From positions 3,038,001 to 3,102,000 of the forward strand of contig NZ_CP031467.1 of the NCBI RefSeq assembly GCF_003368325.1: a DNA stretch of 64,000 bases, given 5' to 3'. Under the pieces are notes generated by a model. That model was not told where the DNA came from and did not search any database. It saw only the letters and a list, made by a program, of their open reading frames with translations. The position numbers were made by a program, and so were the translations under genes. Below, in pieces: positions 1 through 64,000 of this stretch. This stretch comes from Paraburkholderia caffeinilytica. Lineage in GTDB: Bacteria; Pseudomonadota; Gammaproteobacteria; Burkholderiales; Burkholderiaceae. Within the stretch, counting starts at the first letter, position 1; every line of letters starts with the position of its first letter.

Positions 1-1271
1 ACGTTCGGCAGTTCCTTACGCATTTCTTCCAGCGTCAGGTCGGCCAGATCGCAACCACGATCGGCACACACGCGAACCGCCAGCGCTACGGCTTCGTGCG
101 CGTCGCGGAACGGCAGGCCGCGCTTGACGAGGTAGTCGGCCAGATCGGTTGCCGTGGAGAAGCCTTGCAACGCGGCATCGCGCATGGCTTGCGGCTTCAC
201 CGAAATACCCGCGACCATTTCAGCAAAGATGCGCAGCGTGTCCGCAACCGTATCGACGGTGTCGAACAACGGTTCCTTGTCTTCCTGATTGTCCTTGTTG
301 TACGCGAGCGGCTGACCTTTCATCAACGTCAGCAGCGCGATCAGATGGCCGTTCACGCGGCCGGTCTTGCCACGCGCCAGTTCGGGCACGTCGGGGTTCT
401 TCTTCTGCGGCATGATCGACGAGCCGGTGCAGAAACGGTCGGCCAGATCGATGAAGCCGACGCGCGGGCTCATCCACAGCACGAGTTCTTCCGAGAAGCG
501 CGACACATGCGTCATGATCAATGCCGACGCGGCCGTGAATTCGATCGCGAAGTCGCGATCGGACACCGCGTCCAGCGAGTTCGCGCAGATGCCGTCGAAG
601 CCGAGCGTCTTCGCCACGGCATGACGGTCGATCGGATAGCTGGTGCCGGCCAGAGCCGCAGCACCGAGCGGCAGACGGTTCACGCGCTTGCGGCAATCGA
701 TCATGCGTTCGGCGTCGCGCGAAAACATTTCGACGTAGGCGAGCAGGTGATGGCCGAACGTGACCGGCTGCGCGACCTGCAAGTGCGTGAAGCCCGGCAT
801 GATGGTCGACGCGTTCTTTTCCGCCATGTCGAGCAGGGCCGTGCGCAGTTCCGTCAGCAGGCCGCCGATACGGTCGATTTCGCCGCGCAGCCACAGACGG
901 ATGTCGGTGGCCACCTGGTCGTTACGCGAACGGCCGGTATGCAGGCGCTTGCCGGCGTCGCCGATCAGCGCGGTCAGGCGCGCTTCGATGTTCAGGTGGA
1001 CGTCTTCCAGATCGAGTTGCCACTCGAACTCGCCTCGCTCGATTTCACCCTTGATTTGCGCCATGCCGCGCTGGATCGCGGCGAGGTCGTCGGCGGCGAT
1101 GATCTTCTGCGCGGCCAGCATCGCGGCGTGCGCGAGCGACCCTTCGATGTCGACGAGCGCCAGACGCTTGTCGAAGAAAACCGACGACGTGTAACGTTTG
1201 ACGAGCTCCGACATCGGCTCCGAGAAGCGAGCCGACCAGGCTTCGCCTTTTTTGTGCAGTTGGGACGTCAT
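1..1271 (-). CDS. argH: Argininosuccinate lyase ArgH (3' end outside window)
   Basis: Last step of arginine biosynthesis: splits argininosuccinate into arginine and fumarate in the cytoplasm. Reading the minus strand from the ATG at 1271 gives [16 protein letters not shown] and an open frame of about 423 residues to the window edge. The fumarase/aspartase signature [11 protein letters not shown] lies near residues 283-293, and the substrate-binding stretch [13 protein letters not shown] is also present. Family proteins are about 460-470 residues, so some 45 C-terminal residues are missing only because the window ends. The gene stands alone here; the next gene upstream is an unrelated XRE regulator on the same strand. 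Identification is firm. Confidence 0.97.
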
Positions 1272-1416
1272 GGTGTTGGGCAGTTGAGCGAGGTGAGGAG
1301 GCTGACGGCGTTTGCGTACGGGCAGGCGCCGCCGAAGCGAAGAAAGACAGGGATTTTAACACCGGCGGGCGGCGTCCTCGACACGGCGCCCGCTGACTGT
1401 CCAGGCAAAGCGACCG

Positions 1417-2229
1417 CTATTCCCGCACCAGCACGACCAGCTTCAGATCCTCGCGATGCGCGGGCTTGAAGGTGATCTGGTCGTAGACGATGCGGCCGTC
1501 GCGCGGATGGTTGAACTCGCGCCGGCCGCCTTCGCGGCCGCCGACGTCCTGCGAGGCCCAGAAACGGGCGAACGCGTCGCTGGCTGCGGTCAGCGAGTCG
1601 ATCAAAGCACGTGTCGGCGCGTCGTTCAGATGGCGAATCGAGTCGGCGCGGAATTCCGCGGCGAGGCGCCGCGCGCGCGTTTCCCAATCGACGATCAACT
1701 CACGGGCGGCCGGTTCGGTGAAGGTGTAGCGGAGCAGATTGCGGTCGTGCCCGCCGTCGAGCCAGCCGACGAACAGGTCGGCGGCGCGCTCGTTCCAGGC
1801 GAGCGCGTTCCACTGCCGGTCGAGCACGTAAGCGGGCGCGTTCACGAGCTGCACGGTTTCGAGCAGGGTGGCGGGCGCGTCGGCGGCGGCCGGATCGGGC
1901 TCGGCCGGGTCGCGTTGCGCGGCCAGCTCGAACAGATACGCCCGCTCGGCGCGCGACAATTGCAGCGCGACGGCGATCCGCGCCAGCGCGTCGGCGGAGG
2001 CGGAGACGGGCCGGCCCTGTTCAATCCACGTGTACCAGGTCGGGCTCACGCCGCACAGCTGCGCGACTTCCTCACGCCGCAAACCAGGCGTCCGGCGGCG
2101 CGGACCCGGTGGCAGGCCAAGCGCTTGCGGCGAGAGCCGTTCGCGGTGAGCGCGGATGAAGTCGCCGAGGGCGCGGGCGGGTGTGGCGTCGAGCGGCGGG
2201 GGATTCTCGGCGGAGGACGGCGTGGTCAT
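1417..2229 (-). CDS. XRE-family regulator with MmyB-like ligand-binding domain
   Basis: A 270-residue predicted cytoplasmic transcription factor. An N-terminal helix-turn-helix lies around residues 45-85 (RREEVAQLCGVSPTWYTWIEQGR), followed by an MmyB-type PAS-like domain from about residue 110 to the end (WNALAWNERAADLF, then the C-terminal FNHPRDGRIVYDQITFKP typical of this family). It is transcribed away from the methyltransferase at 2428, and the roughly 200-nt divergent region holds inverted repeats. By family habit such regulators often repress a neighbouring gene, so the methyltransferase is the obvious candidate target. That link is inference. No ligand can be predicted. Confidence 0.88.
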   Translation of the reverse strand: MTTPSSAENPPPLDATPARALGDFIRAHRERLSPQALGLPPGPRRRTPGLRREEVAQLCGVSPTWYTWIEQGRPVSASADALARIAVALQLSRAERAYLFELAAQRDPAEPDPAAADAPATLLETVQLVNAPAYVLDRQWNALAWNERAADLFVGWLDGGHDRNLLRYTFTEPAARELIVDWETRARRLAAEFRADSIRHLNDAPTRALIDSLTAASDAFARFWASQDVGGREGGRREFNHPRDGRIVYDQITFKPAHREDLKLVVLVRE

Positions 2230-2317
2230 TCTTCCTGGGCGGCGCTTGAAGGGGTGTCGGAGTCGTGTCGACGTGGTGCCGGGGTGGTGTTATCGATACC
2301 AGAATAATTGCTTAACT

Positions 2318-2329
2318 TGTACTGGTACA
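2318..2329. promoter_or_regulatory. Inverted repeat, candidate operator
   Basis: TGTAC-TG-GTACA lies between the divergent XRE regulator and the methyltransferase. A second short palindrome (TATCGATA) lies about 25 nt to the left. The placement fits autoregulation and control of the divergent gene, but no binding data can be read from sequence. Confidence 0.35.
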
Positions 2330-2427
2330 CGGCGGGTTCTATTGTAACGACTGGAACGACGCAGTGCCGTCCGGACCAACCCGCGCTCAAGCACGGCGCA
2401 ATCCCACATCAATAACCGGAGCCTTCC

Positions 2428-3180
2428 ATGAAGCACCACGATCAAGTCGCCGACGCCTTCGGCTCGACCGCCGCCGCGTATTTGACGAGTCAGACGCATG
2501 CCACCGGCGCCGATCTGCAGACGCTGGCCGAATCGATCGCCGCGACGCCGGATGCCACGGTGCTCGACATGGGCTGCGGTGCGGGGCACGCGAGTTTCGC
2601 GGTGGCGCCGCACGCACAGGAAGTGATCGCGTACGACATCGCGCCGCCAATGCTGGCTACGGTCGAAGGCGCCGCGAAAGACCGCGGCCTGACCAACATC
2701 CGCACGCGACAGGGCGCCGCTGAAACGCTGCCGTTCGACGATCATTCGTTCGACTGGGTTATCAGCCGGATGAGTGCGCACCACTGGCACGACGTGGCGC
2801 AGGCGCTGTCCGAAGTGCGGCGCGTGTTGAAGCCGGGTGGCAAGGTGCTGTTCATCGACATCGCCGGCGCGGACCATCCGCTGCTCGACACGCATATTCA
2901 GGCGGTCGAACTGTTGCGCGACGGTTCGCATATCCGCGACTACCGTGCGGACGAATGGATTGCGTTGTTCGAAGCGGCCGGCTTCAAGGCATCGATTCGG
3001 GAGCGCTGGCGCATCGAGATCGAGTTCAGTTCGTGGGTGGCGCGCATGCGTACGCCGGAGCCGCGCGTGGTGGCGATTCGCTCGCTGTGGAGTCATTCGC
3101 CCGATGAGGTGCGCCAGTATTTCGATGTGCAGGAAGACGGCTCGTTCAAGCTCGATGCGCTGATGGTCGAGGCGCAATGA
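2428..3180 (+). CDS. Class I SAM-dependent methyltransferase (UbiE/MenG-like)
   Basis: A 250-residue cytoplasmic methyltransferase of the Methyltransf_11 type. Motif I, VLDMGCGAGHASF, is near residues 46-58; the acidic motif II region follows (VIAYDIAPPML), then motif IV-like FDWVISRMSAHHW and RRVLKPGGKVLFIDI. The C-terminus is not that of UbiE itself, so the substrate is unknown. The gene is divergent from an XRE regulator and convergent with ppc, with a hairpin terminator between. The start ATG follows CCGGAGCCTTCC, an acceptable ribosome site. Confidence 0.88.
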   Translation: MKHHDQVADAFGSTAAAYLTSQTHATGADLQTLAESIAATPDATVLDMGCGAGHASFAVAPHAQEVIAYDIAPPMLATVEGAAKDRGLTNIRTRQGAAETLPFDDHSFDWVISRMSAHHWHDVAQALSEVRRVLKPGGKVLFIDIAGADHPLLDTHIQAVELLRDGSHIRDYRADEWIALFEAAGFKASIRERWRIEIEFSSWVARMRTPEPRVVAIRSLWSHSPDEVRQYFDVQEDGSFKLDALMVEAQ

Positions 3181-3299
3181 GGTGACCCGGCGAGTTGCAA
3201 TGCGTGAGCAAGGTGCGACTCGGCGGCGAACAATGCACAAGATCCCGAGGACGGTTCGGAGCAACGGTGCCGGGTTCGGTATTCGGCACCAGAAAAACC

Positions 3300-3337
3300 G
3301 AAGCCGGGCACGGTCAGCTTGACCCATGCCCGGCTTC
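3300..3337. terminator. Bidirectional intrinsic terminator between methyltransferase and ppc
   Basis: GAAGCCGGGCA (3300-3310) pairs with TGCCCGGCTTC (3327-3337), and the loop contains a further small stem (GGTCA/TGACC). The minus-strand reading continues into GGTTTTTC, so it can serve ppc; the plus side has a weaker T stretch. A second hairpin (GGTGCCG...CGGCACC) lies at 3266-3290. Confidence 0.65.
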
Positions 3338-3426
3338 TTTCATTCGTCGATTGCAGCCGGACTCAGGTCAGTTGACCCTGTCCGGCCGAGACCCGAAACC
3401 AGCAGCAAGCGCTGGCTTAGCCCGTC

Positions 3427-6400
3427 TTAGCCCGTATTGCGCAGCCCCGCCGCAATCCCGTTGATGCTCAAATGAATCCCGCGCCGCACGCGTGCGTTGG
3501 TATCGCCCGCGCGGTGACGCTTGAGCAACTCGACCTGCAAGTGATTCAACGGATCGAGATACGGGAAGCGGTTCTTGATCGACCGCGCGAGCAACGGATT
3601 CTCCGCGAGCCGTTCGCTCTTGCCGGTAATCTCCGACAACACCTTCGACGTGCGCTCCCATTCCGCGACGATCCGCTCGAACACATGCTTGCGCAGCTTC
3701 TTGTCGGAGACGAGCGCGGCGTAGCGCGACGCGACCGCGAGGTCGGTCTTCGCCAGCACCATGTCCATATTGGAGAGCAGGTTCGAGAAGAACGGCCAGG
3801 TCTTGTGCATTTTCTTGAGCAGCGCGAGACGGCGGGTGCGCTCGGCTTCGCTCGGCGCGCTGTCCAGATGCGCCGCCACCGCGCTGCCGAAGCCATACCA
3901 GCCGGTCAGCAGCAAACGGCATTGGCCCCACGAGAAGCCCCACGGAATCGCGCGCAGATCTTCGATCTTGCGTTGCTTCGGGTCCTGCAATTTGCGCGAA
4001 GCCGGACGGCTGCCGATATTCAACTCGGCGATTTCCGAGATCGGCGTCGACTCGAAGAAATACTCCTTGAAGCCCGGCGTTTCGTAGACCAGCGCGCGAT
4101 ACGACGCCATCGCCGCGTCGGACAACTGCTGCATCGTCTCTTCGAAGGCGGGCAGTTGCGCGGGCGCATTGCCGTGCGGCAGCAACGACGCTTCAAGCGT
4201 GGCAGCCACCACCGTCTCCAGGTTGCGCCGGCCGATTTCCGGGTTGCCGAACTTGCTGGCGATCACTTCGCCTTGCTCGGTCAAGCGGATCTGGCCGTCG
4301 ACGGTACCCGGCGGCTGCGACAGAATCGCCTGATAAGTCGGGCCGCCGCCACGGCCTACCGTGCCTCCGCGTCCGTGGAACAGGCGCAGAGTTACGCCGC
4401 GTTCGTTGAACAGCGACACGAGCGCCAGTTCGGCGCGGTACAGCTCCCAGTTCGACGTCAGGAAGCCGCCGTCCTTGTTGCTGTCCGAATAGCCGAGCAT
4501 CACTTCCTGCTCGTTGCCCTGATGTTCGATCAGTGCGCCGACGCCCGGCAGCGCGATCAGATCGCGCATGATGTGCGGCGCGTTGCGCAAGTCGGGGATC
4601 GTTTCGAACAGCGGGATCACCATCAGCCCCGCGTGCGCCGGATCGTGCGCGTCGCCGAGGCGGCCGTGCAGCAGGCCGGTTTCCTTCTGCAGCAACATCA
4701 CCTCGACCAGATCGCTGACGGTCTCCGTGTGCGAAATGATGTAGTTGCGCACCGCTCGCGCGCCGAACTTCTCGCGCGTGACGCGGGCCTCTTCGAGCAC
4801 GCCGAGTTCGCTCTTCACGAGAGCGGAGTACTCGGCGTACGGCAGGCGCAACGGGCGCGGCTGCGAAAGTTCGGCGAGCAGCACCTTGAGCTTGTCTTCT
4901 TCGGAGAGCGACGCGTAGCCGTCTTCCACGCCCGCGCGTTTCAGCAACTCGGCGATCACCGCTTCATGGATGTCGGAACTCTGCCGCAAGTCGATGCTCG
5001 CCAGATGGAAGCCGAACACCTCGGCCGCGCGAGCGAGCGGCGACAGACGCGGTGCCGCGAGCGGTGCGCCATGATGCTCGGCGAGCGAATCGATCAGCAC
5101 GTGCAGATCGCGCACGAATTCGGCGGAGTCGTCGTACGGCTTGGCGCGTATCGGCGCCGCGCCGCGGCCTGCGCTGCGCACCGGCACGCTGCCTTCGCCC
5201 AGACGCACGCGCGCGCTTGCCGCGAGCCGCGTGTACATGCCGATCAAGGCCCGGCGATACGGTTCGTCGGTACGGTGCGGCGACTGGTCGGGCGAGATGG
5301 CCGCGAGTTCCTTCAACGCGTCGCTTGCGCCGGCCAGCAGATTCGACACCGACAACTCGGCGCCCAGCTTGTGGACCTGCTCCATATAGTGTTCGAAAAT
5401 CACCGCCGCCTGGCGGGTGATGGCGTGCTCGAGCGTTTCAGCCGTGACGTTCGGATTGCCGTCACGGTCGCCGCCGATCCAGCTGCCCATCTGGAAGAAC
5501 GGCGGCAGGCGCGCATCGAGGCCGTGCTCGGCGAGCGCTTCTTCGATGTCGGCGTAGAGCGCCGGAATTTCTTCGAGGAAGGTCGCGCGGTAGTACGACA
5601 GCGCGTTTTCGATTTCATCGGCCACCGTCAGGCGCGAGTCGCGCAGCATCCGCGTTTGCCAGAGCGACGTGACGCTCGCACGCAGCATTGCTTCGTTATG
5701 CGCGCGTTCGCGGTTGGTCAACTGTTGATCGCGTTCGGCCAGCAGGCGCGCGACGTCGTGCTGCGCGTCGAGAATGCTCTTGCGTTGCACCTCGGTAGGA
5801 TGCGCGGTCAGGACCGGCACGATCAGCGCGTCGTTGAAGAACTGCTGCAACACCGGCGTCGCGGCGGCGCCCGCCTCGACGAGCCGTTCGAGCGCGTGCG
5901 CCATGGTGCCCGGTTGCGAAGTCGAGCCGGCCAGCGCGTGAATCCGATGACGGCGATTGCGGTGGCGGTCTTCAGCGATGTTCGCAAGGTGCGAAAAGTA
6001 GCTGAACGCGCGCACCACGCTGACCGTTTGCTCCGGGCTCAGCGAACGCAGTTTCTTATCGAGCGTTTGCGCGGCGGCGCTGTCGTCCTCGCGGCGAAAA
6101 CGCACGGCGGTCTGGCGGATCGTCTCCACGACGTCGAACACCGCGTCGCCTTCCTGTTCACGCAGCACATCGCCGAGCAGGCGACCCAGATAGCGGATGT
6201 CCTGGAATAGCGGATGGTCCTTGTCCTCGCGCGTGCGGCCACTGCTTTTCGACGCGGGCGCGATCGTATCCTGCGAAACGGCTTGCAGCTTGGGCGCCTT
6301 GGCGGCTTGCGGCGCGGCTTCGCTCGCGGCGACCTTGACCTTCGGAGACTTTGCTTTGGCCGGTTTCTGCGCCTGGGCGGCGTTCGCGGCCTGTGCCGCT

Positions 6401-6654
6401 TTACTACCTGCGCTGATGGCCTTCACCGGCTTGTCCGCCTTGGCGGGCGTGGAGGCTTTGGCGGATTTGGCGGCTTTGGCGACGTTAGCGGCCTGGCTGG
6501 CCTTGGCCGCTTTGCCGGCGCGTTTGGCAGGGGTGGACTGGGCAGCCGTTGCGGCGGAGGCAGAAGTGGCGGACGCTGCGGCGGCGTCGGCCGCTTGAGC
6601 GTTGGGCGATGCAGTGTTGCGGCGGGCAGGGCGCGCCGATCCGGAAGACGTCAC
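3427..6654 (-). CDS. ppc: Phosphoenolpyruvate carboxylase with long basic N-terminal extension
   Basis: Anaplerotic enzyme that carboxylates PEP to oxaloacetate. The 1075-residue protein has the catalytic His motif [13 protein letters not shown], the lysine-containing [10 protein letters not shown], the glycine-rich [16 protein letters not shown] and the usual C-terminal end NTG. The enzyme proper begins near residue 139 ([23 protein letters not shown]) and is then about 935 residues, normal for bacteria. Residues 1-138 are almost only Ala, Lys, Ser, Pro and Thr in repeated AKA/KAA/PAK units, resembling the tail of a histone H1-like protein. A shorter extension is known in other Burkholderia PEPCs, so the start at 6654 is plausible, but an internal start cannot be excluded. 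Divergent from hemC. Confidence 0.95.
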
Positions 6655-7114
6655 GATGGGTTTCCTCAGGGAAGCCAGGGTCTGTTGAGTGATGAACTGC
6701 TACTGCGGAACTGCACTATGAGTTGCAACGTGAACTGCACGAAACCAGCATGAAACCAGCGCCAGGCTGGGACCCAGCTGGCACGAAGCGGTATGCGCCA
6801 ATGGCCGCCGAAGACAATGCGCCGGAGAGGGTGGCCGCGTGCGCATTGGCACAAAGCGCACGAGGTGCGTGGCGTGCATGGCATGCACGATAGGCACGAC
6901 AGGCACGTTGCGCCGCATTGCATCATCCCGCATGCCGCGCCCCGGTGCGCGAACGACCGTGCGTGAACAGGCTGGGATGGGGCAGGCGCGCGCCACGCGA
7001 GGCCCGTCTCCTCCATCGATACCGCGCCGGCACGGCGCTCCGCTGTGCCTTGAGACACAAGGGCGCGTGCTAACATTGATTGTTATTACATCCCGTCATT
7101 CGATCAGCAAGCTA
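6655..7114. other. Divergent promoter region of ppc and hemC, no gene
   Basis: About 460 nt without a credible coding frame. It holds several AACTGC repeats near 6695-6740 and a perfect inverted repeat, CGTGCATG-G-CATGCACG, at about 6873-6889, which could be an operator. The hemC frame stays open upstream to 6839, but that stretch lacks family sequence and I treat it as untranslated. Confidence 0.5.
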
Positions 7115-8119
7115 ATGAACACCGAGACGTTTTCCGCGCCACCCCACACGCTTGTGATTGCGTCGCGAGAAAGCCGCCTTGCCATGTGGCAGGCGGAGCA
7201 TGTGCGATGTGCGCTGCACAAATTATATCCATCTTGTGACGTAAAAATCCTCGGAATGACGACACGTGGGGATCAAATTCTCGATCGCACTTTGTCGAAG
7301 GTTGGTGGTAAGGGCCTCTTCGTCAAGGAACTGGAAGCGGCGCTGGCCGACGGCCGCGCCGACCTGGCCGTGCACTCGCTCAAAGACGTGCCGATGACGT
7401 TGCCGGCGGGCTTCGCGCTCTCCACCATCATGGAACGCGAAGATCCGCGCGACGCGCTGGTGTCCAACGAGTACGACTCGCTTGCCGCGCTGCCGGCCGG
7501 CGCCGTGGTCGGCACCTCCAGCCTGCGCCGCGAGGCCATGCTGCGCATGCGGTATCCGCACCTCGTGGTGCGCCCGCTGCGCGGCAATCTGGACACCCGT
7601 CTGTCGAAACTCGATCGCGGCGACTATGCGGCGATCATTCTGGCGGCAGCCGGTTTGAAGCGCTTGGGTCTCGGCGAGCGCATCCGCGCGCTGCTCGATC
7701 CCGAAGACAGCTTGCCCGCAGCGGGTCAGGGCGCGCTCGGCATCGAGATTCGCGCCGATCGCGCGGACCTCGCGGCATGGCTCGCGCCGCTGCATCACGA
7801 ACATACGGCCGCGGCCGTCGAAGCGGAGCGGATGGTGTCGCGCGCCCTCGGCGGCAGTTGCGAAGTGCCGCTCGCGGCCTATGCGACCTGGCACGACGGC
7901 GCGCTGCATCTGCGCGGCATCGTCGCTACGCCCGACGGTCAGCGGGTGTTGAGTGCGCAGGCATCGGCGCCGGCGCCCACCCTCGAGCGTGCCGTGGCGC
8001 TCGGCCAGGAAGTGGCGAACGCGCTCGAGCAGCAAGGCGCGATGGACATCGTCCGCGCGTTGAGCACGGCCAGCGGCCCCGGCGCAGGGGCTGCGGACAG
8101 CGCGGCGACCGCCGAGTGA
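7115..8119 (+). CDS. hemC: Porphobilinogen deaminase (hydroxymethylbilane synthase)
   Basis: Joins four porphobilinogen units into hydroxymethylbilane in heme and tetrapyrrole synthesis. The chosen ATG gives 334 residues. Typical segments are [17 protein letters not shown] at the N-terminus, [24 protein letters not shown] residues (here [20 protein letters not shown]), [24 protein letters not shown] and [12 protein letters not shown]. The dipyrromethane cofactor cysteine is in [12 protein letters not shown] near residue 249. The stop codon overlaps the hemD start by one base (TGATG), so hemC and hemDX are translationally coupled. First gene of hemC-hemDX-hemY. Confidence 0.97.
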
Positions 8120-10140
8120 TGGCGGCCGGCATCCCGGGCAACACATCCTCATCCGTCGGCAAGGCGGCGTTCACGGTCGTGATTACGCGACCGGCCGGTC
8201 AGTCGAACGAATTGATCGCGCAACTCGCGGCAGCGGGCATTGCCGTGCTCGACTTTCCGCTGATCGACATCGCGCCTGTTACCGATGAAGCGCCGTTGCG
8301 CGCAGCGCTGGCCGCTTTGGAACGCTACGCACTGGTGGTGTTCGTCTCGCCCAACGCGGTCGATCACGCGTTTGCCCGCAGCGATACGATCTGGCCGCAC
8401 GCGTTGCCGATCGGCGTAGTCGGGCCCGGCAGCGTGCAGGCGCTGGCGCGCCACGGCGTCGTGGCGCCGGCGTACAACATCGTCAGTCCGCCGTCCGTCC
8501 CCGACGACGATACGGCGCGCTTCGACTCCGAAGGCCTGTTCGCGGCGATCGATACGGCGCTCGGCGCGGCGAGCCTCGAAGGCAAGCGCGTACTGATCGT
8601 GCGCGGCGACGGCGGCCGCGAATGGCTTGCCGACCGCTTGCGCGAGGCGGGCGCCGAAGTCGAAACGGTCGCGGCCTATCGCCGCCTCGTGCCGGAACCG
8701 TCGATCGGCGGCTGGGCCCGCGTGCATGCGTTGCTGGCCGGCGAGCCGCATGCCTGGCTGCTTACCAGTTCGGAGGGCGTGCGCAACCTGCACGAACTCG
8801 CACAAGACCACCTGACCGGCGACGAAATCGCGCAACTGAAGCACGCCACCCTGGTCACGCCGCATCCCCGTATCGCGCAGACCGCGCGGGCATTGGGTTT
8901 TGATAGCATTACGGTGTCCGGTGCGGGCGACGAGCGTATTGCCCGCGCCTTGCTTGCCGCCGTCCCGACCGTTGTTCAACCGGTATCGTCCAACCCGGCT
9001 CATTCACCGGCTAAATCACGCATGACTGAAACGAACGCATCCACGAACGCTTCACCCCAGCCGTCCGCAACCACCGCGTTGCCGCCGAATCCACCCTTCA
9101 CGCCCTACGAAGCGCAGCAAAAGCGCCGCAGCGCGAGCGGACCGCTGCTGTGGTTTGTCGTCGTGATCATCGCTTGTGCGGCGGGTGTGGGCGGGTATGC
9201 GCTCAATCGCAAGGTGGAGCGCACCGAGCAGCAGCTCGTGCAACGCCAGCAGGCCAACGACGCGCAGACCAACGATTTGCGCGTCAAGACCGATCAGGCG
9301 CTCGCCACGGTGCATCAATCCGACTCGCAGGTCGCGCAACTCGAAGGCAAGCTCGCCGATGCGCAAACCGCGCAGCAGGCGCTGCAACAGCAATACGCCG
9401 ATCTCGCCCGCAATCGCGACGACTGGACGATGGCTGAAGTCGGCCAGATGCTGTCGGCCGCGAGCCAGCAATTGCAGCTCACCGGCAATACGCAGCTCGC
9501 GCTGTTCGCGCTGCAAAGCGCGGACACGCGTCTCGCCGCCTCGGATAGCCCGCAGGCCGTGACCGTGCGCAAGGCGATCGCGCAAGACATCGACAAGCTG
9601 AAGGCCGCGCCGTCCACGGATCTGACGGGCATGGCGATCAAGCTCGACAACGCAATCGACCAGGTCGACAGCCTGCCGCTCTCCGGCGAAGCACCGATTG
9701 CCCACGTCACGCCGAAGGCCGCGACCTGGGCCGACACGGCGAAGGTGGCAGCGGCCACCGGCGAGCCGCGCTGGAAAGTGTGGTGGCGCGAAGTCACGAC
9801 CGGCATCGGCCAGCAGTTGACGAGCCTCGTGCAGGTGCGCCGCATCGACAACGCCGACGCCATGCTCGTCACGCCCGATCAAGGCTACTTCGTGCGCGAG
9901 AATCTGAAGCTGCGTTTGCTGTCGGCGCGGCTTGCGCTGCTCTCGCGCAACCAGACCACGCTGAAGTCCGACCTGCAGGCAGCGCAGGCCGCGCTTACGC
10001 GCTACTTCGACAACACGTCGAAGAAAACACTGACCGTGATCGATCTGGTCAAGCAGGTGGATGCGGGCTCGGCCGCGGTTGAACTGCCGAATCTGAACAC
10101 CAGCCTGCAGGCCGTCAATCAATACCGGAGCCGAGGTTAA
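8119..10140 (+). CDS. hemDX: Fused uroporphyrinogen-III synthase HemD / membrane protein HemX
   Basis: A 673-residue fusion. Residues 1 to about 280 are HemD (TVVITRPAGQSNELIAQLAAAG, LLTSSEGVRNLHEL, TPHPRIAQTARALGF), which closes hydroxymethylbilane to uroporphyrinogen III. A low-complexity linker rich in Thr, Ser, Asn and Pro follows (about 300-340), then one membrane helix near 343-362 (LLWFVVVIIACAAGVGGYAL) and a long HemX part with Gln-rich coiled coil (about 370-440) that should lie in the periplasm. Burkholderiales often carry this fusion, whereas enterics have separate genes. Any chaperone or channelling role for HemX is unproven. It starts inside the hemC stop and ends two bases before hemY. 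Confidence 0.93.
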   Translation: MAAGIPGNTSSSVGKAAFTVVITRPAGQSNELIAQLAAAGIAVLDFPLIDIAPVTDEAPLRAALAALERYALVVFVSPNAVDHAFARSDTIWPHALPIGVVGPGSVQALARHGVVAPAYNIVSPPSVPDDDTARFDSEGLFAAIDTALGAASLEGKRVLIVRGDGGREWLADRLREAGAEVETVAAYRRLVPEPSIGGWARVHALLAGEPHAWLLTSSEGVRNLHELAQDHLTGDEIAQLKHATLVTPHPRIAQTARALGFDSITVSGAGDERIARALLAAVPTVVQPVSSNPAHSPAKSRMTETNASTNASPQPSATTALPPNPPFTPYEAQQKRRSASGPLLWFVVVIIACAAGVGGYALNRKVERTEQQLVQRQQANDAQTNDLRVKTDQALATVHQSDSQVAQLEGKLADAQTAQQALQQQYADLARNRDDWTMAEVGQMLSAASQQLQLTGNTQLALFALQSADTRLAASDSPQAVTVRKAIAQDIDKLKAAPSTDLTGMAIKLDNAIDQVDSLPLSGEAPIAHVTPKAATWADTAKVAAATGEPRWKVWWREVTTGIGQQLTSLVQVRRIDNADAMLVTPDQGYFVRENLKLRLLSARLALLSRNQTTLKSDLQAAQAALTRYFDNTSKKTLTVIDLVKQVDAGSAAVELPNLNTSLQAVNQYRSRG

Positions 10141-10142
10141 TC

Positions 10143-11333
10143 ATGGCAATCCGGGGACTTCTATGGCTCGCGTTGCTGTTCGCCATCGCGGTGGTGCTGG
10201 CGGTGGTCGGACGCTTCGACATGGGGCAGGTGCTGCTGGTTTATCCGCCGTATCGCGTCGACCTTTCGCTGAATCTGTTCGTGGTCGGACTGGTGGTGCT
10301 GTTCATCCTGCTGTATGCGCTGCTGCGCATCGTGCGCAATATCTGGCGCATGCCGCAGCGCGTGGCGGCCTACCGTGCGCGCTCGCGCGTCGCGAAGGCG
10401 CATGCCGCATTGCGCGACGCGATCGGCAATCTGTACGCCGGGCGTTTCTCACGCGCTGAAAAAGCCGCCAAAGATTCGCTCACGAATGGCGACAACAAGG
10501 GCGCGGCCGGTTTGATCGCGGCCACTGCGGCGCATCGCATGCATGAATATGCGCGGCGCGACGAGTGGCTTGCCCAGATCGACGAAGCCGACTGGCAGGA
10601 CGCCCGCCTGATGGCCACCGCCGACATGCGTGCCGACGGCCGCGACGCGGACGGCGCGCTCGCCGCGCTGACGGAAATGCAGTCGCAGGGCGCAAGGCGG
10701 ATTCACGCGCAGCAGATCACGTTGCGCGCGCAACAGCAATTGAAGAACTGGAGTGAAGTGCTCAAGCTCGTCAAGACGCTGGAAAAACGCGAGGCGATCC
10801 ATCCGGCAGTGGCGGTGCGTTTGCGTCAGCTCGCGGCGGAAAACCTGCTGCGCGACCGGCGCCATAACGCCGATGCGCTGCTGGAGTTGTGGAATTCGCT
10901 GTCGGCGACGGAACGTCATTCGCCGCGTCTCGCCGATCTCGCCGCCGAACTGCTGGTAGCGCTGAATCGTCCGCAGGAAGCACGCAAGATCGTCGAAGAA
11001 GCGTTGGCGCAGAACTGGGATGCGCGTCTGCTGCGCCGCTATCCGGACACGACCGGCGGCGACGCGTTGCCGTTGATCCAGAAAGCCGAAGGCTGGCAGA
11101 AGGATCGCCCGGAAGACGCGGACTTGATGTTCGCCTTGGGCCGCTTGTGTTTGCATCAGCAGTTGTGGGGCAAGGCGCAATCGTTCCTTGAGCGCGCGCT
11201 GAAACTCGCCGACAACGAGACGCTGAAGATTCGTTCGCATCGCGCATTGGCGCGTTTGCATGAACAGCTTGGCGATTCCGGCAAGGCGAGCGAGCACTAT
11301 CGAGAGAGTGCGTTGGCGATGAATATCGTGTGA
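10143..11333 (+). CDS. hemY: HemY-family TPR membrane protein of the heme operon
   Basis: A 396-residue inner-membrane protein of the enteric-type HemY family (not the protoporphyrinogen oxidase also called HemY). Two N-terminal membrane helices (about residues 4-22 and 41-63) flank a short loop with GQVLLVYPPYRVDLS; from about residue 90 to the end there are helical TPR-like repeats (e.g. AKAHAALRDAIGNLYAGRFSRAEKAAK, LMFALGRLCLHQQLWGKAQSFLERAL). The start lies two bases after hemDX. Its function is not well defined; heme synthesis is inferred from operon conservation. Confidence 0.92.
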   Translation: MAIRGLLWLALLFAIAVVLAVVGRFDMGQVLLVYPPYRVDLSLNLFVVGLVVLFILLYALLRIVRNIWRMPQRVAAYRARSRVAKAHAALRDAIGNLYAGRFSRAEKAAKDSLTNGDNKGAAGLIAATAAHRMHEYARRDEWLAQIDEADWQDARLMATADMRADGRDADGALAALTEMQSQGARRIHAQQITLRAQQQLKNWSEVLKLVKTLEKREAIHPAVAVRLRQLAAENLLRDRRHNADALLELWNSLSATERHSPRLADLAAELLVALNRPQEARKIVEEALAQNWDARLLRRYPDTTGGDALPLIQKAEGWQKDRPEDADLMFALGRLCLHQQLWGKAQSFLERALKLADNETLKIRSHRALARLHEQLGDSGKASEHYRESALAMNIV

Positions 11334-11381
11334 TGCGTTGAGCGCTGCGGTGCTCGTTTGATCGAGCGCCGCGGTAGATGG

Positions 11382-11420
11382 AAAAAAGCCCCCGGCTTCA
11401 ATGGATGCCGGGGGCTTTTT
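11382..11420. terminator. Strong bidirectional intrinsic terminator
   Basis: GCCCCCGGC (11388-11396) pairs with GCCGGGGGC (11407-11415), flanked by an A6 run on the left and a T5 run on the right. It separates the convergent hemY and MFS transcripts. Confidence 0.88.
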
Positions 11421-11561
11421 CGTTGGCGACGTGATGCGTGGTGCGCATTGCGTGAAACGTGAGCCGGGGCTCGCGCTCCGCGCCCCGCGACTGACGACTC
11501 GTGACGAGCGGCGTTTTACGGTGCCTCCTGCCTCCTGCCTCACGTCACGCGGCGAGCCGCG

Positions 11562-12881
11562 CTACTTATTGACCATCTTCGCCGGCACACTGATCGCCAG
11601 CAGACCGCCGAGGATCATGAACGCCGCCAGCATATACATGCCGGAGTCGTTCGCGGCCGTTGCCTGCTTCAGCCAGCCGACCGCATAGGGGCTGAGAAAG
11701 CCAGCGAGATTGCCGATCGAATTGATCATCGCGATGCCGGCGGCCGCGCCCGTGCCGGCGAGGATCGCCGTCGGCAAACTCCAGAACAGCGGCAGGGTGG
11801 TCAGGATGCCCATGGTCGCGAGCGTGAGCGAGGCCATCGCCAGCACCGTGTTGTGCGCCCATACCACGGAGAGCACGAGGCCGATCGCCCCGGCGAAGGC
11901 CGGCAACGCGATGTGCCAGCGCCGCTCGCGTTTGCGGTCCGCGCTGCGCGACACGAACACCATCGCGACCACCGCCGCGGCAAACGGAATCGCGGACAGC
12001 AGGCCGATCATGAACGCGTCCGTTACACCGGTCGCCTTGATGATGGTCGGCAGCCAGAAGCTCACGCCATACAGGCCCATCACGAACGAGAAATACGTGA
12101 GACTCAGCATCAGCACGCGGCCGCTCGTGAGCACCTGACGAATCGGCATGTCGTGCTTGGTGGCTTCTTCTGCCGACACCTGACGCTCGAGCAGTTCCTT
12201 CTCTTCCGCGGTGAGCCACTTCGCCTTCGAGACGCGGTCGTCGAGCATCACGAACACCAGGATCCCGACGATCACCGACGGAATCCCTTCGAGTAGAAAC
12301 AGCCACTGCCAGCCATGCCAGCCGTTCATGCCGTTGAAGCTCTTCAGGATATAGCCCGACACCGGGCCGCCGATCACGCCGGACAACGCGATTGCCGTCA
12401 TGAACAAGGTGGTCATGCGGCCACGGCGATGCGCCGGATACCAGTATGTGAGGTACAGGATGATGCCGGGGAAGAAGCCCGCTTCGGCGAGACCGAGCAG
12501 GAAACGCATCGCGTAGAACATGGCCGTCGTGGTGACGAACATGGTCAGCATCGAGATCACGCCCCACGACACCATGATCCGTGCGATCCACACGCGTGCG
12601 CCCACCTTGTGCAGGATCACGTTGCTTGGAATCTCGAAGATGAAATAGCCGAGGAAGAAAATCCCCGCGCCGAAACCGTAGACCGCGTCGCTCAGGCCCA
12701 GATCGGTGGTCATCTGCAGCTTGGCGAAACCGACGTTGACGCGGTCGAGATACGCGACCACGTAGCAGAGCATCAGGAACGGCGCGAGCCGCCAGGTGAC
12801 CTTGCGGTAGGTCGCCTCTTCAAAACTGGAAGGTGGCGCCCCCGCGCCGGGATGGTGGAGCGGATTTGCAGGACTAGCCAT
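11562..12881 (-). CDS. MFS transporter, anion:cation symporter (ACS) family
   Basis: A 439-residue inner-membrane transporter with about 12 hydrophobic helices. It resembles phthalate, tartrate and hexuronate permeases: the N-terminal YRKVTWRLAPFLMLCYVVAYLDRVNVGFA segment, GARVWIARIMVSWG between helices 2 and 4, and RFLLGLAEAGFFPGIILYLTYW are typical. It is the last gene of a three-gene minus-strand unit after an SDR (84-nt gap) and an aldehyde dehydrogenase, so it probably brings in the compound those enzymes oxidise. The substrate cannot be told from sequence. Confidence 0.9.
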   Translation of the reverse strand: MASPANPLHHPGAGAPPSSFEEATYRKVTWRLAPFLMLCYVVAYLDRVNVGFAKLQMTTDLGLSDAVYGFGAGIFFLGYFIFEIPSNVILHKVGARVWIARIMVSWGVISMLTMFVTTTAMFYAMRFLLGLAEAGFFPGIILYLTYWYPAHRRGRMTTLFMTAIALSGVIGGPVSGYILKSFNGMNGWHGWQWLFLLEGIPSVIVGILVFVMLDDRVSKAKWLTAEEKELLERQVSAEEATKHDMPIRQVLTSGRVLMLSLTYFSFVMGLYGVSFWLPTIIKATGVTDAFMIGLLSAIPFAAAVVAMVFVSRSADRKRERRWHIALPAFAGAIGLVLSVVWAHNTVLAMASLTLATMGILTTLPLFWSLPTAILAGTGAAAGIAMINSIGNLAGFLSPYAVGWLKQATAANDSGMYMLAAFMILGGLLAISVPAKMVNK

Positions 12882-12965
12882 GGTGTCTCCTCTTTTCTTG
12901 TGGAAATGAAGTGCCGCTGTCGATCGCGATTCTAGCCGTGCTGGACGGTTTGGCTTGCATGGCGT

Positions 12966-13724
12966 TTACACGCAGCGCCCGCCGTCCACTTCGAGGCACA
13001 CGCCGGTGATGAACTCGGCCTCGTCCGAGGCGAGATAGAGCGCCGCGTTGGCGATATCCTGCGGCGTCGAGAAGCGCCCGAGCGGAATGCCGGCGAGAAA
13101 GCGCTGGCGATTTTCCGGCGTATCTTCGACACCCATGAATTCCGGCAGTAGCGCCGTCTCGCCGATCACGGGATTCACACAGTTCACCCGAATGCGGTCC
13201 GGGCCCAGTTCGACGGCGAGCGACTTGCTGGCGATGATCACCGCGCCCTTGCTGCCGTTGTACCAGACGAGGCCCGGCCGCGGCCGCACGCCGGCCGTCG
13301 AGGCGATATTGATGAAAACGCCGCCGCCTTGCTGGCGGAAATACGGCACGAATTCCTGCACGCTCCAGTAGAGGCTTTTGACGTTCACCGCATAGACACG
13401 GTCGAACTCGGCTTCGGTCACGTCGAGCACCGGCTTGTTGCGATGCGTGGTGCCGGCGTTGTTGACGACGATCTGCACGCTGCCGAAGTCTTCGAGCGCG
13501 GCCTCGCGCAGTGTTTTCCAGTCCTCGCGTTGCGCGACGTTGCCGGCCACCGCGATCGCCTTGCCGCCGGCGAGGGCGATCTCGCTCGCCACACGTTCGG
13601 CCGCGGCACCGTTCAGATCGTTGATCACCACGTTCGCGCCTTCGCGCGCGTAGGTCTTCGCGATACCTTCGCCGAAACCCGAGCCGCCACCCGTGACGAT
13701 GGCCGTTTTACCTGTCAACCGCAT
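12966..13724 (-). CDS. Short-chain dehydrogenase/reductase
   Basis: A 252-residue classical SDR. The NAD(P)-binding TGGGSGFG is at residues 11-18, NNAG follows near residue 88, and the catalytic Ser...Tyr-x3-Lys is visible as IASTAG then WYNGSKGAV. The acidic residue after beta-strand 2 (NDLNG) favours NAD(H). The C-terminal FITGVCLEVDGGRCV is standard. It lies between an aldehyde dehydrogenase and an MFS importer, so the likely role is oxidation of an imported hydroxy compound or sugar alcohol to a carbonyl. That is inference from context. Confidence 0.92.
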   Translation of the reverse strand: MRLTGKTAIVTGGGSGFGEGIAKTYAREGANVVINDLNGAAAERVASEIALAGGKAIAVAGNVAQREDWKTLREAALEDFGSVQIVVNNAGTTHRNKPVLDVTEAEFDRVYAVNVKSLYWSVQEFVPYFRQQGGGVFINIASTAGVRPRPGLVWYNGSKGAVIIASKSLAVELGPDRIRVNCVNPVIGETALLPEFMGVEDTPENRQRFLAGIPLGRFSTPQDIANAALYLASDEAEFITGVCLEVDGGRCV

Positions 13725-13842
13725 GATGTCTCCGTTGTTTGTTGTGGATGGTGATGCGCTTGTATCTGTGTATCTGTGTGTCTGGGTGTTTCCGCAGGCT
13801 GCCGCCTGCTGCCGTCTACCGCGAGTGCCTGACCAACCCTGC

Positions 13843-15282
13843 CTAGCCGTGACGGATCGCGATGGTTTTCAACACCGTGAAGCCATACAGCGCTTCGAAA
13901 CCCTTTTCACGCCCATGGCCTGAATGCTTCACGCCGCCGAACGGCAATTCGACGCCGCCGCCCGCGCCATAGTTGTTGATGAACACCTGACCGGAGCGCA
14001 GGCGCCGCGCGAGGCGCATCTGCCGGCCACCGTCGCGCGTCCAGATACCCGCGACCAGACCGTATTGCGTGCCGTTCGCGAGCGAGAGCGCTTCGTCTTC
14101 GTCGGTGAACGACATCGCCGCGAGGACGGGGCCGAATACTTCGTCGCGCGCGAGACGGTGGCTCGCCGGCACGTCGCGCAGCAGGGTGGGCGCCTGATAA
14201 AAACCACTTTCCGGCGCTTCGGGGATGACCTCGCCGTGCGCCGCCATGGGGATGCCGTCGTGTTGCGCGTCGGAGAGAAAGTCCCACACGCGCTGTTGCT
14301 GCTTCGCATTGATCAGCGGACCGCAATCGAGATCGGCGTGCGACGGTCCGACCCGCAGCGCGTGGAACGCACCGCTTAGCCGGTCGAGCAACGGCTCGTA
14401 AATCGCCCGATCGATCAGCACGCGGCTGCCCGCCGAACAGGTTTGCCCGGCGTTCTGCACGATCGCCGACACCAGCACGGGTAAGGCCGCGTCGAGATCC
14501 GCGTCGGCGAAAACGATTTGCGGCGATTTGCCGCCCAGTTCGAGCGTGACCGGCACGTGGTTCTCGGCGGCCATTTGCGTCACGAGCTTGCCGGTTTCGG
14601 GCGAGCCGGTGAAGGAGATGTGATCGATGCCGGGATGACGCGCGAGGGCTGCGCCCGCTTCATGCCCAAAGCCGGTGACGATATTCAGCGCGCCCGCCGG
14701 CAAACCCGCCTCCGCCGCCAGTTCGGCGACGCGCAATACCGACAGGCACGCGTCTTCCGCCGGTTTGACGACGCACGCATTGCCGGTGGCGAGCGCCGCG
14801 CCGACGCTGCGGCCGAAGATCTGCATCGGGTAGTTCCACGGCACGATGTGGCCGGTCACGCCGTGCGGCTCGCGGATTGTCAGCACCGTGTAGCCGGCCT
14901 GGTATGGGAGCGTTTCGCCGTGCAGTTTGTCTGCCGCACCGGCGTAAAACTCGAAGTAGCGCGCCAGTGCGGCGGAATCGGCGCGCGCCTGTTTGAGCGG
15001 CTTGCCGGTGTCGCGGGCTTCGAGTTGAGCGAGTTCTTCCTGACGGGCGGCGACCAGCATAGACAGCCGGTACAGCACGCGGCCGCGTTCGGCGGCGCTT
15101 GCCTCGCCCCATGCTCCTTCAAAGGCGCGGCGGGCGGCGTGGACAGCGGCGTCGATATCCGCCGCGGTGCCGCGAGCCAGCCGGGTGAACGGCTGGCCGT
15201 CGGACGGATCGAGCACGGCGATCGTCTCGCCGCCTGAGGCAGCGGACCATTCGCCGCCGATGAAATGCCGGGCTTCTTCCAT
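13843..15282 (-). CDS. NAD(P)-dependent aldehyde dehydrogenase
   Basis: Oxidises an aldehyde to the acid. The ATG at 15282 is preceded by AAGGAG five bases upstream, so I prefer the 479-residue form (MEEARHFIGGEW) to a longer frame starting at 15384. Family motifs: the nucleotide-binding FTGSPETGKLV, the catalytic Glu in VTLELGGKSPQIVF, and the catalytic Cys in QNAGQTCSAGSRVL. It is closest in type to the betaine- and gamma-aminobutyraldehyde dehydrogenase group, but the substrate is open. First gene of the ALDH-SDR-MFS unit. Confidence 0.92.
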   Translation of the reverse strand: MEEARHFIGGEWSAASGGETIAVLDPSDGQPFTRLARGTAADIDAAVHAARRAFEGAWGEASAAERGRVLYRLSMLVAARQEELAQLEARDTGKPLKQARADSAALARYFEFYAGAADKLHGETLPYQAGYTVLTIREPHGVTGHIVPWNYPMQIFGRSVGAALATGNACVVKPAEDACLSVLRVAELAAEAGLPAGALNIVTGFGHEAGAALARHPGIDHISFTGSPETGKLVTQMAAENHVPVTLELGGKSPQIVFADADLDAALPVLVSAIVQNAGQTCSAGSRVLIDRAIYEPLLDRLSGAFHALRVGPSHADLDCGPLINAKQQQRVWDFLSDAQHDGIPMAAHGEVIPEAPESGFYQAPTLLRDVPASHRLARDEVFGPVLAAMSFTDEDEALSLANGTQYGLVAGIWTRDGGRQMRLARRLRSGQVFINNYGAGGGVELPFGGVKHSGHGREKGFEALYGFTVLKTIAIRHG

Positions 15283-15444
15283 GCATGCTCCTTGAGGTGT
15301 CACGCAACCGAGGTTCAAGCCGTGACGCAGGCCGAGGTTCAAGCCGAGGTTCAGATGCGCAGTGTTCACAAACGAGAGGCACAATCGAGAGACGCCAGAC
15401 GATTATCGCGCCGATCCAACCAGAGGCGCCATCGGCCGATTGGC

Positions 15445-15450
15445 TATAAT
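15445..15450 (+). promoter_or_regulatory. Candidate -10 box for ppa
   Basis: A perfect TATAAT lies about 118 nt before the ppa start, in the region divergent from the aldehyde dehydrogenase. I see no good -35 hexamer at the right distance. Confidence 0.35.
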
Positions 15451-15567
15451 GGCGTATTCCGCACTGTCCGGCTGTAGCGCCTCGTGCTGGCGGGTTTCAC
15501 GATTCACGCCGCCCGAGTTCGCGCGCCGCACGCCGTGTTCCAAATTCCATCTGATCAGAGAGCGCTC

Positions 15568-16095
15568 ATGAGCTTCAATCACGTCCCCGCAGGCAAAGAC
15601 CTTCCGCAAGATTTCAACGTCATCATCGAAATCCCGGCGCAAAGCGATCCGGTGAAGTACGAAGCCGACAAGGAAACGGGCCTGCTCCACGTCGACCGTT
15701 TCATCAGCACGGGCATGCGCTATCCGGCGAATTACGGCTACATTCCGCAAACGCTGTCGGGCGACGGCGATCCGGTCGACGTGCTGGTGATCACGCCGTT
15801 CCCGCTGCTGGCCGGCTCGGTGGTTCGCGCACGCGCACTCGGCATGCTGCAAATGACCGACGAATCGGGCGTCGACGCCAAGCTGGTCGCCGTTCCGCAC
15901 GACAAGGTCTGCCCGATGACCGCCGATCTCAAGTCGATCGACGACGTCCCGGCGTACCTGAAAGACCAGATCAAGCACTTCTTCGAGCAATACAAGGCGC
16001 TGGAAAAGGGCAAGTGGGTGAAGGTCGAAGGCTGGGCCGGCATCGAAGCCGCGCACAAGGAAATCACCGAAGGCGTGGCGAACTACAAGAAGTAA
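15568..16095 (+). CDS. ppa: Inorganic pyrophosphatase, family I
   Basis: Hydrolyses pyrophosphate to two phosphates and so drives biosynthesis. The ATG at 15568 gives 175 residues, the normal length for bacterial soluble PPases; the frame is open further upstream but that part is not family sequence. Metal and substrate motifs: [40 protein letters not shown] with the D-x-D-P-x-D signature, and the C-terminal [10 protein letters not shown]. Monocistronic, with its own terminator. Confidence 0.97.
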
Positions 16096-16118
16096 GCTGC
16101 GTTACACCGGTAGTCGAT

Positions 16119-16158
16119 AAAAAACCGCGTGGACCTGCAAGGGCCACGCGGTTTTTTT
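16119..16158 (+). terminator. Intrinsic terminator after ppa
   Basis: AAAAACCGCGTGG pairs with CCACGCGGTTTTT, followed by a run of T. The hairpin starts about 25 nt after the ppa stop. Confidence 0.9.
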
Positions 16159-16414
16159 TAGGGGCGGCGTTTTCGGAGATTCCCCTTCGCGTTCAATGCG
16201 TATTTGCCGCCCATCCGTCCATTGGCTTACCTAGTCACCAGAACGCCCGTCCGTTCCCGCACATAGCCACAACGCATCGACTGGATGAACCGAAGGCATT
16301 TTTATATCTCGGTGTTAACCCTTATCATTCGGCGGCCGTAGCAGGTTTCCTGTTGGCGGCGTATTAATGCGCTGACGCAGCGCCAACGCGCGTTTTTTGG
16401 AGCCCACCGTCCGG

Positions 16415-18520
16415 ATGTTGAATCGCAAGTCCAACCCTTCGTCGCCACGCTGGTCGAGCCGCCTTTACGCAGGTCTGTACGCGCTCGTCACCGCGATCTA
16501 CCGCGGACGGCCGGTATGGATGGTGTCGTTTTCGACGAGCGAGGCCAATCTGTCGGAAGGGCTGAGAGCGGCCTGTGCGTCGACCGCCATGCTGGTGCTT
16601 GGCAACCTGTTGCACGAGCCGGCCTTCGCATGGGCCGCGATTGGCGCCTTCTGGACCTGTCTCGCGGACGCTGCCGGCTCGAATCGCGCACGCTTCGCCT
16701 CGATGATGGGCTTTGCGCTGCTCTCGACCGTGTGCGGCGGCGTGACCGCTTTCGCTTCAGGCGAAGGGACAGTGCTCGCGGCGCTCGCCATTCTGCTATT
16801 CACGACGCTCGGCGGCTTCGGCAGAATCTGGGGCGCCGCGACTTCGCAGGTGACGATTCTCGCCGCGACCGCCTGCGTCGTGATGGTCGACCGGCCGATG
16901 CGCGACCTTCGTGAAGGCGTCGCGTTTCTCGGCATCTACCTCGCCGGATGCCTGTTCGCCGTCGTGCTGAGCTTGACGGTCTGGCGTATTCATCCGTTCG
17001 GCACGAGCCGCGCTTCGCTGCGCGCGGTGTATGTGCGTCTGGCCGACATCGCATTCGACAGCGCGCGCCTGCTCGAAGAGCGCGCGGCCCCAGGACAGTG
17101 GGCCGCGCATGCGGCGAAGTTTCGCGCCGATGCGCGGGCAACGCTGGAGCGCTCGCGCAAGGCGCTGGCGAACGTGCCGGACTCGAGAACGGCCGGCCGG
17201 GAAACCTACGACAATCTCCTTGCCCTGCTGACAGAAAGTGAAGCGCTTTTTGCGTATCTGATCGCGGTCACCGGCGCTTGCGAAAAAAACCCGGAAGACG
17301 CACGTCGCGCCAGACGCGCGGCTCGTCTGCTGACCGGGATCGGCGAAGTTCTGCGAAGAATCGGCACGGCCGCCAATGAAGCACAGTGGAATCGTCTCGC
17401 CGATCTGCAACGCCGTTTGCGCCGCCTCGCAACGCGGCTCGAATCCGCGTTGATGGAACCCGTGGCGCTGAAGTTTGACTTCGAACTGGTCGATTTCGCG
17501 CCGGCTTTTGCGCCGCCGCTCGGCTGGTCGGACAGTGCTGCGAGATTGCTGACGCGAATCTGGTCGACCCTCAAGGCAAACCTCTCATTTCAGTCGGTCG
17601 GCTTGCGCCACGCCGCACGCGTGGGCGTCACGACCACGGCGGGCTTTCTGGTCATACGGGCGCTCGGGCTTCCCTTCGGCTACTGGGCCACCATGGCGAC
17701 GCTGCTGATCCTGCAACCTTCCATTGCCGCGACCTGGCCACGGAGTATCGAGCGCGCTGCCGGGAGCATCGTTGGGGGTGTGCTGGCGGCCGGCATCGGC
17801 TATGCGATTCATTCGCCCCTCGGCATTTCATTGGCGGTCTTTCCGCTGGTGGTGGCCACGATGGCGCTGCGCCCCGTTAGCTACAGCCTGTTCGTTCTGT
17901 TCCTGACACCGACCTTCGTACTCGTGGCCGACTTTGCGTCGCCCGGCGCGAACGAATTCGCCTACGCGCTGACGCGGCTTGGCAACAATGTGCTCGGCTG
18001 CGTATTGGCGCTGCTGGCAACGTTCTATCTGTGGCCGACGCGCGAGAAAGTCGACTATCGCGGCTATTTGAGCGAGGCGGTGCGGGCCAATCTCGGATAT
18101 CTGAGAGCGGCACTGGAGTCGTCGGATCGGAGCGAGAAGGACATGGAGCGCTTGCGCCGAGCCGCCGGATTGGGCAGCAACAACGCCGAGGAGGCAATCG
18201 GCCGCATTCGACTCGAAAAGCTCGAGGACTCGATGGTGGACACGGTGACGCTGACGGTGCTGAGCGTGTTGCGAAAGATGGCAGGAACCGCGACTCAACT
18301 GCGCTTGAGTACGAACCGGCGCCGCATGCACGACGAACTCGGCGCATGGATTGTCGCGACAAGTGCCGACATCGAGGCGGCCTTGAATCGAAGCTTGCGG
18401 CCGATGCGGCGCGATCTGCCTGCGCGAGAGCAGTTGACGTCGTTAGAGGCGGATGCGGTGGGGGAAATCGCGCTGATGCACCGGCTGCTGACTGAGCGGA
18501 TGCGTGAGGCGAGGGGGTAG
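16415..18520 (+). CDS. FUSC-family inner-membrane protein (YccS/AaeB-like)
   Basis: About 701 residues. Two blocks of hydrophobic helices (about residues 35-180 and 395-545) are each followed by a cytoplasmic helical region, the usual FUSC layout of fusaric-acid-resistance and aromatic-acid efflux proteins. Recognisable are PVWMVSFSTSEANLSEGLRAA at the N-terminus and FGYWATMATLLILQPSIAATWPRSIERAAGSIVGGVLAA in the second block. The ATG at 16415 is my choice; a TTG at 16397 would add six residues and is better placed relative to no clear ribosome site, so the start is open. No membrane-fusion partner gene is adjacent. Confidence 0.87.
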   Translation: MLNRKSNPSSPRWSSRLYAGLYALVTAIYRGRPVWMVSFSTSEANLSEGLRAACASTAMLVLGNLLHEPAFAWAAIGAFWTCLADAAGSNRARFASMMGFALLSTVCGGVTAFASGEGTVLAALAILLFTTLGGFGRIWGAATSQVTILAATACVVMVDRPMRDLREGVAFLGIYLAGCLFAVVLSLTVWRIHPFGTSRASLRAVYVRLADIAFDSARLLEERAAPGQWAAHAAKFRADARATLERSRKALANVPDSRTAGRETYDNLLALLTESEALFAYLIAVTGACEKNPEDARRARRAARLLTGIGEVLRRIGTAANEAQWNRLADLQRRLRRLATRLESALMEPVALKFDFELVDFAPAFAPPLGWSDSAARLLTRIWSTLKANLSFQSVGLRHAARVGVTTTAGFLVIRALGLPFGYWATMATLLILQPSIAATWPRSIERAAGSIVGGVLAAGIGYAIHSPLGISLAVFPLVVATMALRPVSYSLFVLFLTPTFVLVADFASPGANEFAYALTRLGNNVLGCVLALLATFYLWPTREKVDYRGYLSEAVRANLGYLRAALESSDRSEKDMERLRRAAGLGSNNAEEAIGRIRLEKLEDSMVDTVTLTVLSVLRKMAGTATQLRLSTNRRRMHDELGAWIVATSADIEAALNRSLRPMRRDLPAREQLTSLEADAVGEIALMHRLLTERMREARG

Positions 18521-18643
18521 CGGAAGCGGCAAGCGCAATTGGGGCACGCGTTCCTTGCCGCTATCGCCGCAACGGAAAGACGCCGGACAAGTCGCGCCTC
18601 TTTGATTTCCCGCAGTCTGCCTGAGTGCGTGCTTGTCTGACTC

Positions 18644-18934
18644 TCAGGCGCACATTCCCGATTGATTCTGTGAGGCGATGAGGAACGGTTTGGGATCGCA
18701 TTTGCACATGCACCAGTCGTAGCCCAACGCTTGTTGACGACCGTCGACGCCCTGGTTTGGCAAACGCTCGCCTACGCACAAAACCGAGCCCTCTGTTTTG
18801 CATGTCGGGCACCAAATGGGATCGCCCTCGTAGACGACCGCGCGTCCGTGAAGCTGGTTGGCTTGCGAGGTCGCGTAGACCGTTCCTCCGGCTGTGGTGG
18901 TATCGCCTTCGCAGATATCAAAACGTTGGGTCAT
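18644..18934 (-). CDS. PAAR-domain protein (T6SS spike tip)
   Basis: A 96-residue protein made of one PAAR domain: CEGDTTTAGGTV near the N-terminus, then HGRAVVYEGDPIWCPTC and further Cys residues that can bind the tip metal ion. PAAR proteins cap the VgrG trimer and sharpen the T6SS spike. No toxin extension follows the domain. It is the most distal gene of the VgrG island, after four exported proteins, and is convergent with the FUSC gene. The DNA here returns to higher GC than the genes just upstream. Confidence 0.85.
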   Translation of the reverse strand: MTQRFDICEGDTTTAGGTVYATSQANQLHGRAVVYEGDPIWCPTCKTEGSVLCVGERLPNQGVDGRQQALGYDWCMCKCDPKPFLIASQNQSGMCA

Positions 18935-19167
18935 TCGTTTATTCCTTGAAAACGGGTTTTGTCAGATTGGGAACTGAGATGACAAAACGGTTGCTGTTAA
19001 TAAATGAAGCGCGCTATAAGTGGCGCGCTCGCCACCGACACGCACTGTAATCGTCATTGTCAGGAAAATGGTATTTGCGCCGCCGGTTCGGCGAGTATTG
19101 GAGAATTATGGATTTTTAAGATAAAAAATAGACCTCCGTCGTTTGATTGACGCCCCGAGATGTAAAT

Positions 19168-19746
19168 TCAGTATTCATAAAAAACTTGCCTTGCTATACA
19201 TTCTCTTTTTTCTTCGTGAAATCGAGCGGCTAACAATTTGCAGTTTTCGGTTATGTAGTAATTCCAGTGGGAATCACTGTTTTCTAGAGCCATATTCGTC
19301 AGCTTGTCAATAAACCGACTTCTGTCGCCTCCCTCATAGAGTTTTGACACAATATCAGCGGCGCGAAAGAATTCATTCATGCCAGAGGCTGAATCTATGT
19401 ACCGCAACTCTCTTGAGCGAGTCTTCGTAATCTCGTCAAGACAGCTCCATTTCTCTATTCCCGCCTCTTGACCGGGAGTGATGAAGTCATAGACGGCTTG
19501 GCATATTTTTTCCTTGTAAATTACCCATTCGCGCTGAGAAGTGAGGAGTATTTTTCTTTGCTGGGGCGAAAGTTTTTGCGCAAGAATCTTGTACGCTGAA
19601 TTTAGATTTCTATCTGAGGATTCAAAATTAACTCTCACGCATTGCTCAAGTTCGCGGGTTATGATGCTGTCGCAGATCGGATCGGCGATTGCTGTGCTTG
19701 ATAAAATTGATATTAAGAGCAGAGGGATGATATTTTTTAAAATCAT
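19168..19746 (-). CDS. Exported LprI-family (PF07007) lysozyme-inhibitor-like protein
   Basis: A 192-residue protein with a signal peptide (MILKNIIPLLLISILSSTAIA, cleavage near 21). Residues 24-110 fit the LprI/DUF1311 pattern: paired cysteines, NLNSAYKILAQKL, then LLTSQREWVIYKEKICQ and a late Cys before TKTRSRELRYI. LprI of Mycobacterium tuberculosis inhibits lysozyme. Here the neighbour is a T6SS-linked peptidoglycan hydrolase, so a periplasmic immunity role is likely but inferred. The gene is AT-rich with rare codons (AAA, ATA, TTA), unlike the flanking chromosome. Confidence 0.8.
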   Translation of the reverse strand: MILKNIIPLLLISILSSTAIADPICDSIITRELEQCVRVNFESSDRNLNSAYKILAQKLSPQQRKILLTSQREWVIYKEKICQAVYDFITPGQEAGIEKWSCLDEITKTRSRELRYIDSASGMNEFFRAADIVSKLYEGGDRSRFIDKLTNMALENSDSHWNYYITENCKLLAARFHEEKRECIARQVFYEY

Positions 19747-20025
19747 CGGAATTGATTGCTTGGGTTGGTTGGCTTTTTGGGGTTTATGATAAATTTAATT
19801 TTTATATCTATTTTGTTAGGTGATCTGTTTTAATTGAAGTTCTTTCCAGAGTATTTTGCCGGCAGGAATAACTGGGGGCGTGTTCGGGTTCCGTCGTGCT
19901 GGCGTGAGATTCCACTCCTCCACCAAAGGAAAGCAGAACGTACGGTGGTACGAGATTGGGAAACAATCTCGAACTGCTACTATGCTGTATTGGTGGGCGC
20001 TCGGTGTTCATGGGCTTCGTCAAGC
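19747..20025. other. AT-rich gap in the T6SS island, no convincing gene
   Basis: About 280 nt between two exported-protein genes. A minus-strand frame (19808-20068) is open but lacks a signal peptide, a ribosome site or recognisable sequence, and overlaps the next gene. A small inverted repeat (GAGATTGGGAAACAATCTC) lies near 19951-19969. It may be a decayed remnant of a further immunity gene. Confidence 0.35.
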
Positions 20026-21057
20026 CTAATTTACCGTTAGTGCTTCTTTGGGAGGAGATCCGATCCACACGCCACGGGCAGTATGATCGAGGTGATTAAG
20101 TATGAAGAACCCCGTCGACACGTTCCGTTCGCCGATCTCCAGCAAATAAATTAGGTCGTCGTCTTTATATCCGTTCAGGGAAATACTTTCACTTTTCCCA
20201 GCATAAGCATAATGACCTTTCAAACATCCGTTGATTGCGCCAACTGTGTAGCCGACGGTGAATTGACTCGCGATCTTTGCCGTTCCATCCCGTATATGAG
20301 CTGCCGAATCGTTTCCGGATAGGCAGAGGAGGTTTCCGCCAAAAAATATCGATTCGGTTTGAAGATCAGCAATAAGTGCAAAGTTCAGCCCATTTGCCTG
20401 TGGAATAAATTCATATCCAGAAATGGAAAAAACAACGTTTCCATTTTTATCAAATATCGTAATTATTTGATTCATTGAGTCTGATATGCCTTTGTCACTG
20501 CATCTGGCAGCGTGATAGGTGCCGTAATCCAATCCAACTGGATTGACGCAAGCGGGTAGAGAAATTGTCTTAAGCCATGTGGGCTTGTTGCTATAGGAAA
20601 TCATGCCGTCGTCATTAATTGCTCCGGACACGTCAAATTTCCCCAAGTCTGTTTTCTTGCACGATGTTCCGACCGACCTGACTTCATCGACAGAGTCATA
20701 GGCGGTCTTATAAATGCAATTGACGTACAATTTATTGGCAACTACCTTTATCGGGACAATGATGTGAAACTTATTTCTAGATCCATTTGAATCTATTTCC
20801 AGAGCAAGTCCTCCGCCCGCGAGACGCACCAAGGTCGAAGAAAGTGATGTTTCATTGATGATGAGATTGCTGTATTTGCCAATTAATTTTCCGGATTCAT
20901 AAAATTCAACTATATCTTGTTGATTCCCTTCTTTGGCGCTCAGTTCTATCGTGTGTTCGGCATGCTGATAGTTCGTGCTGAGCGTCTTGGAAAGGGCGAA
21001 TGCTGGAAGGATTGTTAAAATTATTGTGGTGAATATTGACTTCGGCATTTTGATCAT
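20026..21057 (-). CDS. Exported protein of unknown function in VgrG island
   Basis: A 343-residue protein with an N-terminal signal sequence (IFTTIILTILPAFALS, cleavage near 24). I recognise no domain. The mature part is rich in beta-strand-like alternation, Gly, Ser and Asn, with a few cysteines (YVNCIYKTAYD, TSCKKTD, LPACVNPVGLD, NGCLKGHY) that could form disulfides in the periplasm. The start is either 21057 or the ATG at 21048; neither has a clear ribosome site. It lies 26 nt after the LprI-domain gene upstream and is AT-rich. Membership in the effector/immunity set is suggested only by its place and export signal. Confidence 0.7.
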   Translation of the reverse strand: MIKMPKSIFTTIILTILPAFALSKTLSTNYQHAEHTIELSAKEGNQQDIVEFYESGKLIGKYSNLIINETSLSSTLVRLAGGGLALEIDSNGSRNKFHIIVPIKVVANKLYVNCIYKTAYDSVDEVRSVGTSCKKTDLGKFDVSGAINDDGMISYSNKPTWLKTISLPACVNPVGLDYGTYHAARCSDKGISDSMNQIITIFDKNGNVVFSISGYEFIPQANGLNFALIADLQTESIFFGGNLLCLSGNDSAAHIRDGTAKIASQFTVGYTVGAINGCLKGHYAYAGKSESISLNGYKDDDLIYLLEIGERNVSTGFFILNHLDHTARGVWIGSPPKEALTVN

Positions 21058-21083
21058 GAGATTGAGTGGAATGTTTTGTGCGA

Positions 21084-21932
21084 CTATGTCCGGTTCTGTT
21101 CAACAAGAAATTCAAGACGAGCCTTCATGAGGCTGAGGATGCATTTTTCATATGAGTGGCAAGTATTTCGTTTTTTTATCCAAAGCCTCTGACTATCTAC
21201 AATGTGTTTTTCGTTTTCGTCAGTGTCTTTCGATTGTTGGAGCAGTCGGACATATGCTTCGTTTACGCTCCTATCAAAACTGATTAGTTCATTGGAGTTG
21301 CATATAGTTCGTTCTGTTTCGTTGGTTGATTTTGAGCAATCGAACGAGGCATTTATAAATGTGCCATCTTTTAATTTTTCGAGTGTCAAAATTGATTCGT
21401 TGCGCCATCGTAGATATAATTTATCCTCGGAAGCCAGAATTATCCAGGCTCCTCGTATCGCAGAATTTCCCAGCTTAGGATAGGAGATGCCCAGATCTGC
21501 TTGCCATAGGTTATTTCCGCAGATCGCACTAAATAATCTAACTGGATTTTCTGAATCTGAATTTAATCTGTAATCACTAATCGGGTCGGCGTATGCGCGC
21601 GGCGGGTAATCATAGCCGCCAATGCTGCGGAGCATCGCATCTTGAAAGGTGGTGTGAATAGATTTAAATGAGACATTCTTGCATTCATCTTTAAATTCTT
21701 CGGCGTCGTTCGTTATGGTGTCATTTTCAAATTTGAATGTGCGCCACTTCAGTCTAGGATCATCCCATCGATATTGGAGATTTCCTCCGGACGCTGTGTT
21801 CACGTGAACCTCCTGCACTTGCCACGTCCCAATTAACTCCGTTGGCAACGCCCCCGCAAGGACGCGAGCTGTTGTCACTGAGAGCACGGACGCCAGGAGA
21901 ATCTGCAGGCTCAGGGCCCAAGGATTATGCAT
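21084..21932 (-). CDS. Exported protein with C-terminal LprI-like domain
   Basis: A 282-residue protein with a signal peptide ending at about residue 27 (LQILLASVLSVTTARVLAG). The N-terminal half (LIGTWQVQEVHVNT..., WRTFKFENDTIT) looks like a small beta-barrel, calycin-like. Residues about 195-280 form an LprI/DUF1311 module: FDCSKSTNETERTICNSNEL, FDRSVNEAYVRLL, VDSQRLWIKKRNTC, CILSLMKARLEFL. That module is associated with lysozyme inhibition. It follows the overlapping putative immunity gene by about 50 nt. Joint operation as periplasmic protection against the adjacent muralytic effector is inferred. AT-rich. Confidence 0.78.
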   Translation of the reverse strand: MHNPWALSLQILLASVLSVTTARVLAGALPTELIGTWQVQEVHVNTASGGNLQYRWDDPRLKWRTFKFENDTITNDAEEFKDECKNVSFKSIHTTFQDAMLRSIGGYDYPPRAYADPISDYRLNSDSENPVRLFSAICGNNLWQADLGISYPKLGNSAIRGAWIILASEDKLYLRWRNESILTLEKLKDGTFINASFDCSKSTNETERTICNSNELISFDRSVNEAYVRLLQQSKDTDENEKHIVDSQRLWIKKRNTCHSYEKCILSLMKARLEFLVEQNRT

Positions 21933-21983
21933 ATAGTTTCTTTGAAAATGATATAGAGCTGTCGGTTTGTGTTGATGCGCTGG

Positions 21984-22895
21984 CTATTCTGAAAACCCTT
22001 GTTGGTAAATTGAAAAAGGAAGACATTTTGATTTGTCTGGCGTTTCCCATTCTCCGGAAATTTTTCCAGCCTGAATCAATCCGTGAAAATAGCCAGACAC
22101 AGCCCCTCCCTTTCCGCCGAATTCTGTCAGTGAAAGTGAGCCATTTTTCGCCAATGTCCCTTCAATTTTTATAAATTTATCTGGATGACGGAGGTATCGA
22201 TATTGGCCGGTAACGGTGTCTCCATGTTTCGTTATGGAGATGGCTATAAAAAGATTCTTGTCGAGGACTCCAGATAAATCATAATCTCCGTCTTCCACTG
22301 GGAGCCTCAAAGGACGGCATGCCACTACGTCAATCGGTATTGTGCTGTCTTGCGAATCAAACGGGACAAAGCATTGTTCTCCTTTAGGGTTTCGCGCATC
22401 GGTTGCCACATACAGCTTTGCGCTGGGCCAACCGGACGGTATAAGGGAGTAGAATTTTTGTTCTGAAGCTAGATTTCCCGCATTATCAAGGGTGTGCTCG
22501 TCGATCTCTAAGGTTGGTCCGGTAATTTTTCTTCCCACCCAGAGGGGGCCAGTTTTTGCGGTAGATTGCATAAGCGAAATGGAAAAGTAGTACACGGAGA
22601 AGGAAATCCATTTATTTTTCTTTTTCGTAATTGGAATTGCCGTAACAAGCCGATCATTTGAATGATTTTCCTGTACGAGGGCGTACTGAGTGCCATATTT
22701 GTAAATGGAGACATCGGAAAAAATACCAATTTTGCTAAGACCAGTTGCGATATTTTTTCCCATGCCGCGATCTATCAGTGAGCCAGTCTCGTCAAAGTAT
22801 AGTGCGCACGATGCATCGACTTGGTGGCAAATCGTGGCTGCGGTGGCATGGAAAGCGCAGCACGCGGAGATGGCTAGAAATATTGTTTTTTTCAT
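21984..22895 (-). CDS. Putative periplasmic immunity protein for the adjacent effector
   Basis: A 303-residue protein with a clear signal peptide (MKKTIFLAISACCAFHATA). Its ATG at 22895 overlaps the effector stop (ATGA), which is why I prefer it to the ATG six bases upstream. The C-terminal third (about 205-300) has the beta-rich pattern GQYRYLRHPDKFIKIEGTL, GSLSLTEFGGKGGAVSGYF, GKISGEWETPDKSKCLPFS, seen in small exported barrel domains. There is no enzymatic motif. The tight overlap with a secreted cell-wall hydrolase and the export signal make this the strongest immunity candidate of the island. AT-rich. Confidence 0.75.
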   Translation of the reverse strand: MKKTIFLAISACCAFHATAATICHQVDASCALYFDETGSLIDRGMGKNIATGLSKIGIFSDVSIYKYGTQYALVQENHSNDRLVTAIPITKKKNKWISFSVYYFSISLMQSTAKTGPLWVGRKITGPTLEIDEHTLDNAGNLASEQKFYSLIPSGWPSAKLYVATDARNPKGEQCFVPFDSQDSTIPIDVVACRPLRLPVEDGDYDLSGVLDKNLFIAISITKHGDTVTGQYRYLRHPDKFIKIEGTLAKNGSLSLTEFGGKGGAVSGYFHGLIQAGKISGEWETPDKSKCLPFSIYQQGFSE

Positions 22896-25651
22896 ATGCA
22901 TTCCATCAGCAAGGTTTCAAATTTTTTCGCGTACTCTGCAAATACTATATTTCTTTCGGTGCCATTTATTATGCGGCGCGCACCGACATAGTCTGCGTGA
23001 AATTCATTTATATAGTCGGAGAGTTTTTTGCCTGTGAAAATTCCGCGAATCATGCCTTCTACCATTATCACGGCCGCGTTTTTCCAGCTAAGGGCCTCAT
23101 CTGGCTGATCAGCCAGATTAACGCCGACAATTGGTGTGAAGTTTTCATAGTTTGCTTTCCACGTAATTTGCACCAAGCCGCGGCCGCGGTATTTATATCC
23201 GTCGCCTTGAGTGTTGTTGTGGTGTGCTATGGCGCGAGTGGGGTTAAGGGCCGTGGGGCCTGAGCCGTAATCGCGTTCAGCCTTGTCGTAGGAAATTAGC
23301 TCGGAAAATGGGCCAAAGAAGGTTTGCGTATGGAAGTCATATGACTCAATGCGGGAAGTTGCTAACATATACGCAACGTACCGAATGTTGAAAATTTCAC
23401 TTTTTGATGCGTATAGGAATTCAATCCACTCCAATAGTGTCTTTAGATTTTCCTCAGACTTTCCAGAGAGCGGAGGCAGATTGTGCTTCGGGCTTGAGGC
23501 ACTTTCATACCAACCGAAGTTCGCCGAATGCGCGTCTTTGTACAGGGTTAAAAACTTCGCGATGTCTATGCGTCGGCGTGTTGCAAAATTCGCAACCAAC
23601 GCAACCGGATGAATATGCAAAACAGTCGCACCACCCGGAAACCCCGCGACTTTACCCTTCACCTCGTCCCACCACTGCAGCTTCTTAATCCGCTCCAGCT
23701 CCTTCAACCAATTACCCTTCGCATTACGCATCAGCGGCGTAATTGCGTTCCAGCGAGACATATCCCCGCCCCATTCGCTTTCATAGCGCAGAATCACATG
23801 CGACATTGCCTGGGCGAGCGATGGCACGCGCATCGCCGCTTGCATCGCTTTCGCTGTCACCTTGCCGCTGTTCCCACCGGATTTCTCTCCGGCAACCGTC
23901 TGTTCGAGCTTTAAGAGCAGCGGACTATTGTTCACGGCCACGGCGGACGGCTCGAACGCCTTCTTCTCCTGCCAGTCTGCCGTATCGGTGACGAGCAGAT
24001 TGCGTTTGAAGGCGTCCGTCAGATTGATCCCGGTTGCATCGACGATTTCGAAACCAGGCCACGCCCACGGGTTTTCCCACCGTGTTCCCGGATGCCGTGC
24101 GCTGCACACCCAGCCGCTCGCACTTTTGCCGTCAGCCGTGCGAAACGGCACACGCCACCAGCGCACGTTGTGTTCGTCGATCGCCTGTTTTTTTGCATCC
24201 AGGGCGTCGAGTTGCGCGCGCGAGTGAATCAGTGGGAATCCGCTCGCCGGGTCGGCGACGTCCTGCAGCCGAAGTGGAAACTCACTCCATGCCGGCATGC
24301 CGTTCACGGGTGCCGCCGCCTTGTCACGCTCAATCCACACGGGCGGACCATCCGCAACCAGCAGGCCGCTGGAGGTTTGCGAATATCTAGGCTGCACCTT
24401 TACCCAAGGGCCGCTTGAAGGGCTGTCGTCGGTAGGCTTGGTCGAATAGACCGGATGGTCCCGACCGAGTTTTCGATCAGCAGCGGCGACGTTTTGAACC
24501 AGCTTTGCGCCGGCATCAATGACAAGGAGTGTCTTCTGGTCCGCGGGCAATTGCGCGGCGCGTGTGCGACTCTTCGTCAGGAACGCGCTGAAGCCGTCAT
24601 CCGCGAATACTTCCAGATGAAGCAGTTTGCGCCGCGAAGCAGGGGGCAAAGGCGTAGCCCGCTCGTAGTCCTGATACTCGCCGATCTGACCCAATAGCGT
24701 TCCCGCTTTCACTGGAATAGGAGCGGGAGGGACGACAACGTGGCCAACCTGTTTAGGCTCTTTGACGGATTGCAGTCCGGGCAGGAAGAGCCAGCCCCAA
24801 TCGCCTTTGGGTGTTACCGCCGCACCGCCCGCCGTGCGGGCGTCCGATGCCTCCCACGGTAAGCTGCTGTCGTCGAGGCCGAATTCACCGCCGCTCGTCG
24901 GGCTCGTCATTCCGCCGGCGGCAATCGTTTGGATGTGCCCCCATGGGCCCCGCTTCTCGCCGATGATGACCTCGCAACCTTCGGGCAGAAATCCGACCTG
25001 CTGACCCGCGCTGTATTGGCCTTTTTTCTTTCCCGCTTTCGGCTCCGTCCAGACGAATGCCCCGGCCGCGCCGCCAGCGTCACCGTCAGCCGCGGGGTGC
25101 TGTCGGTCCTTGCCGAGAACGCTATACGCGTCAACATCCCACCAGTAAGGGCGCGGCACCTTGGGGGCGGCGAGATACGTGGTCCAGTCCGCCATATGCA
25201 TGTAGAGGCTGTAAATGTCATGCGACTCGTCGGCGGGCTGCTGGCTTGTGTTGTTGGGCGCGGGAGGCATCGTCAGCCGGTGACGCACGAGGACAAACCC
25301 GGTCGAATAAGCGGCCCATTTCCCATCGGTGAATTGCAGGTGGGGATGAGCGTCATCGATCTTGTGGGCGACGATTTCCCCATCTGCGATGCAACGTACG
25401 CCGCGCGTTTGATCGAGTCGCGCCGCGGAGCCATTGCCGAAATGAATGCCGCCGTGCGGGAAGCCATTTACGCCCAGCGGAAAGAAACCGTCGTTCGTGA
25501 GCGACAGGGCGTCATAGAACTTTTGCGGGTCGACGATCTCCTTGTTGTCGGCGTCCCGAAACGGAAAGGCACACGTGAGTTGGGTCGGGACGCCTGGCGG
25601 CGGCTCGGGGGAGGGGGAGGTTGCAGGTGCAGGATGAGTTTGCGCGGGCAT
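22892..25651 (-). CDS. T6SS-associated two-domain peptidoglycan hydrolase (M23-like + GH19-like)
   Basis: A 919-residue protein without a signal peptide, encoded 73 nt after VgrG. Residues 1-25 are Pro-rich. Residues about 60-352 resemble an M23 (LytM) endopeptidase: H66-GGI-H70-FG (His where Asp is usual), CIADGEIVAHKI, H152 in YSLYMHMADW, and LLH345LEVF at the HxH/HFE position; an SH3-like insertion (about 212-245) interrupts it. The ligand set is altered, so this domain may bind rather than cut. Residues about 755-919 are GH19/lysozyme-like, with candidate catalytic Glu769 (SRIESYDF) and Glu792 (DKAERDYG), then YRGRGLVQITWKANYENF. GC falls towards the 3' end. A role as secreted murein hydrolase is inferred from domains and VgrG linkage. 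Confidence 0.82.
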   Translation of the reverse strand: MPAQTHPAPATSPSPEPPPGVPTQLTCAFPFRDADNKEIVDPQKFYDALSLTNDGFFPLGVNGFPHGGIHFGNGSAARLDQTRGVRCIADGEIVAHKIDDAHPHLQFTDGKWAAYSTGFVLVRHRLTMPPAPNNTSQQPADESHDIYSLYMHMADWTTYLAAPKVPRPYWWDVDAYSVLGKDRQHPAADGDAGGAAGAFVWTEPKAGKKKGQYSAGQQVGFLPEGCEVIIGEKRGPWGHIQTIAAGGMTSPTSGGEFGLDDSSLPWEASDARTAGGAAVTPKGDWGWLFLPGLQSVKEPKQVGHVVVPPAPIPVKAGTLLGQIGEYQDYERATPLPPASRRKLLHLEVFADDGFSAFLTKSRTRAAQLPADQKTLLVIDAGAKLVQNVAAADRKLGRDHPVYSTKPTDDSPSSGPWVKVQPRYSQTSSGLLVADGPPVWIERDKAAAPVNGMPAWSEFPLRLQDVADPASGFPLIHSRAQLDALDAKKQAIDEHNVRWWRVPFRTADGKSASGWVCSARHPGTRWENPWAWPGFEIVDATGINLTDAFKRNLLVTDTADWQEKKAFEPSAVAVNNSPLLLKLEQTVAGEKSGGNSGKVTAKAMQAAMRVPSLAQAMSHVILRYESEWGGDMSRWNAITPLMRNAKGNWLKELERIKKLQWWDEVKGKVAGFPGGATVLHIHPVALVANFATRRRIDIAKFLTLYKDAHSANFGWYESASSPKHNLPPLSGKSEENLKTLLEWIEFLYASKSEIFNIRYVAYMLATSRIESYDFHTQTFFGPFSELISYDKAERDYGSGPTALNPTRAIAHHNNTQGDGYKYRGRGLVQITWKANYENFTPIVGVNLADQPDEALSWKNAAVIMVEGMIRGIFTGKKLSDYINEFHADYVGARRIINGTERNIVFAEYAKKFETLLMECI

Positions 25652-25724
25652 GTTTCAACGCCTGGTCAAGTGAATCAAGTGAATCAGGTGGAAAGCGAAC
25701 AGGGACACCGGGTGCCTGGCGTCT

Positions 25725-28028
25725 TCAGCCGGAGAACCTGGAACCGTGGCCGCCCGTATCGGGCAGATCGTTCGAATAGGGCAGCGATGTCTTGGTCATC
25801 GCAGAGGTCGGGCGGTCTTTCCGCCAGGTCAAGGCCTTTTCGAAGAGGCCGCCCGGTGTCGCGATCTCGATGTTGCGATCGGTGAGACGGATATAGGAGC
25901 CACCTGCGCCGATCCAGAGTTCCTTGTGCGCGGACAGGATGAGCTTGCCTTCCGTGCTGGTGATGGTCATATCCCTAAGCGCCGACATCGTGAGTTCGTT
26001 GCTTTGCGCCTGTATCTGGACCTTGCCACGCGCGGCAAACAGCTTGATGCCGAGGTTGTGTGCGAACATGGACAATGCATCGCCTGCCGCCATGACGACG
26101 TTCTTCAAAGCGCTGACGTTGAAGCCCGCACCGGTCGCGATGTTCACGTCCTTACCTGCGCCAACCGATACGCGATGCGGTGTCGAAACAGCCACGCCCT
26201 TCGGCGAGGACAGCAGCATGACGGCCTCTTTCAGTTCGTTCACACTGTTCTTCAGCCATTCGTTTTCGGCCCTCAGGTCGGCTATCTCGGCCTTCGCCAT
26301 GTTCGCCAGTTCGGCTAATTCCTGCGCCTGCGCCGATCGCGTCTGGAACTGGTTCATGGCCTCGACCATATCGGTCTGCTGGCCGCCTGCCTGCTGCTGC
26401 AGGTCGCTGCAAAGCATCAGCCCGCCGCCGGCACGCACCGCACCCTGGGCATCGGTGCGCAGTTCGAAGCCGCTGCCACGATGTTCACGCTTGCCGTTGA
26501 CGATGTGTCCCAACGTCAGCTGGCTTTTGCCTGAGTGCCGGGTAGAAACCTTGGCGTGTTCCTGACCTTCCCAGTCTTCAAACTGGACCTCGTTGTCGCC
26601 CTGCGTGCGAATGACGTTGCGCGACATCCAGCGGTCCTGATTGGTAATCAGGTCGAGTTGCTGGCTGTTGTGATGGAACGCCGCGATGTAAGGTTTATTC
26701 GGATCGCCGTCCCGGAATTCAATGATGGCCTCCGTCCCTTCGACGGCGGGAAAGTGAAAGCCTGTTTGCCGGCCACCCGCGAACGGTTTGGCGAGGCGTA
26801 GCGGCATGCTTTCGCCACCGGCTGGCCATTCGCCGAAATCGCAGTCGAAGCGCACGACGTAATACCCCTGCTGCGTCAGATACGCGTACTTGTACTGGCC
26901 CGGCGACGTGACGCGGGCGCTCAGTGAGCCGGTAATCTTCGGCCACGTGTCGTCTTCGATCTTCAGGCGAAAGCGCCGGTTGGAGGGGATCGCCCGATAG
27001 GTGTTGCGATAGGGTTTGTCACGCGCGCCGGCATGTGTGACCTCGATCATGACGTGGCCGTCCGGTGCGTCGGGCAACTGCCAATCCGTGCGCAGGATCC
27101 TGCCGATGCACAGGCTGTGAACGTTGCTTTCACCTTCGTATACGACCTGCCACGCAATCGCCGCTTCATGACGTAGCTGCGCTTCCCATCGCGCACCGCC
27201 GGCGTCGAGATGATGCGTACCGTAGATATAGGGCTTGCCGAATGTCGTCGTGTCCTTAAGCGCGACATTGGCCTCTGCCTCGAAACGCTCCCATGCCTGA
27301 TCGGGGTTGTAGTCGGCGACAGCGAACGACTCGGGCACCAGCTCGCTATGCGTGCGCAGCGCCGACACGGATTCAGCGCCAGTCTCCAGCCCCGACATTG
27401 GCCGGTAAGGCGCAGTCATGGTGGGCTGATAGATGTAGTGGTCGATATCGTCTCCGAACACGACGACATCACCGTGCTCGCCCGGCACGATGTAGCTGTA
27501 GATGCCTTCCTGCTGCATCAGGATGTTGATGAAGCGCCAGTCGCCCGTCTGGTATTGGAACCGGAACGGATGCTGAGGGTATCGGCGACGTAGCTTGAAG
27601 GTGAACTGATGGCCCGTGAGGCCATTGCGCCGCAAGATCGATTCGATAATCTCGGGCGCGCTCTGATGCTGGTAGGTTTGCGTGGTGCGCGGGGTCAGGC
27701 AGGCGATATGCGGTTCGACAACGATCTCGTACGTGCTGCAATCGTTCGTCGTCTTCACATGCGAGAAGCGTGTCACGCGCCCCCAGAATACGCGTGGCTC
27801 CTCGCCGCTTTCAGGCACGAGCCTGAACTTTGCCTCATGTCCGAGGATAACGTCTCGCGTCAATTTCTCCGGATGAGTCGCGACGATATCGATCCGATAC
27901 GGCTGCCCCATCTTTTCGAGGGCGCTGAACGAGACGATCGAAATATCCTTGACCCTGTGCTCCCCCAGCACTTCGAGGAAATAGTGCGGGCTTAGGCGAG
28001 TGATGTCATGCCCGTTCCGGTTCTCCAT
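25725..28028 (-). CDS. vgrG: T6SS spike protein VgrG (TssI) with DUF2345
   Basis: A 767-residue spike trimer subunit. Residues 1 to about 340 are the gp27-like base (LSPHYFLEVLGEHRVKDISIVSFSALEKMG, FRFQYQTGDWRFINILMQQEGIYSYI). The gp5 OB-fold follows (HFPAVEGTEAIIEFRDGDPNKPYI), then a DUF2345 beta-helix (AGKDVNIATGAGFNVSALKNVVMAAGDALSMFA). Between them, near 555-600, is a helical coiled-coil-like stretch (MAKAEIADLRAENEWLKNSV). It leads an accessory unit with an effector, four exported proteins and PAAR; no sheath or baseplate genes are here, so this is an orphan vgrG cluster served by a T6SS elsewhere. Confidence 0.93.
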   Translation of the reverse strand: MENRNGHDITRLSPHYFLEVLGEHRVKDISIVSFSALEKMGQPYRIDIVATHPEKLTRDVILGHEAKFRLVPESGEEPRVFWGRVTRFSHVKTTNDCSTYEIVVEPHIACLTPRTTQTYQHQSAPEIIESILRRNGLTGHQFTFKLRRRYPQHPFRFQYQTGDWRFINILMQQEGIYSYIVPGEHGDVVVFGDDIDHYIYQPTMTAPYRPMSGLETGAESVSALRTHSELVPESFAVADYNPDQAWERFEAEANVALKDTTTFGKPYIYGTHHLDAGGARWEAQLRHEAAIAWQVVYEGESNVHSLCIGRILRTDWQLPDAPDGHVMIEVTHAGARDKPYRNTYRAIPSNRRFRLKIEDDTWPKITGSLSARVTSPGQYKYAYLTQQGYYVVRFDCDFGEWPAGGESMPLRLAKPFAGGRQTGFHFPAVEGTEAIIEFRDGDPNKPYIAAFHHNSQQLDLITNQDRWMSRNVIRTQGDNEVQFEDWEGQEHAKVSTRHSGKSQLTLGHIVNGKREHRGSGFELRTDAQGAVRAGGGLMLCSDLQQQAGGQQTDMVEAMNQFQTRSAQAQELAELANMAKAEIADLRAENEWLKNSVNELKEAVMLLSSPKGVAVSTPHRVSVGAGKDVNIATGAGFNVSALKNVVMAAGDALSMFAHNLGIKLFAARGKVQIQAQSNELTMSALRDMTITSTEGKLILSAHKELWIGAGGSYIRLTDRNIEIATPGGLFEKALTWRKDRPTSAMTKTSLPYSNDLPDTGGHGSRFSG

Positions 28029-28198
28029 TTTTTGCGTCTCCCACTTATATATCGCGACAGATCAACGTCTGCCGAGAATGCATAGGGAGGCCTTACGCAC
28101 GCAATAAGACTTGTCCGAAACTGTGGGCGGCGAAAACAGGTTGAGGGGTTCTGAAACAGGCGGCGCGCTTTATAGGCCGCGCCATTGCGGTCATGCCG

Positions 28199-28525
28199 TC
28201 AGGTGTTGCTGGCTTCGTCTTCAGTTTCGTCGACGGCCGCCGGCTCGGGTACGGGCTCAGGCAGCACCGATTCAAGCGTACGAAGCCCCGCCGCCAGCGC
28301 CCGCTTTTCAGCGGGCAATAGCCGCTTGACCCAATACTCCGCGCGCGAAGCACTAGACCTGTCCGCCAACTCAAACGACACCAGCACTCGCACCGGCTTA
28401 CGCGAACGCGTGTAACGCGCACCCATGCCGCTCGCATGCTTGTCGAAGCGCGCCTGGACGTCGGTGGCAATGCCGGTGTAGACGCTGCCGTCCGAGCATT
28501 CGAGCAGATACAGAAACCACGCCAT
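28199..28525 (-). CDS. GIY-YIG nuclease-family protein (UPF0213-like)
   Basis: A 108-residue single-domain protein of the small GIY-YIG group: the motif appears as FLYLLECSDGSVYTGIATDV, followed by RFDKHASGMGARYTRSRKPVRVLVS with the conserved Arg. The C-terminal 25 residues are a Glu/Pro-rich tail not typical of the core family. The role of these stand-alone domains is unclear (DNA repair or processing has been suggested). It is encoded 9 nt after the acyltransferase gene on the same strand. Confidence 0.88.
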   Translation of the reverse strand: MAWFLYLLECSDGSVYTGIATDVQARFDKHASGMGARYTRSRKPVRVLVSFELADRSSASRAEYWVKRLLPAEKRALAAGLRTLESVLPEPVPEPAAVDETEDEASNT

Positions 28526-28534
28526 GGGTATGCT

Positions 28535-29704
28535 TCAGCCTTTGAACGGATTGTGTTCGCGCAGCTCGTCCACATACGCGTGGATGCTGTTCTTTTCGTT
28601 GTCGAGGAAGTGGCCGACCGCATCGGCGAAGGCCGGATGCGCGAGCCAATGCGCCGAGCGCGTCACGGTCGGCAAAAACCCACGCGCCATCTTGTGCTCG
28701 CCCTGGGCGCCGCCTTCGAACGCACCGAGCTTTTCTTCGATGCAGAATTCGAGCGGCTGATAGTAAGCCGTTTCGAAGTGCAGGCAGGGCACGTGTTCCA
28801 ACGCACCCCAGTAGCGGCCATAGAGCGTGCCGCCGGTTTTCCCGTCGCGCTGGTAGACCACGAGCGAGCTGGCGATCGGCTTGCCTTCGTATTCGGCGAT
28901 CACCAGCAGCAGATTTTCCGGCATCGAGGCGCCGATCGTGCGGAAGAAATCGAGGTTCAGATACGGACTCGAAAAGTGCTCGCGGTAGGTTTGCCGATAG
29001 CACTTGCTGAAGAATCGCCAGTCGGCGTCCCGGATATCCTCGCCGCGAATCCGGCGCATCGTCACGCCGGCTTCCTGAACCTTGCGACGCTCCGCGCGGA
29101 TGTTCTTGCGCTTCTTCTGTTCGAGCGTGGAGAGGAAATCGTCGAAGTCGCGATAGCCGTCGTTCAACCAGTGGAATTGCACGCCTTCGCGCTGCATCAT
29201 GCCCATGTCGGTCAGCGCAGCGCCTTCCGTTTCGGTCGGAAACAGCACATGCAGCGACGATACGTCGGCTTGCTCGGCAAACGCCATCAACGTCGCGGCC
29301 AGATGCCGGAGCGCATGCGTATCCGCCGATAACAGCCGGTTGCCCTGCACCGGTGTGAACGGCACCGCGCACAGCAGCTTCGGGTAGTACGGCAGACCGT
29401 TGCGTTTGTACGCATCGGCCCAGGCCCAATCGAAGACGTACTCGCCGTACGAGTGCCCCTTCAGATACACGGGCGCGGCCGCCACGAGCTTGCCGGTGCG
29501 TGGGTCGGCGAGCGTGACGAATTGCGGCGCCCAGCCGGTATCGGCGACCGCGCATTGGGTCGCGTGCAGCGCGCTCAAGAACTCGTGCCGCAGAAACGGC
29601 GTGGGTTGCGCTTGCCGGGCGAGGAGGGCGTTCCATTCCGCGGCGTCGACCTCGGAGGGCGACGCCAGAATGCCCGTGCGATAATCAAAGCGTTCCTGGT
29701 TCAA
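28535..29704 (-). CDS. GNAT/FemAB-like acyltransferase (PF04339 family)
   Basis: A protein of about 389 residues of the family once called DUF482. Motifs: TPFLRHEFLSALHATQCA, APVYLKGHSYGEYVFDWAWADAY, NRLLSADTHALRHLAATLMAFA, FDDFLSTLEQKKRKNIRAERRKV, and the C-terminal HFETAYYQPLEFCIEEKLGAFEGGAQGEHKMARGF. The start is uncertain. The frame is open to an ATG at 29839 (434 residues), but that ATG abuts the divergent nadE start and the added 45 residues look unlike the family, so I suggest the TTG at about 29704. The acceptor is unknown. Confidence 0.85.
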   Translation of the reverse strand: MNQERFDYRTGILASPSEVDAAEWNALLARQAQPTPFLRHEFLSALHATQCAVADTGWAPQFVTLADPRTGKLVAAAPVYLKGHSYGEYVFDWAWADAYKRNGLPYYPKLLCAVPFTPVQGNRLLSADTHALRHLAATLMAFAEQADVSSLHVLFPTETEGAALTDMGMMQREGVQFHWLNDGYRDFDDFLSTLEQKKRKNIRAERRKVQEAGVTMRRIRGEDIRDADWRFFSKCYRQTYREHFSSPYLNLDFFRTIGASMPENLLLVIAEYEGKPIASSLVVYQRDGKTGGTLYGRYWGALEHVPCLHFETAYYQPLEFCIEEKLGAFEGGAQGEHKMARGFLPTVTRSAHWLAHPAFADAVGHFLDNEKNSIHAYVDELREHNPFKG

Positions 29705-29837
29705 TCTGTGTGACTGTTCCCAATGAGCGACGCCAGGCGTGATGCGAAGCGTCGTTCGTTTATCCGATTTGTCCGTTGCCGTCGAGCTAACCAGCCGCGG
29801 TACTCGTAAGCCGTCTGGCTTGCCTGTCGATCCTGCC

Positions 29838-31562
29838 ATGAAGACCCGAATCGCTCTTGCTCAAATCAATGTCACCGTCGGCGACTTCGCCGGCAATGTC
29901 GCGAAGATTGTCGCTGCCGCGCGGGCCGCGCACAACGATGGTGCGAAGCTGCTGATCGCGCCCGAACTCGCGCTCTCCGGCTATCCACCCGAAGATCTGC
30001 TGCTGCGTCCCGCGTTCTACGCCGCGAGCGCGGCGGCGCTTGCCGATCTGGCCGCGCAGCTGAAGCCCTTCGCCGGCTTGCATGTGGTCGTCGGCCATCC
30101 GCTGCGTGACGTGACACATGCGGTGGCACACGCGGCGACGCACGTCGCGGCGCACGGCCATGGTAATGCAAACGCGCCGATCGAGCGCGGTGTCCCGCCG
30201 GTCGACACCTTCAACGCCGCCTCGCTGATCGTGGACGGGGAAGTGGCCGGCACCTATCGCAAGCAGGATTTGCCGAATACGGAGGTGTTCGATGAGAAGC
30301 GCTACTTCGCTTCCGACCCGAAGCCGTTCGTGTTCGAACTGGACGGCGTGAAGTATGGCGTGGTGATTTGCGAGGACGCATGGCATGCGTCGGCCGCGCA
30401 AATGGCGAAGGCGGCAGGCGCGCAAGTGCTGCTGATTCCGAACGGTTCGCCGTATCACCTGAACAAGGAAGCGGTGCGCTTCGACATTCTGCGGGCGCGG
30501 ATTCGCGAGACCGGCTTGCCCATGGTCTACGTGAACATGGTCGGCGCGCAGGACGAACTGGTGTTCGACGGCGGCTCGTTCGTGCTCGATGAACAGGGCG
30601 AGCTGGTCGCGAAGATGGCGCAGTTCGAGGAAGGCAACGCGATTGTCGAGTTCGACAACGGCAAGCCGGTGCCCGCGGCGATCGCGCCGGAGCTCTCGCT
30701 CGAGGCGCAGGTGTACGCCGCGCTCGTGATGGGCGTGCGCGACTACATCAACAAGAACGGTTTCCCGGGCGCGCTGATCGGTTTGTCGGGCGGCGTGGAT
30801 TCGGCGCTGGTGCTGGCCGTCGCGTGCGACGCGCTGGGCGCGGATCGCGTGCGCGCGGTGATGATGCCGTCGCGCTACACCGCGGACATTTCAACCACCG
30901 ACGCCGCCGAGATGGCGCGCCGGGTCGGCGTACGCTACGACGAAATCGCGATCGCGCCGATGTTCGACGCGTTCCGCGGCTCGCTCGCCGAGGAATTCGC
31001 AGGCCGCGCCGAAGACGCCACCGAAGAAAACATTCAGGCGCGCATTCGCGGCACCTTGCTGATGGCGCTGTCGAACAAGTTCGGCTCGATCGTGCTGACC
31101 ACCGGCAACAAGAGCGAGATGGCGGTGGGCTACTGCACCTTGTACGGCGACATGGCCGGCGGCTTCGCGGTGATCAAGGACATCGCCAAGACGCTGGTCT
31201 ACAAGCTGTGCCACTACCGCAATCAGGCCACGACGTTCAGCAGGCAGAACGTGATCCCCGAGCGGATTCTGACGCGCGCGCCGTCGGCGGAACTGCGCGA
31301 GAACCAGACCGATCAGGACAGCTTGCCGCCGTACGAAGTGCTCGATGCGATCATGCGCATGTACATGGAAGAGGACCGCTCGCTTGCCGAGATCATCGCG
31401 GCGGGCTACGCGGTCGACGACGTTAAGCGCGTCACGCGCCTCATCAAGATCAACGAGTACAAACGCCGGCAGGCACCGATCGGCATTCGCGTCACGCATC
31501 GGGCGTTCGGCCGCGACTGGCGTTATCCGATTACGTCGCGCTATACCGAGCCGGTGGAGTGA
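29838..31562 (+). CDS. nadE: Glutamine-dependent NAD+ synthase
   Basis: Makes NAD from deamido-NAD using glutamine as nitrogen source. The 574-residue protein has an N-terminal nitrilase-type glutaminase with the Glu of LLIAPELALSGYPPEDLL, the Lys of YRKQDLPN (about 141) and the Cys of VVICEDAW (about 177). The C-terminal synthetase has the ATP loop LSGGVDS (about 317-322) and TTGNKSEMAVGYCTLYGDMAGG. An Ala/His-rich stretch near residues 93-120 (HAVAHAATHVAAHGHG) is an insertion in the glutaminase domain. glnB follows by about 137 nt, a pairing common in Burkholderiales. Confidence 0.97.
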   Translation: MKTRIALAQINVTVGDFAGNVAKIVAAARAAHNDGAKLLIAPELALSGYPPEDLLLRPAFYAASAAALADLAAQLKPFAGLHVVVGHPLRDVTHAVAHAATHVAAHGHGNANAPIERGVPPVDTFNAASLIVDGEVAGTYRKQDLPNTEVFDEKRYFASDPKPFVFELDGVKYGVVICEDAWHASAAQMAKAAGAQVLLIPNGSPYHLNKEAVRFDILRARIRETGLPMVYVNMVGAQDELVFDGGSFVLDEQGELVAKMAQFEEGNAIVEFDNGKPVPAAIAPELSLEAQVYAALVMGVRDYINKNGFPGALIGLSGGVDSALVLAVACDALGADRVRAVMMPSRYTADISTTDAAEMARRVGVRYDEIAIAPMFDAFRGSLAEEFAGRAEDATEENIQARIRGTLLMALSNKFGSIVLTTGNKSEMAVGYCTLYGDMAGGFAVIKDIAKTLVYKLCHYRNQATTFSRQNVIPERILTRAPSAELRENQTDQDSLPPYEVLDAIMRMYMEEDRSLAEIIAAGYAVDDVKRVTRLIKINEYKRRQAPIGIRVTHRAFGRDWRYPITSRYTEPVE

Positions 31563-31651
31563 ACGTCAGCCGGACGGCTGCGGACTTACCCGATAGCAGG
31601 CCAGAAGCGCGTGCCGGATTGCCGCAACGCATCCGGCGCGGCGTAGAATAA

Positions 31652-32038
<387 letters not shown>

Positions 32039-32150
32039 GCGGTTCGACTCGCACGGTTAAAGCGCAGAGTTAAAGCGCCGGTATTGGCATCCATCGCACG
32101 CACGCACCGATCAGGTGCGTCGAGGCAGTGGCAAAACCGTGCGCGCAAAT

Positions 32151-32186
32151 AAAAAACGGTGCGATACCCTTTCGGACATCGCACCG
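32151..32186 (-). terminator. Intrinsic terminator of the porin gene
   Basis: On the minus strand CGGTGCGAT and ATCGCACCG form a nine-pair stem followed by TTTTTTATTT. Two more hairpins (about 32243-32266 and 32269-32293) lie between it and the porin stop. Confidence 0.75.
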
Positions 32187-32304
32187 ATACGCGCCTCTCG
32201 CAGCAGCGTGAAAAAGATTCGCTTGAAGAAATCCTGACTACACCCCGAAGGAAGTCTCTTCCGGGGGCGCCCCAAAGGAAGTTCCCTTGGGGCACACCGT
32301 TCGA

Positions 32305-33456
32305 TTAGAACGAGTGTTGAATACCTGCGTACACGCCGGTTTGGCTATGACCCGGCAGCGGGTTGTCCGTGCCGACTGCCGTACCCGAGTTATTCGCATT
32401 CAGGCCGTAGTTAGCCGTCTTGCTGTTTCGTGCCGTAGCAATCTGGATATCCAGCAGCGTGCGCTTGGACAGGTTGTACGAGCCGCCGACCGTGTAGATC
32501 GTCGCATTGCCTGCGCCATTGTTGCCGTTGACGTGATAGACCGCTGCGATCAGCGCCGCAGCCGGCGTTGCTTGCCAAGTCACACCGCCCCATTCGTGAT
32601 CGAGGGTAGTAGGCTGCCCCGGGAGAACGCCCGTTGCGCCGGCCGAACGGATAGCCTGGTAAGCGGCCTGAACCTTGAACTGACCGAGGAACACGTTCAC
32701 GAGAGCCGAGTATTCGCGCGATGCCGCGAACACGCCGGTTGAGATGTTGGCCGTATTGACGGCAGTGCCGGTCGGGCCGTACAGGCCGCCGTTAGCCGGG
32801 TTGCGGATTTCGTCGTACAGGCCGCGAATCTGGAACAGCGAGGTCGTGTAAGTGACTTGTGCGCCGGCTTCGCGACCTTGAGTGGTCGTGCCGTTACCGT
32901 TCCAGCTCGTTGCGTTCGACAGGGCGTATTGACCGTAGAAGTCAAAGCCTGCGATCTTCGGCGACTGGTACGCGAAGTTGTTGCTCGACTGCGGCCAGTT
33001 GCGGCCACGCACCAGCGATGCCGACGACCAGCTCGATTGACCGAACGGGTCGAAGTCCCACACGCCGTTCGAGATATAGAGCATGCGGCCCATCGTGAAC
33101 GTACCGTACTGGTCGTTCGACACGCCGACAGTTGCCCAACGATTGAAGAGACCGCCGCCGCCAGGGCCTGCACCCGTCATGGTGTTGAAGGAGCCTTCCA
33201 ACTGGAACAGAACCTTGTTGCCGCCGCCGATGTCCTCAACGCCCTTCATACCCCACAGGCTCGTACCCCAGTCGCCGCTTTCCGCGCGGAAACGATTCGT
33301 GCTGCCCGTTGCCTGGCCGTTTGCACCCGTGCCTTGCGGAACGCCCGTCATGTACTCAATGCCAGCGTCAAGGCGGCCGTACAGCGTCACGCTGCTTTGG
33401 GCGTGCGCAACTACACCGGCTGTCATCAGCGCAGCGGCGAGCAATGCTTTCTTCAT
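32305..33456 (-). CDS. General porin (Burkholderiales OmpC-like, PF13609)
   Basis: A 383-residue outer-membrane trimeric porin. The signal peptide MKKALLAAALMTAGVVAHAQ is followed by SSVTLYGRLDAGIEYM, the standard first strand; NKVLFQLEGSFNTMTG and the C-terminal TGVYAGIQHSF with a final Phe are diagnostic. I start at the ATG at 33456 because GGAGGAGAAG stands directly before it; the in-frame ATG at 33468 lies inside that ribosome site. Substrate selectivity cannot be judged. Confidence 0.95.
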   Translation of the reverse strand: MKKALLAAALMTAGVVAHAQSSVTLYGRLDAGIEYMTGVPQGTGANGQATGSTNRFRAESGDWGTSLWGMKGVEDIGGGNKVLFQLEGSFNTMTGAGPGGGGLFNRWATVGVSNDQYGTFTMGRMLYISNGVWDFDPFGQSSWSSASLVRGRNWPQSSNNFAYQSPKIAGFDFYGQYALSNATSWNGNGTTTQGREAGAQVTYTTSLFQIRGLYDEIRNPANGGLYGPTGTAVNTANISTGVFAASREYSALVNVFLGQFKVQAAYQAIRSAGATGVLPGQPTTLDHEWGGVTWQATPAAALIAAVYHVNGNNGAGNATIYTVGGSYNLSKRTLLDIQIATARNSKTANYGLNANNSGTAVGTDNPLPGHSQTGVYAGIQHSF

Positions 33457-33977
33457 CTTCTCCTCCATACCCTGTCAAAAAGTGAAACCCAGTACTGCGA
33501 ATGGTGTTCGGACGCAAGCGCGCCGAACAGAAATCGGTACCAGGGAGATTAGCGGGTGGATTGGGTCTCCTGCCGTGACGGATAGCCTCAGCGGGCCATT
33601 CTTCGCGCCATGCCGATCCCTCGCCGACCGGTTCTCCTCTGTTGCTTTGAAGTGAAACTACTTTTAATGAACTTTGTTTTGCTACTTTGGTTACTAATTT
33701 ATCAAAAATACCCCAGGGTGGGAGAAGAAATTAGTACCGGCTTGGGCCGGTGTCTCCAAATTGCAATACGAATATGCACAGGGAAGCGTTGCAGCGTCCC
33801 CAAAAAGACGGGAAACCCTTATGCCGCAAGGGAATCACGGATTGAGGCGAGCAACGTTAAGGATTGCCACTATTGACGCCTAAGATGCGGCAGAGTAGGG
33901 CGGAAAGAGGGTGGTTCGGGCCCGCTTTGGGGCCATTTTCGAGGCCAAAACGGCCGGAATGCACAGGTGAGCGAAGT
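33457..33977. other. Porin upstream region, no gene
   Basis: About 520 nt without a credible frame. The stretch 33655-33720 is clearly AT-rich compared with its surroundings, as expected for the promoter and leader of a strongly expressed porin. I could not place -35 and -10 boxes with confidence. Confidence 0.45.
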
Positions 33978-34001
33978 AAAAAAGGCGCTAGTAAGCGCCT
34001 T
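33978..34001 (-). terminator. Intrinsic terminator of the amino acid ABC operon
   Basis: On the minus strand AAGGCGCT-TACT-AGCGCCTT is followed by TTTT. It lies about 50 nt beyond the hisP stop. Confidence 0.82.
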
Positions 34002-34048
34002 GTAATACTACTTTGACTACAGCCCAAATAGCGGGCTGGTCGACAGTG

Positions 34049-34828
34049 TCATTTGAGGCTGCCGGAGAGGAACTGCTTGAGCCGTTCGCTCTTTGTGTTC
34101 CGGAAGACTTCGTCCGGATGGCCTTCTTCTTCGACGCGGCCTTGATGCAGGAACATCACGTGATTCGACACGTTGCGCGCGAACGCCATTTCGTGGGTGA
34201 CGACGATCATCGTGCGGCCTTCTTCGGCGAGCGTCTGCATGACCTTGAGCACTTCGCCGACCAGCTCGGGATCGAGCGCGGAAGTCGGCTCGTCGAACAG
34301 CATCACGTCCGGATGCATGGCCAGCGCGCGCGCGATCGCGACGCGTTGCTGCTGACCGCCCGACAGATGCGAGGGATACTGCTTCTCGAGACGAGGTGCG
34401 AGGCCGACTTTCTCCAGATACTCGCGTGCCCGTTCTTCGGCTTCCTTGCGCTTCAGACCCAGCACGTTGACCGGTGCCTCGATGATGTTCTCGAGCACGT
34501 TCATGTGCGCCCACAGATTGAAGTGCTGGAACACCATCGACAGCTTGGTGCGTACGCGCTGCAACTGCTTCGGATCGGACACGCGCAGCGCGCCGGCCTT
34601 GCCGATCTGCGTGCGGACTTCTTCACCGTCCACGAAGATGCGCCCGGCGTTCGGCTGTTCGAGGAAATTGATGCAGCGGAGCATCGTGCTCTTGCCCGAG
34701 CCGGACGAGCCGATCACGCTGATCACGTCGCCGGCGTTGGCCTTCAGCGACACGCCCTTGAGGACTTCGTTGTCGCCGTACTGTTTGTGAAGCTCGTCGA
34801 CGAAGAGCTTTTGCTTCCTGGTGTTCAT
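34049..34828 (-). CDS. hisP: Basic amino acid ABC transporter ATPase
   Basis: A 259-residue ATP-binding subunit of a polar amino acid importer (His/Lys/Arg/Orn type). Walker [10 protein letters not shown] is near residues 36-44, the signature [16 protein letters not shown] near 155, Walker [15 protein letters not shown], and the switch His in VVTHEMAF. It is the last gene of the cluster, 54 nt after the hisM-like permease gene. A terminator follows. Confidence 0.95.
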
Positions 34829-34882
34829 CGGGGTCCTTGGCGGGCTTACTTGCTTGGGGGCGTAGCGCCCATCCTGTCTTGT

Positions 34883-35596
34883 TTACTTGCCTTGCGGCCG
34901 CAGGTAAGCGAGCCAGCGGCGCTCGGCGCGGCGGAACAGCCACACGAGCGCAAAAGAAATGCACAGATAGAGCAGGGCGGCGAGGCCGAACGCATTGAAC
35001 GACTGATACGTGGCCGAGTTCACGTCGCGGGCGATCTTGAGAATGTCCGGCACGGTCGCGGTGAACGCGACGGTGGTGGCGTGCAGCATCAGGATCACTT
35101 CATTGCTGTAGTACGGCAACGCGCGGCGCAGCGCCGACGGCAGAATCACCCGTCGGTACAGCGTGAACGACGACATGCCATACGCGCGCGCCGCCTCGAT
35201 CTCGCCATACGGCGTGGCCTTGATCGCGCCCGCGAAAATCTCGGTGGTGTACGCGCAGGTGTTCAGCGTGAAGGCGAGCAGCGTGCAGTGCATGCCGTCG
35301 CGAAAGAACGCGTTGGTCAGCTCGTGGTTGCGGATGATTTCGAGACTGTACAGGCCGGTGTAGCACAGCAGCAGCTGCACGTAGAGCGGCGTGCCGCGGA
35401 AGATGTACGTATACAGCCATACCAGGCCGGCGAGCCATTTCTTCTTCGACACGCGCGCGACCGCGAGGGGGATCGACAGGCAGAAGCCGAGTCCGATCGA
35501 CACCACCAGCAGCCACAGCGTGATCACGACGCCGGTGAGGCGGTAGCCGTCGGTATACAGATAGTTGCGCCAGTATTCCTGAATGATCTCGATCAT
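34883..35596 (-). CDS. hisM: Basic amino acid ABC permease (HisM type)
   Basis: A 237-residue inner-membrane permease with about five helices and the EAA loop (EIEAARAYGMSSFTLYRRVILPSALRRALP) that docks on the ATPase. YIFRGTPLYVQLLL is typical of the polar amino acid family. Its ATG overlaps the stop of the hisQ-like gene by four bases (ATGA), so the two permeases are translationally coupled and probably form a heterodimer. Confidence 0.94.
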   Translation of the reverse strand: MIEIIQEYWRNYLYTDGYRLTGVVITLWLLVVSIGLGFCLSIPLAVARVSKKKWLAGLVWLYTYIFRGTPLYVQLLLCYTGLYSLEIIRNHELTNAFFRDGMHCTLLAFTLNTCAYTTEIFAGAIKATPYGEIEAARAYGMSSFTLYRRVILPSALRRALPYYSNEVILMLHATTVAFTATVPDILKIARDVNSATYQSFNAFGLAALLYLCISFALVWLFRRAERRWLAYLRPQGK

Positions 35597-36282
35597 AGAT
35601 CCGCCTTTCGCACGCCGGTCGAGTAACGCTTTTCGAGGTACATCAGCACGAAGTTGGACACTGTGGTGATGACGAGATAGATCGCCCCTGCGAACAGGGT
35701 GAAGAAGAAGAACCGCAATGTGCCCTTGCCGGCATCCTGCGAGGCCTTGACGACATCTGCGAGACCGATGATCGACACCAGCGCCGTGGCTTTGACCATC
35801 ACCTGCCAGTTATTGCCGATGCCAGGCAGCGCGAAGCGCATCATCTGCGGGAACATGATCCGCGAGAACACCTGCCAGCCGGTCATGCCGTAGGCCGCGC
35901 CCGCTTCGAGCTGGCCGCGCGGCACCGCGAGGAACGCGCCGCGGAAAGTCTCGGTGAAGTACGCGCCGTAGATGAAACCCAGCACCGCGACGCCGGCCAC
36001 GAATGGGTCGATGTCGATCTGGTCCCAGCCGAGCAGGTCGGTCAGGTTATTCAGCCAGATCTGGATGCTGTAGAACAGCAGCAGCATCAGCACCAGGTCC
36101 GGCACGCCGCGCACGAGCGTCGTGTAGACGGTGCCGGCACCATACGAGAAACGGTTTTTCGACAGTTTCGCCGCCGCGCCGAGCAGGCCCAGCACGAAAG
36201 CGAACGCCAGCGACAACACCGCCAGTTTGACGGTTTGCCAGGTGCCGTTGAGAAGCAGCGGGCCGTAGCCTTGAAGGAACAT
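35593..36282 (-). CDS. hisQ: Basic amino acid ABC permease (HisQ type)
   Basis: A 229-residue inner-membrane permease: MFLQGYGPLLLNGTWQTVKLAVLSLAF at the N-terminus, LVRGVPDLVLMLLLFYSIQIWLN, and the EAA loop QLEAGAAYGMTGWQVFSRIMFPQMMRFALPG. The frame is open to 36405, but the ATG at 36282 has AGGA upstream and gives the family length. It pairs with the hisM-like subunit next to it. A gap of 290 nt separates it from the binding-protein gene. Confidence 0.94.
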   Translation of the reverse strand: MFLQGYGPLLLNGTWQTVKLAVLSLAFAFVLGLLGAAAKLSKNRFSYGAGTVYTTLVRGVPDLVLMLLLFYSIQIWLNNLTDLLGWDQIDIDPFVAGVAVLGFIYGAYFTETFRGAFLAVPRGQLEAGAAYGMTGWQVFSRIMFPQMMRFALPGIGNNWQVMVKATALVSIIGLADVVKASQDAGKGTLRFFFFTLFAGAIYLVITTVSNFVLMYLEKRYSTGVRKADL

Positions 36283-36572
36283 AGGGGGTCCTTGACGATG
36301 CGTTCGTGACGCACCGCGAAAGACGCGGCCAGCTCTGCACCGCGTTTGCCGCGAGCCTGGACTCGCCGTTTCCCGCGGCGCACAGCGCACCGCTGTGCAA
36401 ATCATGACTGCAGGGCCGTTGCCGGTCTTGCAGCGCGCTTTTCGACTCTCGTCGTGAATCGGGGTTGAAGCTGCATCTGAAACTGCTGTTCAAGCTGCTT
36501 TTGAATCTCTTGCGACTGTATTACGAAGCCTCGGGAAAGCCCATGCGGGCGAGCCCCGAGTGAGTCACCCAC

Positions 36573-37349
36573 TCAATGGCCAGGATTGATGTCGACGTCG
36601 AAGTACTGTTTTTCGAGCTTCCTGAACGTGCCGTCCTGGCGCACTTGCGCCAACGCCTGGTTGAACATCGCCTTCAGCGCGGCGTCATCCTTGCGCAGGC
36701 CGATGGCCGTGCCTTCACCGATCGTCTTTGGGTCTTTCACTTCCGGGCCGGCCCAGGCGAAGCCTTTGCCGCGCGGCGTCTTCAGGAACCCGGCGTCGGC
36801 TTGCAATTCGTCCTGCAAGGCGGCGTCGAGGCGTCCCGAAGCAATGTCGGCGTAAACCTGATCCTGATTCTGGTAGGACACCACGGTCACGCCTTTGGGC
36901 TCCCAATACGCCTTGGCGTAGGTTTCCTGAGTCGAGCCCTGCTCGACGCCGACATGCTTGCCCTTCAGCGATGCAGCCGTGGGCAGCAGCGGCGAGCCGG
37001 CTTTGGCGATCATGCGGGCCGGCGCGTCGAACAGCGTGTCGGAGAAGTCGATCTGCTCGCGGCGTTTGTCCGTGACGGTCAGCGACGATACGATCGCATC
37101 GAACTTCTTGCCCTTCAATGCCGGGATGATCCCGTCCAGGTCCTGCTCGACCCACACGCACTTGACGTTCATTTTCGCGCACAGCGCTTTCGTCAAATCG
37201 ACGTCGAAGCCGACGACCTGGCCGCTGGCCGCCTTCGATTCGAACGGCGGGTAGCTGGCGTCCACCCCGATGCGCACGGTTTTCCATTCTTTCGCCATCG
37301 CGCTGGTGGCCATGACGGCAAGCGCCACGCACAGTGCGGCCTTCTTCAT
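36573..37349 (-). CDS. Periplasmic basic amino acid binding protein (HisJ/ArgT-like)
   Basis: A 258-residue solute-binding protein with signal peptide (MKKAALCVALAVMATSAMA). Family segments: VRIGVDASYPPFESKAASGQVVGFDVDLTKALCAKMNVKC, WDGIIPAL-type residues here as LDGIIPALKGKKFDAIVSSLTVTDKRREQIDFS, and FDVDINPGH at the end. It first captures the amino acid for the permease-ATPase complex encoded just downstream. The choice between Lys/Arg/Orn and His is not decidable by eye. Confidence 0.93.
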   Translation of the reverse strand: MKKAALCVALAVMATSAMAKEWKTVRIGVDASYPPFESKAASGQVVGFDVDLTKALCAKMNVKCVWVEQDLDGIIPALKGKKFDAIVSSLTVTDKRREQIDFSDTLFDAPARMIAKAGSPLLPTAASLKGKHVGVEQGSTQETYAKAYWEPKGVTVVSYQNQDQVYADIASGRLDAALQDELQADAGFLKTPRGKGFAWAGPEVKDPKTIGEGTAIGLRKDDAALKAMFNQALAQVRQDGTFRKLEKQYFDVDINPGH

Positions 37350-37845
37350 GTTTCTCCTGGATCAAACTGATCGTCGTGGTGTGCCGATCTCGACGACCGC
37401 CGGCTTGTGGCCGGCCGTCGCTATTCTAGGCGGTCAAAATTGTTGCGCCGCGTGCGAGCGTCGCTTCGGACCCGCCGGCGCGCGTTCGGCGCACACGCGT
37501 CTCGAAAAGGGCGGTATTTTACCCGAACAGGGGCAGGGCGCCAGTGCGGGGCGGCGCCGTCTGCCGATGGGCGGGCACATGCGTTGTGCATGCGCGACGA
37601 TGGCGGGCCGCGGGCTGGTAGGCTTGCGCGCAGTCATTTGCGTTGATGTTCGACAAGCCGGCGTCCGGATATCGGATGCCTGTCTGGCGAGACGGGCCTC
37701 CACGCCGACTACCCGCGGCCGGCGCCGGCCGCGCCGCGCGATTGCACGGATTTATGAAACGATCCGGTGCGGCGTTGCCCGTTGTTTAGCGCGCTTCGCG
37801 CCCATACATTCTGGGCATCGTTAATTGACTCACCGGGAGACCCTC
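37350..37845. other. Divergent region between binding protein and pirin, no gene
   Basis: About 500 nt, very GC-rich, with frames open in several phases but none with a ribosome site and family sequence. It should hold the promoters of both flanking genes. A near match to a sigma-54 promoter (GGGCACATGCGTTGTG, about 37573) fails at the essential -12 GC. Confidence 0.45.
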
Positions 37846-38556
37846 ATGATCGAGATTCGCCGTTCCGACGAACGTGGCCACGCCAACCACGGCTGGCTCG
37901 ACTCGTATCACAGCTTTTCGTTTGCCGACTACCGCGATCCGCAACACGTGCATTTCGGCCCGCTGCGGGTGATCAACGAAGACCGCATCGCCGGCGGCCA
38001 GGGCTTTGGCACGCACGGCCATCGGGACATGGAAATCGTCACGTATGTGCTAGAAGGCGCGCTCGCGCACCGCGACAGCATGGGTAACGGCTCGACCATC
38101 CGTCCCGGCGACGTGCAGCGCATGAGTGCCGGCACAGGCGTGCAGCACAGCGAATTCAACGCATCGCAGGACGAATCGGCGCACCTCCTGCAGATCTGGG
38201 TGATTCCGAAACGCGCGGGCGATCAGCCTGGCTACGAAGAAAAACGCTTCGACGATGCCGACAAGCGTGGGCGTCTGCGTGTGATCGCCTCGCCCGACGG
38301 GCGCGACGGCTCGGTGACGATTCACGCGGATGCATCGATTTACGCGGCGCTGATCGATGGCGCGGAACAGGCCACGTTCGTGTTGCCGAAGGGCCGGCTC
38401 GCGTATGTACACGTGGCGCGAGGCGCGCTGACCGTGAATGGCGAAGCGCTCCAGGCCGGCGACGCCGCCAAGCTCAGCGAAACCGATACGGTGACGCTCG
38501 AAAAGGGCGAGCGCGCCGAAGTGCTGCTGTTCGATCTCGGCCCCCTCAACGGGTAA
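37846..38556 (+). CDS. Pirin-family protein (YhhW-like)
   Basis: A 236-residue bicupin. MIEIRRSDERGHANHGWLDSYHSFSFADY is the usual start; the metal ligands sit in GTHGHRDMEIVTYVLEG (His-x-His and Glu) and in GVQHSEFN. The second cupin ends with LSETDTVTLEKGERAEVLLFDLGP. E. coli YhhW has quercetin 2,3-dioxygenase activity in vitro; the natural role is unknown. The ATG at 37846 has GGGAGA upstream and is preferred to the one at 37825. Confidence 0.92.
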   Translation: MIEIRRSDERGHANHGWLDSYHSFSFADYRDPQHVHFGPLRVINEDRIAGGQGFGTHGHRDMEIVTYVLEGALAHRDSMGNGSTIRPGDVQRMSAGTGVQHSEFNASQDESAHLLQIWVIPKRAGDQPGYEEKRFDDADKRGRLRVIASPDGRDGSVTIHADASIYAALIDGAEQATFVLPKGRLAYVHVARGALTVNGEALQAGDAAKLSETDTVTLEKGERAEVLLFDLGPLNG

Positions 38557-38693
38557 ATGTGGGAAAGCGTGGATCAGTGCGGTAAAGGCCGACCACGGTG
38601 GCGCTCATTCATCGCCCGATGCTCGAGGGGTGCCGGTTGCAAGCGCAACGGACAACGGGCAACCCGGCTTGAAGCATGAGTTGCGCGCATACA

Positions 38694-38725
38694 GAAACGC
38701 CACGGAAGTTTTTCCGTGGCGTTTC
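38694..38725. terminator. Bidirectional terminator between pirin and Spy-like gene
   Basis: GAAACGCCACGGAA (38694-38707) pairs perfectly with TTCCGTGGCGTTTC (38712-38725), with the loop GTTT. It lies between the convergent genes. Confidence 0.82.
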
Positions 38726-38775
38726 TGCATTCGGACGACGGCCGCACCGGCCGCCTTCCGCCTACGTCGACCCGC

Positions 38776-39303
38776 TTACTGATTCGCAGCCGGCGCCGAT
38801 GCTGCGTCCTTGTGATGCTCCCAGCGGTCGCGCATCTTTTCGTGACGCGCTTCCATCTTCGCAAAACGCTGCTTCAGCGCCGTGCTGACGGTGGTCTTCT
38901 GCTGGTCGTTCAAGCCGTTATAGAACTTGAGCCACGCGTCCGTGGTTTGCTGGCGCAGTTGCGCGTCTTTCTGCTCGACTTGCTGATGCGCGGTGGCCAT
39001 GGCGTTCAGATCGAGAATCGGCTGTTGCTGCGCGGCCTTCATCTGGTTCTTGATCTGTTCGTGGTTGGCGTGCATGGCCTCATGGTTCTGTTTCATGGTG
39101 TCGAGCGCGGCTTGCCATTGTTTCTCCTGATCCGCGTTCAGCTTCAACTGATCGTGCAGTTGCGTCAGTTCCTTCATGAAGTGGCCATGCCAGCCGCCGG
39201 GGCCGCCGTGATCGGCGGGTTGTGCGGCATAGGCAGCGCCCGCGCCGATGGCGAGGGCAGTGGCGGCAACGGCGAGAACGCGCGACATTTTTTTGGTGGA
39301 CAT
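38776..39303 (-). CDS. Periplasmic Spy/CpxP-like protein
   Basis: A 175-residue exported protein: signal peptide MSTKKMSRVLAVAATALAIGAGAAYAA, then a mostly helical, Gln/His/Lys-rich body with LTQLHDQLKLNADQEKQWQAAL and a second copy-like ...FYNGLNDQQKTTVSTALKQRFAKM, the LTxxQ-type repeats of the Spy/CpxP family. Such proteins act as envelope-stress chaperones or as brakes on the CpxA kinase. It is divergent from an OmpR-type regulator and kinase, the same arrangement as cpxP and cpxRA in E. coli. The ATG at 39303 is chosen because the signal peptide begins there. Confidence 0.85.
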   Translation of the reverse strand: MSTKKMSRVLAVAATALAIGAGAAYAAQPADHGGPGGWHGHFMKELTQLHDQLKLNADQEKQWQAALDTMKQNHEAMHANHEQIKNQMKAAQQQPILDLNAMATAHQQVEQKDAQLRQQTTDAWLKFYNGLNDQQKTTVSTALKQRFAKMEARHEKMRDRWEHHKDAASAPAANQ

Positions 39304-39401
39304 GTAAGACTCCCTGTAATGGAATAGCCGACAGTGCAACCGGTCATGTGGACGGCCTGCATTCGGTAAGACACAGCGTAGAGAACTGCGTCCGGCGCTG
39401 T

Positions 39402-39466
39402 GTTACGTGGCGCGATGCGGCTGTTACGGGTGATTACGTACGGCTTTCACCGTAACACCCGGTAAC
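39402..39466. promoter_or_regulatory. Cpx-like operator cluster in divergent promoter
   Basis: Four GTTAC/GTAAC half-sites: GTTACG at about 39402 and 39423 (21 bp apart), and GTAAC-N5-GTAAC at about 39452-39466. The last has the exact spacing of the E. coli CpxR box (GTAAA-N5-GTAAA). The cluster lies about 100 bp from the Spy-like start and 57 bp from the response regulator start, so it can serve both. Confidence 0.6.
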
Positions 39467-39522
39467 CCTTGCGGGCCGTCTGAAATCGAAAACCCTTCCT
39501 GCTGCGCGTTAAACTTCATCCC

Positions 39523-40248
39523 ATGGCTACTCAAATACTGGTTGTCGACGACGACGTCGAATTGCGCGATCTGCTGCGCGACTATCTGGCCCGTCAGGGC
39601 ATCGAAGTCTCGGTGCTGCACGACGCGGGCACGCTCGAGCGCAGGCTCGAACGCGAGCGTCCGGATCTGATCGTGCTCGATCTGATGATGCCCGGCGTAG
39701 ACGGGCTGACTGCGCTGCGCAAGCTGCGCGCGTCGGGCGACGACATTCCCGTGATCATGCTGACCGCGCGTGCTGACGACGTCGACCGGATTGTCGGGCT
39801 GGAGCTCGGCGCGGACGACTATCTCGGCAAGCCGTTCAACCCGCGCGAGCTGTTGGCGCGCGTGCAGGCAGTGCTGCGGCGCCGCCGCACGCTGCCGTCG
39901 GCGGCGGCGCCGGAGCAGCGCGAACCGTTCAACTTCGGCCGCTTCACGCTGGACTTTCAGTCGCGCACGCTGCATCTCGAAGACAAGCCGCTCACGCTGT
40001 CGGGCAGCGAATTCGCGCTCCTGAAGATCTTCGTCAACCACCCCATGCGCACGCTCACGCGTGAGCGCCTGCTCGAACTGCTGCATGGCCCGGAATACGA
40101 CGGCACCGACCGCGGCATCGACGTGCAGGTGTGGCGTTTGCGTCGCATTCTCGAAACCGACCCGTCCACGCCGCGCTTCATTCAAACGGTGCGCGGACGC
40201 GGCTACGTGTTCGTGCCGGATGGCGAACAGCATGCGCCGGCCCATTGA
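39523..40248 (+). CDS. OmpR-family response regulator (CpxR/RstA-like)
   Basis: A 241-residue DNA-binding regulator. The receiver domain (1-115) has the acidic pair DDD at 9-11, phospho-acceptor Asp53 in IVLDLMMPG and Lys in LGKPFNPREL; the C-terminal winged helix (about 135-235) has the OmpR pattern LTLSGSEFALLKIFVNHP and RGIDVQVWRLRRILE. The gene overlaps the kinase by 17 nt. With the divergent Spy-like gene and the GTAAC-N5-GTAAC box, an envelope-stress role is likely. Confidence 0.93.
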   Translation: MATQILVVDDDVELRDLLRDYLARQGIEVSVLHDAGTLERRLERERPDLIVLDLMMPGVDGLTALRKLRASGDDIPVIMLTARADDVDRIVGLELGADDYLGKPFNPRELLARVQAVLRRRRTLPSAAAPEQREPFNFGRFTLDFQSRTLHLEDKPLTLSGSEFALLKIFVNHPMRTLTRERLLELLHGPEYDGTDRGIDVQVWRLRRILETDPSTPRFIQTVRGRGYVFVPDGEQHAPAH

Positions 40249-41551
40249 TTCGCTGTTCGGGCGCCTCGCGCTGCTAGTCATTGCGGTGCTGCTGCTGTCG
40301 CATTTCGCGTGGTACGCGCTCATGCGGCTCGAGCGCAGCCAATTGCAAACACGCTACGCAGTCGAGGAAGCCACCTTCCTCGTCGACGCGGTGCGCCAGC
40401 ACGTCGCCCGCACGCCGGACCAGCCTTTGCCGTCGCGCGTCAGGCTGGTCGACCCGTCGAGCGCCGACGTGCCGCCGGATAGCACCAACCTGCCGCCCCC
40501 GCTCGAACGCTTCATCGAGGACGTGCGCGATCGCATGCCCACTGGCACGCTCGTGCGGATCGGCCAGCCTGGCCGTCCGCCCACGCTATGGGTGCGCGCC
40601 ACCACCGATCGAAGTTGGATCGTGGTGCCGGTGCAGCCTTTGCGCACGCCCCGTTCGCTCGACCGTACGGTGCTGTGGCTCGCAATTATCTTTTCGTTCG
40701 CGGTGATGGCCGCGCTCTTCGCCGCGTGGGCGCTGCAGCAGCCGTTGCGCTCGCTCGCCCAGGCGGTGGCGCGCTTCGGGCGCGGCTTGCCGGTGCCGCC
40801 GGTGCCCGAGCGCGGTCCGCGCGAGTTGCGGCAGCTGACGCACGGCTTTAACCAGATGGTTCAGGAAGTGGCGCGTACTGAACACGACCGGGCCGTCATG
40901 CTGGCCGGCGTCGCGCACGATCTGAAAACGCCGCTGGCACGCATGCGGCTGCGCGCCGAAATGATGGAAGAAGTGAAGATGCGCGACGGCGTGGTGCGCG
41001 ACGTCGATTCGATGACGCATATCGTCGAACAGTTTCTGGTGTTCGCACACGACGGCGCCGATCGCAGCGAAGCCGTCGAAGTGGACGCGCAGTGCGAGCG
41101 CGTGGTCCGCAGTTATCGCGCGGTCGCGGCCGGTGCGCCCGCCGTGCAGACCGAACTCAACGCGGGGCCGGGTTTCCTGTTGCCCGCGGCGACGCTCGAC
41201 CGGATCCTGTCGAATCTGTTGGACAATGCCCATGCCTACGGCGCGCCGCCGATCGTCGTCGCCACCGCGCGCACGGCGCAAGGCTTCACGCTTTCGGTGA
41301 GCGACAACGGCAGCGGTATCGCCGCGCAGGATCTGATCAATGCCAGCCGGCCGTTCGTCCGGCTCGACCCGGCACGTGGCGGCAACGGCCATAGCGGGCT
41401 GGGACTCGCGATCGTCGAGCGTCTGGTGCGGCGTGCGGGTGGGGCGTGGGAGATCGGCAACCACGGTGGCCGTGGCTTGCGGGTCTTGATGAGCTTTCCG
41501 TTCGAAGTGGTGCCGCGTGTCGCGGCGGCTTCGGAAAACGCCTGGAGTTGA
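40232..41551 (+). CDS. Sensor histidine kinase partner (CpxA-like architecture)
   Basis: A 439-residue inner-membrane kinase. One helix near residues 8-28, a periplasmic sensor of about 120 residues (Pro-rich, RLVDPSSADVPPDSTNLPPP), a second helix near 150-170, HAMP, then the dimerisation domain with phospho-acceptor His229 (GVAHDLKTPLARMRLR) and an ATPase domain with ILSNLLDNAHAYG (N box), VSDNGSGI (G1) and GHSGLGLAIV (G2). It starts inside the regulator gene. The signal is unknown. Confidence 0.93.
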   Translation: MRRPIDSLFGRLALLVIAVLLLSHFAWYALMRLERSQLQTRYAVEEATFLVDAVRQHVARTPDQPLPSRVRLVDPSSADVPPDSTNLPPPLERFIEDVRDRMPTGTLVRIGQPGRPPTLWVRATTDRSWIVVPVQPLRTPRSLDRTVLWLAIIFSFAVMAALFAAWALQQPLRSLAQAVARFGRGLPVPPVPERGPRELRQLTHGFNQMVQEVARTEHDRAVMLAGVAHDLKTPLARMRLRAEMMEEVKMRDGVVRDVDSMTHIVEQFLVFAHDGADRSEAVEVDAQCERVVRSYRAVAAGAPAVQTELNAGPGFLLPAATLDRILSNLLDNAHAYGAPPIVVATARTAQGFTLSVSDNGSGIAAQDLINASRPFVRLDPARGGNGHSGLGLAIVERLVRRAGGAWEIGNHGGRGLRVLMSFPFEVVPRVAAASENAWS

Positions 41552-41599
41552 GCGGGGCAAGGGCGGCAGGCGCCGGCCCCGCAGTGTCAGTGCCGGAAC

Positions 41600-41658
41600 G
41601 CAATGTCCGGATGCAATGGTCGCAATGCAGTGCCGAATGCGGCGTCCGCAATGCAATG
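41600..41658. repeat. Short interspersed GCAATG repeats
   Basis: Five GCAATG units in about 60 nt (near 41600, 41613, 41622, 41648, 41653) between the kinase stop and the next convergent gene. Irregular spacing; it does not resemble an array or a terminator. Confidence 0.4.
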
Positions 41659-41699
41659 CCCGATGCGCTGTCTGGAATGCGCGCCCGGCAAACCTTGCG

Positions 41700-41966
41700 C
41701 TAGTCTGAAAACAGCGTGTTCAACGCATTCGCCGCATCACCGTCCACCGTACTCCACGTTACCGTTTCGGCTTCGAAGATGTAGTGTGTCGTGTATTTGC
41801 CGAGACGCGCGAGTATCTCTTCCTGAATCAGTTCCGGCGCGACCTCCAGCTTCAGGTACCACGCGGTCGACGACAAGCGCGTCTGGAACGCGCCATATTC
41901 GGCCAGCAGATGGTCGAACGCGTCAGCATCCTGATCGCGACAGACGATGACCAGATTTCCCTTCAT
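41700..41966 (-). CDS. Conserved small protein of unknown function
   Basis: An 88-residue soluble protein starting MKGNLVIVCRDQDADAFDHLL. The alternation of strands and helices (NLVIVCRD, AFDHLLAEYGAF, STAWYLKLEV, LIQEEILARLG, HYIFEAETVTW) suggests a small ferredoxin-like fold. No catalytic motif is visible. It has good codon use for this genome and is convergent with the kinase gene. I do not recognise a function. Confidence 0.72.
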   Translation of the reverse strand: MKGNLVIVCRDQDADAFDHLLAEYGAFQTRLSSTAWYLKLEVAPELIQEEILARLGKYTTHYIFEAETVTWSTVDGDAANALNTLFSD

Positions 41967-42145
41967 GCGAATCTCCCGTTAGAGCGGTAGCGGCAACCTC
42001 TATGTCAGGGTCGATGATACCTGCTTCGTTACGGGAAGCCCGAGGCCGCGACTTGCTTTGCACTTGCTTTGTATTGACGGCTGCATGCAGCCGGGCGCGG
42101 ACGGCGCAGCGGCCTGGACGGATTATCGGGTGCCCTCGGCTGGCG

Positions 42146-43837
42146 TCACCAGGCGTTGGCTACCGTTCGCGCGGGCGGCGCGGTGTCGTCGGGCGGAAGG
42201 GCTTCGGTGCGGTCGCGGCCGCCCGACTTTGCCGCGTAAAGCGCCATGTCGGCGCGGCTCATGATGCGCTCGGGCAGATCGTCGGACGAGAGTTCGGTGA
42301 TGCCGATGCTCACGCTCAAACCCACCGAGGGCGGCAACTTCGGCGAAGGAATCGCCTTTAGACGCAGGCGCAAACGTTCGACGACTTCGCGGCCGCCGGC
42401 CAGGTCCGTGGTCGGCAGCAGCAAGCCGAACTCTTCGCCGCCCAGCCGGCCGATCGCATCGGTGCCGCGCAGCTCGGCCCGGCAGGTGTCGACGAAATGT
42501 TCGAGCGCGCGGTCGCCGGCGGCGTGGCCGAAGCGGTCGTTAATCTGCTTGAAATGGTCGAGGTCGGCGATCGCCATGCACAGCGGCTCGTTGCCCGCAT
42601 GCGCGCGTTCGATCTCGTGGCGCAGCAGGTCGAGGAAGTAGCGCCTCGACAGCGCGCCTGTCAAGGCGTCGTGGCGCGCCTCGGCCGAGAGCAGCGTGTT
42701 GGCCGATTGCAATTGTTCCGCGAGGTCGCGCGTGGCGCGATGGTGGCGCCGCTCGCGCACGTACGACACCGTGATGACCCACGCGAGCGCGACGGTGCCG
42801 GCCAGCGTCAGAAACACCAGCAGATGGTCGCGCTTGTGATTGCGCAGCAGTTCGGGCCAGGCCGCGAGCGGATCGACCAGGTGCGCCGACAGTCCCGAGT
42901 TCAGGCCGCCGCGTGCCTGGTACAGCGACGGCGTTGGCTGCTCGCGCATGCCGAACAGCTGTTCGGCGACGCTTGCGGGCACCCAGGGCGCCTGTTCGCG
43001 CACCCGTGTGTCGACCTGGATCTGGACGTCGGGGAGGATGTCGCGGCGATAGATGGTCAGGCGCTCGGCGGCACTCATCTGCGTGGCGTGCGAGTTCGGC
43101 AGCGCGTGACCTTCGAGTGCGCTGTTGTGCGCCATGATGATGACGCCGTTTTCATCGGCGACGAAGGTGCCGGCATGCGCGACCCAGTGGCGCAGCCGCG
43201 CGATCCCTACCTTGGCCACCACCACGCCGACCAGCAGGCCGTCGGCATACACCGGCGCCGCGATGAAGATGCCCGGTTCGCCGCTCTGGCGGCCGACGCC
43301 GTAGGCTTCCGAAAACGCGCCAAGCAGGGCGTTCGTCAGGTAGCCGCGGGTGCGCATATCGGCGCCGACGAAGGAGTGCTCCGCCGCAAGCGGTCTGTTG
43401 ACGGAGTTGCTCGACGCGACGCAGACGCCGTTGGCGTTGACGAGCCAGACCTGGTCGAGCCCGGAGAAGCCTTGCGCGTCGTGCAGGAAATCGCCCACGG
43501 CGAGCATGTGTGGGTCTTTCAGCAACGCGGCGCGCAGGGCGGGTTCCGCCGCTTCGCCGTTCGCGGCATAATTCTGGGATTGCGCCAGCGCGTGCTGGAC
43601 CAGGTCCATTTCGGCCATGGTCGCGGGAATGGCGCGGGCCATGGCGAGGTCGCTGGCGATCACCTCCGCCATGTTGTCGACGATCGACGTGGACATCTGG
43701 CGCTGCGTGCGCAAAGCCGCGTCCAGCTCTTGCTGTACCATCCGGTCCGCGACCATGCCGGCCACGAACCAGCAAACGAGCACGATCAGCACGAAGCTGA
43801 TCGGTCCGGTTGCCTGGCGCAAGGTTGTCCTGTTCAT
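42146..43837 (-). CDS. Membrane diguanylate cyclase with Cache-type sensor
   Basis: A 563-residue enzyme that makes cyclic di-GMP. One N-terminal helix (about residues 14-35), a large periplasmic sensor of about 265 residues (VGDFLHDAQGFSGLDQVWLVNANGVCVASS and GIFIAAPVYADGLLVGVVVAKVG fit a double Cache domain), a second helix near 310-330, a short coiled coil and a GGDEF domain. The active site reads GGEEF, and RGTD lies five residues before it, so the inhibitory I-site is intact. The frame is open to 44059; the ATG at 43837 with AGAGG upstream gives the membrane topology expected. The ligand is unknown. Confidence 0.93.
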   Translation of the reverse strand: MNRTTLRQATGPISFVLIVLVCWFVAGMVADRMVQQELDAALRTQRQMSTSIVDNMAEVIASDLAMARAIPATMAEMDLVQHALAQSQNYAANGEAAEPALRAALLKDPHMLAVGDFLHDAQGFSGLDQVWLVNANGVCVASSNSVNRPLAAEHSFVGADMRTRGYLTNALLGAFSEAYGVGRQSGEPGIFIAAPVYADGLLVGVVVAKVGIARLRHWVAHAGTFVADENGVIIMAHNSALEGHALPNSHATQMSAAERLTIYRRDILPDVQIQVDTRVREQAPWVPASVAEQLFGMREQPTPSLYQARGGLNSGLSAHLVDPLAAWPELLRNHKRDHLLVFLTLAGTVALAWVITVSYVRERRHHRATRDLAEQLQSANTLLSAEARHDALTGALSRRYFLDLLRHEIERAHAGNEPLCMAIADLDHFKQINDRFGHAAGDRALEHFVDTCRAELRGTDAIGRLGGEEFGLLLPTTDLAGGREVVERLRLRLKAIPSPKLPPSVGLSVSIGITELSSDDLPERIMSRADMALYAAKSGGRDRTEALPPDDTAPPARTVANAW

Positions 43838-44562
43838 CGGCCCTCTGATTCGTCTGGCTGTGACATGCAAATAGCTCTTTTGTAGCAGCGCGATGGCGCT
43901 GTTTCGCCGGTGTGGGTGCCGCTGGCGGAGCGCCCTCGGTGTGCGCCGCGTTGTGGGCCGGCCTGACCGCGAAGCGGCGTGCCGTCTCTTGATTTTAACC
44001 GTCATGGGGCCTGACGCCACCGTTATTGCGGTAATGCGAAGTGCGTCCGCCTTGCCCATCAGGTTCTTAACGGCAGCGCGTCAGCTTTCTGAATGGCTGC
44101 GCGGGCTTTCCGGATGCTTGAAATCCGTTCGCGCCGCAATGCCGAGGGCTGGGGAAGTGGCCGGCGCGCGACGGTAGAGAGCTCGCCGCACACGCGTCAC
44201 TGTCGTCGGTCGAAGGCCGTTGCCGGGAGGTTCGCCGCTATTTGCTGCTATTTGCGGCGAAAGGTTGTGCCTGAAACATAGGATGGTGTAGTGTCGTGCC
44301 GTCCAAAACAAGGAAAGCCCGCCAGCCTTCGGGCGGCGCCTGCGACGACAGGAGCCCGGCTTGACGGTAGCGGTCCCAGGCGGGCTTGCCCACGGACCGG
44401 TCCGTCGCCGGTCCACGTGTCTCTCCAACGCTAACGATTTACCGTGCACATGCGTTTTGCCATGCCTGATTTCCGTTTTCCGGACCGACTTTCAGACTGC
44501 CGCGCCGAAACCGCGGCCTCCTTCGTGCGTTTGAGTACCTGTATGAATAGGGAGAGCGTCTG
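43838..44562. other. Long divergent region with possible structured leader, no gene
   Basis: About 725 nt between the diguanylate cyclase and the ABC permease without a credible frame. Near the ABC gene AAGCCCGCC (about 44315-44323) can pair with GGCGGGCTT (about 44379-44387), enclosing a CCTG-CGACGA-CAGG hairpin; an alternative GCCCG/CGGGC pairing excludes part of it. The stretch may be a structured 5' leader. It matches no riboswitch consensus that I know. Confidence 0.35.
44392..44405. promoter_or_regulatory. Perfect 14-bp palindrome upstream of ABC operon
   Basis: ACGGACCGGTCCGT, with a further GGTCC half-site about ten bases on. It lies about 160 bp before the permease start and is a candidate operator. 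Confidence 0.4.
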
Positions 44563-46314
44563 ATGGATTTCAGCTTCAACCTGAAGCGCACAGCCAATGC
44601 CTCGGCATGGCGGGTGTTGCCCAATCGCTGGGACTTCGTTGCCTTTCCGCTGATCATCTGCATCATCGCGATGGCGGCGATCGGCTTTCACGAGACCCTG
44701 GCGCCGATGTCGACGCTCAAGACCCAGGCGATCTCGCTCGACCCGTCGAATCTGCCCGAGTACGCCATGCGCACCACGCTGCGCATGCTGGCTGCAATGG
44801 TCGCCTCGCTGATCTTCACGCTCGTGTACGGCACGCTGGCTGCCAAGAGCCGCCGCGCCGGCATGGTGCTGGTGCCGATTCTCGACATCCTGCAGTCGGT
44901 GCCGGTGCTTGGCTACATTTCGTTTACGGTCACGTTCTTCCTCGCGCTGTTTCCGGGCCGGGTGCTCGGTGCCGAACTGGCGGCGATCTTCGCGATCTTC
45001 ACGAGCCAGGCATGGAACATGACGTTCAGCTTCTATCAGTCGCTGCGCACGGTGCCGCGCGACCTGGACGAAGTTTCGCGCGGCTTCCATCTGACTTCAT
45101 GGCAGCGCTTCTGGAAACTCGAAGTGCCGTTCTCGATGCCGGGCCTCATCTGGAACATGATGATGTCGATGTCGGGCGGCTGGTTTTTCGTGGTCGCATC
45201 GGAAGCCATCACGGTCGGCAACAATACGATCACCCTGCCGGGGATCGGCGCCTACCTCGCGCAGGCGATTTCCGATAAGAATTTGCATGCAATCGGCTGG
45301 GTGATCCTTGCCATGACGGTCGTGATTCTTGCGTACGACCAGTTCATGTTCCGCCCGCTCGTCGCATGGGCCGATAAATTCCGCATGGAAACCACCAGCT
45401 CGGGCGATGCGCCGGAATCGTGGCTGCTCGACCTGATCCGCCGCACTCATCTGATTCACCGTCTGCTGGTGCCGCTCGGCTGGATGTTCGCCAAGGCCGC
45501 GCGCGTCAACTTCACGTTGCCGGCGTTTAACGCCCCGCGTTTCCAGATTCCGCAGCGCGAGAAGAGCTCGCGCGTCGGCGACCTTGTCTGGGCCGCCGTG
45601 GTGCTGCTTGCCACGGTTTATGTGGTGTATCGCGTGATTACGTACGTGCGGACCGGCGTGTCGCTCGACGAAGTCTGGCACGTGTTGGTATTGGGGCTCA
45701 TCACCTTGCTGCGGGTGGCGGTGCTGATCGCCATCGCCTCGGTGATCTGGGTGCCGATCGGCGTGCTGATCGGCCTGCGGCCGGCGCTGGCCGAGAAGGT
45801 GCAGCCGATTGCGCAGTTCCTCGCCGCGTTCCCGGCGAACCTGCTGTTTCCGGTGTTCGTTATCGTCATCGTGCGCTTTCATCTGAACCCGGACATCTGG
45901 CTGTCGCCCCTGATCGTGCTCGGCACGCAGTGGTATATCCTGTTCAACGTGATTGCCGGCGCGAGTTCGTATCCGAACGACTACCGGGAAGCGGCCAAGA
46001 ACTTCCACATTCGCGGCTGGCAATGGTGGCGTCAAGCAATGCTGCCGGGCATTTTCCCGTATTACGTGACCGGTGCGATTACCGCGTCGGGCGGTGCGTG
46101 GAACGCCAGTATCGTTGCTGAATTCGTCCAGTGGGGCGACACCAGGCTTGCCGCGCATGGCTTGGGCGCTTACATCGCGCAGACCACCGCAGCAGGCGAC
46201 TATCCGAAGATCATTGTGGGCATCGCCGTGATGTCCCTGTTCGTGACCCTGTTCAACCGCCTGCTGTGGCGTCCGATGTTCGCCTACGCTGAAGCGAAGC
46301 TCCGGCTAGATTGA
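44563..46314 (+). CDS. Fused two-domain ABC permease (nitrate/taurine/bicarbonate type)
   Basis: A 583-residue inner-membrane protein made of two binding-protein-dependent permease domains in tandem. The first (about 60-260) carries the EAA loop RDLDEVSRGFHLTSWQRFWKLEVPFSMPGLIWN, the second (about 345-575) NDYREAAKNFHIRGWQWWRQAMLPGIFPYYVTGAI. Most importers of this family use two copies of a single-domain permease, so this protein alone can form the channel. It has a modest ribosome site (GGGAG) and is followed by its ATPase gene after 19 nt. No substrate-binding protein is encoded nearby. Confidence 0.92.
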   Translation: MDFSFNLKRTANASAWRVLPNRWDFVAFPLIICIIAMAAIGFHETLAPMSTLKTQAISLDPSNLPEYAMRTTLRMLAAMVASLIFTLVYGTLAAKSRRAGMVLVPILDILQSVPVLGYISFTVTFFLALFPGRVLGAELAAIFAIFTSQAWNMTFSFYQSLRTVPRDLDEVSRGFHLTSWQRFWKLEVPFSMPGLIWNMMMSMSGGWFFVVASEAITVGNNTITLPGIGAYLAQAISDKNLHAIGWVILAMTVVILAYDQFMFRPLVAWADKFRMETTSSGDAPESWLLDLIRRTHLIHRLLVPLGWMFAKAARVNFTLPAFNAPRFQIPQREKSSRVGDLVWAAVVLLATVYVVYRVITYVRTGVSLDEVWHVLVLGLITLLRVAVLIAIASVIWVPIGVLIGLRPALAEKVQPIAQFLAAFPANLLFPVFVIVIVRFHLNPDIWLSPLIVLGTQWYILFNVIAGASSYPNDYREAAKNFHIRGWQWWRQAMLPGIFPYYVTGAITASGGAWNASIVAEFVQWGDTRLAAHGLGAYIAQTTAAGDYPKIIVGIAVMSLFVTLFNRLLWRPMFAYAEAKLRLD

Positions 46315-46333
46315 GAATTAAAGGCTAAACGCG

Positions 46334-47680
46334 ATGCAAAATCCTAAAGCTGTTATGACCGCTGCGCCGATTCAGACTCCGCCGATGCCGCCGCGCCTCG
46401 GTGAAGAGATTCTGCGCGTCAAGGACGTGTGCCGCGGGTTCAACAAGTCGCAGGGCGAGCTGCTGGTCCTCGACGACGCGAATCTGTCGCTGCGCGAAGG
46501 CGAGATCGTCGGTTTGCTGGGCCGGTCGGGCTCGGGCAAGTCGACGCTGTTGCGCATCATCGCCGGTCTGATCGAGCCGACCGACGGCGAAGTCACGTAT
46601 ATGGGCAAGCCGCTCGACGGCCCGGCCAAGGGCGTGGCGATGGTGTTCCAGACCTTCGCGCTGTTCCCGTGGCTGACCGTGCTGCAAAACGTGGAAGCGG
46701 GACTCGAAGCACAAGGCGTCGGCGCGAGTGATCGCCGTACGCGCGCGCTGGCGGCGATCGACCTGATCGGTCTCGACGGTTTCGAAAACGCGTATCCGCG
46801 CGAGTTGTCGGGCGGCATGCGTCAGCGCGTCGGCTTTGCGCGCGCGCTGGTGGTCGACCCCACGTTGCTGCTGATGGACGAGCCGTTCTCCGCGCTCGAC
46901 GTGCTGACCGCCGAAACGCTGCGTACCGACCTGCTCGACCTGTGGACGCAAGGCCGCATGCCGATCAAGGCGGTGCTGATCGTCACGCACAACATCGAGG
47001 AAGCGGTGTTCATGTGCGACCGGATTCTGGTGCTGTCGTCCAATCCGGGCCGCGTGATCGCCGAGATCAAGGTGCCGTTCAAGCATCCGCGTAACCGCCT
47101 CGACCCGGCATTCCGCCGGCTGGTCGACGAGATCTACGCGAAGATGACCGCGCGTCAGACCGACGAAAAGACCAAGAAGGGCCTCGAGCTGCACAGCTGG
47201 CTGCCGCATGTGTCGACCAACCTGATGGCCGGTCTGATCGAAACGCTGGCCGCCGCGCCGTACCACGGCCGTGCCGACATGCCGGAAATCGCCCGCTCAC
47301 TGCACCTGGAGGTGGACGATCTGTTCCCGGTTGCCGAAGTGCTGCAGCATCTGGGCTTTGCCGACATCCGCGAAGGGGATATTTTCCTGACGCCGCCGGC
47401 GCGCGTGTTCTCTGAATTCGGCACCCAGGAGCGCAAGATGATGTTCGCCGAACATCTGCTGCGCCACGTGCCGCTCGCCGCGCGGATCAAGAAGGTGTTG
47501 AACGAACGGCCGGGACATCGTGCGCCGCGCGTGCGCTTCGAGCAGGAGCTGGAGGATTTTCTGTCGGACAGCGCCGCGGAAGAGACGCTCGACGCAGTCA
47601 TCAACTGGGGCCGTTATGGCGAGATCTTCTCGTACAACGACCAGACCGAAATCTTCAGTCTGGAAGACGTGGAGTCTTAA
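46334..47680 (+). CDS. ABC ATPase with C-terminal AAA-associated domain
   Basis: A 448-residue ATPase for the fused permease. Residues about 20-270 form a nitrate/sulfonate-type ABC domain: Walker A GRSGSGKST, signature LSGGMRQRVGFARAL, Walker B LLLMDEPFSALD, switch VTHNIEEAVFM. Residues about 310-435 are an extra module (LMAGLIETLAAAPYHGRADMPEIARSLHLEVDDLFPVAEVL) seen in ATPases of this subgroup and thought to be regulatory. A strong terminator follows. The transported solute is unknown. Confidence 0.93.
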   Translation: MQNPKAVMTAAPIQTPPMPPRLGEEILRVKDVCRGFNKSQGELLVLDDANLSLREGEIVGLLGRSGSGKSTLLRIIAGLIEPTDGEVTYMGKPLDGPAKGVAMVFQTFALFPWLTVLQNVEAGLEAQGVGASDRRTRALAAIDLIGLDGFENAYPRELSGGMRQRVGFARALVVDPTLLLMDEPFSALDVLTAETLRTDLLDLWTQGRMPIKAVLIVTHNIEEAVFMCDRILVLSSNPGRVIAEIKVPFKHPRNRLDPAFRRLVDEIYAKMTARQTDEKTKKGLELHSWLPHVSTNLMAGLIETLAAAPYHGRADMPEIARSLHLEVDDLFPVAEVLQHLGFADIREGDIFLTPPARVFSEFGTQERKMMFAEHLLRHVPLAARIKKVLNERPGHRAPRVRFEQELEDFLSDSAAEETLDAVINWGRYGEIFSYNDQTEIFSLEDVES

Positions 47681-47715
47681 ATCCGGTCGAGTTGATTAAG
47701 ACGCTTCGAGCAAAA

Positions 47716-47744
47716 GGCGGCAGGGGAGATCCTGCCGCTTTTTT
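47716..47744 (+). terminator. Intrinsic terminator of the ABC operon
   Basis: GCGGCAGG-GGAGAT-CCTGCCGC followed by six T, about 35 nt after the ATPase stop. The T run overlaps the stop codon of the convergent lipoprotein gene. Confidence 0.88.
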
Positions 47745-48363
47745 ATTGCAGAGCGCCCCAGCGCTCGACCGCCGGTTCCGCCGACGCCCACTTCCAGCCC
47801 TTGTCCTGCCGGCATGCGCTCGCGGTGTACCAGTCTTCGTGCGCGTTCGGGCCGTCGCCGTCCTGAACCGAGAACACGAATTCCTTGCACAGTGCGAGTG
47901 CCGAGCTGAACGCTCGCGTCACACGCACCTGGCCGTGGCCGTTCTCGATTGGGAGCGTGTGCTTGACCGCCCAGGGCCGCGTCTCGCCGACCGGCATCGC
48001 CCCTGCCAACGCGGCGATCATGTTTTGCTGATCGGTGTGCATGATGCGCATATAGCGGCCGACGGCTTCGTCGGTTGCGGCCTGCACGGCGATCCCGACG
48101 CCGATCCCGACCGCCGGATTCGAGGTCACGAGGCCTGACGCGACGCCGGCTGCAGCACCGCTCGCCGCGCCGACCGACGAGCAGCCGCTCGTCAGCAGGC
48201 TGGCGCCGACGCAGAGCGCGCCGGCCAGCACGAGCCGCAGCCGGTTGCCGGAGCGCTCCGCAGCAGGCATGCGCGGAATCAGGGCGGTACGCGCGCCATC
48301 GACGAGCGACAACTCGGACGGCGTGTCTTCATTCCGGAGAGGTGGACGCGACAGCGCTTTCAT
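47743..48363 (-). CDS. Putative lipoprotein, tandem paralogue 2
   Basis: A 206-residue protein with a late hydrophobic segment and lipobox-like LTSGC (about residues 56-60), after a long polar N-terminus. Gly/Ala-rich GAASGAAAGVASGLVTSNPAVGIGVGIAV follows, then VGETRPWAVKHTLPIENGHGQVRVTRAFSS and the end KWASAEPAVERWGALQ. Its ATG overlaps the stop of the upstream paralogue (ATGA). Both proteins share order and ending, so they arose by tandem duplication. Function unknown; presumably envelope-associated. Confidence 0.75.
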   Translation of the reverse strand: MKALSRPPLRNEDTPSELSLVDGARTALIPRMPAAERSGNRLRLVLAGALCVGASLLTSGCSSVGAASGAAAGVASGLVTSNPAVGIGVGIAVQAATDEAVGRYMRIMHTDQQNMIAALAGAMPVGETRPWAVKHTLPIENGHGQVRVTRAFSSALALCKEFVFSVQDGDGPNAHEDWYTASACRQDKGWKWASAEPAVERWGALQ

Positions 48364-48956
48364 TGTAGCGCGCCCCAGCGTTCGGTAGCGGGTTCCGCCG
48401 ACGCCCATTTCCAGTTGTCGCCATCGCGGCAGATCGACGCGACGTAGAACGCGCTGCTCGCCGGCACATTCTTGGTAGCGGTTTGATCGACCGAGAAGAC
48501 GATCTCCTTGCAGTCGAGCGCGCCGGCGCTGATCGTGCGGCTGACCGTGACGCGGCCGTGTTCGTCGTCTTCGATCGGCATCGAGTGGGTCACGCTCCAC
48601 GGTGCGATCGCGCCGACTTCGAGCGGTCCGGCGATTTTGGCAATGCCGTCCTGCGTATTCTTGTGAACCACGCGCTCGGAGTACTGCACGCCGGCACGGG
48701 CTGCGGCCACTGCGCCGAGACCGATGCCGGTGGCGACTGCCGCATTGCTGGTGATCTTGGCCGCGAGCGCGGCGCCCGCGATGCCGGCGCCGGCGGTGGC
48801 GCCTTCCGTGTAGAGCGAGCTACAGCCGCTCAACGCCGACGTGATCGCCACGGCCAACGCGACGAGCGCTGTTGTATTCGGACGTTCGCGTGTTGCCGCT
48901 TTGGACGCGCTGGTTGTTCGTTTTGCCCATTCGACCCGCACCATACTTTTTTGCAT
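48360..48956 (-). CDS. Putative lipoprotein, tandem paralogue 1
   Basis: A 198-residue paralogue of the following gene: hydrophobic segment TALVALAVAITSALSGC with lipobox cysteine near residue 45, a Gly/Ala-rich stretch, then VGAIAPWSVTHSMPIEDDEHGRVTVSRTISAGALDCKEIVFSVD and the ending KWASAEPATERWGALQ. The start ATG at 48956 is preceded by AGGGAA; an ATG 12 bases on is possible. I do not recognise the family by name. Confidence 0.75.
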   Translation of the reverse strand: MQKSMVRVEWAKRTTSASKAATRERPNTTALVALAVAITSALSGCSSLYTEGATAGAGIAGAALAAKITSNAAVATGIGLGAVAAARAGVQYSERVVHKNTQDGIAKIAGPLEVGAIAPWSVTHSMPIEDDEHGRVTVSRTISAGALDCKEIVFSVDQTATKNVPASSAFYVASICRDGDNWKWASAEPATERWGALQ

Positions 48957-49304
48957 TTCCCTGTCCCTGCTCGTGCAAATGCCTTTCGCTCACGCACCGT
49001 TCACATGTGTTTCGAGTGTGTCGACGGTGCGTGCGCGAAAAGCACGTCTTCCTTATCGTTGCGCCATGCGCTGCCGCATTTTGCAGGATGCCATTTGTAA
49101 TTGGCAGTGGGAAAGTGCAAGCAATTGCAAAAGATGGTGCGAGTCAAATCGGTTTCTGGTGAGAGCAAACCGATTTGATTGGTTATGCGAAGGGATTAAT
49201 TGTGAGATGACAGGCGCGCGAAACCTGCTGTTTCGGCAGAGAGGGTGAATGCACGACACGCGCAGAAGAAGGACGCAAAAAGCAGACGGCGCGCATACTG
49301 AAAA
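48957..49304. other. Intergenic region, no gene
   Basis: About 350 nt between the lipoprotein pair and the simple repeats. Frames on both strands are open here but have no family sequence or ribosome sites. The part around 49080-49190 is less GC-rich and should contain the lipoprotein promoter. Confidence 0.4.
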
Positions 49305-49378
49305 CTCACGCTCACGCTCACGCTCACGCTCACGCTCACGCTCAACCAACCAAACAAACAAACAAACAAACAAACAAA
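49305..49378. repeat. Two adjacent simple-sequence repeats: (CTCACG)6 and (CAAA)7
   Basis: Six perfect CTCACG units (about 49305-49340) are followed after a short spacer by seven CAAA units (about 49351-49378). They lie 22 nt beyond the stop of the sigma-54 activator gene. Such tracts change length by slippage, but here they lie outside any recognised coding frame. Confidence 0.85.
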
Positions 49379-49400
49379 CCGCGTGAGCCCCCGGTACGCC

Positions 49401-50462
49401 TTATTGCTCGTTTTCTTCGTCCGGGCCTTCTTCGCCGCCGTATGCGCTCAAACGGTTGTAAAGCGTTTTCAGACTCACGCCGAGCGCTTTGGCCGCACGC
49501 CGTTTGTCGCCGCCGCAATACTTGAGCGTGCCGAGAATGATCTGCCTTTGCGCATCGGCGAGCGGCGTGCCGATCCACACGCTCATCGCATCGCCCTGCG
49601 TGACGGGCTTTTTCACACGCGATGCGAGGTGCGGATGCGGCAACTCGACCGTCTTCTCCGCGAGAATGAACGCGCGATATACCGCGTTCTTCAACTCGCG
49701 CACGTTGCCCGGCCACGACCAGGTCCGCAGGGTTTCGATCGACCGTTTGCTGAAGCTCTTGCTCGCGTTTTCCTGCTGATTCAGCAAGGCGAGGAAGTGT
49801 TGAGCGAGCAGTTCGCGATCGTTCTCGCGTTCGCGCAACGGCGGCGCGCGCAACGGGAAAACCGCGAGCCGGTACATCAGGTCTTCACGCAGGCCGTTTT
49901 CCTTTACCGCCACCGCGGGGTCGCGATTCGTCGCCGCGATCACGCGTACGTTACCGCTAATCAGTTCGTTGCCGCCGACCCGAAAAAACGTGCCGGTTTC
50001 GAGCGCGCGCAAGAGCTTGACCTGGCGCACCGGCGCCATTTCCGTGATTTCGTCGAGAAACAGCGTGCCGCCGTTCGCATGCTCGAAGTAGCCGATGCGG
50101 CCCTGGACCGCGCCGGTGAAGCTGCCCTTTTCGTGGCCGAACAATTCGGCTTCGATGAGTTCGTCCGGAATCGCGCCGCAGTTCACGGCGACGAACGGTG
50201 CGTCCTTGCGGCTGCTTTGATCGTGAATCGTGCGGGCGATCAGCTCCTTGCCCGTGCCGGATTCGCCGATGATCAGCGCGGTCGCGTCCGTGCTGGCGAC
50301 GCGTTCGATCTGTTCGTAAAGATCGAGCATCACCGGCGACGAGCCATACAGCAGCCCGTACGATTTCAGTCCCGCGACGCCGTCCGCGACGCGCTGCTTC
50401 GTCTGTGCCGACGCATTGCCGCCGGCGGAGACGGTGGGCGAGTCCAGATCGATTGACGCCAT
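49401..50462 (-). CDS. Sigma-54-dependent activator without receiver domain
   Basis: A 353-residue AAA+ enhancer-binding protein. Walker A GESGTGKE, the sigma-54-contacting loop as GSFTGA (usually GAFTGA), Walker B GTLFLDEITEM, the arginine region VIAATNRD, and a C-terminal Fis-type helix-turn-helix (CGGDKRRAAKALGVSLKTLYNRL). There is no N-terminal sensory domain beyond about 35 residues, so control is probably by expression or by a partner, as in HrpR/S or PspF. The ATG at 50462 has AGGA upstream. It is divergent from a DUF883 gene with a sigma-54 promoter. Confidence 0.93.
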   Translation of the reverse strand: MASIDLDSPTVSAGGNASAQTKQRVADGVAGLKSYGLLYGSSPVMLDLYEQIERVASTDATALIIGESGTGKELIARTIHDQSSRKDAPFVAVNCGAIPDELIEAELFGHEKGSFTGAVQGRIGYFEHANGGTLFLDEITEMAPVRQVKLLRALETGTFFRVGGNELISGNVRVIAATNRDPAVAVKENGLREDLMYRLAVFPLRAPPLRERENDRELLAQHFLALLNQQENASKSFSKRSIETLRTWSWPGNVRELKNAVYRAFILAEKTVELPHPHLASRVKKPVTQGDAMSVWIGTPLADAQRQIILGTLKYCGGDKRRAAKALGVSLKTLYNRLSAYGGEEGPDEENEQ

Positions 50463-50520
50463 AGACGGGGTCCTGTGCAAATGGGGTTCGGTGTTGCGGC
50501 GCAGGCTTTGAAGCAAGACG

Positions 50521-50532
50521 GACCGTACGGTC
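50521..50532. promoter_or_regulatory. Perfect palindrome, candidate activator site
   Basis: GACCGTACGGTC lies about 60 bp from the activator start and about 150 bp upstream of the sigma-54 promoter of the divergent gene, a usual distance for an enhancer element. A related half-site (GACGGTC) lies near 50589. Confidence 0.4.
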
Positions 50533-50673
50533 ACTATCTCACAGAAATCCGATTTAACCACTTTGGCGCCGCTTGCGGCAATCCATGTGACGGTCGGCGA
50601 AATAGTCCGGCACACCACCGGTCGAAAGTGCCTGAGCCCCGTGTCGGTATCGAATGGGAGCGGCAAATTTACC

Positions 50674-50689
50674 GGGCACGGCGGTTGCG
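50674..50689 (+). promoter_or_regulatory. Sigma-54 (-24/-12) promoter before DUF883 gene
   Basis: GGGCACG-GCGG-TTGCG matches TGGCAYR-N4-TTGCW at all core positions. Transcription would start near 50700, leaving a leader of about 118 nt before the DUF883 gene. A gene for a sigma-54 activator lies directly upstream in the opposite direction. Confidence 0.7.
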
Positions 50690-50817
50690 CCGGGCATCCG
50701 ATATGCGTGCGTTTTGAGCGTCTCTGTTCGAAGCGCGCCGGCGGCGGATGCGGCTCTCCGATTGTCCGCGACATGCCGGAAACAGGATGCGAACACCGAA
50801 TTCGGAAGGAGTGAATG

Positions 50818-51135
50818 ATGACTGACACGACGCAACAGTTAGCACTCGGTAGGCGGAAAATTGTCGAAGATCTTAGGGTGCTGCTGACAGACTCGGAAGA
50901 GATGCTTCGGCTTGCCGCCAACGTGCCGGGCGAAGGCGTCGATGCGTTACGCGAGCGGCTGGGGGCGCATGTCGAAACCCTGCAATCGGCGCTCGGCGAT
51001 GCGCAGCAGAACGCACAGCGGCGTTACCGGGCTGCGGCCGTCAATACTGAACGCTATGTGCGGCGCAACCCGTGGCGCTCGATCGGTATTGCCGCGGGTA
51101 CCGGCTTCCTGCTTGGCGTCCTCAGCAGGCGCTAA
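50818..51135 (+). CDS. DUF883 (YqjD/ElaB-like) membrane-anchored protein
   Basis: A 105-residue protein: helical, coiled-coil-prone N-terminus (IVEDLRVLLTDSEEMLRLAAN, LRERLGAHVETLQSALGDAQ) and a C-terminal membrane segment RRNPWRSIGIAAGTGFLLGVLSRR, the hallmark of the YqjD/ElaB family. E. coli YqjD is inner-membrane, binds ribosomes and is induced in stationary phase under RpoS. Here a sigma-54 promoter precedes it. AAGGAG at 50806-50811 fits the second of two tandem ATGs best. Confidence 0.9.
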   Translation: MTDTTQQLALGRRKIVEDLRVLLTDSEEMLRLAANVPGEGVDALRERLGAHVETLQSALGDAQQNAQRRYRAAAVNTERYVRRNPWRSIGIAAGTGFLLGVLSRR

Positions 51136-51183
51136 CGCGCAGTGCCCGACGCTGATCCGTTTGACGATGACAAGGAGTCCACG

Positions 51184-51456
51184 ATGGCACGACCCAAAAT
51201 TGGCTTCTTCGGCGCGCTGGTGGCCCTCGGCGGGTTTCTGGCCGTGCGCCACCTGCAGCGAAACCGTGCCGCGCAGGTTTCTGCCGCGCGTGACCTGAGC
51301 CGCTGGGAAGGCGAGGGTGGAGCGGAGGCGCCGGCTGCGTCGTCCGGCAGCGTGACGGCGGGCGCCGGCCTGTCCACGCCACATACCGCGCATGGCGCAA
51401 ATGGCCCGGTGCGTTCGAATGGCAAAGACGGCGCCTGGCCGTTCCCGCGCGGTTGA
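51184..51456 (+). CDS. Small membrane protein downstream of DUF883
   Basis: A 90-residue protein: MARPKIGFFGALVALGGFLAVRHLQRNRAA forms one N-terminal membrane helix, followed by a low-complexity Ser/Gly/Ala-rich tail. AAGGAG eight bases before the ATG at 51184 supports this start. It lies 48 nt after the DUF883 gene, in the same presumed sigma-54 transcript. No family recognised. Confidence 0.7.
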   Translation: MARPKIGFFGALVALGGFLAVRHLQRNRAAQVSAARDLSRWEGEGGAEAPAASSGSVTAGAGLSTPHTAHGANGPVRSNGKDGAWPFPRG

Positions 51457-51528
51457 GGATCGGAACCAGCGCCTTGCGTGCGCGGCCGCGCCGGTGTGCC
51501 GTTTCTGCGAACGGCACCTGGCGCACAT

Positions 51529-51558
51529 GACAAATTTGTCTCGATAAAGCCGTATAAT
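51529..51558 (+). promoter_or_regulatory. Palindrome and -10 box upstream of response regulator
   Basis: GACAAATTTGTC (51529-51540) is a perfect 12-bp palindrome; a consensus TATAAT follows at about 51553. The palindrome covers where a -35 box would be. This may be a regulated sigma-70 promoter for the gene at 51770, giving a leader of some 200 nt. Confidence 0.4.
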
Positions 51559-51769
51559 GGGTAAATAGGCAACAATATCGTGCTTTTTTGGGGTTTTGCC
51601 CAATCGATTGTTGCGGCATTGAGTCAAGTCGGAGTCATGGCGCGGCTACGGAACGTTAGCGTGTGCTCACATCCGAGTGCGCATACGGCGCGATGGCATG
51701 CTGCCGGCCGGCTTCCCGTCATGCGGTTTTGCATGTCCCCTATTCACGCTTTCTGGCTTTCGAGACGCG

Positions 51770-53170
51770 ATGCCACACGTACTGATTGTCGATGACGATG
51801 CCGGTACCCGCGAGGCGCTTTCCGCCATCATCGGGGAAGACGGTCTGACTACCGCCACTGCGGGCGATCTGCGCGAAGCGCGCATTCAACTGGTCCGGCA
51901 GATACCGGACGTCGTGTTTACCGACCTGAAGCTGCCCGACGGCAGCGGAGTCGATCTGTTTGAAGATCTCGATCCGCGCTCCGGCGTGGAGGTGATCGTG
52001 ATTACCGGCCACGCCACGGTGGAGTCGGCGGTCAACGCGTTGAAGATGGGCGCCACCGACTATCTGGTGAAGCCGATCAACATGCAGCGCGTGAAGGCGA
52101 TCCTCTCACGCTTGCCGCGCGCCGGCGACCTGAAGGCGGAAATCGGCACTTTGCGCGGCGAGTTGCGCCGCATGGGCCGCTTTGGGTTGATGCTCGGCAA
52201 TTCGCCGGCTATGCAGGAGGTTTACGACCAGGTCGGCCGCGTTGCGCCGACAGCGGCCTCGGTCATGCTGGTGGGCGAGTCGGGCACCGGCAAGGAAGTC
52301 GCCGCCCAGACGCTGCACCAACTCAGCTTGCGCCGCAAGCACGCGTTCCTCGCGGTGAACTGCGGTGCGATTTCGCCGAACCTGATCGAATCGGAAATGT
52401 TCGGCCACGAGCGCGGCTCGTTCACCGGTGCCGACCGTCAGCACAAAGGTTATTTCGAACGCGCGAATGGCGGCACGCTGTTCCTCGACGAAATCACCGA
52501 AATGCCGACCGAGTTGCAGGTGAAGTTGCTGCGCGTGCTGGAAACGGGCATGTTCATGCGGGTCGGGACGACCAAGGAAATCGAAACGGACGTGCGCCTG
52601 ATTGCGGCCACTAACCGCGATCCTGAGCAGGCGGTGCTGGAGGGCAAGTTGCGGCTCGATTTGTACCACCGGCTGAACGTGTTTCCGATCAGCTTGCCGC
52701 CGCTGCGCGACCGGGGTAAGGACGTCGAGTTGCTGGCGCAGGCGTTTCTCGACGAACTCAACGAGCGTCACAACACGAAGAAGCATTTCCCGGCCGCCGT
52801 GAAGGACATGCTGATGTCGTATCCGTGGCCGGGCAACGTGCGCGAGTTGAAGAACTATGTGCAGCGCGCGCACATCATGTCGGGTTCGGATTCGGACAGT
52901 ACGGCGACGGTGCCGTTGCAGATCACGTTGTCGAAGCCTGCCGCCGGTACGGCAATTACGATTCCGTTTGGCACTTCGCTTGCCGAGGCGGATCGGCAGT
53001 TGATTCTGGCTACGCTCGAGCAATGTGGGGGCGTGAAGACGCGGGCTGCTGAGATTCTTGGGATTAGTTTGAAGACGCTTTATAACCGTCTCGTTGAGTA
53101 TGGGAATGATGCGCGGGATGAGGGTGATGTTGCTGATGAGTCGCCCGCTTTGGGGGGGGCTGGGGGGTGA
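51770..53170 (+). CDS. NtrC-family sigma-54 response regulator (orphan)
   Basis: A 466-residue regulator. The receiver domain has DDD at 8-10 and phospho-acceptor Asp52 (VVFTDLKLPDGSG) with Lys in YLVKPINMQ. The AAA+ domain has Walker A GESGTGKE, the GSFTGA loop and GGTLFLDEITEM; a Fis helix-turn-helix ends the protein (CGGVKTRAAEILGISLKTLYNRL). No kinase gene is adjacent. The last codons run through G8 and G6 tracts (53152-53167). The ATG at 51770 begins the receiver domain; the frame is open further upstream. It lies near four sigma-54 promoters and is a candidate activator of them. Confidence 0.94.
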   Translation: MPHVLIVDDDAGTREALSAIIGEDGLTTATAGDLREARIQLVRQIPDVVFTDLKLPDGSGVDLFEDLDPRSGVEVIVITGHATVESAVNALKMGATDYLVKPINMQRVKAILSRLPRAGDLKAEIGTLRGELRRMGRFGLMLGNSPAMQEVYDQVGRVAPTAASVMLVGESGTGKEVAAQTLHQLSLRRKHAFLAVNCGAISPNLIESEMFGHERGSFTGADRQHKGYFERANGGTLFLDEITEMPTELQVKLLRVLETGMFMRVGTTKEIETDVRLIAATNRDPEQAVLEGKLRLDLYHRLNVFPISLPPLRDRGKDVELLAQAFLDELNERHNTKKHFPAAVKDMLMSYPWPGNVRELKNYVQRAHIMSGSDSDSTATVPLQITLSKPAAGTAITIPFGTSLAEADRQLILATLEQCGGVKTRAAEILGISLKTLYNRLVEYGNDARDEGDVADESPALGGAGG

Positions 53171-53252
53171 GGTTGTTTTTTTGCCTTTGGCGGTGAGTGT
53201 TTGTTTGTGTTTCTGCGTTTTGTGCTTTTCCTTGAATTGTTAGTGGTCTATT

Positions 53253-53530
53253 AGTGTTCGCCCCTGTGCGGGGCAGGCACCTACTTTTCTTTGCCGGCTG
53301 CAAAGAAAAAGTAGGCAAAAGAAAGCAGCTCAAACCACTGATGCTAAGTGGGCACCGTAGTTTGCAACGGGTAGTGGTGCATCTGGAATCCGTGTTCGCG
53401 CACCTCCATTCGCGTGTGACATGGGGCTCATCAGTTCCCACTCCGCACTACGTGCGTCGCGGACGGGTCTGCATGGGAAACCAGTGGCTTCGGTTGGGTG
53501 TGGTGGAGCCATCGGCTTCGCCTCGGTGAG
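53253..53530. repeat. Probable dispersed Burkholderiales intergenic repeat
   Basis: Begins with CCTACTTTTCTTTGC-CGGCT-GCAAAGAAAAAGTAGG (53280-53315), a large near-perfect hairpin, then GCAAAAGAAAGCAGCTCAAACC. I recall this sequence as recurring between genes in Paraburkholderia and Burkholderia genomes; within this window it occurs once. No protein-coding frame is credible across it. Confidence 0.5.
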
Positions 53531-53609
53531 GCGCTGAAGCGACAGTCGCGGCGCTGCGCGCGCCGAAGCGTACTTCATCAATCAGCTGGCGGTTCTTCTG
53601 CGTTCGATT

Positions 53610-53625
53610 CGGCATGGGCTTTGCT
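53610..53625 (+). promoter_or_regulatory. Sigma-54 (-24/-12) promoter before proline-rich gene
   Basis: CGGCATG-GGCT-TTGCT fits TGGCAYR-N4-TTGCW. Transcription would begin near 53636, about 20 nt before the ATG at 53657, leaving just room for the ribosome site GAGG at about 53646. Confidence 0.6.
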
Positions 53626-53656
53626 CGATTCGATGGAACCCGAACGAGGTGCCGAC

Positions 53657-53887
53657 ATGCTGGAATACGCCACCGTTTCTTCGCTTCCTCTTCCGATGCA
53701 CGCTCATCGCCCTGAACCGATCGAGCCGCCGTCGCCGGATCCGGGCGAGCCCGATACGATTCCAAGTCCGACTCCGGATCCCGTCGAACCGGTTGCGCCG
53801 CCGATCGGCGATCCACCGCCGCAGCCCACGCAAACGCCACAAGCCTGTCGGCGTCAGCCGTCGCGTGCCGCCAGCATGCAACTCTGA
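53657..53887 (+). CDS. Proline-rich microprotein
   Basis: A 76-residue protein, MLEYATVSSLPLPMHAHRPEP..., whose middle is built from Pro-Glu-Pro, Pro-Asp-Pro and Pro-Pro units and must be disordered. No signal peptide or membrane segment. Support for its being real: GAGG seven bases before the ATG, and a sigma-54 promoter whose start point falls about 20 nt upstream, excluding earlier ATGs. Function unknown. It could also be non-coding. Confidence 0.5.
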   Translation: MLEYATVSSLPLPMHAHRPEPIEPPSPDPGEPDTIPSPTPDPVEPVAPPIGDPPPQPTQTPQACRRQPSRAASMQL

Positions 53888-54040
53888 CCCGTTCCGTACG
53901 CTGCACCACAGTTCGGCGCAGCGAATTTATGTACTTGTTACAAAGACGGCGCATCTTTTACCGGCAAATTACCGTCGTGACCCCTACACTGAATTGACGC
54001 CGCTCCCGATCGCGGCGGGCTTCCCCTGGAGGCATCGATC

Positions 54041-54250
54041 ATGAGACACCCAGCACTGCGACGTTCCGCGCGCCACTCGAAGCGCGATTCCCGGCCAGGC
54101 AGCAAGAGCGGCCCGCCGGAGTCGCCGGACCCGGCCGCGCAGAACCGCATCGCGCCCAACGCCCCGCCAGACGGCGAGCACAACCAAGGGGGCGTGCGAC
54201 GGGAAGGACTGGAGTACCAGCGCGATCTCGGCTCGGAACAGGACGCCTGA
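54041..54250 (+). CDS. Small hydrophilic protein of unknown function
   Basis: A 69-residue, highly charged protein (MRHPALRRSARHSKRDSRPG..., ...REGLEYQRDLGSEQDA), probably disordered. GGAGG stands nine bases before the ATG. It lies between the proline-rich gene and otsA. No domain recognised; coding status is moderate because evidence is only the ribosome site and frame. Confidence 0.42.
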   Translation: MRHPALRRSARHSKRDSRPGSKSGPPESPDPAAQNRIAPNAPPDGEHNQGGVRREGLEYQRDLGSEQDA

Positions 54251-54388
54251 GTCCGTCTGACCATCGTTAAGAAGGGTTCCGGTTTCGTCATACAAAGCAG
54301 AAAAAATTTCTTCGCGTTGCTTCAGCGTCGCGCGTTTCTGCTCGTTTGTCACATTTACATACATTTTTATTTCCAGCATCTCGTAAAA

Positions 54389-54404
54389 CGGCACGCGACT
54401 TGCG
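54389..54404 (+). promoter_or_regulatory. Sigma-54 (-24/-12) promoter before otsA
   Basis: CGGCACG-CGAC-TTGCG has every core base of the consensus. The predicted start is near 54415, about 47 nt before the otsA ATG. No competing sigma-70 promoter is obvious in this AT-richer stretch. Confidence 0.7.
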
Positions 54405-54461
54405 TGCACCTTTTTGGCACATATCCGCATGCAACGAAACTACTGACTAGGTGGAGCACCA

Positions 54462-55889
54462 ATGAGCAGACTGATCGTGGTATCGAATCGTGTGGCGCCG
54501 ACCCAGGAAGGCCGCCCCGCAGCAGGCGGCCTCGCGATCGGCGTGCTGGACGCTTTGAAGGAAACCGGCGGAGTCTGGTTCGGCTGGAGCGGTGAAACGG
54601 TGAGCGAGCCGTCCGCTCCGTTGATCGAAAAGCAGGGCAACGTGACGTATGCGACGGTGGGCCTCACCAAGCGCGACTACGACCAGTACTATCGCGGCTT
54701 CTCCAACGCGACGCTCTGGCCGACGTTCCACTATCGCAACGATTTGTCACGCTACGACCGGCAGGAGTACGCGGGCTACCAGCGCGTCAACGCGGCGCTT
54801 GCCAGGCAGCTCAATGAACTGCTCAAACCCGACGACATCATCTGGGTGCACGACTACCACCTGCTGCCGTTCGCGCGCTGCCTGCGCGAGCTCGGCGTGA
54901 AGAATCCCATCGGCTTCTTCCTGCATATTCCGTTTCCGGTTCCGGAAGTACTCCGTACGATTCCGCCGCACGAGGAACTGGTCAAGGCAATGTGCAGCTA
55001 CGACGTGATCGGTTTCCAGACCGAAGCGGACCGCCAGTCGTTCGTCGACTTCATCGAGCGCGGCCAGCACGGCACCTCGAGCGAAGACGGCATGGTGCAC
55101 GCCTACAATCGTTTCCTGAAAGTGGCCGCGTACCCGATCGGCATCTATCCGGACGCGATCGCCAGGGCCGCCGAGCAGTTCACCGACCGCAAGCCGGTGC
55201 GCAGCCTGCGTGACGGCATGCGCGGGCGCAAGCTGATCATGAGCGTAGACCGGCTCGATTACTCGAAGGGTCTGGTGGAGCGCTTCCAGGCTTTCGAACG
55301 GTTGCTGCTGAATGCACCGGGTTGGCACGGACGCGTGTCGCTGGTGCAGATCGCGCCGCCGACGCGCGCGGATGTGCAGACGTATCAGCGCATTCGTCAG
55401 ACGCTGGAGGGCGAGGCCGGCCGCATCAACGGCCGCTTCGCGCAACTCGACTGGACGCCGATCCAGTACCTGAACCGCAAATACGAGCGCAATCTGCTGA
55501 TGGCGCTGTTCCGTCAATCGCAGGTCGGTTATGTGACGCCGCTGCGCGACGGGATGAACCTGGTCGCGAAAGAGTACGTCGCGTCGCAGGATCCGGCCGA
55601 TCCGGGCGTGCTCGTGTTGTCGCAATTTGCCGGTGCGGCCGAGCAACTGCCGGGGGCGCTGGTCGTCAATCCATTCGATCTGTCACAGATGGCCGAGGCG
55701 CTGGAGCGTGCGCTGTCGATGCCGCTTGCCGAGCGTCAAGCGCGCCACGCGGACATGATGGCGCCGATGCGCGAGAACAATCTGTCGGTCTGGCGCGATA
55801 CGTTCCTGGGCGATCTGCGCAACATCGCGACCGCCTCTTCGGTGACGGCCAAAGCGGTAAAGCTCGCTGACGTGACGGCCTCGTCGTAG
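54462..55889 (+). CDS. otsA: Trehalose-6-phosphate synthase
   Basis: Joins UDP-glucose and glucose-6-phosphate to trehalose-6-phosphate, for osmotic and desiccation protection. The 475-residue GT20 enzyme shows SRLIVVSNRVAPTQEGRPAAGGLAIG, the sugar-binding GWSGE, WVHDYHLLPFA, RLDYSKGLVERFQAFERLL, and DGMNLVAKEYVASQ near the C-terminus. No otsB phosphatase gene is adjacent. A sigma-54 promoter lies just upstream, unusual because otsBA in E. coli depends on RpoS. GGTGGAG before the ATG is a good ribosome site. Confidence 0.97.
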   Translation: MSRLIVVSNRVAPTQEGRPAAGGLAIGVLDALKETGGVWFGWSGETVSEPSAPLIEKQGNVTYATVGLTKRDYDQYYRGFSNATLWPTFHYRNDLSRYDRQEYAGYQRVNAALARQLNELLKPDDIIWVHDYHLLPFARCLRELGVKNPIGFFLHIPFPVPEVLRTIPPHEELVKAMCSYDVIGFQTEADRQSFVDFIERGQHGTSSEDGMVHAYNRFLKVAAYPIGIYPDAIARAAEQFTDRKPVRSLRDGMRGRKLIMSVDRLDYSKGLVERFQAFERLLLNAPGWHGRVSLVQIAPPTRADVQTYQRIRQTLEGEAGRINGRFAQLDWTPIQYLNRKYERNLLMALFRQSQVGYVTPLRDGMNLVAKEYVASQDPADPGVLVLSQFAGAAEQLPGALVVNPFDLSQMAEALERALSMPLAERQARHADMMAPMRENNLSVWRDTFLGDLRNIATASSVTAKAVKLADVTASS

Positions 55890-55935
55890 CCGCATCAACG
55901 GCGGCGCGCGGGTCTTCAGGATCCGCGCGTGCTGG

Positions 55936-57378
55936 TCACGTCGAACTTTTTACCACACGCAACATGCTGACCACGGCGGCGACCGCCGAGAAGCAGGCTG
56001 CCACATACAGCACGACAGTCGGCCCATTCTGCGGCGCGATGCCGAAGATCAGCGCGACCAGCGCCGCGCCGAGCGTCTGACCGGTCAGGCGCGCGGTGCC
56101 GAGCATCCCGCTCGCACCGCCGCCGCGCTCACGCGGCGCCGCGGACAACATGGTCCGGTTGTTCGGCGACTGGAAGATCCCGAAGCCCGCGCCGCACAGC
56201 GCCATGCGCCACGCGATCTGCATGGGCTCGGGATGCGCGCCGAGGGTGGCGAGCAGCAGCAGGCCCACCGTCATCGCAACGAGGCCGACGCCGCCCAGCC
56301 AACCGGACGACACCTTGTCCGACAGCACGCCGGCAATCGGTGCGGCGATGATGATCACCGCCGGCCACGGCGTCATCAGCAAACCGGTTTCCACCTGCGA
56401 CAAACCCAGCGTGTCCTGCAATAAAAACGGCAATGACACGAAGGCCAGCATCTGCGCGCAGAAGGAACAGACCGAGGTGCCGATCGACAGGGCGAACACC
56501 GGAATCCTCAGCAAATCGATCGGCAGCAGGGGCGCCGGCTGAGTCAACTGACGGCGCACGAAGAAGTAGCCGATCGCAATCGCGACGAGTGCCTCCGCGA
56601 TGACCCAGCCGACGTGCTCGCCGTGACCGAGACCGTCGATTGCAAAGATCAGCAGGCCGAACACGAACGCGTTCATCACCGCGCTCAGATAGTCGTACGG
56701 CGACTCGTGGCCGGGATTCAGCGGCAGCGCCTTGAAGCCGCCGACAATCGCCGCGATCCCGATCGGCACATTGATCGCGAACAGCCACGGCCAGGAGGCG
56801 ACGGCGAGCACGCCGGAGGCGACCGTCGGCCCGACCGCGGACGACACCGCGACGACCATCGCGTTGATCGCGACGCCGCGTCCAAGCTGCGAGGGCGGAT
56901 AGATCATGCGCACGAGCGCCGTGTTCACGCTCATGATGCCTGCCGCTCCGAAGCCCTGGACCACGCGGGCGAGCGCGAGCGTCGGCAGCGAAGTGGACAG
57001 CGCGCACCCGAACGACGCCACCGTGAACAGGATCAGCCCGGCCAGATAGATGCGCCGGTAGCCGATGCGATCGCCGAGCGAAGCCAGCGGCAGCAATGAA
57101 ATGGTGATGGCGAGCTGGTAAGCGTTGACGATCCAGATCGAGCCGGCTGCGCTCGCATGCAGATTGCGCGCGATGGTCGGCAGCGCCACGTTGGCAATCG
57201 CACTATCGAGCACCGCCAGCGTAAGGGCGAGGGCGATGACCAGCATCGCCCAGTAGCGTTGCGGAATCGGCAAGCCTAGTTCGGTGCTGTCCGGGAGCGG
57301 TGCGCCGGCGGCGAGTGGAGCAGCTGAGGCGGCATCGGCCGGCATCGAACCGTCCTTGCGCGATGGTTGTGCGTGCAT
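55936..57378 (-). CDS. MFS drug exporter, DHA2 (14-helix) family
   Basis: A 480-residue proton-driven efflux protein: motif D1-like LDSAIANVALPTIARNLHASAAGSIWIVNAYQL, motif A LGDRIGYRRIYLAG and motif C-like segment in helix 5 (VVAVSSAVGPTVASGVLA). About 14 helices. The ATG at 57378 is one choice; the second Met (residue 12) is possible. No fusion-protein or TetR/MarR gene is next to it. Substrate unknown. Confidence 0.9.
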   Translation of the reverse strand: MHAQPSRKDGSMPADAASAAPLAAGAPLPDSTELGLPIPQRYWAMLVIALALTLAVLDSAIANVALPTIARNLHASAAGSIWIVNAYQLAITISLLPLASLGDRIGYRRIYLAGLILFTVASFGCALSTSLPTLALARVVQGFGAAGIMSVNTALVRMIYPPSQLGRGVAINAMVVAVSSAVGPTVASGVLAVASWPWLFAINVPIGIAAIVGGFKALPLNPGHESPYDYLSAVMNAFVFGLLIFAIDGLGHGEHVGWVIAEALVAIAIGYFFVRRQLTQPAPLLPIDLLRIPVFALSIGTSVCSFCAQMLAFVSLPFLLQDTLGLSQVETGLLMTPWPAVIIIAAPIAGVLSDKVSSGWLGGVGLVAMTVGLLLLATLGAHPEPMQIAWRMALCGAGFGIFQSPNNRTMLSAAPRERGGGASGMLGTARLTGQTLGAALVALIFGIAPQNGPTVVLYVAACFSAVAAVVSMLRVVKSST

Positions 57379-57526
57379 CGTTCTTTTGATTTGGCGTGGA
57401 GCGGCGCATCGGTCCTGCGAACTTGCGATGAGCCACGCGCGCTACGCGCCGCCCCGGAAAGCCAGGATGGCGCGCAGCGACGATGCCGGGGCGCTGCGAC
57501 CGCGCCCCGGCATCGCGTCTCACGCG

Positions 57527-58030
57527 TTATTTGAGTTCGTACAGACCGGTGTGGGTGGTCGAGTCGAGTTCGTTCAGATGCGTCATGAAGCGCGCGACCG
57601 CGTTGGTCGTTTCCGCATCGATCGGCAGATGCGGCACCTTCAGCGCATGCAGACGGAAGATGTAGCGATGCGTCCTGTCGCCGCGCGGCGGCGCCGCGCC
57701 GCCGAAGCCGACCGTGCCGTAGTCGTTGCGCACCTGCAGTGCGCCTTGCGGCAGCAGCGAACAGTCGGCCTTGCCGGCGTTGCGCGGCAGCGATCGGGCA
57801 TCAGCCGGAATGTTGACGACGACCCAGTGCCAGAAACCGCTGCCGGTGGGCGCGTCGGGATCGTGAACGGTGAGCGCGAAGCTTTGGGTGTCGGCCGGCG
57901 GCGCATCCCAATGCAACGCGGGCGAGATGTTCTCGCCGTCTACGCCGAAGGCCTTGTCGTCATATTCGTGGGCTTTCGGCATAAAGCCGTTGGTGGGGAA
58001 ATCGTCGGACCAGAGACGGAAATCAGCCAT
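57527..58030 (-). CDS. YbhB/YbcL-type (PEBP, Raf kinase inhibitor-like) protein
   Basis: A 167-residue cytoplasmic protein of the phosphatidylethanolamine-binding family. The ligand-pocket motif is LTVHDPDAPTGSGFWHWVVVNIP, followed by GTVGFGGAAPPRGDRTHRYIFRLHAL. The ATG at 58030 has GGGAGG upstream, preferred over longer frames. The bacterial function is uncertain. Confidence 0.93.
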   Translation of the reverse strand: MADFRLWSDDFPTNGFMPKAHEYDDKAFGVDGENISPALHWDAPPADTQSFALTVHDPDAPTGSGFWHWVVVNIPADARSLPRNAGKADCSLLPQGALQVRNDYGTVGFGGAAPPRGDRTHRYIFRLHALKVPHLPIDAETTNAVARFMTHLNELDSTTHTGLYELK

Positions 58031-58225
58031 CGTGTGCCTCCCTTCTTGAGTGGTTCTGGGATGGTCGGAGCGTGCTCTTTTTGCTGCCGCCTGGCCGTTG
58101 AGCCCGCGGCCGGTTGCTGCCCGATTTCTGCAGCATCGGCACGCAAAAAATGCCCCGTGCAGCCAATCGAGTGTATCACCAGCGGCTGGGGAGTTAGCTC
58201 GAACTGGGCAGACTACAGGCAACTT

Positions 58226-58672
58226 TCAGCCGCGTTCCTCGAAGCTCGGCGCGTCGCTCTTCAACCACTCGGCGAGCCGTTGCAACACGCCTTCGATATC
58301 GCGATTCGCACCGCGCAAAGCGCATTCCCAGACCACCCCGACGCGCCAGCCGCTCGCGAGCAGCGCCGCCCGAACCTTGTCGTCGTTGCTGCGATTGCGG
58401 CCGATCTTGTCGCGCCAGAACTCGGGCCGCGTTTGCGGCCATTTGAACAGATGACAGTCGTGACCGTGCCAGAAACAGCCGTGCACCAGCACGACGGCGC
58501 GATAGCGCGGCAGCACGATATCCGGCCGGCCCGGCAGATCGCGCGCGTCCAGACGGAAGCGAAAGCCCCGGCCGTGCAGCAGGCTGCGGATCAGGATTTC
58601 CGGCTTCGTGTTGCGGCCGCGAATACCGGACATCATCCGGCTGCGCGTTGCGCTGTCGACGATATCGACCAT
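58226..58672 (-). CDS. vsr: Very short patch repair endonuclease Vsr
   Basis: A 148-residue nuclease that nicks next to the T of T:G mismatches left by deamination of 5-methylcytosine. MVDIVDSATRSRMMSGIRGRNTKPEI at the start, catalytic Asp in LPGRPDIVLPRY, and the zinc and active-site segment VLVHGCFWHGHDCHLF are typical. It follows the cytosine methyltransferase gene by 30 nt on the same strand, as dcm-vsr in E. coli, where it repairs damage at methylated sites. Confidence 0.96.
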   Translation of the reverse strand: MVDIVDSATRSRMMSGIRGRNTKPEILIRSLLHGRGFRFRLDARDLPGRPDIVLPRYRAVVLVHGCFWHGHDCHLFKWPQTRPEFWRDKIGRNRSNDDKVRAALLASGWRVGVVWECALRGANRDIEGVLQRLAEWLKSDAPSFEERG

Positions 58673-58702
58673 CGTTAGCGTCCGGGCAAAGGATCGTGCC
58701 GC

Positions 58703-59986
58703 TCAGGAATAGAGCGAAAGGGCCTGCTTCGAACCATTGTGCGTCTCCTCGGCGAGCAGGGTTTGCACATGCGGCAGCATGATGCGCGCCACTTCCCGCA
58801 TCACCGGCATCACGACGCTGTTGCCGAATTGCCGGTAAGCCTGCGTGTCGCTGACCGGAATCCTGAAGGTATCGGGAAAACCCATCAGCCGTGCGCATTC
58901 GCGCGGCGTGAGGCGGCGCGGCCGCAATCGCTCGCCTTGATAGACCAGAATCTCCGAGCCGTCCTTGTGATAACGCGCGGAGAGCGTGCGCGTGACGCTG
59001 TCAGGATAAGCCATGCCGAAGCCGAAGCCATTGCCCGCCGCGCGATGCTTGGCCGCGTAATTTTGCAGATAGGCCCAGAGATTCGGCGTAAGCGTGTACT
59101 TTGGCTGCACCCGTTTGATGGCGTGGTCGAAGAAGCGATCGTGGTCCCACGGCAGCACCGGTTCGCTGCCGTCCGTGCGATGCAGGATCGAGCCGAGGCG
59201 CGGGCCGCTTTCCGGCAGACGCAGATCGTCCCAGGAGAACGACGTCTTGCCGCGAAAGCCGACGATGATGATGCGCTCCCGGTGCTGCGGCGTGAAATGC
59301 TGGCCGTCGACCACGCGGTAGTGCACTTCGTAGCCGAGTTCGTCGCGCAGGGTTTGCAGGATCACGTCGAAGGTGCGGCCTTTGTCGTGCGAGAGCAGAT
59401 TCTTCACGTTCTCCAGCAGGAACGCCGCGGGCCGCTTTGCCGCGATGATCCGCGCGACGTCGAAAAACAGCGTGCCCTGTGTCGTGCACTCGAAACCGTG
59501 CGGGCGACCCAGCGCGTTTTTCTTGCTGACGCCGGCAATCGAGAACGGCTGGCACGGAAAGCCGCCGAGCAGCACGTCGTGGCTCGGCACCTCTTCGGCG
59601 GGAAAGGAGACGATGTCGCCGATCAGCGTGTGGTCGCCGCCGGCAGGATAGTTCTCGCGATAGGTCCTGGTGGAGAAATCGTTCCACTCGCTCGTGAAGA
59701 CGCAGTCGCCGCCGTGCGCCTCGAAACCCATCCGAATGCCGCCGATGCCGGCAAACAGATCGATGAAGCGGAATTGGGCGTCGCCGGTGGCAGCGCCCGC
59801 CTTCGTCCGGCCGCTGCTGTGCAGCAGATCCCGCAAGGCCGGCTCGAGCATCGATGGGCACGGTGTTTCGCCTTTTTCCCAGCGACGCACCGTCTTGATG
59901 TCCTTGCCGACGTGCGCGGCGATTTCGCGTTGAGTGAAGCGGGCGCGCGCCTGTCTGAGCAGGTCGAGCGGTGCGGCGAGGGTCAC
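58703..59986 (-). CDS. dcm: DNA (cytosine-5) methyltransferase, Dcm-like, with N-terminal HTH
   Basis: A 427-residue C5-methyltransferase. Motif [21 protein letters not shown] (about 73-92), the catalytic Cys in [15 protein letters not shown] in [19 protein letters not shown] (motif VIII) and [11 protein letters not shown] at the end. Residues 1-60 form a helix-turn-helix ([24 protein letters not shown]) like that of E. coli Dcm, which may autoregulate. With Vsr beside it and no restriction enzyme, it looks like a solitary housekeeping methylase. CCWGG specificity is a guess from the pairing. Confidence 0.95.
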
Positions 59987-60027
59987 GGATGTCCTTGCTG
60001 GGAATTTTTGCGGACATTATGACCTAA

Positions 60028-60199
60028 GGTCGTCCCTTTTTCCTATTTCCACTGAGTGCGAGCAGAAAATATCCGGAAGCGCAAAGACCGCTTCTGTCTA
60101 AACGCGAATGTCACAGTTGGACGTGTAGGCTTGCAGCGTGACGCGAAATCCCTGCGTTGCGACGTGTTCAGGCCGCGACAGGGTTCGCGGCCTTTTTTT
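60028..60199 (+). ncRNA. Candidate small RNA ending at an orphan terminator
   Basis: A weak promoter (TTGCTG, 17 nt, TATGAC; about 59994-60022) points right in the region divergent from dcm, and a strong terminator closes at 60171-60199. The roughly 170 nt between has no credible coding frame, and no plus-strand gene upstream could use the terminator. A stable RNA is the simplest reading, unproven. Confidence 0.35.
60171..60199 (+). terminator. Strong intrinsic terminator with no upstream gene
   Basis: GGCCGCGA-CAGGGT-TCGCGGCC followed by seven T. Its orientation is plus; the nearest genes on both sides are on the minus strand. Confidence 0.88.
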
Positions 60200-60261
60200 A
60201 GCGGGGAAGAGTGGCGCAGGCGACGTGGAGCGCCTGCCATCAAGGCTTGCCGCGCGTCAGA

Positions 60262-60585
60262 TCAGCGGTGACGACCGGTGGCGAGCCGTGGCCGCGGGGC
60301 TGGAGCGGCGGCTGCCGGGGCGGGCGCATTCCATACTGGCAGGGGTTCGGCTTCGAACCGGTCCAACTGCAGCAGGAGGCTGTCGACCGTGCACAGTTGC
60401 GCGTGGGACAGATTGCCGGTGTCGAGCAACTGGTGCAGACGCTTGCGCCAGTAGGTGACCGGCAGGATCGGTCCGCCCAGGTCGCCTTGTAGAGACGGCC
60501 GCATCACGCGCGCAATATGTGCGATATCCCGATCGATCAGTGCGGCGTGGGATGATCCCGTCAGCGTAATGAGTGTGCGTTCCAT
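60262..60585 (-). CDS. Conserved small protein of unknown function
   Basis: A 107-residue soluble protein: MERTLITLTGSSHAALIDRDIAHIARVMRP, GDLGGPILPVTYWRKRLHQLLDTGNLSHAQLCTVDSLLLQLDRFE, then a low-complexity Ala/Pro tail. The folded part (about 1-80) seems helical. AGGGG precedes the ATG. I do not recognise a domain. It is divergent from the CsbD gene. Confidence 0.68.
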   Translation of the reverse strand: MERTLITLTGSSHAALIDRDIAHIARVMRPSLQGDLGGPILPVTYWRKRLHQLLDTGNLSHAQLCTVDSLLLQLDRFEAEPLPVWNAPAPAAAAPAPRPRLATGRHR

Positions 60586-60691
60586 AGCCCCTCCATGGCA
60601 CCTTTACGGCAGGCTGCGGCGGGACTTTAGGGTTTTTTGAAATATTCTTCGCGGCCGGCGTTACCCGGCAAGACGGGCTGGCGGCGGGCGT

Positions 60692-60707
60692 GGGCACACC
60701 CGTTGCT
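60692..60707 (+). promoter_or_regulatory. Sigma-54 (-24/-12) promoter before csbD-like gene
   Basis: GGGCACA-CCCG-TTGCT fits TGGCAYR-N4-TTGCW. The distance to the ATG (55 nt from TTGC) is almost the same as at otsA (58 nt). Confidence 0.62.
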
Positions 60708-60761
60708 GAATCGGGATACTGGCGTAGTGTCGCGCCGGCATTCCAGATATCGGAGCCGAAC

Positions 60762-60953
60762 ATGAATAAGGACCAGGTAAAAGGTGTAGGCGAGCAGATC
60801 AAGGGCAAGGTCAATGAAGCGCTCGGTAAGGCCACCCACAACCCGGGTAAAGAGCTTAAAGGCGACCTCCAGCAAGCCGCAGGCAAAGTGCAAAAGGCCT
60901 ATGGCGATGCTAAGGAAAACGCCAAAGACAATGTAAAGCGCAACGCGCGATAG
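60762..60953 (+). CDS. CsbD-family stress protein
   Basis: A 63-residue hydrophilic protein, MNKDQVKGVGEQIKGKVNEALGKATHNPGKELKGDLQQAAGKVQK..., with the repeated KG-x(2)-x-QIKGK / LKGDLQQAAGKVQ units of CsbD. CsbD in Bacillus is a sigma-B general stress protein; E. coli YjbJ is abundant in stationary phase. Molecular role unknown. Here it has a sigma-54 promoter and its own terminator. Confidence 0.92.
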   Translation: MNKDQVKGVGEQIKGKVNEALGKATHNPGKELKGDLQQAAGKVQKAYGDAKENAKDNVKRNAR

Positions 60954-60980
60954 ATCGGCGCGCGCTGTCGCTTGATGGGA

Positions 60981-61003
60981 AAAGGCGCTTTGGCGCCTTT
61001 TTT
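60981..61003 (+). terminator. Intrinsic terminator after csbD-like gene
   Basis: AAAGGCGC-TTTG-GCGCCTTT with further T residues, about 28 nt after the stop. Confidence 0.85.
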
Positions 61004-61180
61004 GTCTTATGGGGTTTGGGTGTCCGGCTTTGGCTGTCGGGCGTCAGGGCTTGGCTGCAAGGCGAAGGCCTCACGCTGTTTCGCACGGGAGTAGGGAGTA
61101 ACCCGGGTTCGGCGCCGCGGACGCTCCGTGTGCCCTGCGCCGCCTTTAGACTTGGCGCATCCAATACGGAGGAGGCGCCT

Positions 61181-61402
61181 ATGACACCCGAAAAAGTGCT
61201 TGCGATGTTCGAACGTCAGTACCTGGAGGGCAAAGCACCCGTCGACCTCGAAACCACCTGTGCGAGTTTCGCCACCTGGCTGGCGACGACGTGGGAGCAA
61301 CACGATGGCGAGCAGAAGACGTTGCTGCTGACGGTCGGTGCGGCCTTGTGGCGTGAAGGGTATAACCTGCGCGCCGGTTCGGCGACCAAGGATTTGTGGT
61401 GA
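61181..61402 (+). CDS. Conserved small protein of unknown function
   Basis: A 73-residue protein, MTPEKVLAMFERQYLEGKAPVDLETTCASFATWLATTWEQ..., mostly helical, without signal or membrane segment. GGAGGAGG six bases before the ATG strongly supports this start, although the frame is open to 61016. No family recognised; monocistronic by position. Confidence 0.72.
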   Translation: MTPEKVLAMFERQYLEGKAPVDLETTCASFATWLATTWEQHDGEQKTLLLTVGAALWREGYNLRAGSATKDLW

Positions 61403-61647
61403 GCTTTAGCGCGGTTGGACGGTTGAGCGGTTGGGAAGGCAGCGCGTCGCGTGGCAACGTTCGCGTTGGAGTGATTCTGGCGTGATTCGAGGCGAGCCGC
61501 ACTGAGGCGAGCTCGCACGCGTTTTTCCGAGCCGGTTTATATTGGGCGCTCGCGCGTTCGGGTCTTTCCTTTCGGCGGTCCAGCCGATCGCCGAAGCCCG
61601 ACTCCCATTTTCAGCCGCAGCTTTCGCACAAGGATTACATCATCTCC

Positions 61648-62355
61648 ATGACCGATCTCTCCGCCTTCCCGATCACGAAGAAATGGCCTGCCGCGCATCC
61701 GGACCGGATCCAGCTGTATTCGCTGCCGACGCCCAATGGCGTGAAGGTGTCGATCATGCTCGAAGAGACCGGTTTGCCCTATGAGCCGCACCTCGTGCGC
61801 TTCGATACGAACGACCAGATGTCGGCGGCGTTTCTGTCTTTGAATCCGAACAACAAGATTCCGGCGATCATCGATCCGAACGGCCCCGACGGCAAGCCGC
61901 TGCCGCTGTTCGAGTCCGGCGCGATTCTGATCTACCTCGCGGACAAGGCAGGCAAATTGATTCCGCAGGATGCCGCCGGCCGTTACGAAGCGATCCAGTG
62001 GGTGATGTTCCAGATGGGCGGCATCGGCCCGATGTTCGGCCAGGTGGGTTTCTTCCACAAGTTCGCCGGCAAGGAATACGAAGACAAGCGTCCGCGCGAC
62101 CGATATATCGCCGAGTCGAAGCGGCTGCTTGCGGTGCTGGATCAGCAGCTCGAAGGACGCAACTGGATTCTGGGCGACAAGTACTCGATCGCCGATATCG
62201 CGACCTTCCCGTGGGTGCGCAATCTGATCGGCTTCTACGAAGCAGGGGATCTGGTCGGGATTGACGAGTTTTCGAATGTGAAACGCGTGCTGGCGGCGTT
62301 CGTTGCGCGTCCGGCGGTGGCGAGGGGATTGGAGATTCCGAAGCGGCCTTCGTGA
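61648..62355 (+). CDS. Glutathione S-transferase (YfcG/YghU-like)
   Basis: A 235-residue cytoplasmic enzyme. The thioredoxin-like N-terminal domain has IQLYSLPTPNGVKVSIMLEETGLPYEPHLV, the cis-Pro region NNKIPAIIDP and the glutathione-binding LFESGAILIYLADKAG; the helical C-terminal domain has WILGDKYSIADIATFPWV. The TPNG active-site form is that of E. coli YfcG, a disulfide reductase that uses GSH without a catalytic Cys or Tyr. The physiological substrate is unknown. Confidence 0.95.
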   Translation: MTDLSAFPITKKWPAAHPDRIQLYSLPTPNGVKVSIMLEETGLPYEPHLVRFDTNDQMSAAFLSLNPNNKIPAIIDPNGPDGKPLPLFESGAILIYLADKAGKLIPQDAAGRYEAIQWVMFQMGGIGPMFGQVGFFHKFAGKEYEDKRPRDRYIAESKRLLAVLDQQLEGRNWILGDKYSIADIATFPWVRNLIGFYEAGDLVGIDEFSNVKRVLAAFVARPAVARGLEIPKRPS

Positions 62356-62404
62356 TGGGCTGAGGATGGTTTGTGCCGCGATGACGGGCGAGAACCCGGT
62401 TCGA

Positions 62405-62617
62405 TCAAGGCAGTTCGGCCGGATCGCCACCCATCGCCCGGTAAAGGTCGCGCACAAACTCCTCGCTGACCGCATCCCACTCGGGTGAGGCGTAGAGAAC
62501 GTCTTCGGGATTCTTCTTGCCCTGCGCGTGACGCAGCGTGCGCACGGTCATTTCGAGGGCCATCGCTTCTTCGTATAGAGGGTGGCCGGGGCGGAGGAGG
62601 CGGTCGTCGTTTTCCAT
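62405..62617 (-). CDS. Conserved small protein of unknown function
   Basis: A 70-residue protein, MENDDRLLRPGHPLYEEAMALEMTVRTLRHAQGKKNPEDVLYAS..., helical and charged. It ends 49 nt after the convergent GST gene. No signal, membrane segment or known domain. It has normal codon use for the genome. Confidence 0.65.
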   Translation of the reverse strand: MENDDRLLRPGHPLYEEAMALEMTVRTLRHAQGKKNPEDVLYASPEWDAVSEEFVRDLYRAMGGDPAELP

Positions 62618-62936
62618 GCCTGATTTTCGGCGTTCGGTGGGAATACTTTAGGTGTTCGCGGGTGGTGTGGTTTTGCAAGCCGCGTGGATTCGGCGGATGC
62701 GATCGGGCGAGCCTAGTTGGTATATGGGGCGCAGTGGGATTTGGCTTCAAGGGCACGCGTCGAACGAGCCTTGGCAGGTGTCGCTTCTGTGGTCGATCGT
62801 AGTCGAACGAGTTCAACTTAATGCCGTGCTCAACTAGGCCGACAACCGAGCGCATGTTTTGCAAAGAATAGTTGGAGCAGCGGCCAAGCTCTATCTCTTG
62901 ACCCCCGCCGCTACCAGCTATACGCCGGGTCGTCGG
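62618..62936. other. Intergenic region, no gene seen
   Basis: About 320 nt of mixed composition between two minus-strand genes. Frames are open but have no ribosome sites or recognisable sequence. I see no terminator of good quality for the gene at 62937. Confidence 0.4.
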
Positions 62937-63356
62937 TCAATCGCATCGGTGAATCGATGCGATTGCCTTCGTCATGCGGTCGGTTTCTGCTGCCTGGCAC
63001 GCGGCGATCTCCATCGGCACGATCGAACCGCTGCCGTTTTCAGCCTCAGCGGACTTCTTGCAACTCGCATCGCGTCGCTTCTTCCACGCTGCGATTTTGT
63101 TCTCCAGGCGAGTTTTGCAGCCGGGCGATTTTCCGGCTTTATCGTCGACGACGTCCTGCAGTTTCTGTTCGGCAACCACCCGGTCACGCCATGCACAAAA
63201 ATTCAGGCTCGTCTGGTTTGCGTCGCAGTTCGCCAGCATGCCCTGTACTTCGCTCGCAGGCAGCCCGCTTTGCCGCGAGATGACATCAGCGGGATCGACG
63301 GTGTCAGCCAATGCGGAAGAGCACGCAAGTGCGAGTGCCAGGAGTGCGGTCTTCAT
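62937..63356 (-). CDS. Exported LprI-like protein paired with lysozyme
   Basis: A 139-residue protein with signal peptide MKTALLALALACSSALA. The mature part has the DUF1311/LprI layout: CDANQTSLNFCAWRDRVVAEQKLQ, WKKRRDASCKKSAE, GSGSIVPMEIAACQAAETDRMTKAI, with paired cysteines. Its ATG overlaps the stop of the lysozyme gene (ATGA). Together this suggests a periplasmic inhibitor that protects the producer from the enzyme, as lysozyme inhibition is the known property of LprI. That function is inferred. The LprI match is by pattern and somewhat divergent. Confidence 0.75.
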   Translation of the reverse strand: MKTALLALALACSSALADTVDPADVISRQSGLPASEVQGMLANCDANQTSLNFCAWRDRVVAEQKLQDVVDDKAGKSPGCKTRLENKIAAWKKRRDASCKKSAEAENGSGSIVPMEIAACQAAETDRMTKAIASIHRCD

Positions 63357-63847
63357 CGCGCGCCCTGAGCGAATGGCGCAGCCTCTTCACGGCGGCGATT
63401 GACAAGCCCAGTCACACGGCGCGGTGGCAGACGGCGACCTTGTGCGTCGCGCGGATGCACATAGACGCAGAGTGCCATGTTGCTTGCGACCAACCTGTCG
63501 TTACCCCGATTGGCGGCAGCAAACGTGTCGCGCGATCCGCTTTCGCCTGAGTTATAGGCGAAGCTCACCAGTGCGTCGAACTGCTCCTGTGTCAGTTCGT
63601 GATCTCTCACGTTGCTGCGAACAATCTGTTCGGTGAGTCGGACCTTCGTAGCAAGTTGCGCATTGACCTGTGCGACTGACACAGGGCGTTGGAGTTCGTC
63701 CGGAGTGCAGAATCCAAGATGGGCAAGTGTGCCGACTCCGTAGGTGCAGTTATTCGCTACGTCGTTGTAGTAGCTCATCACAGCACCTTCGCGACGGCGC
63801 AAATCCGCCCAGCCGGCAGAGCTTAAGCTCATTGATTCATTTGGCAT
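63353..63847 (-). CDS. GH24 (T4-type) lysozyme
   Basis: A 164-residue muramidase without a signal peptide. The catalytic triad of T4 lysozyme (Glu11-Asp20-Thr26) is matched in spacing by Glu20, Asp29 and Thr35 in RRREGAVMSYYND...CTYGVG. ELTQEQFDALVSFAYNSG is the usual second motif. It has GAGGGA before the ATG at 63847. No holin or other phage gene is visible, and an exported LprI-like gene overlaps its end, so a secreted antibacterial effector is as likely as a phage endolysin. Upstream context lies outside the window. Confidence 0.85.
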   Translation of the reverse strand: MPNESMSLSSAGWADLRRREGAVMSYYNDVANNCTYGVGTLAHLGFCTPDELQRPVSVAQVNAQLATKVRLTEQIVRSNVRDHELTQEQFDALVSFAYNSGESGSRDTFAAANRGNDRLVASNMALCVYVHPRDAQGRRLPPRRVTGLVNRRREEAAPFAQGAR

Positions 63848-64000
63848 AATTCCCTCGCCGAACTAAGTCGACAGGACTTTATCATTCGTCAGGGGAAAGC
63901 GTGGCAGGCGATTCGCGGGTTGCTCTTTATCAGGTAGACCTCTGACCGCATAGCTATTGAACGCTGTGGACGCGGCGCGATTCGGTGGCAAACGATACGC

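Follow-up and report, generated by a model that had tools for sequence, protein, structure and literature searches.

The window analysed here, a stretch of 64,000 nucleotides from Paraburkholderia caffeinilytica, contains two sigma-54 activator genes together with genes for trehalose synthesis and for small stress-type proteins. EBP1 (49401..50462, minus strand) matches PF00158, AAA_lid_14 and HTH_8, and EBP2 (51770..53170, plus strand) is a response-regulator activator matching PF00072, PF00158 and PF02954; the original prediction of two enhancer-binding proteins had both in the right place. The remaining genes of interest are all on the plus strand. Between the activators lie the gene for a DUF883 (ElaB/YqjD-like) membrane protein (50815..51135; PF05957, PF19029) and, downstream of its promoter, hyp104 (51184..51456), encoding a small conserved protein that is present in related loci and matches no Pfam family. 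EBP2 is followed by a gene for a small proline-rich protein with an IGDPPP motif (53657..53887, the start codon being uncertain between 53657 and 53696) which matches no NCBIfam family, by otsA for trehalose-6-phosphate synthase (54462..55889; PF00982, and TIGR02400 above cut-off), and by a gene for a CsbD-like protein (60762..60953; PF05532).

Four -24/-12 sites and their chance level

When both strands of the window were scanned for GGCAYR-N4-TTGC, matches were found on the plus strand at 50675, 53611, 54390 and 60693, with no further match on either strand. These are GGCACGGCGGTTGC before DUF883 (50675..50688), supported by alignment with relatives, and GGCATGGGCTTTGC before the proline-rich gene (53611..53624), GGCACGCGACTTGC before otsA (54390..54403) and GGCACACCCGTTGC before csbD (60693..60706), each supported by comparison with relatives. 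All four had been predicted, each one base to the left of its actual position. The first G lies 140 bases from the start codon of DUF883, 72 from that of otsA and 69 from that of csbD, and, counted by eye, about 46 from the ATG at 53657 of the proline-rich gene. The window sites thus have GG and GC ten bases apart and near a start codon, the spacing of sigma-54 promoters. A T at -26, which is usual in sigma-54 promoters and not essential, is absent from all four.

The rarity of the pattern had been overstated at about one match per half-million positions. Since it has eight fixed and two two-fold positions, equal base frequencies give about one per 262,144 positions per strand. In 100 shuffles of the window the mean was 1.14 matches, and four were reached in five of them, while the whole genome (8.32 Mb, both strands) had 131 matches against 97 for the reversed pattern, a modest excess. 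The bare count is therefore weak evidence, and counting alone was dropped as proof. The fuller consensus TGGCAYRN4TTGCW gave 12 matches in the genome against 9 for its reversed control, none of them being one of the window's four sites. Several of 18 own-genome sites, hand-picked from a listing of 100 of the 131 matches, lie inside ORFs, a sample too small and too selected for judging enrichment.

Conservation of the sites in relatives

Conservation, which the original prediction had proposed as a check, was found at three of the genes and was weaker at DUF883. Within the 300 bp upstream, the coding strand carries the strict pattern at otsA in 57/57 genus loci and at csbD in 21/22 loci, and the reversed pattern in 0/57 and 0/22. 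The otsA site was also present in 46/46 named loci, a set that shares some assemblies with the genus set; these relatives are not independent, and the otsA genes linked to the activators come from a single group of genera. By the same criterion and in the same loci, ten of 13 other query genes had no site and the rest had 3/55, 2/58 and 5/58, the last being hyp104, which lies downstream of the DUF883 promoter. In the alignment of otsA sites, with rows anchored on the pattern, the eight core bases are invariant and the mean agreement of the flanking columns is 0.54 and 0.61. Between EBP2 and otsA, GG[CT]AYRN4TTGC was found in 52/57 loci, and a site followed by a proline-rich ORF in 47/57 genus loci and 19/26 named loci. 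At DUF883 the strict site occurs in 21/58 loci and GGG[CT]AYRN4TTGC in 31/58. It is this conservation and not the number of matches that settles, at the level of sequence, that the sites are real, and predicted sigma-54 promoters at these genes are strongly supported by it.

The site does not extend to whole gene families. Among the loci fetched, the strict form was found in 1/12 for BON (10 genes) and 1/3 for DUF883, with a looser TGGCACCGAAGTTGCG at one further locus (L335), and these two families were accordingly not taken as members wholesale. Upstream of the single PF00199 catalase gene in the window genome there is no such site, so that the published link between RpoN2 and katE (see below) was not reproduced here.

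The activator pair and the second sigma-54 gene

EBP1 and EBP2 both carry the AAA+ domain, Walker A and B motifs, GAFTGA-type loop, sensor I and II and HTH of bacterial enhancer-binding proteins. The loop reads GSFTGA in 56/58 rows of EBP1 and 50/58 of EBP2. EBP1 has no sensory domain. In the related loci the two genes are neighbours in 58/58. Since the recognition helices of both read SLKTLYNRL, it is probable that they bind similar DNA. A gapped-word search of six promoter sets returned only GC-rich words, none of which was kept across sets, and hence no activator-binding site common to the promoters was found.

Linkage supports the assignment of the activators to these promoters. In the family sample, otsA beside both activators has the site in 19/20 loci, the one without it being G063, whereas otsA elsewhere has it in 2/26. 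The same is seen within the window genome, where the otsA of the window has the site and neither of its two paralogues does. From this pattern we consider it quite likely that EBP1 and EBP2 act at these promoters. In 31 loci of more distant genera the motif was no more frequent close to the activators (28 in 168 kb, a stretch that omits most rpoN2 promoters) than farther off (73 in 435 kb).

The window genome has two rpoN genes, the second of which, rpoN2, lies outside the window and did not figure in the original prediction. Sequences of RpoN1 and of RpoN2 fall into separate groups, with support of 100/100. An EBP1-like match was found in 60/60 genomes of the family sample with two rpoN genes against 17/28 with one, and rpoN2 occurred only in genomes with such a match. 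In 39 of the 60 genomes carrying it, no more than 10 kb separate rpoN2 from the activators. The Ralstonia loci examined have EBP1, EBP2 and rpoN2 together; in the window genome rpoN2 is on another contig than the activators and has its own predicted sigma-54 promoter, TGGTATGACAGTTGCT, at -81. Of 64 distinct rpoN2 regions, 55 have a sigma-54 site no more than 130 bp from the start of the gene, all 55 with T at -26, and 43 have a divergent site; in both the window genome and Verticiella the divergent gene codes for a BON protein. Genus g12 includes five loci at which rpoN2 lacks such a promoter. Upstream of rpoN1 a sigma-54 site was found in 0/21, a limited check in which the stretches of the 20 fetched relatives were short (roughly 100-300 bases).

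The proposed regulon and its alternatives

Building on the observed sites, their conservation, the activator domains, the linkage and the co-occurrence, we propose a small sigma-54 stress-type regulon comprising four working -24/-12 promoters, the EBP1/EBP2 pair and probably RpoN2, to which we give a probability of about 0.7. The adjoining EBP1, without a sensor domain, and EBP2, a response regulator, would together open these promoters, and the output would be trehalose (through otsA) and a set of small proteins of the envelope or stress type, namely CsbD, DUF883, the proline-rich protein and a BON-domain protein whose gene is on a different replicon, at the rpoN2 locus. Stress is presumably the signal. 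RpoN2 is the probable sigma factor, since in the family sample its gene was found only where an EBP1-like match is present too, often neighbours the pair, and is preceded by a sigma-54 promoter of its own; the odds that RpoN2, rather than RpoN1, serves these promoters are about even. By analogy with Ralstonia, RpoN1 may in turn drive the expression of rpoN2. The general-stress regulon of the original prediction therefore stands in respect of its conserved sites and, by linkage, its activators, but it was broader than the evidence, which picks out single paralogues.

An unlikely alternative is that the sites are real sigma-54 promoters served by RpoN1 with NtrC or another activator, EBP1, EBP2 and RpoN2 having other targets. 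The window genome has 26 PF00158 matches, the promoters share no binding site tying them to EBP1 and EBP2, and G138, one of the 17 genomes with an EBP1-like match and a single rpoN, keeps the otsA site. Canonical T-26 sites also precede a glgE-type alpha-glucan gene elsewhere, in 30/30 loci fetched, and excerpts of work on R. solanacearum name rpoN2 as a possible NtrC target (PMC4676750). Against this alternative, the otsA site follows the activators and is rare where otsA lies apart from them, including at the orthologous otsA of genus g12. Furthermore, T at -26 is seldom found in window-type promoters (otsA 2/57, csbD 0/22), in contrast to the rpoN2 promoters, where it is invariant.

Two other explanations concern whether the sites are promoters at all. 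That they are chance matches in a GC-rich genome would agree with the shuffles and the modest genome-wide excess, but conservation at otsA and csbD, with the reversed pattern missing from both, is hard to reconcile with chance, which is ruled out for these two and for the proline-rich gene and has a negligible probability overall. It is also improbable that the conserved block only resembles a -24/-12 element and is something else, for example a hairpin in the transcript or an operator bound by a different regulator. The otsA site of the window does overlap a terminator-like hairpin (54391-54407), but such a hairpin depends on the N4 bases, and these differ from locus to locus (the 57 loci have 37 different 16-mers), while GGCA and TTGC remain fixed ten bases apart; the terminator reading of this site was rejected for that reason. 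This spacing is found again at csbD, DUF883, the proline-rich gene, rpoN2 and BON, and no sigma-70-like promoter was found in 54250-54480.

The small sigma-54 regulon proposed here can be set beside several known systems. RpoS or sigma-B is the textbook regulator of trehalose synthesis and of small stress proteins, and otsA, BON/OsmY, CsbD and ElaB/YqjD are classic members of that general stress response. The difference is that the window-type members of these families have predicted sigma-54 promoters, which need ATP-driven activators. HrpR and HrpS, two related activators with genes side by side, resemble EBP1 and EBP2 as an adjoining pair, except that one of the latter has a receiver domain.

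The published reports that follow are cited from excerpts. Ralstonia solanacearum likewise carries two rpoN genes. The second is preceded by a sigma-54 promoter of its own and lies a few genes away from RSp1667 and RSp1668, two activators with the GSFTGA loop that are listed without function (PMC4676750, PMC4371752); from their place and motif these are likely to be the counterparts of EBP1 and EBP2. Expression of its rpoN2 (RSp1671) is abolished in an rpoN1 mutant (PMC4371752), and an rpoN2 mutant showed normal growth on every compound tried (PMC4676750); unlike here, no stress regulon is proposed for rpoN2 in the excerpted parts of either report. In Burkholderia pseudomallei an rpoN2 mutant had no katE expression, and an RpoN box is reported for this gene (PMC4745423), so that RpoN2 there also exerts positive control over a stress gene, although the target is a catalase rather than trehalose synthesis or small stress proteins and the excerpts name no activator. 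BerB of B. cenocepacia is, like the pair here, an RpoN activator in a Burkholderia and acts on exopolysaccharide; it is encoded by Bcam1342 adjoining the bep cluster and binds c-di-GMP, and being at a different locus it was ruled out as the same system (PMC5552954).

The analysis points to a stress programme in Burkholderia-like bacteria that is run by the factor best known for nitrogen use. If this is true, the bacteria concerned, a large group found in soil, on plants and in the clinic, would rely for part of their stress defence on a sigma factor that is driven by ATP and depends on enhancers. Such a programme would also give a concrete role to RpoN2, whose loss in Ralstonia left growth on the tested compounds unaffected (PMC4676750, in excerpt), and to the two activators listed there without function (PMC4676750, PMC4371752). 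More tentatively, RpoN2 may have grown apart from RpoN1 and come to recognise a promoter class of its own, with C, G or A at -26, while itself being driven by RpoN1 through a canonical T-26 promoter, and may with its dedicated EBP1 and EBP2 run a stress programme parallel to that of RpoS. The result would be a sigma-54 cascade in two steps, in which the paralogues discriminate between promoters. If the -26 difference does reflect sigma specificity, this would be a rare instance of two sigma-54 paralogues in the same cell telling promoters apart.

Conservation of the sigma-54 sites

The -24/-12 pattern of sigma-54 promoters, GGCAYR-N4-TTGC, was found four times in the scan of the window, at 50675, 53611, 54390 and 60693, always on the plus strand. 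The original prediction of four such sites, before DUF883, a proline-rich gene, otsA and csbD, therefore stands, but with each coordinate moved up by one base, and the rarity claimed for the pattern (about one per half million positions with equal bases) has to be replaced by the calculated one per 262,144 positions per strand. By number alone the four matches are suggestive at best as evidence for promoters, since the whole genome (8.32 Mb, GC-rich) holds 131 matches versus 97 for the reversed pattern, shuffled windows held a mean of 1.14 matches with at least four in 5/100 shuffles, and T at -26 is absent from all four sites.

The activator gene EBP1 (49401..50462, minus strand) was present in all 58 genomes sampled from the genus, and EBP2 (51770..53170, plus strand) adjoined it in all 58 loci compared, which comprised 20 kb around EBP1 from 57 relatives and the window itself. 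In every one of the 57 loci containing otsA the strict site lay in the 300 bp upstream of this gene, on its coding strand, at -63 to -77, and it preceded csbD in 21 of the 22 loci whose fetched stretch contains csbD, the sole exception reading GGGAACAGCCGTTGCT. The reversed pattern used as a control was found upstream in 0/57 and 0/22 cases respectively. Thirteen further query genes of these loci were compared: ten had no site, and the other three had one in 3/55, 2/58 and 5/58 loci. The eight core bases of the otsA site are invariant and its flank agreement is 0.54 and 0.61, in rows anchored on the pattern itself. Between EBP2 and otsA, GG[CT]AYRN4TTGC occurred in 52/57 loci, followed by a proline-rich ORF in 47. 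The sites of otsA, csbD and the proline-rich gene are thus conserved in relatives, and their sigma-54 promoters are strongly supported. The DUF883 site was conserved only in part, the strict form being kept in just 21/58 loci and the looser GGG[CT]AYRN4TTGC in 31/58, with additional GGGAAC variants seen upstream in relatives; its promoter is less strongly supported.

Downstream of the csbD promoter the leader is also conserved (60718-60745, ACTGGCGNAAN3TCGCGCCGGCA) and is perhaps a hairpin or a protein site. Divergent from csbD is a small gene (60262-60585, minus strand), and the region up to about 60650 has on that gene's strand a CTAAAGT ... GCCGT block, kept in most of 22 aligned csbD loci, which we take to resemble a FliA (sigma-28) promoter. 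A C5 cytosine methyltransferase gene (PF00145) occupies 58226-59986 on the minus strand, beside an ORF that resembles a very-short-patch repair endonuclease. Short tandem repeat runs (CTCACG and AAAC units) lie directly downstream of EBP1 (49310-49380), and a block between EBP2 and the proline-rich gene (53260-53330) has an inverted-repeat look (CCTACTTTTCTTTGCC ... AAAGAAAAAGTAGG) and is similar to repeats of Burkholderia genomes.

The activator pair and its linkage to otsA

Walker A, Walker B, sensor and HTH motifs are intact in nearly all 58 rows of both EBP1 and EBP2, the GSFTGA loop is present in most, and the recognition helix G[VI]S[LR]KTLYNRL is found in 58/58 rows for each; only EBP2 has a receiver domain. 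Since both proteins fell below the cut-off of all 25 NCBIfam activator models shown, no existing name fits them.

In a family sample of 120 genomes from 25 genera, in which OtsA was also mapped, 77 genomes and 14 genera had an EBP1-like match (E <= 1e-90). The strict otsA site was found in 19/20 loci adjoining the activators, which are not independent events since they are confined to one group of related genera, versus 2/26 loci elsewhere (other genera and same-genus paralogues). The single linked locus without the site is that of genome G063, and the unlinked loci with it are that of genome G136 and one paralogue. The site was also present in 46/46 loci of named genomes (Paraburkholderia, Caballeronia, Trinickia, Mycetohabitans and one Burkholderiales bin), a set in which many of the assemblies are also in the other samples. 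By linkage, we assign EBP1 and EBP2 as the probable activators of these promoters.

Among genera where the pair occurs without otsA, Ralstonia has sites in front of DUF1328 and DUF883 proteins and Pigmentiphaga in front of a proline-rich protein, but overall site density near the activators was not raised in such genera. In fetched loci L217, L199, L229 and L226 (Ralstonia, Pigmentiphaga and bins), sigma-54-like sites near the pair precede DUF1328, DUF883, proline-rich and putative PrkA-like genes.

RpoN2 and promoter classes

Besides rpoN1 the window genome carries a second rpoN gene, rpoN2, and RpoN1 and RpoN2 rows split in the tree with support of 100/100, a few long branches being unsure. 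In the family sample two rpoN genes were found in 60 genomes and one in 28, and an EBP1-like match occurred in 60/60 of the former versus 17/28 of the latter (Fisher p 6.7e-7, uncorrected for kinship), with two or more matches in 59 of the 60. Of these 60 genomes, 39 have rpoN2 within 10 kb of the activators and 5 have it 10-30 kb away; 3 more carry it at a greater distance on the activators' contig, and in the other 13, the window genome among them, it is on a separate contig. A sigma-54 site lies no more than 130 bp upstream of rpoN2 in 55 of 64 distinct regions, and a divergent site in 43 of them, the divergent gene encoding a BON-domain protein in the window genome and in Verticiella. No sigma-54 site was found in the short upstream stretches searched for 21/21 RpoN1 genes, nor at 5/5 rpoN2 genes of one genus (g12, probably Cupriavidus). 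For R. solanacearum, two papers report that rpoN2 has a sigma-54 promoter and that its expression is abolished in an rpoN1 mutant (PMC4371752), and list the EBPs RSp1667 and RSp1668 without function, with rpoN2 among the possible targets (PMC4676750). One genome (G138) retains the otsA site although it has one rpoN only. We infer that RpoN2 is the sigma factor serving these promoters, for which the case is good but unproven.

At -26, otsA promoters have C in 42, A in 10, G in 3 and T in 2 (n=57), csbD promoters have G in 22/22 and rpoN2's own promoters T in 55/55, while sites divergent from rpoN2 have T in 2/43. The -24 region is contacted by the RpoN box (PMC7057263). The residue after ARRTVxKYR is E in 21/21 RpoN1 rows and not E in 57/57 matched RpoN2 rows, the motif being unmatched in 16. 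These sequence comparisons suggest that RpoN2 may read a promoter class different from that of RpoN1. A GlgE-type gene of the window genome, matched in 55 genomes, has TGGCACA-N3-TTTGCT-like sites in 30/30 loci fetched; with its T at -26 it falls into the other class and may be controlled by a different activator. At this gene (L291; C1 of the window genome, near 3084097) the conserved site, a canonical sigma-54 one, lies about 230 bases upstream in 30/30 loci, and in the window genome an inverted repeat, GTGTAAAACG ... CGTTTTACAC, lies upstream of that site.

Scope of the proposed regulon

Our literature search, with most subscription papers and supplementary tables beyond its reach, returned no paper joining otsA, sigma-54 and Burkholderia and no such regulon linking RpoN with trehalose, CsbD or DUF883; two of the papers that mention otsA with rpoN make no link between them. 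In B. pseudomallei katE expression was absent in an rpoN2 mutant (PMC4745423). The window genome encodes a single PF00199 catalase, and its gene lacks a sigma-54 site. What had been proposed as a sigma-54 general-stress regulon is retained as to its genes but narrowed in its generality: it is stress-type by gene content yet selective.
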